Positions 1-31,284 of a stretch of 31,284 nucleotides of DNA are shown piece after piece. The DNA lies in the IMG/VR virus record IMGVR_UViG_3300025413_000996, positions 1 through 31,284 of that record; one strand, given 5' to 3'. The position numbers and the translations under genes are program-made. Origin of the DNA: a virus. The notes under the pieces are model-generated. The model did not search any database and was not told the origin of the DNA. It worked only from the letters and a program-made list of their open reading frames with translations. Every line of letters begins with the position of its first letter. The stretch's first letter is position 1.

Positions 1-805
1 TTACAACACTAGTCTTGAAGCGCCATAGTCCCTGACGCTCGCCTTTCTTAATCAATTCAACAACACCTTGTTCAATGGCACTACGCAATGCATAGTTTCC
101 TGGCTCATTGAAACTTTGGCTTGAATCAAATTCAAAACTGTCTGTATTTTGATTAAAGAATTTTAATGCTGTAATACCATCTTGTGTACTCAACAAATTC
201 TTTTCAATGGTTACTGTTGTTAAGATCTCGCCAGTTTGTACACTTACTAATCTCAAGCTGATGACAACTTGATCTTGTGTATACTGCGTGTACGGACCAA
301 TTCCAAATACAGCTACTCCTGTGCCGCCTGTAAGAACGTTACTATTGTAGTCAATAATACCGCCTTCAATAATTACACCAGCCATAGTTAATGGAGGTAA
401 TAATTTTGCATTTTGTCCTTCATAGATCTCACGAGTTTGTTTGATCATTTGACGTTCTTTTAACAAGTTGTCCAGGCCAACACGTTCTACAACTGTAAAC
501 CATTGACGATTGCCAGCTTCTTGTAGAGTCTTAATCATGTATGCTTCAGCACCTTGTGTAACGGCTGTACTGAACAAACTTAGTGTTTGACTATTTTTAC
601 GTTGACCTGTTAGATCTTTGAATCCGTATACAGCTACAGCAATCGGAGCTCCATCTGGTGACGGTAGTCGATCAATTTCCTTTGTCATATTCTTACTGAC
701 AGTAGGTTGATCTTGAATGTCTACTTTACCCAATGGGCGTACTGTACTGCAACCTGCCATCATTGCTATTGCAAGGGCTAGTGCTGTTAATTTTAATACT
801 TTCAT
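1..805 (-). CDS. csgG: CsgG-like curli secretion pore lipoprotein (C-terminus cut by window edge)
   Basis: Outer-membrane lipoprotein forming the curli secretion channel. I translated 268 codons from the ATG at 803-805; the frame is open to position 1, so only a few C-terminal residues are missing compared with the roughly 277-residue E. coli protein. The N-terminus is a lipoprotein signal with lipobox LAL-AIAMMAGC, giving a lipidated Cys19. Family landmarks include VVERVGLDNLLKERQ and the GGIIDYNSNVLTGG region of the barrel domain. The SD (AAGGAGAG) lies over the end of csgF, so the two are probably co-transcribed. No csgA, csgB or csgE is present in the window. The family call is near certain; the use a phage makes of it is unknown. 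Confidence 0.93.
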   Translation of the reverse strand, partial: MKVLKLTALALAIAMMAGCSTVRPLGKVDIQDQPTVSKNMTKEIDRLPSPDGAPIAVAVYGFKDLTGQRKNSQTLSLFSTAVTQGAEAYMIKTLQEAGNRQWFTVVERVGLDNLLKERQMIKQTREIYEGQNAKLLPPLTMAGVIIEGGIIDYNSNVLTGGTGVAVFGIGPYTQYTQDQVVISLRLVSVQTGEILTTVTIEKNLLSTQDGITALKFFNQNTDSFEFDSSQSFNEPGNYALRSAIEQGVVELIKKGERQGLWRFKTSVV

Positions 806-819
806 TTATCTAGCTCTCC

Positions 820-1332
820 TTAAAATGCAAAACTGGCAATAGGCACAGTTAATGTTGTGTTTTGACTAGCGTCTGCTTTATTTGTTACTTTTAATGTAAC
901 ACTACTTTGTCCGTTATAAGCAGGATCACTTACAGTTTTGAACCAGTTAACAGTAGTATTAGCATCTACGTTAAATGTTCCTGTTGTAGCTGGATTGCAT
1001 CCTGGAATAGCCGCTCCACTGGAATCTTTGCAAGTTGAAAACAAATTGTTACTCAACTGTGTAGCAAGTTGACTGTATACTTGGCTACTAAACAAACTCA
1101 TAAATTTAGATATCGGAGTATTTGCGGCATCAGCTTTAGCCTGTGCGGCGGCGGCATCAACTTTACTTTGATTAGCAGCCTTGTTATTCATTTCCATTTG
1201 TTGTAAAGTCAACACTTGGGTAGCCCAACCATTTCCGCTAAATGTTGGATCTTTGAATTGTTGTACTAATTCTGCGTGTGCAAAATTTGCAGTCAGTATG
1301 CAGAAAGTACTGAATACCAGTAATTTTTTCAT
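820..1332 (-). CDS. csgF: CsgF-like curli assembly protein
   Basis: Partner of CsgG; in Escherichia coli CsgF caps the CsgG pore at the cell surface. The 170-residue product has a clear Sec signal peptide (MKKLLVF to the AHA-E cleavage site near residue 20). A short mature N-terminus with QFKDPTFSGNGW follows, resembling the CsgF segment that plugs the pore. The middle is Ala/Gln/Lys-rich and may be helical; the C-terminal part is a Thr/Asn-rich beta-type domain. It is longer than E. coli CsgF (about 138 residues) because of the Ala-rich insert. It sits 14 nt upstream of csgG. The start is supported by GAGGAG about 9 nt upstream. Confidence 0.85.
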   Translation of the reverse strand: MKKLLVFSTFCILTANFAHAELVQQFKDPTFSGNGWATQVLTLQQMEMNNKAANQSKVDAAAAQAKADAANTPISKFMSLFSSQVYSQLATQLSNNLFSTCKDSSGAAIPGCNPATTGTFNVDANTTVNWFKTVSDPAYNGQSSVTLKVTNKADASQNTTLTVPIASFAF

Positions 1333-1353
1333 GAGTATCGCTCCTCTATAACT

Positions 1354-1361
1354 TATTTACT
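1354..1361 (-). promoter_or_regulatory. Candidate phage late promoter for csgF-csgG
   Basis: The minus strand reads AGTAAATA, sharing the TAAATA core seen before many genes here. Transcription would start near 1348 and give a short leader carrying GAGGAG. Confidence 0.4.
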
Positions 1362-1375
1362 TACAAAGGAGGAGT

Positions 1376-1394
1376 ATTAAAGTAGTACTTTAAT
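1376..1394 (-). other. 19-bp near-perfect palindrome between the DUF3307-like gene and csgF
   Basis: ATTAAAGTA and TACTTTAAT are exact reverse complements separated by one base. The palindrome lies directly after the stop of the upstream gene (1396-1398). In RNA it can form a stem of about 8 bp. It lacks a following T-run, so it is not a canonical terminator; it may be a processing or stabilising stem. Confidence 0.5.
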
Positions 1395-1395
1395 A

Positions 1396-1770
1396 TTAAA
1401 CTGTTAGTATAATATACCAAGTCATAATAAGATATGACATTTGATGGGCCATCTGATCTAGGCCAAATTGATTCCAGTATAATGGAGTTGTGTTGTCTTT
1501 AGAGCCATACTTAACTTTAGTATAGTCTACAAGATAATGATATATACCTTCTAATGTTACCACCATTAATATAGTTAATGGTGCAATAGCATGTATAAAT
1601 GAGAATAATAATAAAACTACTAGTGATGCAAGCATATGATCTCTAGTATGTGTCATACCAATTGGATCCAGCCATACACCCTTTTTAACGGTTTGCATAT
1701 AGGTTTGGATTTTAAAATCAGCGTACCAATGTTTGATCTGTAATAGTACTAGTAAAAGTATTGTTTCCAT
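1396..1770 (-). CDS. DUF3307-like integral membrane protein
   Basis: A 124-residue protein with about three hydrophobic segments: near the N-terminus (ETILLLVLLQI), centrally (LASLVVLLLFSFIHAIAPLTILMV in parts) and at the C-terminus. Motifs typical of DUF3307 proteins are visible: an early HWYADFKIQT segment, HYLVDYTKVKYG, and LDQMAHQ near the end. These place conserved His and Asp residues at membrane edges. DUF3307 proteins occur in bacteria and T4-like phages, and their function is unknown. The ATG at 1770 lies only 6 nt past a perfect T4-type late promoter and no SD is visible, suggesting a leaderless late transcript. Confidence 0.7.
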   Translation of the reverse strand: METILLLVLLQIKHWYADFKIQTYMQTVKKGVWLDPIGMTHTRDHMLASLVVLLLFSFIHAIAPLTILMVVTLEGIYHYLVDYTKVKYGSKDNTTPLYWNQFGLDQMAHQMSYLIMTWYIILTV

Positions 1771-1776
1771 GTATAG

Positions 1777-1784
1777 TATTTATA
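1777..1784 (-). promoter_or_regulatory. T4-type late promoter (TATAAATA)
   Basis: The minus strand reads TATAAATACTATAC, matching the T4 late consensus. If transcription starts 6 nt past the motif (1771), the ATG at 1770 would be at +2, leaving no room for a ribosome binding site. Confidence 0.65.
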
Positions 1785-1824
1785 ATACTACCGGTTAACA
1801 AAAATAGCAAATAGATTGGTAAAA

Positions 1825-3279
1825 TTAATCAGTTATTTTGAAACTTAATCCTGCGCCTGACGGATTAGACGCTTCAATTTTGGTCCAAAGCCCTACATGT
1901 CCATCAATTTTACCTGGCCATAATACATGGAAGGTTAATTTACCGCTAATAACTCGGGTAAAAATTTGAACAAAATTTTCACCCAATAATTCTAAAATAA
2001 TTGGTCTAAAATCTCGCATGGGCTGAACTGTGTTTATAATGTCGACTAAATCTTTAGCCGCACAGTAAACAAGTTTTCCACCTTGACGAGATTTAGCTTT
2101 AAAAGTTCTGGAATTGATAATATTATCAAATTTAGGATCCAATGGAACTCCACGTTTAATACTAGCATCGATTGCGGCCATATCTTCTGCCGTAAATACA
2201 TGTCCACCATTTGCATTTGCAAGATCTTCATACATTGTACCTGCTAGTGCTTTTTTATGATAGTAGTTTAAAAAATTCATGCCAGCTAGCGGTTGTAGAA
2301 TAGTAGCAGATTCTTGCATTAATGTTATGAAATCGACAGCATTACCTGTTCTTTTCTTTTTCTTTAAACTATCAGGAATAGTTAATCCCTTAAGGCTTGG
2401 AGCAGCGCCAGATGCCGTTGAACCAATGCCACCTTTACTACTAATAAGGATCGTTTGTCCAGTGCTAGCATTCTGTACTCCATAGCTATCGCTTAGACTA
2501 GCATTTTGTTCTCCAGGGAAAATAAGAGTTAATCCAGAAAAATCTGCTGTGCCTAAAAAATTTAAAAATTTATTTTGTTTATCACCAGTCCACTTGGCCG
2601 TACCTTTAGCCATAGCTAAAATTCCAAGATATTCTCCAGCATCGACAGCTATTCTTGTTTGAATTTGTTCGCTGTATTTCTTAAGATCTGGATTAATACC
2701 CTGAGATATTTCTAAAGCGGCTTGTTTAATTGCGGCTCCTAGTTCCCCAGCATTGGTAAGTATTTCATTATCGGCAATTACTTGATCCAACTGTCCAGCT
2801 ACTATACCTTTATTAGCATCTAATGCTTTTTTTATTTCTTGGGATGGAGTTAATACTACCCTGTCTTTTGGTTTAGTTCCTGGCGCATTAATAGGATCTG
2901 CGGCAATACCAATACCGATAGGTTGTACATTAACATTTGATGTAACTTTACCGGAAACTGTTTGTAATTCATCTTTTTCAATCTTAGAAAAAGGCACACT
3001 TCGACCGTCTTTAGTATTAAGAAACAAACTAGGTTTCGGAGCATTTGGATTTGCACTTAGTGCTTTTAATGCTTTTTCAATTTCTGGTTGTAATCTTGCT
3101 AATTCGCCTGGAGCTGCTTGAACTTCTGCATATTTTCCATCTGGAAGTTTTTCTCTATAGATAGCGTTGGGATTTTGTAGTTTTGTTAGTAAAGCGTTTG
3201 GACGCCATCCTAGATACTTTTCTTTAAAAAGTTCACCCGGAATCAATGTAGCTTCTGAAATAATGTCTAATACACGCAT
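1825..3279 (-). CDS. Hypothetical phage protein, possible internal head protein
   Basis: A 484-residue soluble protein that I cannot assign to a known enzyme. Its N-terminus MRVLDIISEATL resembles the T4 capsid-targeting sequence (MKTYQEFIAEA), and ISE-A fits the T4 prohead protease rule (I/L)-x-E followed by a small residue. The middle is Ala/Lys/Gln-rich and probably helical; a Gly/Ser-rich stretch (near SSKGGIGSTASG) precedes a KKKKR basic patch. The C-terminal region (FRPIILELLGENFVQIFTRV onward) looks globular. The gene starts just after the bilin reductase stop. A CATAAATA motif ends 7 nt before the ATG and no SD is seen. Role unknown; packaging is inferred from the N-terminus. Confidence 0.6.
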   Translation of the reverse strand: MRVLDIISEATLIPGELFKEKYLGWRPNALLTKLQNPNAIYREKLPDGKYAEVQAAPGELARLQPEIEKALKALSANPNAPKPSLFLNTKDGRSVPFSKIEKDELQTVSGKVTSNVNVQPIGIGIAADPINAPGTKPKDRVVLTPSQEIKKALDANKGIVAGQLDQVIADNEILTNAGELGAAIKQAALEISQGINPDLKKYSEQIQTRIAVDAGEYLGILAMAKGTAKWTGDKQNKFLNFLGTADFSGLTLIFPGEQNASLSDSYGVQNASTGQTILISSKGGIGSTASGAAPSLKGLTIPDSLKKKKRTGNAVDFITLMQESATILQPLAGMNFLNYYHKKALAGTMYEDLANANGGHVFTAEDMAAIDASIKRGVPLDPKFDNIINSRTFKAKSRQGGKLVYCAAKDLVDIINTVQPMRDFRPIILELLGENFVQIFTRVISGKLTFHVLWPGKIDGHVGLWTKIEASNPSGAGLSFKITD

Positions 3280-3286
3280 AGTACAA

Positions 3287-3294
3287 TATTTATG
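3287..3294 (-). promoter_or_regulatory. Candidate late promoter (CATAAATA)
   Basis: One mismatch to TATAAATA, on the minus strand, over the stop codon of the bilin reductase gene. The predicted transcription start (about 3281) is 2 nt before the ATG at 3279. Confidence 0.5.
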
Positions 3295-3970
3295 CTATTT
3301 CAGGGAACAAGCATTCCTGTATGAAAACTTTAACATCGTCTTCATTTAACCCTAAACTAGCCATAACACGCGGTGTATGTGGATTTTGTTTTTGATTATC
3401 ACAGTAGTAGTTTTGAAAACTAGTAGTATCTAATACGGTATTGTTAGTTTCACCTACTGTATCTAGATAGTGTGCTAGTGTATTTCTAGCCATATCTGTA
3501 ATTTGATCAAGCTCTGTTTCATCACTAACATTACCAGCCGCTACCATGTGTTCTGTAAAGATACGCTGAGCCCAATCAGGCAATGTGCGTGGTTTACGCC
3601 ATTCTAGTTTAGCAACTTCCTTACCAAACCATTCAATCATTGGATGAAAATGATCTCCGGCAGGACTAAAATCATGAAAGCAACCGGTCATTTTATTCTT
3701 ACCAGCAACCACATCAAATCCATAAATTGGAGCAGGGTTGTGTGTATGTGGAAAGATGCAGCAATGCATCATCCAGAGTCCTTTTGTATCTCTTGCATCA
3801 ACCACATCAACGTGAGCACGGCGATAAGCATCAGAAGTCCATACACGATTAATCCACCCAGGTGGGTTGAATCGATCCATTCCAGGTTCAAAGATTTCAG
3901 TGCCAGTCCGGCCAAATTCAGTCTCCAATAAGTGCTGAATATTTATTAGAGTATCCCAAACTTTACTCAT
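3290..3970 (-). CDS. pcyX: Ferredoxin-dependent bilin reductase, PcyX-like
   Basis: Likely reduces biliverdin to a phycobilin using electrons from ferredoxin. The 226 residues match the FDBR family (PcyA/PebS/PcyX/HY2) in length and landmarks: HCCIFP at 69-74, PIYGFD at 81-86, and D100-F-S-P, where the Asp corresponds to the catalytic Asp105 of PcyA. PcyX enzymes, described from uncultured marine phage DNA, sit close to PcyA by sequence but make phycoerythrobilin; with a non-cyanobacterial-looking phage context PcyX is the best fit, though the subfamily call needs a tree. The start overlaps the end of heme oxygenase by 8 nt, so the substrate-making enzyme is translated just upstream. Confidence 0.85.
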   Translation of the reverse strand: MSKVWDTLINIQHLLETEFGRTGTEIFEPGMDRFNPPGWINRVWTSDAYRRAHVDVVDARDTKGLWMMHCCIFPHTHNPAPIYGFDVVAGKNKMTGCFHDFSPAGDHFHPMIEWFGKEVAKLEWRKPRTLPDWAQRIFTEHMVAAGNVSDETELDQITDMARNTLAHYLDTVGETNNTVLDTTSFQNYYCDNQKQNPHTPRVMASLGLNEDDVKVFIQECLFPEIA

Positions 3971-4514
3971 CTGTATATTCGACTAGTTCCATCATTTCTT
4001 TGAATAGCTTAGTAGCAAATCCAAAACAAATATTAGCTTCTTCTGCCATATCATCGTTAATTTTTTCACGGATAGCGGCCTTAAGCGTATCAGGATCTTC
4101 AAATTTGTACATGCGACCACTACCTGGCACTTTTTTACTAATCATTTGACCGCCAGCTAAATCTCCCATGTGACGAACATAGATATGAGCCATCAACCTG
4201 TGAGGATCATTTTTGATAGTCATTATATGATCTAAATATTCTTTGACTACTGGCAACATCTGTGCTTCGCCATCTTTTTCATCCCACAATTCTTTGTAGT
4301 CACTAAGAATAGCCGGAGCTCGTCTGATATCGGGTAGACCATTTAATAGTCCGAGTGGCATTGCACAAACTTCTAACAATTCGTAACAAGGATGTTGATT
4401 CTTTAAGAAAGTAGCATATAGTTTTGGATTAATTGTTCCAGAAAACAATATTTTCACAAACTCTTGGCGTTCGGCATTAGAATGTGCCTCTTTAGTTAAA
4501 TCTCTAAGACTCAT
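3963..4514 (-). CDS. ho1: Heme oxygenase (HO-1 type)
   Basis: Opens heme to biliverdin, CO and iron, using ferredoxin as reductant. The 183-residue all-helical protein has the proximal heme ligand H11 in KEAHSNAE and the distal-helix signature GDLAGGQ at 117-123 (family GDLSGGQ), with the Asp that orders the active-site water. It is somewhat shorter than cyanobacterial Ho1 (about 240 residues), as phage versions often are. Its ATG overlaps the clpS stop (ATGA) and its end overlaps the bilin reductase start, so clpS, ho and pcyX form one translationally coupled unit. Released iron could also feed the many iron enzymes in this window. Confidence 0.92.
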   Translation of the reverse strand: MSLRDLTKEAHSNAERQEFVKILFSGTINPKLYATFLKNQHPCYELLEVCAMPLGLLNGLPDIRRAPAILSDYKELWDEKDGEAQMLPVVKEYLDHIMTIKNDPHRLMAHIYVRHMGDLAGGQMISKKVPGSGRMYKFEDPDTLKAAIREKINDDMAEEANICFGFATKLFKEMMELVEYTDE

Positions 4515-4813
4515 TCTTCTTCCAATTTAATTTGTAATGGGTGTCCATTAGTTCTAGCTGTATTGGTTGCTTCTACAGCCTTTGCTTCTGCGATTTCAAA
4601 ACTATAAATTCCTGCAATACCGCTACCTTGTTCGTGGACTTGCAACATAATCTCAGCCGCTGTCTCTTTAGTATGCCTAAATGTTTCCATCAAAATATGG
4701 ATAACAAACTCCATTGGAGTTGTATCATCATTAAGCAGAATGACTTTCCATCTTTTTGGTTCACTGATTATTACTTTGACTTTTTCGTCGATTGCTACAT
4801 CTGTTGATGACAT
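4511..4813 (-). CDS. clpS: ClpS, N-degron adaptor for ClpAP
   Basis: Binds N-terminal degron residues and delivers substrates to the ClpA unfoldase. The 100-residue protein follows the family closely: WKVILLNDDTTPMEFVIHIL near residues 22-41, then EIMLQVHEQGSGIAGIY and a C-terminal HPLQIKLEEE. The Asn-Asp-Asp of the N-degron pocket and the TPMEFV gate are intact. A short acidic N-terminal extension is present, as in host ClpS, where it engages ClpA. It is the first gene after the hsp20 terminator and overlaps heme oxygenase by ATGA. An AAAGAGAA site precedes the ATG. It may redirect host proteolysis during infection (inference). Confidence 0.93.
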   Translation of the reverse strand: MSSTDVAIDEKVKVIISEPKRWKVILLNDDTTPMEFVIHILMETFRHTKETAAEIMLQVHEQGSGIAGIYSFEIAEAKAVEATNTARTNGHPLQIKLEEE

Positions 4814-4827
4814 ACGTTCTCTTTTCT

Positions 4828-4851
4828 AAGAAAGGGGGAGTTGCCTCCCCC
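4828..4851 (-). terminator. Rho-independent-like terminator after hsp20
   Basis: The minus strand reads GGGGGAG, loop GCAA, CTCCCCC, then TTTCTT. A 7-bp G/C-rich stem with a tetraloop and a short T-rich tail, just past the hsp20 stop. It probably ends the dnaK-hsp20 transcript and separates it from clpS-ho-pcyX, with possible readthrough. Confidence 0.75.
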
Positions 4852-4857
4852 GGTTGA

Positions 4858-5289
4858 TTATTTAACTTTAATACTACGTGGCTTTAAAGATTCTGGAATA
4901 ATACGTTCGATTTCAATAATTAACATACCATCCTTAACTTCTGCATCTTTAACTTCCATGTATTCAGCTAGTGTCCACTTTTGTTCAAAATCTCGGCTAG
5001 CTAATCCCTTGTGCAAATATTCTTTGCCTTCGGTTATAATTTCACCTTGTATACCACGAACAATTAATTGATCTTGGTCTACTTCTACTGTGATTTCATT
5101 TTTACTGAAACCTGCAACTGCAACCTCAATTGCATACTTGCTGTCACTATACTTCACAATATTGTGTGGAGGATAGTTACCATTTAGTTGCTGCAATCTT
5201 TGGTTAAAGATTTGATCAAACCCTACTAGGGCTCTACTTAGGTTGGCGAATTCCGCCGGTGTTACAGTTTTTAATTGCATTGTTGCCAT
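4858..5289 (-). CDS. hsp20: Hsp20 small heat-shock protein, IbpA-like
   Basis: ATP-independent holdase with an alpha-crystallin domain. The 143 residues carry the IbpA landmarks: ALVGFDQIFNQ near 20-30, YPPHNI, AIEVAVAGFSKNEI, YLHKGLASRDFEQKW and the C-terminal IPESLKPRSIKVK. The last contains an I-x-V motif used for oligomer contacts. Small Hsps are common in T4-like marine phages. It follows dnaK by about 66 nt, has a strong AAGGAG SD, and shares a leader block with dnaK (TTCTTGCTTAA then AAGGAGAT), suggesting common control. It is followed by a strong terminator. Confidence 0.95.
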   Translation of the reverse strand: MATMQLKTVTPAEFANLSRALVGFDQIFNQRLQQLNGNYPPHNIVKYSDSKYAIEVAVAGFSKNEITVEVDQDQLIVRGIQGEIITEGKEYLHKGLASRDFEQKWTLAEYMEVKDAEVKDGMLIIEIERIIPESLKPRSIKVK

Positions 5290-5293
5290 TTTT

Positions 5294-5340
5294 TATCTCC
5301 TTATGTTAAGCAAGAATGTACGGGACCCCGAAGGCGTCCC
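5294..5340 (-). promoter_or_regulatory. hsp20 leader: stem-loop plus block shared with dnaK
   Basis: On the minus strand, a stem GGGACGCC / GGGTCCC with a TTCG loop (5322-5340) is followed by TTCTTGCTTAACATAAGGAG. The second part nearly repeats the dnaK leader. No promoter motif is seen in the gap, so the stem may be a processing or stabilising element in a dnaK-hsp20 transcript. Confidence 0.55.
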
Positions 5341-5355
5341 ACATAACTAATTGTA

Positions 5356-7269
5356 TTAGTCTTTTTTCTCTGTGTCAACTTCTGTGAAGCTAGCATCGAC
5401 AGTTTGTTCACCCGATTCAGCTGCTTTAGCATCTGCTTCTGCTTTAGCACTTTCGGCTGCTTGTTTCTTAGCCATAACTGGTCCTGCCGCTTCAAAGAAG
5501 CTTTGTACTGACTTTTCGATTGCTTCCTTGTCTTCTCCGGCGCAAGCTGTTTCAACAGCTTTGGCTGCATCATCGAATTTATTCTGCTCATCTTCAGTCA
5601 ATTGATCTTTGTACGTGTCATAATCTTTCTTGATACTATGTGTAGTGCCTTCAGCATTATTACGTGCTTGGATCAATTCTGCTGCTTTCTTATCAGATTC
5701 GGCATTCTCTTCAGCTTCTTTAACCATACGCTGGATTTCAGCTTCAGTTAAACCTGAATCTGATTTGATAGTAATCTTGTTTTCTTTGCCAGTATTTTTA
5801 TCTTTGGCACTTACATTAAGAATACCATTAGCATCGATATCTAGGGTAACTTCAATTTGTGGAGTACCACGCATTGCTGGAGCAATACCTTCTAAATTGA
5901 ATTCTCCTAGTAATTTATTATACTTAAACAAGTCACGTTCGCCTTGAGCAACTTTAATAGTTACAGCTGGTTGATTGTCTTCTGCTGTTGAGAAAACTTG
6001 TGAATGTTTAGTTGGAATTGTTGTATTTTTACTAATTAATTTTGTAAACACACCGCCCATTGTTTCGATACCTAATGTCAATGGAGTTACGTCCAATAAC
6101 AATACGTCTGTCTTGTCGCCTGCTAGAACAGCACCTTGTACTGCAGCACCTGCGGCAACTGCTTCGTCTGGGTTAACATCTTTACGTGGAGCCTTGCTAA
6201 ACAACTGTTCAACGGCTTCTTGAACTTTAGGCATACGTGTTTGGCCACCGACTAGGATAACTTCGTCGATATCTGCAGCTGTAACTTTAGCATCAGCCAT
6301 TGCAATCTTACATGGTTCGATTGAACGTTGGATTAGTTTTTCAACCATAGATTCAAACTTGGCACGACTAATAGTTACATTCATGTGCTTAGGACCGCTA
6401 GCATCTGCTGTAATATAAGGTAAGTTGACACTAGTTGATTGTGCTGACGATAATTCAATCTTAGCTTTTTCTGCAGCTTCTTTCAATCGTTGTAAAGCAA
6501 GTACGTCGTTCTTGAGATCAATACCATTATCTTTCTTGAATTCATCGACTAGATAATCCATGATAACTTGGTCAAAGTCTTCACCTCCAAGGAATGTATC
6601 GCCATTTGTTGATAAAACTTCGATTTGCTTGTCACCGTCAATGTTGGCGATTTCAATAATTGAAATATCAAATGTACCACCACCTAAGTCGTATACAGCA
6701 ATTTTACGATCTTTCTTAGATTCTTTATCAACACCATATGCTAGTGCAGCCGCAGTCGGCTCATTGATAATACGTAAAACTTCCAAGCCAGCAATACGGC
6801 CAGCATCTTTAGTTGCTTGACGTTGACTGTCGTTAAAGTAAGCAGGGACTGTAATAACCGCTTGAGTAACAGTTGTGCCTAAATAGTCTTCGGCAGTCTT
6901 TTTCATCTTACGTAAAACTTCGGCACTAACTTGTTGCGGTGCAAGTTTTTCACCATTTGCCTCGATCCATGCATCACCATTATCAGCTTTGATAATAGAG
7001 TATGGCATCAAGTCGATGTCTTTTTGGACTTCTTTTTCTTCAAACTTACGTCCAATAAGACGCTTACTTGCGTAAATTGTATTCTTTGGGTTTGTGACTG
7101 CTTGTCGTTTTGCTGTTGCACCAACTAGGATTTCGTCCTTTGTATATGCAATGATCGAGGGTGTTGTTCTTGCGCCTTCGCTATTTTCAATAACTTTTGC
7201 TACTCCGTTTTCTAGAATAGCTACGCAACTGTTTGTTGTACCTAAATCGATACCGATGATTTTGCTCAT
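5356..7269 (-). CDS. dnaK: DnaK, Hsp70 chaperone (full length)
   Basis: ATP-dependent chaperone. Translation from the ATG at 7267-7269 gives 637 residues, the same size as E. coli DnaK (638). An in-frame upstream extension of 45 codons is rejected because [14 protein letters not shown] is the canonical start and AAAGGAGAT lies 6 nt before it. Visible parts: phosphate-1 loop GIDLGTTNS at 6-14; [24 protein letters not shown]; the interdomain linker [13 protein letters not shown]; and a beta-sandwich plus helical lid. The acidic tail contains [14 protein letters not shown]. No dnaJ or grpE is in the window. Hsp70 genes are rare in phages. Its own late promoter and 5' stem-loop imply late expression. 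Confidence 0.97.
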
Positions 7270-7273
7270 AATA

Positions 7274-7326
7274 ATCTCCTTTTGTTTAAGCAAGAAATTT
7301 GTAAAGCCCTTACGGCGCTCTACAAA
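7274..7326 (-). promoter_or_regulatory. dnaK leader: 5' stem-loop and hsp20-like block
   Basis: On the minus strand, a stem with arms TTTGTA and TACAAA plus inner G/C pairs (7298-7326) is followed by TTCTTGCTTAAACAAAAGGAG. The predicted late start (about 7323) would put the stem at the extreme 5' end of the mRNA, as in leaders that protect against RNase E. Confidence 0.6.
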
Positions 7327-7327
7327 T

Positions 7328-7621
7328 TTATTTATCTCTGATAATATCTTTGTTGAAGATATTTGACCAAATTTTAAGTTTTTCGCGTTTAGCTTCTGCT
7401 GCACGTTCTATATTAGAAAAACTAACAATATCAAGCTCTTGTAAAATATCTACCATAGCTTGTAAATCTCCTAATTCTTCTTCTAAGTGTTCCCTATTAG
7501 TTTTAGGTTTACCTGGTTTAAAATTGTCCAGGCCAAAGCGGCTGATTTTACTTATCGCTTGTATAACTTCTGCACACTCTTCCTGGAGAATATCCATTAC
7601 TTCTTTAGTTTGACTGTCCAT
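7328..7621 (-). CDS. mazG: MazG-like nucleotide pyrophosphohydrolase
   Basis: Predicted all-alpha NTP pyrophosphatase. The ATG at 7621 gives 97 residues and has GAGG upstream; the longer frame to 7693 overlaps the previous gene and is not needed. The metal-binding signature is visible as E14-E15-C-A-E18 on the first helix and E49-L-G-D52 on the second (EExxE...ExxD), followed by LQAMVDIL. A short MazG domain of this type is common in marine phages. There it has been proposed to act on dNTPs or alarmone-type nucleotides; substrate unknown here. The upstream stop and this start are separated by one base (TGATATG), so translation is coupled. Confidence 0.85.
7329..7336 (-). promoter_or_regulatory. 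Candidate late promoter for dnaK (GATAAATA)
   Basis: One mismatch from TATAAATA on the minus strand, over the mazG stop codon. It gives a leader of about 54 nt that begins at the dnaK stem-loop. Confidence 0.5.
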
Positions 7622-7622
7622 A

Positions 7623-8150
7623 TCAATCCTCAAATAATCCGTCATTTCCAAATAAATTTTTTGGAATGTAACCTTTACGTTTATAGTTAGCATCGTCGTT
7701 GATGTTACCGATAGGTTTTTCGCCTACTACTTTAGCATAAGTTTCTATTAAATTCTGTTCTACATAAAATACTTCCTTAGTAGGATCAATAGATACAAAC
7801 GGATAATTGGTTAAATTCCAAATCTTAATTTTCATTTCTGCTTTGTCAATTTTTGATCCGTATAGTTTATGGAAATCATCTTCTATAATACGCCAATCGG
7901 AGCCACTAGAACCGTTATTTCTCCTTGCCCCCCAACTTTCTGAATGGGCAATTTGTCTGTATAATCGGTCCCCGTAATTTCGAGACTTGTCTGCACTCAT
8001 ACCATACTTTAGCACAATACCTTTGTAGTTTATACGATAAACATATTTTCTAATTTTATGTTGTTTAAGTAAATCGCAAATTTCGTAAGGGTCTGTTAAT
8101 TTGCCTACATCAATGGTGTGCTTAGGAATAATTTTCCAATTAATTTTCAT
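7623..8150 (-). CDS. Putative GIY-YIG-fold nuclease-like protein
   Basis: A 175-residue protein. The segment KYVYRINYKGIVLKYGMS (residues 35-52) resembles the GIY-YIG core (Y-x-Y followed by K-x-G-x-S). YGDRLYRQIAHSESW then gives a candidate catalytic Arg, and VEQNLIETYAK near 130 gives the candidate metal-binding Glu, in the expected order for this fold. The first Gly of the motif is not evident, so the call is tentative. It lies between dexA and mazG in a probable early operon. Other possibilities are a homing-type endonuclease relic or an unrelated alpha/beta protein. Confidence 0.5.
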   Translation of the reverse strand: MKINWKIIPKHTIDVGKLTDPYEICDLLKQHKIRKYVYRINYKGIVLKYGMSADKSRNYGDRLYRQIAHSESWGARRNNGSSGSDWRIIEDDFHKLYGSKIDKAEMKIKIWNLTNYPFVSIDPTKEVFYVEQNLIETYAKVVGEKPIGNINDDANYKRKGYIPKNLFGNDGLFED

Positions 8151-8164
8151 ATACTGCCTTTCTG

Positions 8165-8746
8165 TTACCTCTGATTTGCAAACGGAGCAATATATGTTCC
8201 GCCGCTTGTTGTACTGGTACGTAATGTATTATAAACATTTTGAATGCCTACTGCCTGGTTCCACGCATCCTCTAAAGCATGGTGGGCCGTTACTGGTGGT
8301 CGTTGCGGATTGATGCCAAGATCAAATGCTGTACGCACATCTCTGACTTCCCAAAATTTCCACGGAATAGCTCGATTAATTTTACGAAATACGTGTTCAC
8401 AAATGATAATATCAAAACATGATCCATTTGACCATACACGTTTTGCGCCCCAACAGAATTTATAAAGACGAGCAAATGCCTCTTCGATATCAATTCTTCC
8501 TTCGGGATCAAATGCGGCATCTTGCGCTTCTTTACTTTGATTGGCCCACCAAGCGATTGTATCATCGTTAGTAGTTAATCCAATTCTATCGCAACTGTCC
8601 AAATCTACTTTACAATAGAAACTTTCCATGTTGGGCTCTTTTAATTCTGAACCAAAAGGGTCGAATTTTACAGCACCAATTGTAAGAATGGCGGCGTCTG
8701 GAGTTGTATTTAGAGTCTCCAAATCTATCATAATGTCTGTTAGCAT
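8165..8746 (-). CDS. dexA: DEDDh 3'-5' exonuclease, DexA-like
   Basis: Probable single-strand-specific 3'-5' exonuclease of the DnaQ superfamily, like T4 DexA. The 193 residues contain all acidic positions: D8-L-E10 in IDLET, D112 in NGSCFD, and H156-A-L-E-D160. Trp-rich WEVRDVRTAFD precedes the last motif, as in T4-like DexA proteins. It probably degrades host DNA or processes phage ends. A consensus sigma-70 promoter has its -10 box ending 7 nt before the ATG and there is no SD, so a leaderless early mRNA is predicted. The next in-frame ATG (8731) also lacks an SD. Confidence 0.88.
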   Translation of the reverse strand: MLTDIMIDLETLNTTPDAAILTIGAVKFDPFGSELKEPNMESFYCKVDLDSCDRIGLTTNDDTIAWWANQSKEAQDAAFDPEGRIDIEEAFARLYKFCWGAKRVWSNGSCFDIIICEHVFRKINRAIPWKFWEVRDVRTAFDLGINPQRPPVTAHHALEDAWNQAVGIQNVYNTLRTSTTSGGTYIAPFANQR

Positions 8747-8752
8747 ACAAAC

Positions 8753-8781
8753 ATTATAACAGATCTAGATTAACTTGTCAA
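8753..8781 (-). promoter_or_regulatory. Perfect sigma-70 promoter (early) for dexA
   Basis: TTGACA, 17-nt spacer, TATAAT on the minus strand. The -35 box overlaps the rpsU stop codon. The start site predicted about 7 nt downstream coincides with the dexA ATG at 8746. Confidence 0.85.
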
Positions 8782-9017
8782 TAGAGTTTTGGTGGTAATT
8801 GTTGATCGCGCAATTTTTTATTCCATCGTGCTTTGGCGGCACCTTTTTTACGTTTGCGCTCGGTAGTGGGCTTTTCATAAAACTCTTTTGAACGCAGTGT
8901 GTCCAAAGTTCCAGCTTCTTCAATTTTACGTTTAAAACGGCGAAGGCTAACATTGATGTTTTCGCCGTCCTTTACGGTAATACCGGTGCCCTTATTCTTC
9001 TTGTGTATCACTATCAT
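8778..9017 (-). CDS. rpsU: Ribosomal protein bS21
   Basis: Small-subunit ribosomal protein that sits near the anti-SD and mRNA exit region. The 79 residues match the family: [19 protein letters not shown], then [20 protein letters not shown], with the basic C-terminal helix ending in LPPKLY. bS21 is among the ribosomal proteins most often found in phages, including SAR11 phages. It is thought to exchange into host ribosomes and bias initiation. The start overlaps the previous gene by 26 nt. Its effect on ribosomes is interesting here because many genes either have very strong SDs or seem leaderless. Confidence 0.96.
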
Positions 9018-9408
9018 CGTCCTCTTGTTGAGCTTTAATCTCTTCGACTATCCAATCTAAGTTGTAAATTCTGTTTTTACTTATTAAATTATAAGGAGTA
9101 GTATCATCTTTTGTGATATAGTAAGCATTTGGCTGTGATATAATGAATGTAACAAATTGTCTAGTAATCGAATCGCTATTATCTATATCAAATATTACGC
9201 AATCAACTTGCTGGCATATACTTAATAGCCAACCTATGTCAGTGTCTTGTTCATCAAATACAAAAATGTTTAAATCATCTATGCTTTGACTTAGTATAGT
9301 TTGAAATTGTTGTTTAATATGATTACTTGGTTTAATCAACAGGTAACTTAAATTCATATTGAACAATTTATCCGGTGGTGTTATTAGAGTTATTTTTCCT
9401 AAGTTCAT
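8992..9408 (-). CDS. Hypothetical phage protein with acidic tail
   Basis: I do not recognise it. From the ATG at 9408 the product is 138 residues; a TTG five codons upstream is possible but has no better SD (GAAGAG lies about 6 nt before the ATG). It looks like a compact alpha/beta domain with alternating hydrophobic strands ([39 protein letters not shown]). It ends in a low-complexity acidic tail ([10 protein letters not shown]). Its 5' end overlaps the end of the -1 frame extension of the next upstream gene, and its 3' end overlaps rpsU, so the three are likely co-translated. Confidence 0.65.
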
Positions 9409-9694
9409 GTATTCGCTCTTCAAAGTATGCTATTTTTTCTAGTGGATAATCACTAAATTGTGGTCCTAATTTTTTAGTCTGCTCTACAAAATCTGCTAGT
9501 TCCGGTTCTGTTGTATGATCAACTTCAAAATCTGTAAATTGATGATCGCTGTATTCTTTATATAATTGATCTACAGGCCTAATACCTTGTAACCTGGACC
9601 AGAGAGTGTTTTGATTTTGTTCTGAATTTTGTACATATTCTATTCTTTGGTCTTTGTCTGAATCTGCCCCAATTCGTTCTTGATCATGTAAGTC
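9368..9694 (-). CDS. -1 frame extension of the upstream membrane protein gene (108 codons, no start codon)
   Basis: This frame is open from a TAG just upstream of a 9-A run to the TAA at 9368-9370. It contains no ATG, GTG or TTG early enough to start it. The translation looks like real protein ([64 protein letters not shown]). It can be reached only by a -1 shift from the gene starting at 11004, at heptamer A AAA AAG (9694-9700). The fusion product would be about 545 residues. A real or sequencing indel in the A run is the main alternative. Confidence 0.75.
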   Translation of the reverse strand, partial: DLHDQERIGADSDKDQRIEYVQNSEQNQNTLWSRLQGIRPVDQLYKEYSDHQFTDFEVDHTTEPELADFVEQTKKLGPQFSDYPLEKIAYFEERIHELRKNNSNNTTG

Positions 9695-11004
9695 TTTTTT
9701 TTTGGGTCTATACTAGGATCAAACTCTACTTCAAATGTATTGCTATTCATAACATTTGATAGCAATGTAGGCGTAGATTGTTCAACTGGTTCAGCTGGTT
9801 CAACTAGAGCATCTTCTACCGGATGTATTCCCATCATATATGGCGGGACAACTGGAGCGTCTTTTAAAACATCTGATAAAAGTGTGGGTGCTGGTTTTTC
9901 TAATGAAACTTCTTGTCCGTTTCCATCAATGTACGTTTCTCCTTTAGCTACACGTTCTTCAACTGTAGAGTCTGGAGTAACAGCTTTTTCAGCTTCCTCT
10001 ATCATCTTGTTCCATTTTTCTAAATCTGAAATATTTTCTGCAGAGTCTGCTGTTGGTACTGTAAATGTTGGACCGGTTTGTATCCATTCGCCACCGGGCT
10101 CACGCACACCTTCAAACTCGGTAACAGTTTCTTTAATCTGTGCAATTTGATCATCAGTTAACGGGCTGTCGTCCTGCTCATAGGCTGTAGGTTTCTCGCC
10201 AACATCTGCTACATAAGGATCAGGTGTATCTTCTTTCAATTCTTGTTGTTCTTTTGCCCAACCGAAAGTCATTTGGGCACCTAGTAGCATAATAACTGCT
10301 AGTGGGTCAAATACTATAACAATTAAAATAATGATCCAAGTCACAGCTCGTTCGAGCATGGAGGCGTCTGGTGTGGTGCCGTAGATAAAGGCAGCAATAT
10401 ATTTGATAGGGCCAACTTCGGCATCGACTTTGCGTACTTCTGCACGTATTGGAGCTGCTTCGTCGTTCAGACTAGCAATAAGTTTCTGTTGGGATTCAAT
10501 ATCCTTGGCAAGCGAACTACGATCCTTTTGCTGACTCTTACGTACAGCGTTGGCCTTGTCCGCACCGCCTTCTGAAGTTGAGCGTGCCATGATCTGGTCC
10601 ACCGCTTCATCCATCTGTTTAAGTTGCTTGCGATCAGCTTCGATGTTTTCTTTGGCGGTCTTGATCTTTTCATCAAAGATAGCGATTTTGCTTTGAACAT
10701 CGCCTGATACAAGATTCTGGTCATTATGTGCTTTACTAAGGAATCCAAAGATACCCATTGAAGTGATCAACATTAAGACAACTACAGCGATAGTCATGTA
10801 GTATCTCATAAAACGTGGAGCACGTTCCCAATTGGCTTTTAACCAAGAGGCGCAGACAAGTTTGCCAACTTCTAGAGCTGACCCCATAATAATAATTGGA
10901 ATTACAGCTGCAGAAAATATAGCGGTCAAACCTACTACCGAGTAGTAAATTGCGACCGCCGAGATTGTAAGACCTGTTAGTAGTAATAGATACGCCAGTA
11001 TCAT
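9640..11004 (-). CDS. Four-helix membrane protein with coiled-coil loop; frameshift donor
   Basis: A 454-residue zero-frame product. Hydrophobic segments lie near residues 1-25, 30-52, 68-90 and 222-246. A charged, coiled-coil-like soluble domain (about 95-200, rich in K/E/D/Q) lies between the third and fourth. The C-terminal 200 residues are Pro/Glu/Thr-rich and look disordered, with repeated TLLS(D/N)V motifs (PAPTLLSDVLKDAP and STPTLLSNVMNSN). I cannot name a function. The SD is GAAAGG. Near the 3' end (9694-9700) the heptamer A AAA AAG leads into a 108-codon open -1 frame, so a longer form of about 545 residues is likely. It may be a phage envelope protein or a virion component. Confidence 0.8.
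   Translation of the reverse strand: MILAYLLLLTGLTISAVAIYYSVVGLTAIFSAAVIPIIIMGSALEVGKLVCASWLKANWERAPRFMRYYMTIAVVVLMLITSMGIFGFLSKAHNDQNLVSGDVQSKIAIFDEKIKTAKENIEADRKQLKQMDEAVDQIMARSTSEGGADKANAVRKSQQKDRSSLAKDIESQQKLIASLNDEAAPIRAEVRKVDAEVGPIKYIAAFIYGTTPDASMLERAVTWIIILIVIVFDPLAVIMLLGAQMTFGWAKEQQELKEDTPDPYVADVGEKPTAYEQDDSPLTDDQIAQIKETVTEFEGVREPGGEWIQTGPTFTVPTADSAENISDLEKWNKMIEEAEKAVTPDSTVEERVAKGETYIDGNGQEVSLEKPAPTLLSDVLKDAPVVPPYMMGIHPVEDALVEPAEPVEQSTPTLLSNVMNSNTFEVEFDPSIDPKKKTYMIKNELGQIQTKTKE
9694..9700 (-). promoter_or_regulatory. Slippery heptamer A AAA AAG (candidate -1 frameshift site)
   Basis: In the zero frame the codons are CCA AAA AAA AAG ACT. This is the same heptamer as in E. coli dnaX and lies inside a run of nine A. 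The -1 frame has a TAG 12 nt upstream of the run and is then open for 108 codons. No convincing upstream SD-like stimulator or stable downstream hairpin is evident. Transcriptional slippage on the A run is possible. Confidence 0.65.
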
Positions 11005-11017
11005 TGGTGCCTTTCGT

Positions 11018-11626
11018 TTAGACTAAAGTGGTTCCAGAAATTTGAGTAACAGCTACAAGACCAACTAATGCTGAATTAGATGTACCGGAATTAGCCGTAA
11101 CATATTGTTGTGTACCTTGAGCATTTGTTGGATCATAAACACGCATCGATTCTGTAGTACCGTTGTACAAGCCTGCGGCTACTGCGTTACGAATAACTTT
11201 AGCAGGAGTATCCATTGGGTTACCGGCAGCATCGTTGCCTACAGTAACTGCACCTTGTTTAGTACCAGTTAATGGAAGAAATGTATCACGGTCGTATTTT
11301 ACAGTGAATAGCAAACTGGTTGCTTGTGCATCAGCATTAGCTTCAGTAATGGTAAAATCCATAATTTGGCAATCGCCCAGCCCTGTAAGTTGATTAACTA
11401 CTTGTTTAAAACGTAGATTACCTCGAGCACGACTTAATGCTGTTGCCGCTGTACTTGGTAAACTACCTGTAGTAAAATAATCCCATGTGTTTGGTGTGCA
11501 ACCGCCATCATTATGATTGCCAGTATCTGTTGTTGGGAATGCCGTTGTTGTATCAGTCATGGTGATTGTAACACGGTAAAACCCTGGTTGTAATTGATCT
11601 AAATCTTGTTGAAATCCTGAGGACAT
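11018..11626 (-). CDS. Probable virion structural protein (beta-rich)
   Basis: A 202-residue protein rich in Thr, Ala, Gly and Asn with beta-type patterns (GFYRVTITMTDTTT, LLFTVKYDRDTF, LVGLVAVTQISGTTLV). There is no signal peptide, membrane segment or catalytic motif. Composition and style match the 180-residue protein at 29077-29619 and the tailspike, so a tail or decoration role is plausible, but I cannot identify it. A GCTAAATA late motif and a TAGGAG SD precede it. The next gene downstream starts 14 nt after it. Confidence 0.6.
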   Translation of the reverse strand: MSSGFQQDLDQLQPGFYRVTITMTDTTTAFPTTDTGNHNDGGCTPNTWDYFTTGSLPSTAATALSRARGNLRFKQVVNQLTGLGDCQIMDFTITEANADAQATSLLFTVKYDRDTFLPLTGTKQGAVTVGNDAAGNPMDTPAKVIRNAVAAGLYNGTTESMRVYDPTNAQGTQQYVTANSGTSNSALVGLVAVTQISGTTLV

Positions 11627-11651
11627 AATTGCCTACTCCTAGTTTATAGTA

Positions 11652-11659
11652 TATTTAGC
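11652..11659 (-). promoter_or_regulatory. Candidate late promoter (GCTAAATA)
   Basis: TAAATA core on the minus strand with ATACTATAAACTAGGAG following. The predicted start near 11646 leaves a short SD-bearing leader for the gene at 11626. Confidence 0.45.
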
Positions 11660-11666
11660 CAGTGAT

Positions 11667-12008
11667 TTACTTAAACACAATTAAAGCCAGCATAGCAGCT
11701 TGCACAAAAAAGCCTAGACCAATTGTTACAATGTTTAACAAATCCTTTTGAATTGTAGCTTTAAGGAAAAAGCAGAACAACCCAGCCCAACTGAATAAAA
11801 CCATATCTACAGGCGGCATTTTTTCAGTTAAACCTGTAAGTACAGCTAATTCTGTAGGAATTGTAGCCAAATGTAGCAAAATGACCGCTACCCAGCCCAT
11901 TGTTTCTGCACTAACGTGGGGAGCATGAGTTTTAACATTTTCTACCCATAAGTTTAAATCAAAAAGATCGTGTACTCCGTTTTTAATTTTTTCTACTATT
12001 GCGTTCAT
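11667..12008 (-). CDS. Small membrane protein of unknown function
   Basis: A 113-residue protein with an amphipathic N-terminal part (residues 1-30) and three hydrophobic stretches: MGWVAVILLHLATIPTELAVL, MVLFSWAGLFCFFL, and IVTIGLGFFVQAAMLALIVF at the C-terminus. The last ends two residues before the stop. It lies directly downstream of a predicted cell-wall hydrolase (10 nt gap) and has an AAGGAC SD. A holin or lysis-regulator role is possible from that neighbourhood and the topology, but nothing in the sequence proves it. Confidence 0.6.
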   Translation of the reverse strand: MNAIVEKIKNGVHDLFDLNLWVENVKTHAPHVSAETMGWVAVILLHLATIPTELAVLTGLTEKMPPVDMVLFSWAGLFCFFLKATIQKDLLNIVTIGLGFFVQAAMLALIVFK

Positions 12009-12017
12009 TTTTAGTCC

Positions 12018-12548
12018 TTAATTGTAAAATACGTGATGGCCAATTTTGGCTACAGGTTTTTTATTCCACCCTGGTTGTACATAATCCCCATGAAAATACA
12101 AGGCATTTTTTAAATCCGGAAGGCGAAATCCTTCCAACAATACTTTTTTTGCTACTTCCATGCTTTCTGTATACATAGGTCCATTCATTGGTTTCATTGC
12201 ACTTGGACCTTCACAATACCAGCTAAATTGGCACATGACTTTTTCGTAGACTACATTTTTTTGGTAGACTACTTTACAGATATCCGATGGAAAATTACCA
12301 TTTTCTGTTCTGTTAATTGTAACTTGAGCAACCGCTACTTTGCCTTCAAAAGGTTCAGAGCCTGCTTCATGATAGATATTACGAGCTAGACAATCTAATT
12401 GTGTTTGTCTCATTTGCGCTGTAATTGGGCTTGCTGTCTCGCGAGCTTGTTTTAAGTGTTCGAATTTTTTCGAAACTGCTTGTTGTGCTATTATTACTAC
12501 TGTTAGTAATACTAGGCAATTTACTGCTAATTTGATAATGCGTATCAT
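12018..12548 (-). CDS. SleB/CwlJ-type cell-wall hydrolase with N-terminal anchor (candidate endolysin)
   Basis: Predicted peptidoglycan hydrolase (Hydrolase_2 family). The start is the ATG at 12548, preceded by AAAGGAG at good spacing, giving 176 residues; a longer frame to 12716 has no comparable SD. Residues 5-22 form one hydrophobic segment, so the enzyme is a membrane-anchored or signal-arrest-release type. The catalytic region starts at ARNIYHEAGSEPFEG (E61 is the expected catalytic acid), then KVAVAQVTINR; later CQFSWYCEG and NALYFHGDY are family landmarks. It most likely acts at lysis together with the neighbouring small membrane protein. Confidence 0.83.
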   Translation of the reverse strand: MIRIIKLAVNCLVLLTVVIIAQQAVSKKFEHLKQARETASPITAQMRQTQLDCLARNIYHEAGSEPFEGKVAVAQVTINRTENGNFPSDICKVVYQKNVVYEKVMCQFSWYCEGPSAMKPMNGPMYTESMEVAKKVLLEGFRLPDLKNALYFHGDYVQPGWNKKPVAKIGHHVFYN

Positions 12549-12640
12549 TTTTTTCTCCTTTACGCTGGATGAGGTATCGCTACTACCGTCATTGGTTAAT
12601 GTTTGGCTGTATCCGTTTCTCCTTAACAAAAAGCCGTTTG

Positions 12641-12658
12641 CCCCAAAAACCTTTGGGG
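12641..12658 (-). terminator. Hairpin after the 131-residue conserved phage gene
   Basis: CCCCAAA and TTTGGGG flank a 4-nt loop, about 60 nt past the stop of the upstream gene. A CTTTTTG stretch follows some nt later on the minus strand. It is a possible weak terminator or leader stem for the hydrolase gene. Confidence 0.4.
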
Positions 12659-12719
12659 ACAATATATAGTTATCCTCTGTTTCTAGAGGAAATGTACTAT
12701 GTTTATACTTATACACAGT

Positions 12720-13112
12720 TTAACGTCTCATTCGAGAAATGTCAACTGCTTGTTCATCACTAAAAACCGGCACTGCGTTGCTTTTATGCATGGTTGCAAT
12801 GCCTTTTACTTTGTCGCCTGTATAGACTTTTGGAGCGGCAAGTGTAGCTACACCCGCACCTGAATTAAGACTCTTAATATGGTTAGTATTTGTACGACCA
12901 ATAGGAGTAGACAACGAATAATTACCAGCCAAAGGTTCGGCAGACAATGCTCGTTTTCGTTTCTTTTCTTCTTGTTCGATGCCCCATTTTTTCTGGAGTT
13001 CTTTCCACGACTCGTCCAATTCTCTTGCCTTCCTTGCATGTTCTGCTGAAGCGAATTTCTTTTTGCCTTTCTTCTTGCCTGTAGTTGAATACATAGGCGG
13101 TAACAAATGCAT
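12720..13112 (-). CDS. Conserved phage protein of unknown function (basic N-terminus, MHKSN motif)
   Basis: About 130 residues from the ATG at 13112; a TTG two codons earlier has better spacing to GGAG and may be used. The N-terminal half is strongly basic (TTGKKKGKKKFASAEHARKAR), followed by a helical ESWKELQKKWGIEQEEKKRKR. The C-terminal part carries YTGDKVKGIATMHKSNAVPVFS and DISRMRR, a pattern I recognise from uncharacterised proteins of many tailed phages. No enzymatic motif is visible; nucleic acid binding is plausible from charge. It has its own perfect sigma-70 promoter, so early expression is expected. Confidence 0.75.
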   Translation of the reverse strand: MHLLPPMYSTTGKKKGKKKFASAEHARKARELDESWKELQKKWGIEQEEKKRKRALSAEPLAGNYSLSTPIGRTNTNHIKSLNSGAGVATLAAPKVYTGDKVKGIATMHKSNAVPVFSDEQAVDISRMRR

Positions 13113-13149
13113 AGTCAAAATATTCTCCAAAAAGTATAACAATACTAGT

Positions 13150-13178
13150 ATTATACTAGATTATGCCAACTGTGTCAA
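13150..13178 (-). promoter_or_regulatory. Perfect sigma-70 promoter (early)
   Basis: TTGACA, 17-nt spacer, TATAAT on the minus strand. It lies in the gap after iscA and drives the gene starting at 13112 with a leader of about 30 nt carrying GGAG. Confidence 0.85.
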
Positions 13179-13184
13179 ATGGGT

Positions 13185-13511
13185 TTATACTCGAAAACTT
13201 TCACCGCAACCGCAACGGTCGCGTTCGTTTGGATTGATGAAATCAAAACCTTCATTAAGTCCGTTGCGGACCCAATCCATAGTTAAACCATTAAGGTATG
13301 GGTCATCTTTCAAACTGACCAGTACACAGAAATCGTTTTGGGCATAATTAATTATGCCTTCTTCTCCGTCATACTTGTCCACATATTCCAACACATAGGC
13401 CAGGCCACTACAGCCTGTGGTTCTTACACCTATGCGAATACCAACGCCCTTACCGCGTTTGGCTAAATTTTTTTTAATTTGATTTTTGGCTTGATCAGTT
13501 ACTATTATCAT
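13185..13511 (-). CDS. iscA: IscA/ErpA-type Fe-S cluster carrier
   Basis: A-type carrier that receives Fe-S clusters from a scaffold such as IscU and passes them to apo-enzymes. The ATG at 13511 gives 108 residues (a TTG two codons earlier is less likely). All three ligand cysteines are present at family spacing: C34 in TTGCSGLAY, and C100 and C102 in CGCGESF. The body is somewhat more acidic and divergent than host IscA. The start overlaps the end of the radical SAM gene by 17 nt, so the carrier is made alongside its likely client. It is the last gene of the iron/Fe-S operon. Confidence 0.93.
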   Translation of the reverse strand: MIIVTDQAKNQIKKNLAKRGKGVGIRIGVRTTGCSGLAYVLEYVDKYDGEEGIINYAQNDFCVLVSLKDDPYLNGLTMDWVRNGLNEGFDFINPNERDRCGCGESFRV

Positions 13512-15102
13512 ATACAAAATTCAAAAAATAATCATTGTTTATCAAATTCCATTTAGTTTCATGTACGTGAAAACAAGCACTTTGCGGAGATGTGTCAGGC
13601 ATACCCGGTGCAAATTTTTTGGTAAAGAAAAAGTTATTATGATTGTGCCAATTGTCATATAAATTTTCTTCAAGGATATTTATTTCATCTGATTGCAATA
13701 GCTTATCAACTAACGTTTCGATATCAATATATCGTTTTCTTAATCTTATACTTAACAAGGTATTGTATATAATAGTCAGCATGTTCATTTTTACAAAATC
13801 TTTTTTTGTAAAACTTACGCATGATTCGGGAAAAATTCCGTGGAAAAATTTGCCATCAATTACCCGGGTGCTGTTACTATAAGTAAATTTCCAACGATCT
13901 TGATAATCTTTATCAATGGCTGCCGGGCTGGCCGGAAGCAATTCGCTTATAAATGGCATCAGTTCCACAGGACTTTTAGCTATTAGCGACAAACTGTCAC
14001 GCCACGTGTCTACAGTTTGCCCTGGCAATCCTTGTATAATCTGTACCCATAATGGAATATTGGGATAAGATTGATATATCTCGTTGATTATTTTTTCGTG
14101 TTCGTCCCAACCAACATCGGGTCTGTCAATATTTTTTAATACAGATACATTGGGATCTTGAACAGATATCATATAGCGTTCAACTAGTTTGGCTTTGCCC
14201 ATTATATGAAAAATTTTTAAGTTATTCTCTTTTTTTAATTTACTAAAATTGGCTTCTAGATGGAATTTTGCATCATTTTCAAGATTCTTTTTGGCAAAAT
14301 AATCAACAACATCGATGTCTTCGTTATACTGACCAACATTTGCATCTGCTAAAAAAATACATCTAATACCTAATTCGTGGAAAAAATCAATTTCTTCCTT
14401 ATATGTATTTTTACGTCGAGATACTTTGTTACTGAGTCCGCTATTCCAATCGCAGAAAGTGCAGGCATATGGACATCCTCTGGTAAGTTCATAAGGTATT
14501 TGTATGTGTTCTAAAGATTTACCGTTTTTTACTTCTTGTTCGATCATTTTTGTAAATAATGTTCTGTTTGAAGTATACGGACTAGTAACTAATTGCGGAA
14601 CATATTTGAATTGACTTACTATCTGTTTGCCTTGATCTTGCCAGGCAAGATTAGACGTATTGAACGCAATAAGTTTTCGATCAAATATAATACTTTCTAG
14701 CAAAGATGCAAATGCATTTTCTCCGGCACCGTAAACCGCATAATCAATAAATGGATATTTTTTGAAAAAATTATCATCGATATGCACATCTATACTAGGA
14801 CCACCTGCTACGATTTTTGTATTAGACAATCTAGAATGTATTCTTTCCAATTGCAACATCAATTGACTGTGATTCCAAATATAATGACTAGAACACAATA
14901 AATCTACTTTTTGATCATTGCACAGTGACACTAAATCGTCATCATCAATTTGGTATTGTTTTGGAACTAACCACTCAATTTTATCTTTGATGTCAGGGCA
15001 ATGTGTGTCTATATGGGTTTTCAGATATAAAACAGCTACGCCTAACTCAAGCCTAGGATCCGTAGATACACTAGTAGCGTGATAAAACAACACCTTAAGC
15101 AT
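13495..15102 (-). CDS. Radical SAM enzyme with N-terminal B12-binding-like domain
   Basis: A 535-residue protein. Residues 1-150 form a Rossmann-like domain (LKVLFYHAT, KIVAGGPSID, YAVYGAGENAF) like the cobalamin-binding domain of class B radical SAM proteins, but no DxHxxG cobalamin motif is visible, so B12 binding is uncertain. The radical SAM core starts near 200 with TRGCPYACTFCDWN; C210, C214 and C217 ligate the 4Fe-4S cluster. HMGKAKLVERYMISVQD and QIIQGLPGQT are later core landmarks, and a C-terminal extension of about 130 residues follows. Substrate unknown. It overlaps iscU and iscA at its two ends, strongly suggesting it is the client of that machinery. Confidence 0.88.
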   Translation of the reverse strand: MLKVLFYHATSVSTDPRLELGVAVLYLKTHIDTHCPDIKDKIEWLVPKQYQIDDDDLVSLCNDQKVDLLCSSHYIWNHSQLMLQLERIHSRLSNTKIVAGGPSIDVHIDDNFFKKYPFIDYAVYGAGENAFASLLESIIFDRKLIAFNTSNLAWQDQGKQIVSQFKYVPQLVTSPYTSNRTLFTKMIEQEVKNGKSLEHIQIPYELTRGCPYACTFCDWNSGLSNKVSRRKNTYKEEIDFFHELGIRCIFLADANVGQYNEDIDVVDYFAKKNLENDAKFHLEANFSKLKKENNLKIFHIMGKAKLVERYMISVQDPNVSVLKNIDRPDVGWDEHEKIINEIYQSYPNIPLWVQIIQGLPGQTVDTWRDSLSLIAKSPVELMPFISELLPASPAAIDKDYQDRWKFTYSNSTRVIDGKFFHGIFPESCVSFTKKDFVKMNMLTIIYNTLLSIRLRKRYIDIETLVDKLLQSDEINILEENLYDNWHNHNNFFFTKKFAPGMPDTSPQSACFHVHETKWNLINNDYFLNFVYDNSN

Positions 15103-15478
15103 TGTGTCGTTTTCGATAGTCTTCTATTGCGGCTTTGATTGCATCTTCTGCAAGAATTGAACAATGTATCTTTACAGGCGGGAGTGCAAGCTCTTCTGCG
15201 ATCTGGGAGTTTTTAAGTTTACTAGCATCATCAATATGCATACCTTTAACCCACTCAGTAACCAGTGAGCTTGACGCGATTGCTGAACCGCATCCGTATG
15301 TCTTGAAACGAGCGTCTCTAATAATACCATCTTCATCTACCTTTATTTGAAGTTTCATGACATCACCACAGGCAGGAGCACCAACCATACCAGTACCCAC
15401 TGTAGGATCATTCTTATCAAAAGATCCTACATTGCGTGGATTTTCGTAGTGGTCGATGACCTTGTCAGAGTATGCCAT
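15095..15478 (-). CDS. iscU: IscU Fe-S cluster scaffold
   Basis: Scaffold on which Fe-S clusters are built. The 127 residues align with bacterial IscU without gaps, down to E. coli numbering: C37 and D39 in PACGD, C63 in GCGSAIASSS, the chaperone-binding LPPVK at 99-103, H105 and C106. All cluster ligands and the Hsp70 recognition motif are intact, so it should be active. The cysteine desulfurase IscS and co-chaperone HscB are not in the window and would have to come from the host. The start lies right after the TauD-like stop (TAATATG) and the end overlaps the radical SAM gene by 8 nt. Confidence 0.96.
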   Translation of the reverse strand: MAYSDKVIDHYENPRNVGSFDKNDPTVGTGMVGAPACGDVMKLQIKVDEDGIIRDARFKTYGCGSAIASSSLVTEWVKGMHIDDASKLKNSQIAEELALPPVKIHCSILAEDAIKAAIEDYRKRHNA

Positions 15479-15479
15479 A

Positions 15480-16526
15480 TTATATGTACCTGTTGAATTC
15501 TTCTATTGTTTTATTGTACTGACTTATAAAGGGCTCTTTGAGATATGGATTCCAATTGGACACCAGTTTAGAATACTGATACTGTATTCTATAACACATG
15601 CGATTAGTGATTCCACCTAGTCTTCGATGTAAGGTTATAGAGTTATCAAACAGACATAAATCGTTGTCTTGTTGGTACCAATGATCATAGATATATTTGT
15701 CAACAAATAGTGTCTTGTTGATTTGATCAAAAACAGACTTTGATTCCAATGCGGACATACCTTTGATACCATTTATAGTGTTGATACTATAATGTAACCC
15801 TTTTATGCCTAATGGACTTTTGATTACAAGTGGTAGTTCTGAAGGTTCTGGACACATGTTCTTGTACATCAGCAGATCCTGTTCTTCTCTCAGCCCAGGA
15901 TTGATTTTTCCAGGAGTAAATTGATGTTGTACAATCATTTCATCCAATTCACTACGAAAACTTTCGCTTTGTTCCTCATACCAATCAGCCGTGGTTATAA
16001 AACCAGTTGCACTACCTACAGTGCCTGTTTCTCCAAGAAGACTTACTCCAGGTGCAAAAACTAAATTGCCAGATTCATTAGAATGCCATAACAATTCGCC
16101 TTCTGCAAACATGCCCAGGGGACTCCCGTCGGGTTTTTTCATGCCAGTAACTTTTACTACAGATGTATTTGGATTGTTCGTAGCATCATAGGCTGTAATA
16201 TTCAAAACATTTTGTGCAAATTTTTTGTCTTCTGGATCAACTACAATACCATCTATCTCAGTCTTGGAAAGTAATTCTCCAAAAAATTCTGGTTTTTTAT
16301 ATTTGCGTTGAAGTGAATAAAAATGCGTGTTATGAGGACTACCCCATTTACCAATTAAAATTTCGTATTCTGCTGGAGTAATTTTTACATTTCTAATTAT
16401 AGTGACCAGACTTTCCAAATGTCGTTGACCTACTTCAGCCCATTCGTCATCCGATAAATTAGTAAAATCTAAATCGTCGATATAGATTCCAAATCTGCCT
16501 AGTCCAGGTATCTTGCTTATTTTCAT
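15480..16526 (-). CDS. TauD/TfdA-like Fe(II)/2-oxoglutarate oxygenase (atypical metal triad)
   Basis: A 348-residue protein with a double-stranded beta-helix layout like TauD or clavaminate synthase. Candidate metal ligands are H148 in LLWHSNESG and H300 in SITLHRR; R313 in MCYRIQY would bind 2-oxoglutarate. The usual HxD/E is H148-S-N150-E151, so the canonical acidic position is Asn. Either E151 takes over, or the centre is altered as in 2OG halogenases. The N-terminal third (GKWGSPHNTHFYSLQ) fits family patterns. It overlaps the small exported protein upstream (TAATG) and is immediately followed by iscU. Substrate unknown. Confidence 0.75.
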   Translation of the reverse strand: MKISKIPGLGRFGIYIDDLDFTNLSDDEWAEVGQRHLESLVTIIRNVKITPAEYEILIGKWGSPHNTHFYSLQRKYKKPEFFGELLSKTEIDGIVVDPEDKKFAQNVLNITAYDATNNPNTSVVKVTGMKKPDGSPLGMFAEGELLWHSNESGNLVFAPGVSLLGETGTVGSATGFITTADWYEEQSESFRSELDEMIVQHQFTPGKINPGLREEQDLLMYKNMCPEPSELPLVIKSPLGIKGLHYSINTINGIKGMSALESKSVFDQINKTLFVDKYIYDHWYQQDNDLCLFDNSITLHRRLGGITNRMCYRIQYQYSKLVSNWNPYLKEPFISQYNKTIEEFNRYI

Positions 16527-16864
16527 TAGTTAGGAACCGCCACTATTTTACTAATACCAGTCTGCGGATCAACCATTTCTTGCCAGTGGTATCCTTGCGG
16601 AGGTGCCTGGATCACTGTTTGTGGTTGTGTATAAACTACTGGAGGTTGTTGAACTACTACAGGAGCAGGACGAGCAATTTCATAACCAATTACTCCTCCA
16701 ATTACAGCCGGAGCAACCCAACCCATACCGTAGCCGCCTCGATAGCAACAGCCGCCTCGATAATGAAATCCTTCGTGAGCTTCGGCACTTGGGCTGAAGG
16801 CAAACAAAGTACTTAGTGCCAGCAAGCTGGCAAATACTGAACCGATAATATTTTTGTCTTTCAT
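16526..16864 (-). CDS. Small exported Gly/Pro-rich protein
   Basis: A 112-residue protein with a Sec signal peptide (residues 1-29, ending SAEA-H). The mature part starts HEGFHYRGGCCYRGGYGMG, with His and paired Cys. A glycine-zipper-like hydrophobic stretch (APAVIGGVIGYEIA) follows, then a Pro/Val/Gln linker, and the protein ends GYHWQEMVDPQTG plus a short hydrophobic tail. It resembles periplasmic or outer-membrane proteins of Proteobacteria that have no assigned function. It is the first gene of the iron/Fe-S operon; whether it is a substrate of the neighbouring enzymes is speculation. A late motif, an imperfect stem and TTAAGGAG precede it. Confidence 0.75.
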   Translation of the reverse strand: MKDKNIIGSVFASLLALSTLFAFSPSAEAHEGFHYRGGCCYRGGYGMGWVAPAVIGGVIGYEIARPAPVVVQQPPVVYTQPQTVIQAPPQGYHWQEMVDPQTGISKIVAVPN

Positions 16865-16879
16865 AATACTGCTCCTTAA

Positions 16880-16916
16880 GCGTATACTAATATAACGCCT
16901 TAGATTAATATTTAGT
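16880..16916 (-). promoter_or_regulatory. Late promoter (ACTAAATA) and imperfect leader stem for the iron/Fe-S operon
   Basis: ACTAAATA is at 16909-16916 on the minus strand. The leader begins near 16903, contains an imperfect stem (GCGTTATA / TATACGC), then TTAAGGAG before the ATG at 16864. Confidence 0.5.
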
Positions 16917-16920
16917 TGAC

Positions 16921-17115
16921 TTATTTGGCTTCTTTACGAGCATTTTTAACTGCTGTAACATCGTTACGAGTTTCTTTGCACAACTTGGCCAAATCTTGAC
17001 AGTGCTTACGAACGCGAGTACCGGCGGCACCTACTTCTTTGTCGTAAAACTTTTCAAAGTCTGCTTCCATTGCTTCGATGATTGCAGTAAATTCTGCATA
17101 TTTGTTTGTAGCCAT
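16921..17115 (-). CDS. Histone H1-like protein (Hc1 family)
   Basis: A 64-residue protein with one long helical domain of the bacterial Hc1 type: an acidic N-terminal helix with EADFEKFYDKEVGAAGTRVRKHCQDLAKL, the signature region of that family, then a short basic end (KNARKEAK). Hc1 proteins bind and compact DNA in chlamydiae and relatives; here the long Lys/Ala-rich tail is missing, as in the short environmental versions. It may coat phage or host DNA, but only the family similarity supports that. Its own sigma-70-like promoter, a 5' stem-loop and a strong AAAGGAG suggest high expression as a single gene. Confidence 0.82.
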   Translation of the reverse strand: MATNKYAEFTAIIEAMEADFEKFYDKEVGAAGTRVRKHCQDLAKLCKETRNDVTAVKNARKEAK

Positions 17116-17133
17116 TTAATTCTCCTTTAAGGC

Positions 17134-17148
17134 AAGTACAGAGTACTT
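17134..17148 (-). promoter_or_regulatory. 5'-terminal stem-loop of the Hc1-like mRNA
   Basis: AAGTAC, loop TCT, GTACTT on the minus strand. The predicted transcription start (about 17148) is the first base of the stem. CTTGCCTTAAAGGAG follows, similar to the dnaK and hsp20 leaders. Confidence 0.6.
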
Positions 17149-17154
17149 ATACCT

Positions 17155-17183
17155 AGTGTACAGGGGTTAAAAATAAATGTCTA
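17155..17183 (-). promoter_or_regulatory. Sigma-70-like promoter for the Hc1-like gene
   Basis: TAGACA, 17-nt spacer, TACACT on the minus strand, just past the PAAR stop codon. One mismatch in the -35 box and two in the -10 box. Confidence 0.55.
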
Positions 17184-17184
17184 G

Positions 17185-17550
17185 TTAATTGGCAAATACA
17201 TTACCCGATCCACTAGTAATAGTGTGATCAAAATGTCCGTCGGAGTCATATTTGTCTCCAACACGACCCACTGCTTTTCCGTTAACAAACACATTTGAAC
17301 TAAATGTACTTAGTGCAGGAGCATGATTAACTGGACTGCCAACACACGGATTTCCATCAGGATGGCTTACCATTACGTCTCCTTGACGTACAACTCCGAT
17401 ATTATTTACAAATACATCCCCACTACCAGCATCGCTTGCTTGAGTAGTAGGTGTGTCCCAATGGAACACATTTTTACCACAAGGAGATCCTTTGGCGCCG
17501 TCTGTTGCGGCAACCGAACTTGAACCACCTTTTTGAGCAATTGCTGGCAT
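17185..17550 (-). CDS. PAAR-like tail spike tip protein
   Basis: A 121-residue, Gly/Asn/Val-rich protein made of PAAR-type beta segments: VFVNNIGVVRQGDVMVSHPDG, then VFVNGKAVGRVGDKYDSDGHFD and a closing SGSGNVFAN. Cys and His residues (C24, H30, C68, H75 by approximate count, plus late His) could bind the single metal that rigidifies the tip. PAAR proteins sharpen the central spike of contractile tails (T4 gp5.4), supporting a myovirus-type particle. It is the last gene of the nrdA-led leftward run and starts at the stop of the upstream gene. Confidence 0.87.
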   Translation of the reverse strand: MPAIAQKGGSSSVAATDGAKGSPCGKNVFHWDTPTTQASDAGSGDVFVNNIGVVRQGDVMVSHPDGNPCVGSPVNHAPALSTFSSNVFVNGKAVGRVGDKYDSDGHFDHTITSGSGNVFAN

Positions 17551-17840
17551 TATACTAATTTAATTCCTGAGGTTTGTTCAGTATAACGATCTGCGGCATC
17601 CTTAACGGTAGCTGCTAGTACCATAATACTATTTTTATTTATAACAATTTCAGAATCAGGATCTGTAGTAAACAAAAATGGAACTAACCCAATGCCATCT
17701 TTAGTTGCTGTTAAGCATAATGGCTTTTTAACTTTAACACCCATTGGCCCATCTTCTACTAACTTAGCAACAATTTCTTCACCTGCTGTAGTTTTAATTG
17801 TAACTACTTCGCCTTCTGCTATACCTTTTGAAATTAACAT
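17550..17840 (-). CDS. Small beta-barrel protein, possibly LSm/SH3-like
   Basis: A 96-residue protein from the ATG at 17840 (the longer frame overlaps glutaredoxin and is not needed). The pattern ISKGIAEGEVVTIKTTAGEEIVAKLVED followed by VKVKKPLCLT resembles a bent five-strand barrel, like Hfq/LSm or phage beta-barrel proteins. It then has LVPFLFTTDPDSEIVINKNSIMVLA and a short helical end. I recognise this type from marine T4-like phages, but its function is not established, and RNA binding is a guess. Its start follows the glutaredoxin stop as TAATATG, so translation is coupled. Confidence 0.65.
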   Translation of the reverse strand: MLISKGIAEGEVVTIKTTAGEEIVAKLVEDGPMGVKVKKPLCLTATKDGIGLVPFLFTTDPDSEIVINKNSIMVLAATVKDAADRYTEQTSGIKLV

Positions 17841-17841
17841 A

Positions 17842-18069
17842 TTATACCTTTTCGAAATGTTTTTTGAGTTCTGTAAACCCGCCAATATAATTATCATCTA
17901 AGAAAATTTGTGGCAAAGTTCTGGCTGTAGGTACAACTTCTAACAGTTGTTCTTTAGTCCATGTTGTCTGCACATTTCTTTCTTCATAATCGATACCTTT
18001 CATTTCTAATAAGGCTTTGGCTTGTACACAAAATGGACAAGCGTTTTTGCTCCATACAATAGCTTTCAT
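17842..18069 (-). CDS. grx: Glutaredoxin
   Basis: Dithiol glutaredoxin of 75 residues, the normal size for phage and NrdH-like forms. The active site is C11-P-F-C14; TLPQIF near 52-57 gives the cis-Pro loop, and YIGGFTELKKH the glutathione-binding end. It probably re-reduces the phage ribonucleotide reductase, whose nrdA C-terminus has the CEAC relay, and both genes are in the same run. Monothiol-type cluster transfer is not suggested because both cysteines are present. Confidence 0.94.
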   Translation of the reverse strand: MKAIVWSKNACPFCVQAKALLEMKGIDYEERNVQTTWTKEQLLEVVPTARTLPQIFLDDNYIGGFTELKKHFEKV

Positions 18070-18081
18070 TTTAATTCCTTC

Positions 18082-18636
18082 TTAATTTAAATTTACCCTG
18101 TATACTATACTGTGTCTGTATACATATGGTACTTTTGGTCCTAGCGCTCTATGCGGAATTCTTCCATCAAAAAATACAACTCGTCCTGGTACATATTCTA
18201 CTGATTCTACAAGATGCGGTGTAGCAGGGTCGAATAATTGAAATTCCCCTCCCCAACTTTTCTTCCAATCTGCTGTTGTAAATATCATCACATTAGGAGA
18301 CTTATCTGCATGAGTAGTGCCATCCATTGATTTTGATTGTAGGTTAGAATGTACTGCCCATAGATCTAAATTTTCTTTTATTACATTATCGGCTACGTGC
18401 TGGAACGCTCTTAGTAATTCCATCGGACAAATTGACTCAAATACATACTTTGAATATCTTTTGTATAATGTAGCCCCCATGATATTATGGGTTCCTACAT
18501 CTCCGTAGGGGAATGTTTTTCTGTTTGCTCTGTTACCTGGTTTATTTGGAAGATTATCGCATATTTCGTTTAGCTCACGAATATATCGATCATCAAATAC
18601 TCCATCGTACACAGTTATATTAGGTCGATTTTGCAT
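18082..18636 (-). CDS. Fe(II)/2-oxoglutarate oxygenase, prolyl-hydroxylase-like
   Basis: A 184-residue enzyme with a complete 2OG oxygenase triad: H109-A-D111 in TTHADKSP, H162 in IPHRALGP, and R174 in YRHSIVYR for 2-oxoglutarate. WGGEFQLFD and PGRVVFFDGRIPHR are typical of the prolyl-4-hydroxylase/PKHD superfamily. Such enzymes are common in T4-like marine phages, with unknown substrates. The gene sits between nrdB and grx. A near-consensus sigma-70 promoter has its -10 box ending 7 nt before the ATG and no SD is present, so it may also be made from a leaderless mRNA. Confidence 0.88.
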   Translation of the reverse strand: MQNRPNITVYDGVFDDRYIRELNEICDNLPNKPGNRANRKTFPYGDVGTHNIMGATLYKRYSKYVFESICPMELLRAFQHVADNVIKENLDLWAVHSNLQSKSMDGTTHADKSPNVMIFTTADWKKSWGGEFQLFDPATPHLVESVEYVPGRVVFFDGRIPHRALGPKVPYVYRHSIVYRVNLN

Positions 18637-18642
18637 TTAACT

Positions 18643-18672
18643 ATTATAGTGCCGGCAATGTTTCGTAGTCAA
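18643..18672 (-). promoter_or_regulatory. Near-consensus sigma-70 promoter inside the nrdB 3' end
   Basis: TTGACT, 18-nt spacer, TATAAT on the minus strand. The ATG of the 2OG oxygenase begins 7 positions past the -10 box, matching the dexA arrangement. Confidence 0.65.
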
Positions 18673-19744
18673 TCCCTTCAGACATGATACCAATAACATA
18701 ATTTGTCGATTCGTTTTCTTGTAATGCTGTCTGTTTCTTGCTTGTATCAACATGCTTATTGAACCAAGGGATAGGTGTCGATTTTGGTGCGGCTTGCTGA
18801 TATTTAATACCGATATCTTTTAATGCACCAACTGCTGTATAGTCTACAAAATCTTTTAGAATATTTGCATTAAGTCCGATAACAGGACCTTTCTTGAACA
18901 AATAGTCGGACCATTGTTTTTCTTCACGAATGACATCCATATACATAGCATAAACTTCTGCCTCGCAATCGGTCTTAGCCTGTGCAAAACGAGTATCTTC
19001 CTTGACTACTTGATTGATCAAATAGGCCGTCCATCCTTTATGTAGTAATTCGTCTTGTAGAATCAAACTGATAATGTTACCATTGCCAACAAAGATCTTG
19101 TTCTCTACCATGGCTAGACTTGTTGCAAAGCTAACCATAAAGCGGAATGCTTCTAGTGCATAGCTGGCATTTAATGCTAACCAGATTGCTTTAATGTGAT
19201 CTTCTTCAGCGATATATCCGTCTAGTTCTTTGGCACAATTCAACCGATGTAAATCATCATAGTATTTGCCTACACTACTGGCCATACTAACAATCTCTTG
19301 TGTATCATGGATAGTGTTGAACACATCCTTAGGCACATTATAGATATTACGAATTATGTGACTGTAGCTCTTGCTGTGGATATTGGTTTCAAAGAATCCC
19401 CAGTTGTACATAAGGGCTTCGACTTCGGGCAGGCTACACACCGGAGTAAATACCTGTGTTGGTCCACGACCTTGAAGACTATCAAGTGCTGTTTGACGGA
19501 GTAAATTGCTGGTGAAAATATGTTTAATTGCATCGCTTGCGTCCTTAAAGTCATTTGCGTCTTTACTAAGACTAATTTCCTCAGGTTGCCAGAAGAAGCC
19601 TCGGGCTGTTGCTTCAAAATCTGCAATCTTCTTGTATTTAACCTCTTCGAATCGTTGAATGGTCACTGGTCCGGCTGGATCCAGAAACATCTTGCGACTC
19701 AAATAATCTGTACGTGTGTTTAAATTATATTGTTCTTTACTCAT
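18644..19744 (-). CDS. nrdB: Ribonucleotide reductase class Ia, beta subunit
   Basis: Di-iron tyrosyl-radical subunit of 366 residues. Ligands and radical site are recognisable against E. coli NrdB: Asp in ALDSLQGR, Glu in FFETNIH with its His, the radical Tyr in KSYSHIIRN, Glu in LAMVENKIF, and Glu/His in LQDELLH. One extra residue lies between the first Glu and His (ETNIH instead of ETIH), as I recall from other marine phage NrdB proteins. The C-terminus YETLPAL would dock on NrdA. The ATG overlaps the nrdA stop (ATGA). Confidence 0.97.
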   Translation of the reverse strand: MSKEQYNLNTRTDYLSRKMFLDPAGPVTIQRFEEVKYKKIADFEATARGFFWQPEEISLSKDANDFKDASDAIKHIFTSNLLRQTALDSLQGRGPTQVFTPVCSLPEVEALMYNWGFFETNIHSKSYSHIIRNIYNVPKDVFNTIHDTQEIVSMASSVGKYYDDLHRLNCAKELDGYIAEEDHIKAIWLALNASYALEAFRFMVSFATSLAMVENKIFVGNGNIISLILQDELLHKGWTAYLINQVVKEDTRFAQAKTDCEAEVYAMYMDVIREEKQWSDYLFKKGPVIGLNANILKDFVDYTAVGALKDIGIKYQQAAPKSTPIPWFNKHVDTSKKQTALQENESTNYVIGIMSEGIDYETLPAL

Positions 19745-22062
19745 AGCTTACATGCCTCACAATCTTCTTCGTTATCAAAATCTATAGGCTCTAACATTGT
19801 TGGAGCATCTTCGGCAATAGCCTTACTACCAGCTTTATTAATCAAACTATAGTAGAAAGTTTTTAGTCCCCATGCGTGAGCTTGCATTAAATTTTTAGCA
19901 ATCAATGTAGTTGGAACTTTACGATCTGCAAAGTGTGCTGGATTATAAAAAGTATTAGTACTAATTGATTGATCAACATAAGCAGCAAGCACAGCCGCTG
20001 TTTTTAAATAACCATCACAGTCTGTCTGTTCCCACATGAGTTGATACTTATTTTTAAGTTTATGATACTCAGGCACTACCTGAGTAAACGATCCTGCTTT
20101 ACTCTCTTTGGTGCTAATAAGACTCATTGGCATTTCTATTCCATTAGTGCTATTAATAACAACACTACTAGACTCCACTGGAGCAATAGCCATAAGTGTA
20201 GCATTTCTAACTCCATATTGTTTCATGTTTGTACGCAAAGTTTCCCAATCTAGTTCTGGGGTAAAGTCTGCTAGTTCATTAGAGCCAGAGGCACGTAACT
20301 CCCAAGGAAACATGCCTTGCCCATAACGTGTCTTATCACTATGTGTACACGCTCCGCGTTCTTTAGCAAGTTCAACAGTTGCCTCTGTTAAGTAGTAGGC
20401 TTGATGCTCCATCCAACTTTTAACATCTTGTAAGGCATCTTTTTCTCCATACTTTAATCCACGTTTAGCATGCCAATAGGCTAGATTAGTTACACCAATG
20501 CCTAGTGGTTGTATTTCATCGTTGGATAACTTACTCTGGATTGATAGGAAGTCTTGGTAATCGAGAATATTGCACAGACTACGCTGTAGTATACGGCAAG
20601 CACGGCGCATGTCTTCTGGATTACGGAAGGCTCCCCAGTTGATAGATCCTAATGTACATAACGCTATGCGGCCTTCGACATCATCCAGACGTTTGAAAGA
20701 TTTTGTAGGTAATAGGATTTCACAACATAAGTTGCTTTGGTAGATAGTGTGGAACTCAGGATCAAATGGACCTTGATTCTGCACATTGTCAATAAACACA
20801 AGATAGATACGTCCTGTATCAGTACGTTCTTTTAAGATACCGCTTTTAAATACTTCTTCAGCGGTCATGACTTTTTTACGCAAATCTGTGCGTTTTTCAT
20901 ATTTTATATACAGTTCTTCAAATTCTGTTGTGTTACGATAAAAGGCTTCATATAAGTCTGGTACTTCGTTCGGATCAAAGAAGGTGATATTTTCTTTGTT
21001 TTTGAAGCGGCGCCAAAAGAATTTGCTAAGGACAACTCCATAGTCCATGTGTCGAACTCTTGTTTCCTCTGTACCTTGGTTGTTTTTAAGAACAATAAGG
21101 TCATCAAACTGATGGTGCCAAATGGGATAAAATACAGTAGCACTTGCATTACGAATACCTCCTTGACTGCATGAGCGTAAATCTCCAAACCATTTCTTTA
21201 AAAATGGAATCATACCAGTATGCATGATTTCGCCGCCACGAATTGGGGAACCTAGTGGGCGTAAACGACCTATCTCCAAACCAATGCCTGCACGTTTGCT
21301 GGCATACTTGGCCATCATCTCTCCAGAAGCAAAGATGCTATCCAGATCGTCGTCACTGCGGATAAGCACACAACTAGAAAACTGTTTAGTAGGAGTGCCA
21401 AGGCCAGCCAGGACAGGTGTAGCAAGAGTAAACAAACCATCGGATGCTGCTTGATAGTATTCTTTAATGTAACGCATCCTTGCGCTATTCGGTTCTTCCT
21501 TATGGAAGACTGTAGCCGCTGCCACAATATACCTAATCTGTGGAGTTTCATAAATTTCCTTTGTCGCACGATTGCGTACCAAATATTTTTCTATCAATTG
21601 CTCAATAGCAGCATAAGAATATGTTTCGTCTTTTTCATGATCCAACATGTCGTTCATACGGTTCCAATCGTCTTCGCTGTACCATTCTAACAATTCTGGA
21701 GTATATAATCCGACTTCAATATTTTTCTTTACAATAGTATAGAGATGCGGAACTTCATATTTTCCATATACATCTTTGCGTAACATCGATAAACGTTGTT
21801 TGCCTGCTACATATTGATAATTTGTATGACCTACGTCTGGATTTGATTCGACATCGATTAAATCAACTATAGCTCGCAACGTAATATTGTCAATTTCGCT
21901 TGTTGTTATGCCGTCATAAAAATGCGGTTGACTCTTAATCTCAATCATACTCTGACTGACATCAGCTATGCCTTTACATACTTTAGCTATTTGAGCTTGC
22001 CATTTTTCAACTGCTAATGGCTCTTTTGCACCATTTCTTTTTATTACTGTTATTTGAGTCAT
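19741..22062 (-). CDS. nrdA: Ribonucleotide reductase class Ia, alpha subunit
   Basis: Catalytic subunit of 773 residues, close to E. coli NrdA (761), with no intein. An N-terminal ATP-cone (ITVIKRNGAKEPLAVEKW) suggests dATP feedback control is retained. Active-site cysteines are visible in QFSSCVLIRS, NLCCEILLPT (thiyl radical Cys plus Glu) and ALCTLGSINWG; the tail CEACKL is the redox relay for glutaredoxin. PVESSSVVINSTNGIEMP is the usual substrate-loop landmark. It supplies dNTPs for phage replication. It has a long leader with an early sigma-70-like and a late-type promoter. Confidence 0.98.
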   Translation of the reverse strand: MTQITVIKRNGAKEPLAVEKWQAQIAKVCKGIADVSQSMIEIKSQPHFYDGITTSEIDNITLRAIVDLIDVESNPDVGHTNYQYVAGKQRLSMLRKDVYGKYEVPHLYTIVKKNIEVGLYTPELLEWYSEDDWNRMNDMLDHEKDETYSYAAIEQLIEKYLVRNRATKEIYETPQIRYIVAAATVFHKEEPNSARMRYIKEYYQAASDGLFTLATPVLAGLGTPTKQFSSCVLIRSDDDLDSIFASGEMMAKYASKRAGIGLEIGRLRPLGSPIRGGEIMHTGMIPFLKKWFGDLRSCSQGGIRNASATVFYPIWHHQFDDLIVLKNNQGTEETRVRHMDYGVVLSKFFWRRFKNKENITFFDPNEVPDLYEAFYRNTTEFEELYIKYEKRTDLRKKVMTAEEVFKSGILKERTDTGRIYLVFIDNVQNQGPFDPEFHTIYQSNLCCEILLPTKSFKRLDDVEGRIALCTLGSINWGAFRNPEDMRRACRILQRSLCNILDYQDFLSIQSKLSNDEIQPLGIGVTNLAYWHAKRGLKYGEKDALQDVKSWMEHQAYYLTEATVELAKERGACTHSDKTRYGQGMFPWELRASGSNELADFTPELDWETLRTNMKQYGVRNATLMAIAPVESSSVVINSTNGIEMPMSLISTKESKAGSFTQVVPEYHKLKNKYQLMWEQTDCDGYLKTAAVLAAYVDQSISTNTFYNPAHFADRKVPTTLIAKNLMQAHAWGLKTFYYSLINKAGSKAIAEDAPTMLEPIDFDNEEDCEACKL

Positions 22063-22114
22063 TGTCTTTCGCTTATGGGTGATTCTTATACTTTACTTAA
22101 TACTTTGTAGGAAG

Positions 22115-22122
22115 TATTTAGT
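22115..22122 (-). promoter_or_regulatory. Candidate late promoter for nrdA (ACTAAATA)
   Basis: The minus strand reads CACTAAATACTT, the same as the motif before the cupin and small-gene runs. It gives a leader of about 47 nt. Confidence 0.5.
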
Positions 22123-22222
22123 GAGAAAGAAAGCATCGCCGAAATCTATTCATTGTCAACGTTTTACACGTGATTTTTAATGTTAATTTGGTATAATTTT
22201 TCTTATCACAGATACAAAATAA

Positions 22223-22251
22223 ATTATATACGCATTTATTTGTATTGTCTA
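22223..22251 (-). promoter_or_regulatory. Sigma-70-like promoter for nrdA
   Basis: TAGACA, 17-nt spacer, TATAAT on the minus strand. The predicted start near 22216 gives a leader of about 154 nt. Confidence 0.65.
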
Positions 22252-22265
22252 TTTAATTGAAATTA

Positions 22266-24002
22266 TCAAGTGGCTAGATAATATGGTTTGGCTGTATATG
22301 AAAAATTCATTCTGCCAGCATCGTTAGAAAATGTGTTAGTATAGTAAACAGCAATACTATAAGGCACCTGGCCGGGTGCTCCTGTATAAACAGAACCAAC
22401 GATATCAAGGAAGCCTGCAGTAAAAGTTAGTAACTGAGCGTTAGTGTTAGATGCATCACTGCCGGCATAGTTGTATTCATCGCTTACTTGTAGACCGTAT
22501 CCTGGATGATCGATATCTGCTGAGATAAGGATTTGGCCGGTTCTAGTAAAAGAGTTAACAGTACTTTTATAAACATAATCTATAGCATATCCAATACTTC
22601 CAACAGGCACACCGTATTGATCTGTTGATACTGGTACTCTAAATAAAAATAATGGTTGACTAACTTGTCCAATAATTAACTGTCTAAGACCAAATGATTG
22701 ATATGTAGCATTACCGCCTACTTCCGGAGCATATAGTGTATTTGTAGTTTGAGTTAAACTGTCGCCTCTATCGCTTTGTAAATTCTGAACACTGTTGTTT
22801 ATAGTTTTATAATAAATTTGTGGATACTGTGCATAACCGTTACCGGCATTGTTGTTACCAACATTACTCATTTTGGAATTTTCAACAGAGTTATATTCTC
22901 CACGCTCTAAATATACACCATGTTGTTTTATGTTAAGAAATTTAACATTAACAATATGTGTTTGTCTCGGACCAAACTGTTGTCCAACAGTGCTACCACC
23001 TAATGATCCTTTTCCTAACACAAATCCTTGTTGTGCATCCTGTATGAAACAATCGCTAAATGTATTATTAAGAATATCCTGTTGTGCATAAACGGCTGTA
23101 GTTGTACTGACAATCATGCAATGTTGAAAATAATTTTCTTCGCATGTAACAACACTACTAAATGCATTCATAATAATTCCAATATTAGTAGTATTGTAAA
23201 CAGTTGATCCAGAAGTATTGCCTGTTATTTTAATATTTTGAAAGTGACTTGAACGTACAGCATCTAATTGCAATGCGGCATTGACACCGTTTATAGTATT
23301 GATAGTCATTCCTTCTAGTTTGATATATCTAGGTTGATTGCTATACTGTGTACTGCTCAGCGAGCTAGGCGCACTAGCTGTGCTGGTATCGTTAACAAAT
23401 TGAAATGCTGGGGTAGTGACTCCAGCTGCTGGCTGATAATTAAAAATTACTTTATCTCTTCCTGCGCCCACAATAGTTGTATAACTAGGAATATAAATGG
23501 TGCTAGTTATTAAATAAATTCCGGAAGGAATATATAGTGTTGTTCTAAATTGTGTAGCATTAGCACTAGTGCCGTATGCGTAATTGTAACTGTTTAAAAA
23601 TAATTGATTAATTGCTCGTTGTAAAGCTGCGGTATCATCTGTCACACCGTCACCTGCTGTTCCAAAGTCGCTTGATGTTACTTGATCGTCTAAACGTGCT
23701 TGAATTGTTCGATATACTGGAAGGCTTGGACTTGGTCCAGTATTGATAGGAACTGTGGATGCAGCTGCATAAGAGTATTGGGTTAATTCTAATAAATTAC
23801 CTTCTGCTGATAAGTCGTTTAAAGTTAGTAATCTAGTATTACCAACGGCAGGTGCTCCTTCTGCAACAGATCCGTTACCAATATATAACTCTTGTGTATC
23901 TACAGCCCATGCCATTTCTCCGCTAGCTAATTGCGGAATTCCTGTACCTACGTTTGCTTGGCCACGTCTTATTTGGATGCGACTGATTTGATAAACTGCC
24001 AT
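22266..24002 (-). CDS. Tailspike or tail fibre with beta-helix (pectate-lyase-like) domain
   Basis: A 578-residue protein. Residues 1-65 (ISRIQIRRGQANVGTGIP, GEMAWAVDTQELYIGNGS) resemble the N-terminal attachment domain of phage tropism determinants. FGTAGDGVTDDTAALQRAIN (about 115-135) is the classic opening of the pectate-lyase-3 beta-helix found in polysaccharide-degrading tailspikes. It is followed by beta-helix rungs with repeated NIKITGN-, NTFSDCFI- and NVKFLNI-like turns up to about 390. The C-terminal part is a Ser/Thr/Tyr-rich beta domain for trimerisation or binding. Depolymerase activity is inferred only from the fold. A late promoter and a GAGGAT SD precede it. Confidence 0.85.
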   Translation of the reverse strand: MAVYQISRIQIRRGQANVGTGIPQLASGEMAWAVDTQELYIGNGSVAEGAPAVGNTRLLTLNDLSAEGNLLELTQYSYAAASTVPINTGPSPSLPVYRTIQARLDDQVTSSDFGTAGDGVTDDTAALQRAINQLFLNSYNYAYGTSANATQFRTTLYIPSGIYLITSTIYIPSYTTIVGAGRDKVIFNYQPAAGVTTPAFQFVNDTSTASAPSSLSSTQYSNQPRYIKLEGMTINTINGVNAALQLDAVRSSHFQNIKITGNTSGSTVYNTTNIGIIMNAFSSVVTCEENYFQHCMIVSTTTAVYAQQDILNNTFSDCFIQDAQQGFVLGKGSLGGSTVGQQFGPRQTHIVNVKFLNIKQHGVYLERGEYNSVENSKMSNVGNNNAGNGYAQYPQIYYKTINNSVQNLQSDRGDSLTQTTNTLYAPEVGGNATYQSFGLRQLIIGQVSQPLFLFRVPVSTDQYGVPVGSIGYAIDYVYKSTVNSFTRTGQILISADIDHPGYGLQVSDEYNYAGSDASNTNAQLLTFTAGFLDIVGSVYTGAPGQVPYSIAVYYTNTFSNDAGRMNFSYTAKPYYLAT

Positions 24003-24005
24003 CTC

Positions 24006-24031
24006 AATATCCTCTATATAGGATATTTATC
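24006..24031 (-). promoter_or_regulatory. Late promoter and inverted repeat before the tailspike
   Basis: GATAAATA is at 24024-24031 (minus strand). It partly overlaps an 8-bp inverted repeat AATATCCT/AGGATATT (24006-24013, 24020-24027) whose downstream arm contains the SD. A late transcript would start near 24018 and lack the upstream arm, so only readthrough RNA could fold and hide the SD. Confidence 0.5.
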
Positions 24032-24749
24032 AGTTCTGTTTATAGTATTGTTCCACTCTATCCCACCAACGAGCTTCCCAGTAGCTGAAATCGCTAGGTT
24101 TTAATATAAATTCTTGATAAACGGGTACATCTATCATTTCTAGCTTTTCGTTGAGCTTGGGTTGTACACACATTAGAACTACACCTTTGTTTATAGTAGT
24201 TCCATGTACTTTGTTGTGTGCTAAGGCATAGGCTGTTAGCTGTAGATAATAATCCTCGATCCATTCTTCTTTTTTAGGTTTATTGGTTTGTTTGTAATCA
24301 ATAATAGCTTGTTCGTTAAGGTGTAATCCTAATCCGTCTGTTGTTCCAGCATATAGTCCTGGAAAGTATAAGGGAACTTCTACCCCCCAAATTTCGTTCA
24401 CATTGCATAGCCCTTGTTGAATAACAACCTGTGCCATAGCGTGGCTTTGTTTACTATAAGGATTAGTTCCTGGAGGAGCGATCGCGCCTGTTTTAACGTA
24501 ATCTTCCAAATACTTATGCATACGAGTACCACGGTTAGCAGCCTCTGTGGTAATTTCCTGAGCTTTCTTTTCGCCAACAGCTTTTCTCCAATTGGCTAAG
24601 GCTATTCGTTTTTCTTCAGGTTTAGTTTTGTCTAAGATGGTAGTTACGCTAGGAACTTTAGAACCATCTGGTGTCGCATATAAGCGTTTGCCTTCTACAC
24701 TTTCTCGGTTAATGGGTGTGTAGACATACCGTTCGTTAAGTAAAGTCAT
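24030..24749 (-). CDS. PD-(D/E)XK exonuclease (RecB/Cas4-like fold)
   Basis: A 239-residue nuclease. The core motifs are in order: E124 in WGVEVPLYF, D138 in YAGTTDGLG, D151-Y-K153 in AIIDYKQTN, and QLTAYALA (Q170xxxY174), which is typical of RecB-family and phage recombination or DNA-degrading exonucleases. The N-terminal part has VPSVTTILDKTKPEEKRIALANWR and NRGTRMHKYLEDY, the family's helical lead-in. It may work in host DNA breakdown or recombination. A strong sigma-70 promoter ends 6 nt before the ATG and no SD is visible, predicting a leaderless early mRNA. Confidence 0.85.
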   Translation of the reverse strand: MTLLNERYVYTPINRESVEGKRLYATPDGSKVPSVTTILDKTKPEEKRIALANWRKAVGEKKAQEITTEAANRGTRMHKYLEDYVKTGAIAPPGTNPYSKQSHAMAQVVIQQGLCNVNEIWGVEVPLYFPGLYAGTTDGLGLHLNEQAIIDYKQTNKPKKEEWIEDYYLQLTAYALAHNKVHGTTINKGVVLMCVQPKLNEKLEMIDVPVYQEFILKPSDFSYWEARWWDRVEQYYKQN

Positions 24750-24754
24750 TCGTT

Positions 24755-24783
24755 ATTTTACAACAAAAAATGACTTATGTCAA
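24755..24783 (-). promoter_or_regulatory. Sigma-70 promoter for the exonuclease
   Basis: TTGACA, 17-nt spacer, TAAAAT on the minus strand. Only AACGA separates the -10 box from the ATG at 24749. Confidence 0.75.
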
Positions 24784-25080
24784 CTAGCCTATTGCTTTAT
24801 CGGTTGCACGTTTTGCCATTTTACTTACAAGGCTGGGTTTTGGAGGTTCACCAACTCCAGGCTTAGGCTCATGCACATCTGTTTTAATAACTAGTCCATG
24901 ACCGTCAAATCTAGATACTAATTGTTTCAAAACAGGATCAGTTTCCCAACGTGCCGCAAAACGATCGTAATCAATGTTTGGGCCACCGAACTCGTGGCCA
25001 GTTTGATTAATTGCGTCCCAAGTCAATTGGGCTTGAGATCTATCGTTATTGGCAGCACTTTGTAGAGCCCTTAGTGTCAT
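24784..25080 (-). CDS. Hypothetical phage protein
   Basis: A 98-residue protein without recognisable family. The first 60 residues look helical (LRALQSAANNDRSQAQLTWDAI, YDRFAARWETDPVLKQLVSRF). A Pro/Gly linker (KPGVGEPPKPS) and a basic end (KMAKRATDKAIG) follow. No SD stands out. It follows the 327-residue protein at 25104-26087 by 23 nt and ends at the early promoter of the exonuclease, so it is probably the last gene of the late run. Confidence 0.6.
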   Translation of the reverse strand: MTLRALQSAANNDRSQAQLTWDAINQTGHEFGGPNIDYDRFAARWETDPVLKQLVSRFDGHGLVIKTDVHEPKPGVGEPPKPSLVSKMAKRATDKAIG

Positions 25081-25103
25081 AACTAAGGGGTCTACGCTTT
25101 CAT

Positions 25104-26087
25104 TTACTTTTTTTTTGATTGTGCTAACATCATGCCTAACTTGCGGCTGTAATCAATACTTTCTCTTTTCATGCGGCCTGCTTCTGGTTCAGCACCCATT
25201 TCTGCACCTGCATCTGGGGCTCCGCCTGCGTCTGGTGGAGGAGGATTATTACCCATTGCTTCTTCTCCAGGTACACCGGATGATGGACCTGCGCCCATGC
25301 TTGGAGCTTCACCGCCTGATACCAATGCCAATGCGCCTGATAAGCCTTGACGACTAGTTTCTAATGCTGAGTAAATTGCTTCTAATGCTGGTTTAACAGC
25401 ATCTGTGTATTGTTGGGCAACATCACTGCCCATTGCTTCTCTTATAGAGTCTGTTAATTCTAATAGCTGTTCAGCTTTCATAGCTGCTACGTCTTCTAGC
25501 CAACCAGTAACACGGTCAACCATATCTTTAGTTGCCATGATAACTTCAGCTTTACTTTCTTCGCCTTCTAATAATACATATCCAGCTTCTGATTCGTTTA
25601 AATCATATCGTGTAAGTAATTCAGCCTTTAATTCTGCGCGATCGCTTTCGCCTAGTTCAACACGTTTTAGTGCATTTTCAATCCAGTTGTTTGGAACTGA
25701 TAATGATTGAGCACGTTCACGGAATGTTTTGTTAACATAATTTTCTTCAACTGACTTTTCTTTCTTCTTAGTTTTAACTTTAGGTTCATCGTCACACTTG
25801 CAAGGATTAGCATGACATGTTGGGCATGCAGATTCTTCGCGCTCTAGGATAGCTTGATTAACGCAATCTAACATTAGACGTGTTTTTTGATAAGCTGGAC
25901 TTTCTGTAACAGCATCAAAACTTTCACCTAATTCAAATTGACTTAGTTTAGTACGTAGTTTGTTACGTGCATCTTCAAGTTGTACGTCGCTGAACTGTTC
26001 TAGGTTTAATTTGTAACCATATTGACGTGCCATGTTCTCGTTTAGAACCTTGGATGTAATAGGCTTTGATAATTCTCTTAATTGCAT
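25104..26087 (-). CDS. Hypothetical phage protein with Cys4 knuckle; possible virion or core protein
   Basis: A 327-residue acidic protein. The N-terminus MQLRELSKPITSKVLNEN belongs to the M-[KQR]-[IL]-x-x-[DE]-[IL] set shared by several neighbours. A Cys-rich knuckle CPTCHANPCKCD (about 86-97) may bind zinc. Helical segments follow (TFRERAQSLSVPNNWIENA; EVIMATKDMVDRVTGWLEDVAAMKAEQL), then a Gly/Pro/Ala-rich disordered stretch with GGAPDAGAEMGAEPEAG, and a basic end (MKRESIDYSRKLGMMLAQSKKK in part). A perfect late promoter and CAGGGA precede it. I cannot name its role. Confidence 0.65.
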   Translation of the reverse strand: MQLRELSKPITSKVLNENMARQYGYKLNLEQFSDVQLEDARNKLRTKLSQFELGESFDAVTESPAYQKTRLMLDCVNQAILEREESACPTCHANPCKCDDEPKVKTKKKEKSVEENYVNKTFRERAQSLSVPNNWIENALKRVELGESDRAELKAELLTRYDLNESEAGYVLLEGEESKAEVIMATKDMVDRVTGWLEDVAAMKAEQLLELTDSIREAMGSDVAQQYTDAVKPALEAIYSALETSRQGLSGALALVSGGEAPSMGAGPSSGVPGEEAMGNNPPPPDAGGAPDAGAEMGAEPEAGRMKRESIDYSRKLGMMLAQSKKK

Positions 26088-26116
26088 GGTAGTATCCCTG
26101 AGCTATTTCTTATTAG

Positions 26117-26124
26117 TATTTATA
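26117..26124 (-). promoter_or_regulatory. T4-type late promoter (TATAAATA)
   Basis: The minus strand reads TATAAATACTAATAAG, near the stop of the 150-residue gene. The leader of about 24 nt carries CAGGGA before the ATG at 26087. Confidence 0.65.
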
Positions 26125-26572
26125 CAAAACTGTACTTAAACATCTTGGAAATTTTGTCTTTGTAAGTATTGGATTTTTCTTGGCTGTCTTCTAATTTGTT
26201 TAATAATATACAAAATCTGTCAAAATCTTTAGCTGTTTTAATGTTTTTCTTATAAACTTGTAAATCACTGAAACTAGCCCAATATTTGTTATCTAAGTGT
26301 TTGATTTCAAAAAATTTATTTAAATTAGTTATGCTGTAAGCCTTAGCAGCTAACAATGCACAAGTTTTTAGATGATACTCTTCTATTAGATATTTGTTAT
26401 TAATATCATAGATTCCCCAGTTTTCTTGGCTTGTTTGTTTGACTAAGAAATTTTTAAAAATTATACTACCATCAGTATGAACTGTAATGGGTAATGACTT
26501 TTTAAACTCTTCTTCGAACTGAACAGCTAGTTCTTTGATTGTTTGTTTTTTAGGTTTATTTGACTTTTTCAT
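26120..26572 (-). CDS. Hypothetical phage protein
   Basis: A 150-residue Lys-rich protein of unknown function. The basic N-terminus (KKSNKPKKQTIKELAV) is followed by a small alpha/beta pattern: IIFKNFLVKQTSQENWGIYDI, then LKTCALLAAKAYSI and FEIKHLDNKYWASFSDLQVY. That reads as two similar strand-helix units and may be an internal duplication. I recall proteins of this kind from T4-like marine phages, without function. It overlaps the upstream small gene by 17 nt. Confidence 0.65.
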   Translation of the reverse strand: MKKSNKPKKQTIKELAVQFEEEFKKSLPITVHTDGSIIFKNFLVKQTSQENWGIYDINNKYLIEEYHLKTCALLAAKAYSITNLNKFFEIKHLDNKYWASFSDLQVYKKNIKTAKDFDRFCILLNKLEDSQEKSNTYKDKISKMFKYSFV

Positions 26573-26762
26573 TAGCTACTACTATAGGATTTGTGTGGCC
26601 AATTTTAGTTATCAAACTCTTTCGAATCATGGCCTGAACTTTGAATTGATCATGCTCACTTAGCGAACTCAAGGGTGTTGGTGTTTTTAACCTGTGCAGA
26701 ATCTCTGCTTCCTCGTTAGTACACCATATTTCAAAATCGTGAATTAGTTCGTTTAGTTTCAT
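26556..26762 (-). CDS. Small hypothetical protein, coupled by ATGA
   Basis: A 68-residue protein from the ATG at 26762, which overlaps the upstream stop (ATGA); a start eight codons earlier is possible but less natural. The N-terminus MKLNELIHDFEIWCTNEEAEIL resembles the targeting-like N-termini of its neighbours. The rest is a helical, HTH-sized domain (LSSLSEHDQFKVQAMIRKSLI). There is no family assignment. Confidence 0.6.
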   Translation of the reverse strand: MKLNELIHDFEIWCTNEEAEILHRLKTPTPLSSLSEHDQFKVQAMIRKSLITKIGHTNPIVVANEKVK

Positions 26763-27379
26763 TTGATTCCGGCTATAGTCAGCCATTTCATTAATTCATC
26801 GCCCTCGCGTAATTTATTAGTCATAGGGCTTTTGTTACTTTCACCATTTCTAACAGATCTTTCAAATCCTTTATCGCGCACTTGATTAATAAATCTGTCG
26901 GTTGCATCGCCACCCACATCATGATTACCTTGGCTTATAAGATCTGCATGCACTTCATCTAAATCTCTATCATCTGTGCCATGATGATGCTTTTTAGTCA
27001 AATGGTGCGCATGGTATTCAATATCTGCAGGGTGTACTTTACCAGTTAAAAAATTAATTGCTTTATGAAATGTAGAATCTTCATCATCGTCTTGATGTGG
27101 AGCAAAGTGTGGATCTGAAGTCCATGCGTGATAAGTTACGTTATGCACTCCTTCTTCTTCAACATTTTCACTAGTTTGCTCGTCCCCCATACTAACTACT
27201 GCACCTGGTTTAATAGCTGTCGGGTCCATTTCTGGTGCTTTAAACTGTCCAGGTTTTGCTGGATCAGGTGTAAGTGTTTTAGCATCTATTTCTTGTCCGT
27301 TAGACAATTTAGCTTTATCACCGCTCACAGCTGCAACTGTTAGATTGCCGTCTTCACTTACAATATCTTTAATTTTCAT
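26759..27379 (-). CDS. Acidic His-rich hypothetical protein with capsid-targeting-like N-terminus
   Basis: A 206-residue protein. The N-terminus MKIKDIVSEDGNLTVAAV begins like T4 capsid-targeted proteins and carries V-S-E near residue 9. A small beta domain (GDKAKLSNGQEIDAKTL) precedes a long acidic, His-rich region (HFAPHQDDDEDSTFHKA; EYHAHHLTKKHHHGTDD) that may bind metal. The end ELMKWLTIAGIK is a short helical motif like those at C-termini of other phage structural proteins. It overlaps the nucleotidyltransferase upstream (11 nt) and the small gene downstream. Role unknown. Confidence 0.65.
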   Translation of the reverse strand: MKIKDIVSEDGNLTVAAVSGDKAKLSNGQEIDAKTLTPDPAKPGQFKAPEMDPTAIKPGAVVSMGDEQTSENVEEEGVHNVTYHAWTSDPHFAPHQDDDEDSTFHKAINFLTGKVHPADIEYHAHHLTKKHHHGTDDRDLDEVHADLISQGNHDVGGDATDRFINQVRDKGFERSVRNGESNKSPMTNKLREGDELMKWLTIAGIK

Positions 27380-28055
27380 TATGTTCTCCGAGGCTTAATT
27401 CAGCACTCTCTAGTTTAGTTATGTATTTACGCAATTTGTCAATAGAACCTCTAGCTCTGAGTAGTTTAAAAGCTAGGTTTTCTACGCTTTGCTCACCGCC
27501 TGATTCTAGACCAGCTTTGCGTAATCGTTTTAGATCATCCATAACTTCTCGGCATTGATTAACATTATTACTACGGATTGCGCTGTTAATTTTACCTGCA
27601 TAGCTACGAGCTTTACTTTTTATATCTTTTGGATCGGTTGTAGGCTCGACATGCTCAGGTTCAATTATCCATTTATTATCCAATACGCTAAAGACCCCTG
27701 CACTATGATGTATTTGTTTTGTTGGTTGTACATAAAGCTCTACTGGTATCTTTTTAATATGCAGGTCATACATATTATTATACTGTATTTTTTGTGCTGT
27801 GTAAAGCTCGTCGCTGTTAACAACTAGGTGCAAATCGATGTCGCTATATTCACTATAGTTATAGCCAGCACTGCTTCCACTAAGTGTTACATCTTTTAGT
27901 TTTAAATTGGGTACTTCGAGAAAATCAATAAAATTTTGAGCTATACGCAACAGTTTAAAACGCACATCTGTATGCATCTTATTCCCGCCCCAAATTACAG
28001 GATTAAGTTCGTGATGATGAGGATTTGGATCGATTGATAGTTCTTGAATCTGCAT
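27369..28055 (-). CDS. Nucleotidyltransferase-fold protein (MNT/Pol-beta type)
   Basis: A 228-residue protein with a minimal nucleotidyltransferase core: LSGSSAGYNYSEYSDIDLHLVV, where G60-S61 and D72-x-D74 are the nucleotide and metal motifs, and a third acidic residue E106 in PVELYVQ. The preceding ELNPVIWGG and FKLLRIAQNFIDFL match a version I recognise from marine T4-like phages. The C-terminal region is helical (SAIRSNNVNQCREVMDDLKRL). The N-terminus MQIQELSID belongs to the targeting-like set, so it could travel in the capsid. Target unknown: protein, tRNA or small molecule. Confidence 0.8.
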   Translation of the reverse strand: MQIQELSIDPNPHHHELNPVIWGGNKMHTDVRFKLLRIAQNFIDFLEVPNLKLKDVTLSGSSAGYNYSEYSDIDLHLVVNSDELYTAQKIQYNNMYDLHIKKIPVELYVQPTKQIHHSAGVFSVLDNKWIIEPEHVEPTTDPKDIKSKARSYAGKINSAIRSNNVNQCREVMDDLKRLRKAGLESGGEQSVENLAFKLLRARGSIDKLRKYITKLESAELSLGEHNEN

Positions 28056-28059
28056 TCAG

Positions 28060-28067
28060 TATTTAAC
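28060..28067 (-). promoter_or_regulatory. Weak late-promoter-like motif (GTTAAATA)
   Basis: TAAATA core in a small inverted repeat (TCAGT/ACTGA). It sits too close to the ATG at 28055 for a normal leader, so it may be fortuitous. Confidence 0.25.
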
Positions 28068-28071
28068 TGAA

Positions 28072-28476
28072 TTAGAGTCCTAGGAACTTGAATATTGTTT
28101 GAAGATTCATGGCGTGAATCCAACCAGCACCAGCGGCAAAGGCCAATACACCTATGGCATATTTGACCCATTTATCTTTAAGTGATTGTAGTTCTTTGAT
28201 CTTGCCGGCTAGTTCGGCATGCTGTGCAGATTGCTGATCGTTTAGTTCTTCTGCATGTTTGTAGTATTTGTCTGTATTTTCCCAATAACTGGCCTGCATG
28301 GTTTTTAATTCTTCCATAACTGTGTCGCGTGTGCGATCTAAACAGTCGTGCATGTCTTTAACATCGATTTTAATATCATTGAGTTTTTCGTTAATATTTT
28401 CAACTTTAGTTTCTAGTATGCCTACACGTTCTGGTAGCAATGCTAGTTGTGCTTGCGCTTCTTTAGTTACGGCCAT
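28072..28476 (-). CDS. Coiled-coil protein with C-terminal membrane anchor
   Basis: A 134-residue protein. Residues 10-100 are heptad-rich and charged (ILETKVENINEKLNDIKIDVKDM; ELAGKIKELQSLKDK), predicting a long coiled coil. A hydrophobic segment (AIGVLAFAAGAGWIHAM) near 108-124 and a short amphipathic end follow. The shape is like XhlA-type lysis accessory proteins, but it is longer and lacks other support, so I call it only an anchored coiled-coil protein. A GGAGAG site and a 100-nt leader precede it. Confidence 0.65.
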   Translation of the reverse strand: MAVTKEAQAQLALLPERVGILETKVENINEKLNDIKIDVKDMHDCLDRTRDTVMEELKTMQASYWENTDKYYKHAEELNDQQSAQHAELAGKIKELQSLKDKWVKYAIGVLAFAAGAGWIHAMNLQTIFKFLGL

Positions 28477-28583
28477 TTTTTAGGCTCTCCAATGTTGTAA
28501 GTCAGGGACTCGCTACGGGTCATGTGCCTATTGTATGATTGGTTAAATTAAGTGCCTAGTAAATGATATTTTGCCTACAACTT

Positions 28584-28591
28584 TATTTAGC
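28584..28591 (-). promoter_or_regulatory. Candidate late promoter (GCTAAATA)
   Basis: The minus strand reads GCTAAATAAAG in the 120-nt gap 28477-28596. It would give the coiled-coil gene a leader of about 100 nt. I see no other clear element in that gap. Confidence 0.4.
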
Positions 28592-28596
28592 ATAGA

Positions 28597-28998
28597 TTAT
28601 TTTTTAAAAAATGCTATGTTTTTACCTGGATCTTCAGGATTGAACACAGCATATTGCTGTTCCATTGCTTCGTCTAGGCCGCTAATATATGGAACAAGTA
28701 TAAAATCTTCTTTTAAATGACCTACAGGATCATTATTTCTTTCATACAGATCATCTCTATCTGTAAAAAAATCAAATCTCCAAACACGTATGATTTCATC
28801 TGTATCAAACCCAACCAACTGCCCTTTGACTTCAGTCATAATAGGGCTGGCAAAATAAGTGATGTTAGCACGTATACCTAGAGTTTGTAATAGTGTATTA
28901 AAGTTTTGCTCTTTCCAACGTAAAGTTTCTTTTCCAGGTTCATTTCTATGCTGACCTGTATGAGTTATGTCGACTAGGGTGTAGAGTTTATATTCCAT
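28597..28998 (-). CDS. Conserved T4-like phage protein of unknown function
   Basis: A 133-residue protein with a distinctive opening, MEYKLYTLVDITHTGQHR, then LRWKEQNFNTLLQTLGIRANI and VWRFDFFTDRDDLY. I recognise the pattern from uncharacterised proteins of marine T4-like phages. It looks like a compact alpha/beta domain; no catalytic or metal site is obvious. It begins right after a strong terminator and a TGTAAATA motif that ends 5 nt before the ATG. Confidence 0.72.
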   Translation of the reverse strand: MEYKLYTLVDITHTGQHRNEPGKETLRWKEQNFNTLLQTLGIRANITYFASPIMTEVKGQLVGFDTDEIIRVWRFDFFTDRDDLYERNNDPVGHLKEDFILVPYISGLDEAMEQQYAVFNPEDPGKNIAFFKK

Positions 28999-29002
28999 GC
29001 TT

Positions 29003-29010
29003 TATTTACA
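29003..29010 (-). promoter_or_regulatory. Possible late promoter (TGTAAATA)
   Basis: TAAATA core between the terminator and the ATG at 28998. Spacing would place the start within the start codon, so its use is uncertain. Confidence 0.3.
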
Positions 29011-29015
29011 TCAAC

Positions 29016-29038
29016 AAAAAAGGACTCCGAAGAGTCCT
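29016..29038 (-). terminator. Rho-independent terminator with UUCG loop
   Basis: The minus strand reads AGGACTC, TTCG, GAGTCCT, then six T. It is a textbook intrinsic terminator for the gene at 29077-29619. Confidence 0.92.
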
Positions 29039-29076
29039 GATTTGCTTCCCATCCCTGAGAATAAACTTAAAACTAA

Positions 29077-29619
29077 TTAAGCAATAGAAGCACCAGATGC
29101 TGTCAATTGAGTAATTGTAATTGTTGGCTTAGTAGCTTCAACAGTTGCTGCACCAGCTGCGCTGCTAGCAGGAGCTGTTGTACCTAAAGCTGTTGCTAAT
29201 TGAGCAGCCAATGCACCGAATGTGCTTAGTGTTGGATAGCTCAATACTTCTACGTTGCTGTTTGCTGCTGCACTGTTAGCTGTATCGATTGCGATAGCAA
29301 CTACAAATGCTGTGCTTGATGGAGCACCGACAAAATAAACTTCAGCAAATTGTTGGATTACACGAATAGCTACTGAATAATAGCTATTGCTATCCTGCCA
29401 AGCGTATGTTAATGAATTGCTGTATGCTGTATCTGCATCAGTATCTGGACCAGCAGCTGCTGTAAAGTCTAATGCGTTTGTTGGGGAACCTGAAGCAACA
29501 ATCTTGATGAAAGCTAAGTTACGTGTTCCAAAGTTACTGAATGTAACTCCACCGTATGTGTCTTGTGATGTCATGCGGCCGTAATTGGCTGCAACGTATG
29601 TACCTAATAGTGATGGCAT
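29077..29619 (-). CDS. Probable abundant virion structural protein
   Basis: A 180-residue protein rich in Ala, Ser and Thr with no Cys and no signal. Beta-type stretches (YGGVTFSNFGTRNLAFIKIVAS; YYSVAIRVIQQFAEVYFVG; FVVAIAIDT) are followed by an Ala-rich linker and a short end TITITQLTASGAS. I cannot name it, but small size, composition, a strong AGGAG site with its own late motif, a 5' stem-loop and a perfect terminator point to a monocistronic, highly expressed particle protein (tube, decoration or fibre). Confidence 0.6.
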   Translation of the reverse strand: MPSLLGTYVAANYGRMTSQDTYGGVTFSNFGTRNLAFIKIVASGSPTNALDFTAAAGPDTDADTAYSNSLTYAWQDSNSYYSVAIRVIQQFAEVYFVGAPSSTAFVVAIAIDTANSAAANSNVEVLSYPTLSTFGALAAQLATALGTTAPASSAAGAATVEATKPTITITQLTASGASIA

Positions 29620-29645
29620 AATATTCTCCTAATCTTACCATTACA

Positions 29646-29662
29646 GTTCGCACTCTGCGAAC
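29646..29662 (-). promoter_or_regulatory. Perfect stem-loop in the structural gene leader
   Basis: GTTCGC, loop AGAGT, GCGAAC on the minus strand, between the late motif and the SD TTAGGAG. It follows the same plan as the dnaK and Hc1 leaders. Confidence 0.6.
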
Positions 29663-29688
29663 AGCTTATCTAAAAGCCTTTGTATAAT

Positions 29689-29696
29689 TATTTAGT
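29689..29696 (-). promoter_or_regulatory. Candidate late promoter (ACTAAATA)
   Basis: Same motif as before the cupin, nrdA and iron/Fe-S operons. The predicted start near 29683 gives a leader of about 64 nt including the stem-loop. Confidence 0.5.
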
Positions 29697-29738
29697 ATTT
29701 TGGAAGAAATTGGGCTGGATATGCCTATTTTTTGGGAT

Positions 29739-29996
29739 TTATGTTTGATCTTTGCTTTCTTGTATGCGTTTAATACCACGTTTAAATTTAGTGATATCAT
29801 TACTACGTATACTATTAATGAACCTACGTTCTAGTTCTGCTGCCGTTTCTACATCATAGCTTTCTCGAATCATATCCATTAAATTAATGGCACTTTGAAT
29901 GATATTGCTCCCGCGACTTTCAATAATTAAGTCAGGATCACGATTTAAACTTATTTCGTTTAATTCTTGTAATATGCTACGAGTACTTTTTCGCAT
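29739..29996 (-). CDS. Small helical hypothetical protein
   Basis: An 85-residue, probably all-helical protein. The start MRKSTRSILQELNEISL again contains an x-E-L/I-x motif like the targeting-like N-termini nearby. SAINLMDMIRESYDVETAAELERRF forms a helix pair. FINSIRSNDITKFKRGIKRI resembles the C-terminal INSAIRSNNVNQCREV of the nucleotidyltransferase, hinting at shared ancestry of that segment. An AATAAATA motif and a weak GAGA site precede it. Confidence 0.65.
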   Translation of the reverse strand: MRKSTRSILQELNEISLNRDPDLIIESRGSNIIQSAINLMDMIRESYDVETAAELERRFINSIRSNDITKFKRGIKRIQESKDQT

Positions 29997-30012
29997 TATA
30001 ATCTCTTTGTGT

Positions 30013-30020
30013 TATTTATT
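30013..30020 (-). promoter_or_regulatory. Candidate leftward late promoter (AATAAATA)
   Basis: TAAATA core on the minus strand. It drives the 85-residue gene and is the leftward half of the divergent region. Confidence 0.4.
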
Positions 30021-30067
30021 TGATTATACACATGTTTGTAATGAATATCAAATAGGTTGAAAACTAT

Positions 30068-30109
30068 CAGTGTTTCTACTAATATACTAAATACTCAGTA
30101 GAAACACTG
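30068..30109. repeat. 13-bp inverted repeat flanking a late promoter
   Basis: CAGTGTTTCTACT (30068-30080) and AGTAGAAACACTG (30097-30109) are exact reverse complements. The 16-nt centre contains the rightward ACTAAATA. The right arm also forms a smaller hairpin (CTCAGT/ACTGAG at 30094-30111). Confidence 0.85.
30086..30093 (+). promoter_or_regulatory. Rightward late promoter (ACTAAATA)
   Basis: Reads ACTAAATACTCAG on the plus strand, in the centre of the inverted repeat. It gives a leader of about 48 nt for the small-gene run starting at 30148. Confidence 0.55.
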
Positions 30110-30147
30110 AGTAACTACTTAACACACACTTAACAAGGAGACACATA

Positions 30148-30306
30148 ATGTCAAAAATCATTCAAGGACTCAAAAAGTTCTTTAATCAAAGCCAAATGAG
30201 CGGCTTAGAAGCTTATATCGTCAGTCACAACCCACAAAACGCCGCAGACGTAGATCGTCTGTCAAACGAATACACACAGAAATTTGTATGGGGCCGTGGA
30301 CTATGA
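30148..30306 (+). CDS. Small protein 1, DUF3563-like (52 residues)
   Basis: First of four tiny genes. Strong AAGGAG, 7 nt spacing. The product starts MSKIIQGLKKFFNQSQMSG, then LEAYIVSHNPQNAADVDRL, ending KFVWGRGL. A leading amphipathic helix and an L-x-x-Y/A...D-x-x-R-L pattern resemble DUF3563 proteins, which are short and uncharacterised. The stop overlaps the next start (ATGA). Confidence 0.65.
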   Translation: MSKIIQGLKKFFNQSQMSGLEAYIVSHNPQNAADVDRLSNEYTQKFVWGRGL

Positions 30307-30404
30307 AAACTATCCAACAATTTTTCGTTGATTTTTACGAAATCATCAAGGCTGTACAAACTGCCCGCGCTGAAGCTGTGCTCAAAGGACAACATTGGAT
30401 ATGA
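30303..30404 (+). CDS. Small protein 2 (33 residues)
   Basis: Starts inside the stop of the previous gene and ends inside the next start (both ATGA). The product MKTIQQFFVDFYEIIKAVQT and onward is one amphipathic helix with aromatic residues, ending GQHWI. No SD of its own; translation must be coupled. There is no known family. Confidence 0.55.
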   Translation: MKTIQQFFVDFYEIIKAVQTARAEAVLKGQHWI

Positions 30405-30499
30405 TTAGAACGCTTGAACAATTTGAAGCCAAATACGGACAACAGATTGCTGTAGTAGCCATTGTTGCTATTGTTACCTATTTGATCATAGCACAATGA
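30401..30499 (+). CDS. Small protein 3, single-span membrane peptide (32 residues)
   Basis: ATGA-coupled at both ends. The product has a charged N-terminus (MIRTLEQFEAKYGQQ) and one hydrophobic span (IAVVAIVAIVTYLIIAQ), predicting a small inner-membrane peptide. Function unknown. Confidence 0.6.
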   Translation: MIRTLEQFEAKYGQQIAVVAIVAIVTYLIIAQ

Positions 30500-30573
30500 A
30501 TACATGGCAACCAATGACCGACGAAGATGTCGAATGGGTAAACAACCCAACTAAAATGCCCACTAAGGCATAA
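30496..30573 (+). CDS. Small protein 4 (25 residues)
   Basis: Last of the coupled set, starting with ATGA. The peptide MNTWQPMTDEDVEWVNNPTK and a short end is acidic with two Trp. Its reality rests on the coupling pattern alone. Confidence 0.45.
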   Translation: MNTWQPMTDEDVEWVNNPTKMPTKA

Positions 30574-30616
30574 TTGTGCGCCGCAAGGCACACTAAATAC
30601 ACACAGATAGAGGAGG
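30574..30616 (+). promoter_or_regulatory. Stem-loop, late promoter and SD before the cupin
   Basis: GTGCGCC and GGCACAC pair (one mismatch) around a GCAA loop just after the fourth small gene. ACTAAATA follows at 30592-30599, then AGGAGG at about 30611-30616. The stem may act as a weak terminator or 3' stabiliser before the new start. Confidence 0.55.
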
Positions 30617-30620
30617 TTGT

Positions 30621-31037
30621 ATGACAACAAAGTTTTCACACGTCAAAGGTTCTGAAGTGGAGTTTAAAGGTGGCGGGTTACGCGACTTTTTCTTATACAA
30701 GGATCTTGGGGTAGCAGATGCTACCAACGGGCGTGTTCTAGCACACATCACCAAGGCCAACTTACCCCCAGAAAACTCAGGCGGCACAGGTTGGCACATT
30801 CACGTAGCTGAGTTCCAAATCGTTTATATGTTAAAAGGTTGGGCCAAGTTCATGTATGAAGACAAAATACACCTAGTTGAAGCAGGCGATTGCGTACAGC
30901 AACGTCCGGGTATTGTACACTATTTGTACGACTACAGTCCAGACATGGAATACTTAGAAGTTATCATGCCCGCAGACTATGGCACTGAGCCAGCTGAAGG
31001 GCCCTGTGAAATACCACCGCCAAGTGCTTGGGAATAA
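30621..31037 (+). CDS. Cupin-domain protein
   Basis: A 138-residue single-domain cupin. Metal-binding motif 1 is WHIHVAEFQIVYMLKG, with two His and a Gln in place of the more common Glu. Motif 2 is GDCVQQRPGIVHYLYDY, with the late His. The fold supports a dioxygenase, isomerase or binding role, but no substrate can be named. AGGAGG and a late promoter precede it. The next gene starts 3 nt after its stop. Confidence 0.85.
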   Translation: MTTKFSHVKGSEVEFKGGGLRDFFLYKDLGVADATNGRVLAHITKANLPPENSGGTGWHIHVAEFQIVYMLKGWAKFMYEDKIHLVEAGDCVQQRPGIVHYLYDYSPDMEYLEVIMPADYGTEPAEGPCEIPPPSAWE

Positions 31038-31040
31038 TCA

Positions 31041-31284
31041 ATGACACTAGTTTACATTCATGGTGCCAGTGCCACAAGTGAAAGTTTCAACTTTCTTAGA
31101 AGTAAACTGGGCAAGGGCATAGACATCAACTATGACAGCCGTAATGGGTTTGAAAATAATCTAGCAGAAATCATAGCCCAATTGAAAGATGTTGAAGACA
31201 TGGCATTTATAGCACACAGCTTGGGCGGTATTTACGCACTACATGTGGCCAATGCCATGCCTGACCAAGTCGTAGGTGCTGTTA
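31041..31284 (+). CDS. Alpha/beta hydrolase (partial, runs off window)
   Basis: 81 codons visible. MTLVYIHGASATSESF gives the strand and oxyanion HG motif, and FIAHSLGGIYALH the nucleophile elbow (S-L-G-G) of alpha/beta hydrolases; the catalytic Asp and His would lie beyond the window. It is probably co-translated with the cupin. Esterase, lipase-like or other activity cannot be told from this part. Confidence 0.85.
   Translation, partial: MTLVYIHGASATSESFNFLRSKLGKGIDINYDSRNGFENNLAEIIAQLKDVEDMAFIAHSLGGIYALHVANAMPDQVVGAV

What the first reader, a model, noticed from the sequence alone, without database searches (positions are those of the whole stretch)
3290..4514. Heme oxygenase plus PcyX-like bilin reductase in a probably non-cyanobacterial phage
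The two genes overlap and make a heme-to-phycobilin route. Such ho-pcyX pairs are known from uncultured marine phages, and PcyX makes phycoerythrobilin. The surrounding genes (curli pore, bS21, IscU, DnaK) point to an alphaproteobacterial-type host that has no phycobilisome, so the use of the pigment is open: light sensing, iron release or redox. No lyase, phytochrome or ferredoxin gene is in the window.
Basis: partly seen in the sequence, partly recalled or inferred. Interest (0 to 1): 0.75.

Follow-up and report, generated by a model that had tools for sequence, protein, structure and literature searches.

The report
Phage heme-to-bilin gene pair (HO–PcyX)
This virus of a probably non-photosynthetic bacterium carries two joined genes predicted to break down heme and reduce the product to a pink pigment (phycoerythrobilin); such pairs are already known, but here the pair sits in a conserved block with protein-quality-control genes, and what the pigment does in such hosts remains unknown.

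Summary
ORFs 3963-4514(-) (heme oxygenase) and 3290-3970(-) (ferredoxin-dependent bilin reductase, FDBR) overlap by 8 nt. The FDBR is PcyX: its best solved relative is PcyX_EBK42635 (5owg, E=4e-67; cyanobacterial PcyA only 55 bits), it carries the PcyX-specific Asp55 instead of PcyA Glu76, and it falls in one Asp55 clade with 5owg (bootstrap 99). Predicted product: phycoerythrobilin. Such pairs are published, including in an isolated SAR11 phage (Mosig EXVC030M), so this is a new member of a known kind. Additions here: (i) in 59 of 61 distinct relatives the pair lies directly behind clpS, in a block DnaK-HSP20-ClpS-HO-FDBR; (ii) the HO gene was replaced in place by a divergent but intact HO; (iii) in a few phages the same slot holds FDBRs with Ser/Cys at position 55, and other phages have Glu or Lys; (iv) about 30 related records hold no phytochrome, phycobiliprotein, photosystem or ferrochelatase gene, and only Mosig has a ferredoxin; 8 of 30 have 5-ALA synthase. 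A non-cyanobacterial host is supported; an alphaproteobacterial one is not shown. The physiological role remains inferred.

The parts
3290..3970 (-). PcyX-type ferredoxin-dependent bilin reductase (226 aa; Asp55, His69, Asp86 = PcyA Glu76/His88/Asp105 positions)
   Evidence: Pfam PF05996, 5owg 4e-67, residues, tree, AF2/Foldseek
3963..4514 (-). Heme oxygenase (183 aa; proximal His11, GDLAGGQ motif at 117-123)
   Evidence: Pfam PF01126, PDB HO hits, catalytic residues conserved in all 90 compared
4511..4813 (-). ClpS, adaptor of the ClpAP protease (100 aa), 4-nt overlap with HO
   Evidence: PF02617 4.4e-31; present before HO in 59 of 61 distinct relatives and 68/68 ClpS-scan loci with room
4858..5289 (-). 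Small heat-shock protein HSP20
   Evidence: PF00011 9.3e-16; conserved upstream of ClpS
5356..7269 (-). DnaK (Hsp70), start taken at the [10 protein letters not shown] methionine
   Evidence: ORF; conserved in 55 of 58 distinct relatives with room upstream
820..1332 (-). CsgF-like curli accessory protein
   Evidence: PF10614 3.5e-7; synteny
2..805 (-). CsgG curli pore (runs to the window end)
   Evidence: PF03783 1.1e-46; nearest isolates Melnitz/HTVC008M
1825..3279 (-). Hypervariable ~500-aa protein between FDBR and the curli genes; no known family
   Evidence: no Pfam/PHROG match; several different families in this slot in relatives
13185..13517 (-). IscA-type Fe-S carrier (context)
   Evidence: PF01521
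15095..15478 (-). IscU/NifU-N Fe-S scaffold (context)
   Evidence: PF01592 1.2e-54

Best explanation
The window carries a two-enzyme heme-degrading pathway of the published phage HO-PcyX kind. HO opens heme to biliverdin IXalpha (plus CO and Fe2+); PcyX then takes four electrons from host ferredoxin and reduces biliverdin, via 15,16-dihydrobiliverdin, to phycoerythrobilin (PEB). The genes overlap each other and clpS and are probably translated as one unit behind HSP20 and DnaK. In a host without phycobilisomes the likeliest use is heme turnover with PcyX as a biliverdin sink: removing biliverdin keeps HO running, frees iron and leaves a reduced, radical-scavenging bilin; making a chromophore for a phage-encoded protein is unlikely. 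SHOWN: gene identity, overlaps, catalytic residues, clade, purifying selection, constant pairing, no phage chromoprotein found. INFERRED: PEB as product, host ferredoxin as donor, the physiological role. Confidence is about 0.85 for 'PcyX, makes PEB' and about 0.4 for the biliverdin-sink role; the overall figure given here is for the pathway together with a sink-like role.
For: PcyX identity: 5owg 4e-67 vs PcyA 7e-14; Asp55 in window, Mosig, 5owg and 167 of 168 sequences of the two phage sets, Glu in all four PcyA references; Asp55 enzymes form one clade, UFBoot 99; fold. Pairing: HO upstream of FDBR in all 80 relatives, overlap in 51 of 61 distinct regions, and a 4-nt ClpS/HO overlap in 51 of 59; dN/dS well below 1. 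Need for both steps: HO swapped for a divergent HO in place (e.g. L002 vs L011: FDBR 91% identical, HO 35%) with catalytic residues intact in all 90. For a sink rather than a dedicated chromophore: FDBRs with Ser/Cys at 55 occupy the same HSP20-ClpS-HO slot and Glu/Lys forms sit beside HO in other phages, so the exact product seems exchangeable; no phytochrome, no phycobiliprotein above cut-off and no photosystem gene in about 30 relatives.
Against: Sequence does not always predict FDBR products (PMC13193486). Strict Asp55 conservation within the clade argues that the product may matter. 8 of 30 relatives also carry 5-ALA synthase, which feeds heme synthesis and fits pigment production better than net iron release. 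A host chromoprotein cannot be excluded because the host is unknown.
Confidence: 0.45

Rival explanations
1. The pair makes a chromophore: PEB (or its isomer) is loaded on a host phytochrome or a bilin-binding globin and changes light signalling, or locks a photoreceptor, during infection.
For: The freshwater phage CB_2 pair (PcyA type) supplies a functional phytochrome in E. coli (PMC11480375); a related hemO-pcyA-alaS island in Bradyrhizobium sits beside a phytochrome (same paper); 5-ALA synthase in 8 of 30 relatives suggests drive towards bilin; Asp55 is strictly conserved in the clade.
Against: No PHY domain in 30 related records, no phycobiliprotein above cut-off; the FDBR type at the slot is exchangeable.
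Confidence: 0.25
2. ClpS-HO-PcyX is one tetrapyrrole-control module: phage ClpS redirects host ClpAP, for instance to remodel tetrapyrrole synthesis, while HO and PcyX drain heme.
For: ClpS directly precedes HO with a 4-nt overlap in 51 of 59 distinct relatives; 68 of 68 ClpS loci with enough downstream sequence also carry HO and FDBR, as do contigs of a separate FDBR lineage, L083-L086. In plants ClpS selects glutamyl-tRNA reductase for Clp degradation, and bacterial GluTR is turned over by Clp and Lon (PMC6597238).
Against: DnaK and HSP20 in the same block suggest general proteostasis; Mosig-type phages keep HO-PcyX without ClpS beside it; ClpS of isolated phages occurs in records that the HO search did not return. 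Linkage is not mechanism.
Confidence: 0.15
3. The FDBR is in fact a PcyA and makes phycocyanobilin, as shown for the freshwater phage CB_2.
For: Freshwater phage CB_2 has a PcyA in a comparable cassette (PMC11480375).
Against: CB_2 lacks Asp55; the window has it and groups with biochemically proven PcyX 5owg, away from Glu55 forms.
Confidence: 0.08
4. The phage infects a cyanobacterium and the pair serves phycobilisomes, as proposed for cyanophage PebS.
For: Cyanophages carry HO and FDBR genes.
Against: No psbA-family gene in 32 relatives while both cyanophage controls score; nearest isolate homologue is from a SAR11 phage at 51%, cyanophage FDBRs only 23-28%.
Confidence: 0.04

Closest known systems
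HO-PcyX cassette of marine phages and pelagiphage Mosig EXVC030M (MT647606)
   Same: HO gene overlapping and preceding a PcyX with Asp55; 47% (HO) and 51% (FDBR) identical; T4-like phage, no psbA
   Different: Mosig type lies next to neck genes gp14/gp13 and 2OG-Fe(II) oxygenases; the window type lies behind DnaK-HSP20-ClpS and before CsgF-CsgG; Mosig has its own ferredoxin
hemO-pcyA/X-alaS cassette of freshwater phage CB_2 (PMC11480375)
   Same: Phage HO plus PcyA/PcyX-clade FDBR; alaS elsewhere in the genome is also seen in 8 of 30 window relatives
   Different: CB_2 FDBR lacks Asp55 and makes phycocyanobilin; the window enzyme has Asp55
Characterised PcyX_EBK42635 (PDB 5owg)
   Same: Same clade, same catalytic residues, same fold
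   Different: 47% identity; window enzyme not assayed
Cyanophage PebS (P-SSM2) and PcyA (P-RSM4, P-SSM4)
   Same: FDBR superfamily, phage-borne; PebS also makes PEB
   Different: PebS belongs to another FDBR branch (Asn at the His69 position); PcyA has Glu at position 55

Membership tests
PcyX (phage phycoerythrobilin synthase) | FDBR domain and fold | tested here: met
   PF05996 9.7e-16; AF2 model, best match 5owg
PcyX (phage phycoerythrobilin synthase) | Asp at the PcyA Glu76 position (PcyX Asp55), with catalytic His and Asp (PcyA His88/Asp105) | tested here: met
   D55, H69, D86
PcyX (phage phycoerythrobilin synthase) | Clusters with characterised PcyX, apart from PcyA | tested here: met
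PcyX (phage phycoerythrobilin synthase) | Converts biliverdin to PEB via 15,16-DHBV | not testable with these tools
   needs enzyme assay
PcyA | Catalytic Glu76 | tested here: not met
   Asp in its place
PebS | Placement in the PebA/PebS branch | tested here: not met
   groups in the PcyA/PcyX branch, support 100
Heme oxygenase (HO-1 type) | HO domain, proximal His and distal GDxxGGQ helix | tested here: met
   PF01126 5.3e-22; His11 and GDLAGGQ
Cyanophage | Photosystem II psbA or related genes | tested here: not met
   0 of 32 related records, 2 of 2 cyanophage controls; the window itself is a 31-kb fragment
Pelagimyophage (SAR11 phage) | Close relation of core and neighbourhood genes to isolated SAR11 myophages | tested here: inconclusive
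   curli pore 42-46% to HTVC008M/Melnitz; a 191-kb relative shows only distant TerL and sheath similarity to Mosig; host not identified

The most novel reading that the evidence does not exclude
In these phages the HO-FDBR position is a slot in which bilin reductases with different product-determining residues (Asp, or Ser/Cys at the same slot; Glu or Lys in other phages) and different HOs are exchanged, tied to ClpS and chaperones: a tetrapyrrole/proteostasis takeover module of heterotroph-infecting phages, including FDBR types (Ser/Cys/Lys) whose reaction has not been described.
Probability: 0.2. Interest if true: 0.65.

Novelty: new member of a known kind. Interest (0 to 1): 0.4.

Why it matters
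Phages of non-photosynthetic bacteria that carry a heme-to-bilin route pose an open question recognised in the literature (PMC11480375). The constant coupling to clpS, in-place replacement of HO and the exchange of FDBR types at one slot give testable constraints: whatever the function, it needs HO plus some FDBR, seems tolerant of the FDBR type, and travels with protein-quality-control genes.

Tried and rejected
Ferrochelatase as part of the cassette: rejected, PF00762 0 of 34 records and Mosig_00059 ('putative ferrochelatase') has no Pfam match. Methanotroph host via pmoC: PF04896 0 of 32, but no control genome scored, so uninformative. Late promoter TATAAATA near the cassette: 3 in the window, 4.2 expected by chance, none at the cassette. 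Riboswitch or tmRNA: no Rfam hit. Bacterial PcyA outgroups: none in a sample of 398 genomes of one phylum apart from the starting MAG itself, none in plasmids; the single genome-contig scan gave four contigs binned in MAGs of unrelated groups, taken as mis-binned phage. Sample habitats from IMG identifiers: no paper found, so 'freshwater' for the window group is not claimed. Phycobilisome hit in L039's record: 16.9 bits, below cut-off, inside a 2305-aa frame, taken as spurious.

Full report
OBSERVATION. Two ORFs on the - strand, 3963-4514 (183 aa) and 3290-3970 (226 aa), overlap by 8 nt; the first also overlaps ORF 4511-4813 by 4 nt. Pfam names them heme oxygenase, ferredoxin-dependent bilin reductase (FDBR) and ClpS, all above cut-off. 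The window is a whole 31,284-base virus record, by its gene content a fragment of a larger phage. Neighbours: HSP20, DnaK, bS21, MazG, an exoribonuclease, IscA, a radical SAM protein, IscU, TauD-like dioxygenase, Hc1, PAAR, glutaredoxin, NrdB, NrdA, a tail protein, CsgF and CsgG.

WHICH BILIN REDUCTASE. The best solved relative is PcyX_EBK42635 (5owg; 229 bits, 4e-67); Synechocystis PcyA scores 55 bits. The PDB alignments and the mutant names of the PcyA entries (E76Q, H88Q, D105N, H74 variants) map PcyA Glu76/His88/Asp105 to window Asp55/His69/Asp86. Asp55 is the PcyX-specific catalytic residue named in PMC11480375, where its absence is given as the likely reason why the freshwater phage CB_2 enzyme is a PcyA; that its numbering equals the window's is my inference from the alignment with Mosig and 5owg. 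Asp55 is present in 87 of 88 distinct sequences of the window-type set and 80 of 80 Mosig-type enzymes; the four PcyA references have Glu. In a maximum-likelihood tree the Asp55 enzymes, including 5owg, Mosig and the window, form one clade (UFBoot 99); cyanobacterial and cyanophage PcyA lie outside, and PebS/PebA/PebB on another branch. The AlphaFold2 model (pLDDT 94.6) has 5owg as best Foldseek hit. The predicted product is therefore PEB; the FDBR literature warns that products are not always predictable from sequence (PMC13193486).

RELATIVES AND GENE ORDER. A scan of IMG/VR gave 278 relatives, 80 kept. All 80 have HO before the FDBR (L032 has a ~1.5-kb insertion between them); 78 of 80 have ClpS before HO, and most have HSP20 and DnaK before that. 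Collapsed to 61 distinct HO-FDBR regions: ClpS and HSP20 in 59; the ClpS/HO overlap is exactly 4 nt in 51 of 59; HO and FDBR overlap in 51 of 61; DnaK in 55 of 58 with room. A separate scan with ClpS gave 68 of 68 loci with enough downstream sequence carrying HO and FDBR; many of these contigs are the same as in the first scan, so it is not fully independent. Four contigs from MAG bins, 51-54% identical, also have HSP20-ClpS-HO-FDBR, two of them with a gene inserted between HO and FDBR, a carbon-nitrogen hydrolase in L085. A second arrangement, in isolated SAR11 phage Mosig and most of 80 further contigs, has HO-PcyX next to neck genes gp14/gp13 without ClpS beside it. Among isolated phages ClpS occurs in 26 records; none of those listed is in the HO search result.

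SELECTION AND SWAPPING. Median pairwise dN/dS is 0.10 (FDBR), 0.13 (ClpS) and 0.21 (HO), from unsaturated pairs only. HO comes in two types at the same place: 61 sequences at 53% or more identity to the window (the window included) and 29 at 49% or less; the proximal His and the GDLxGGQ motif are kept in all 90, bar L/M at its third position in four. Some FDBRs about 90% identical have HOs only 35-44% identical. HO was therefore replaced in place while the pair was kept. At the FDBR position, L116/L281 has Cys and L282-L284 Ser at position 55, in the same HSP20-ClpS-HO block (DnaK also found in all but L283); other contigs have Glu (L285-L287, L294-L306) or Lys (L307-L314), mostly beside HO. 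No characterised FDBR known to me has Ser, Cys or Lys there.

WHAT IS MISSING. In 30 related records up to 280 kb: no phytochrome PHY domain, no phycobiliprotein above cut-off, Fer2 ferredoxin only in Mosig. Photo_RC is absent from 32 records and present in both cyanophage controls; ferrochelatase is absent from 34. 5-ALA synthase is present in 8 of 30. Many records are fragments. Two long relatives (169 and 191 kb) carry 34 and 40 tRNAs and keep the order NrdA-NrdB ... DnaK-HSP20-ClpS-HO-PcyX-CsgF-CsgG; only one shows weak TerL and sheath similarity to Mosig.

MECHANISM. Shown: the genes, their overlaps, intact catalytic residues, selection, constant pairing. Established for the families: HO makes biliverdin, CO and iron; PcyX reduces biliverdin to PEB with ferredoxin. 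Inferred: host ferredoxin as donor, PEB as product, and the role. I favour heme turnover with PcyX as biliverdin sink, because the pair is constant while the HO lineage and the FDBR type are exchangeable, and because no phage chromoprotein is found. Against it, 5-ALA synthase in a quarter of relatives points to making bilin on purpose, which keeps the chromophore hypothesis alive. The ClpS link might reflect control of tetrapyrrole enzymes (ClpS selects GluTR in plants, and bacterial GluTR is a Clp/Lon substrate; PMC6597238) or simply general proteostasis.

KNOWN OR NEW. HO-PcyX cassettes, their presence in SAR11 phages, freshwater versions and the open question of their use are published (PMC11480375); PcyX is stated to occur in phages but not cyanophages (PMC13193486). 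Curli pores in such phages are published (PMC7029224, PMC9004378). The window is a new member. I did not find the ClpS linkage, the in-place HO replacement or the Ser/Cys/Lys forms described in the papers I could read; the search was limited to an open-access library and to main texts.

HOST. Cyanobacterial host: unlikely. Alphaproteobacterial host: possible, not shown.

Noticed in passing
L116:6844-7503 (same contig as L281), L282-L284, L307-L314: Phage bilin reductases with Cys/Ser or Lys at the product-determining position (PcyA Glu76/PcyX Asp55); Cys/Ser forms sit in the same HSP20-ClpS-HO block as the window's PcyX. Reaction unknown.
   Followed up: partly
window 1825-3279: The slot between the FDBR and the curli genes is hypervariable among relatives, filled by several apparently unrelated ~500-aa proteins without known family.
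   Followed up: partly
L179 (G004:C1:22831-22904): A 169-kb relative with 34 tRNAs includes a predicted tRNA with CTA anticodon (would read amber codons); possible stop-codon suppression, or a false call.
   Followed up: no
window 30621-31283: Cupin and hydrolase-like genes on the + strand, opposite to nearly all other genes of the window.
   Followed up: no
L044 / record G008 (85,853 bases): The FDBR occurs twice in inverted orientation (26.3 and 33.0 kb); probably a palindromic assembly artefact.
   Followed up: no
L083-L086: PcyX cassettes inside GTDB genome bins of four unrelated groups; most likely mis-binned phage contigs.
   Followed up: partly
MT647606.1 43207-43977: Mosig gene annotated 'putative ferrochelatase' has no ferrochelatase match; the annotation looks wrong (its N-terminus resembles a 2OG-Fe(II) dioxygenase by eye).
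   Followed up: partly
L085:6916-7971 (and a similar insertion in L086): A carbon-nitrogen hydrolase gene inserted between HO and PcyX in contigs from marine MAG bins.
   Followed up: partly
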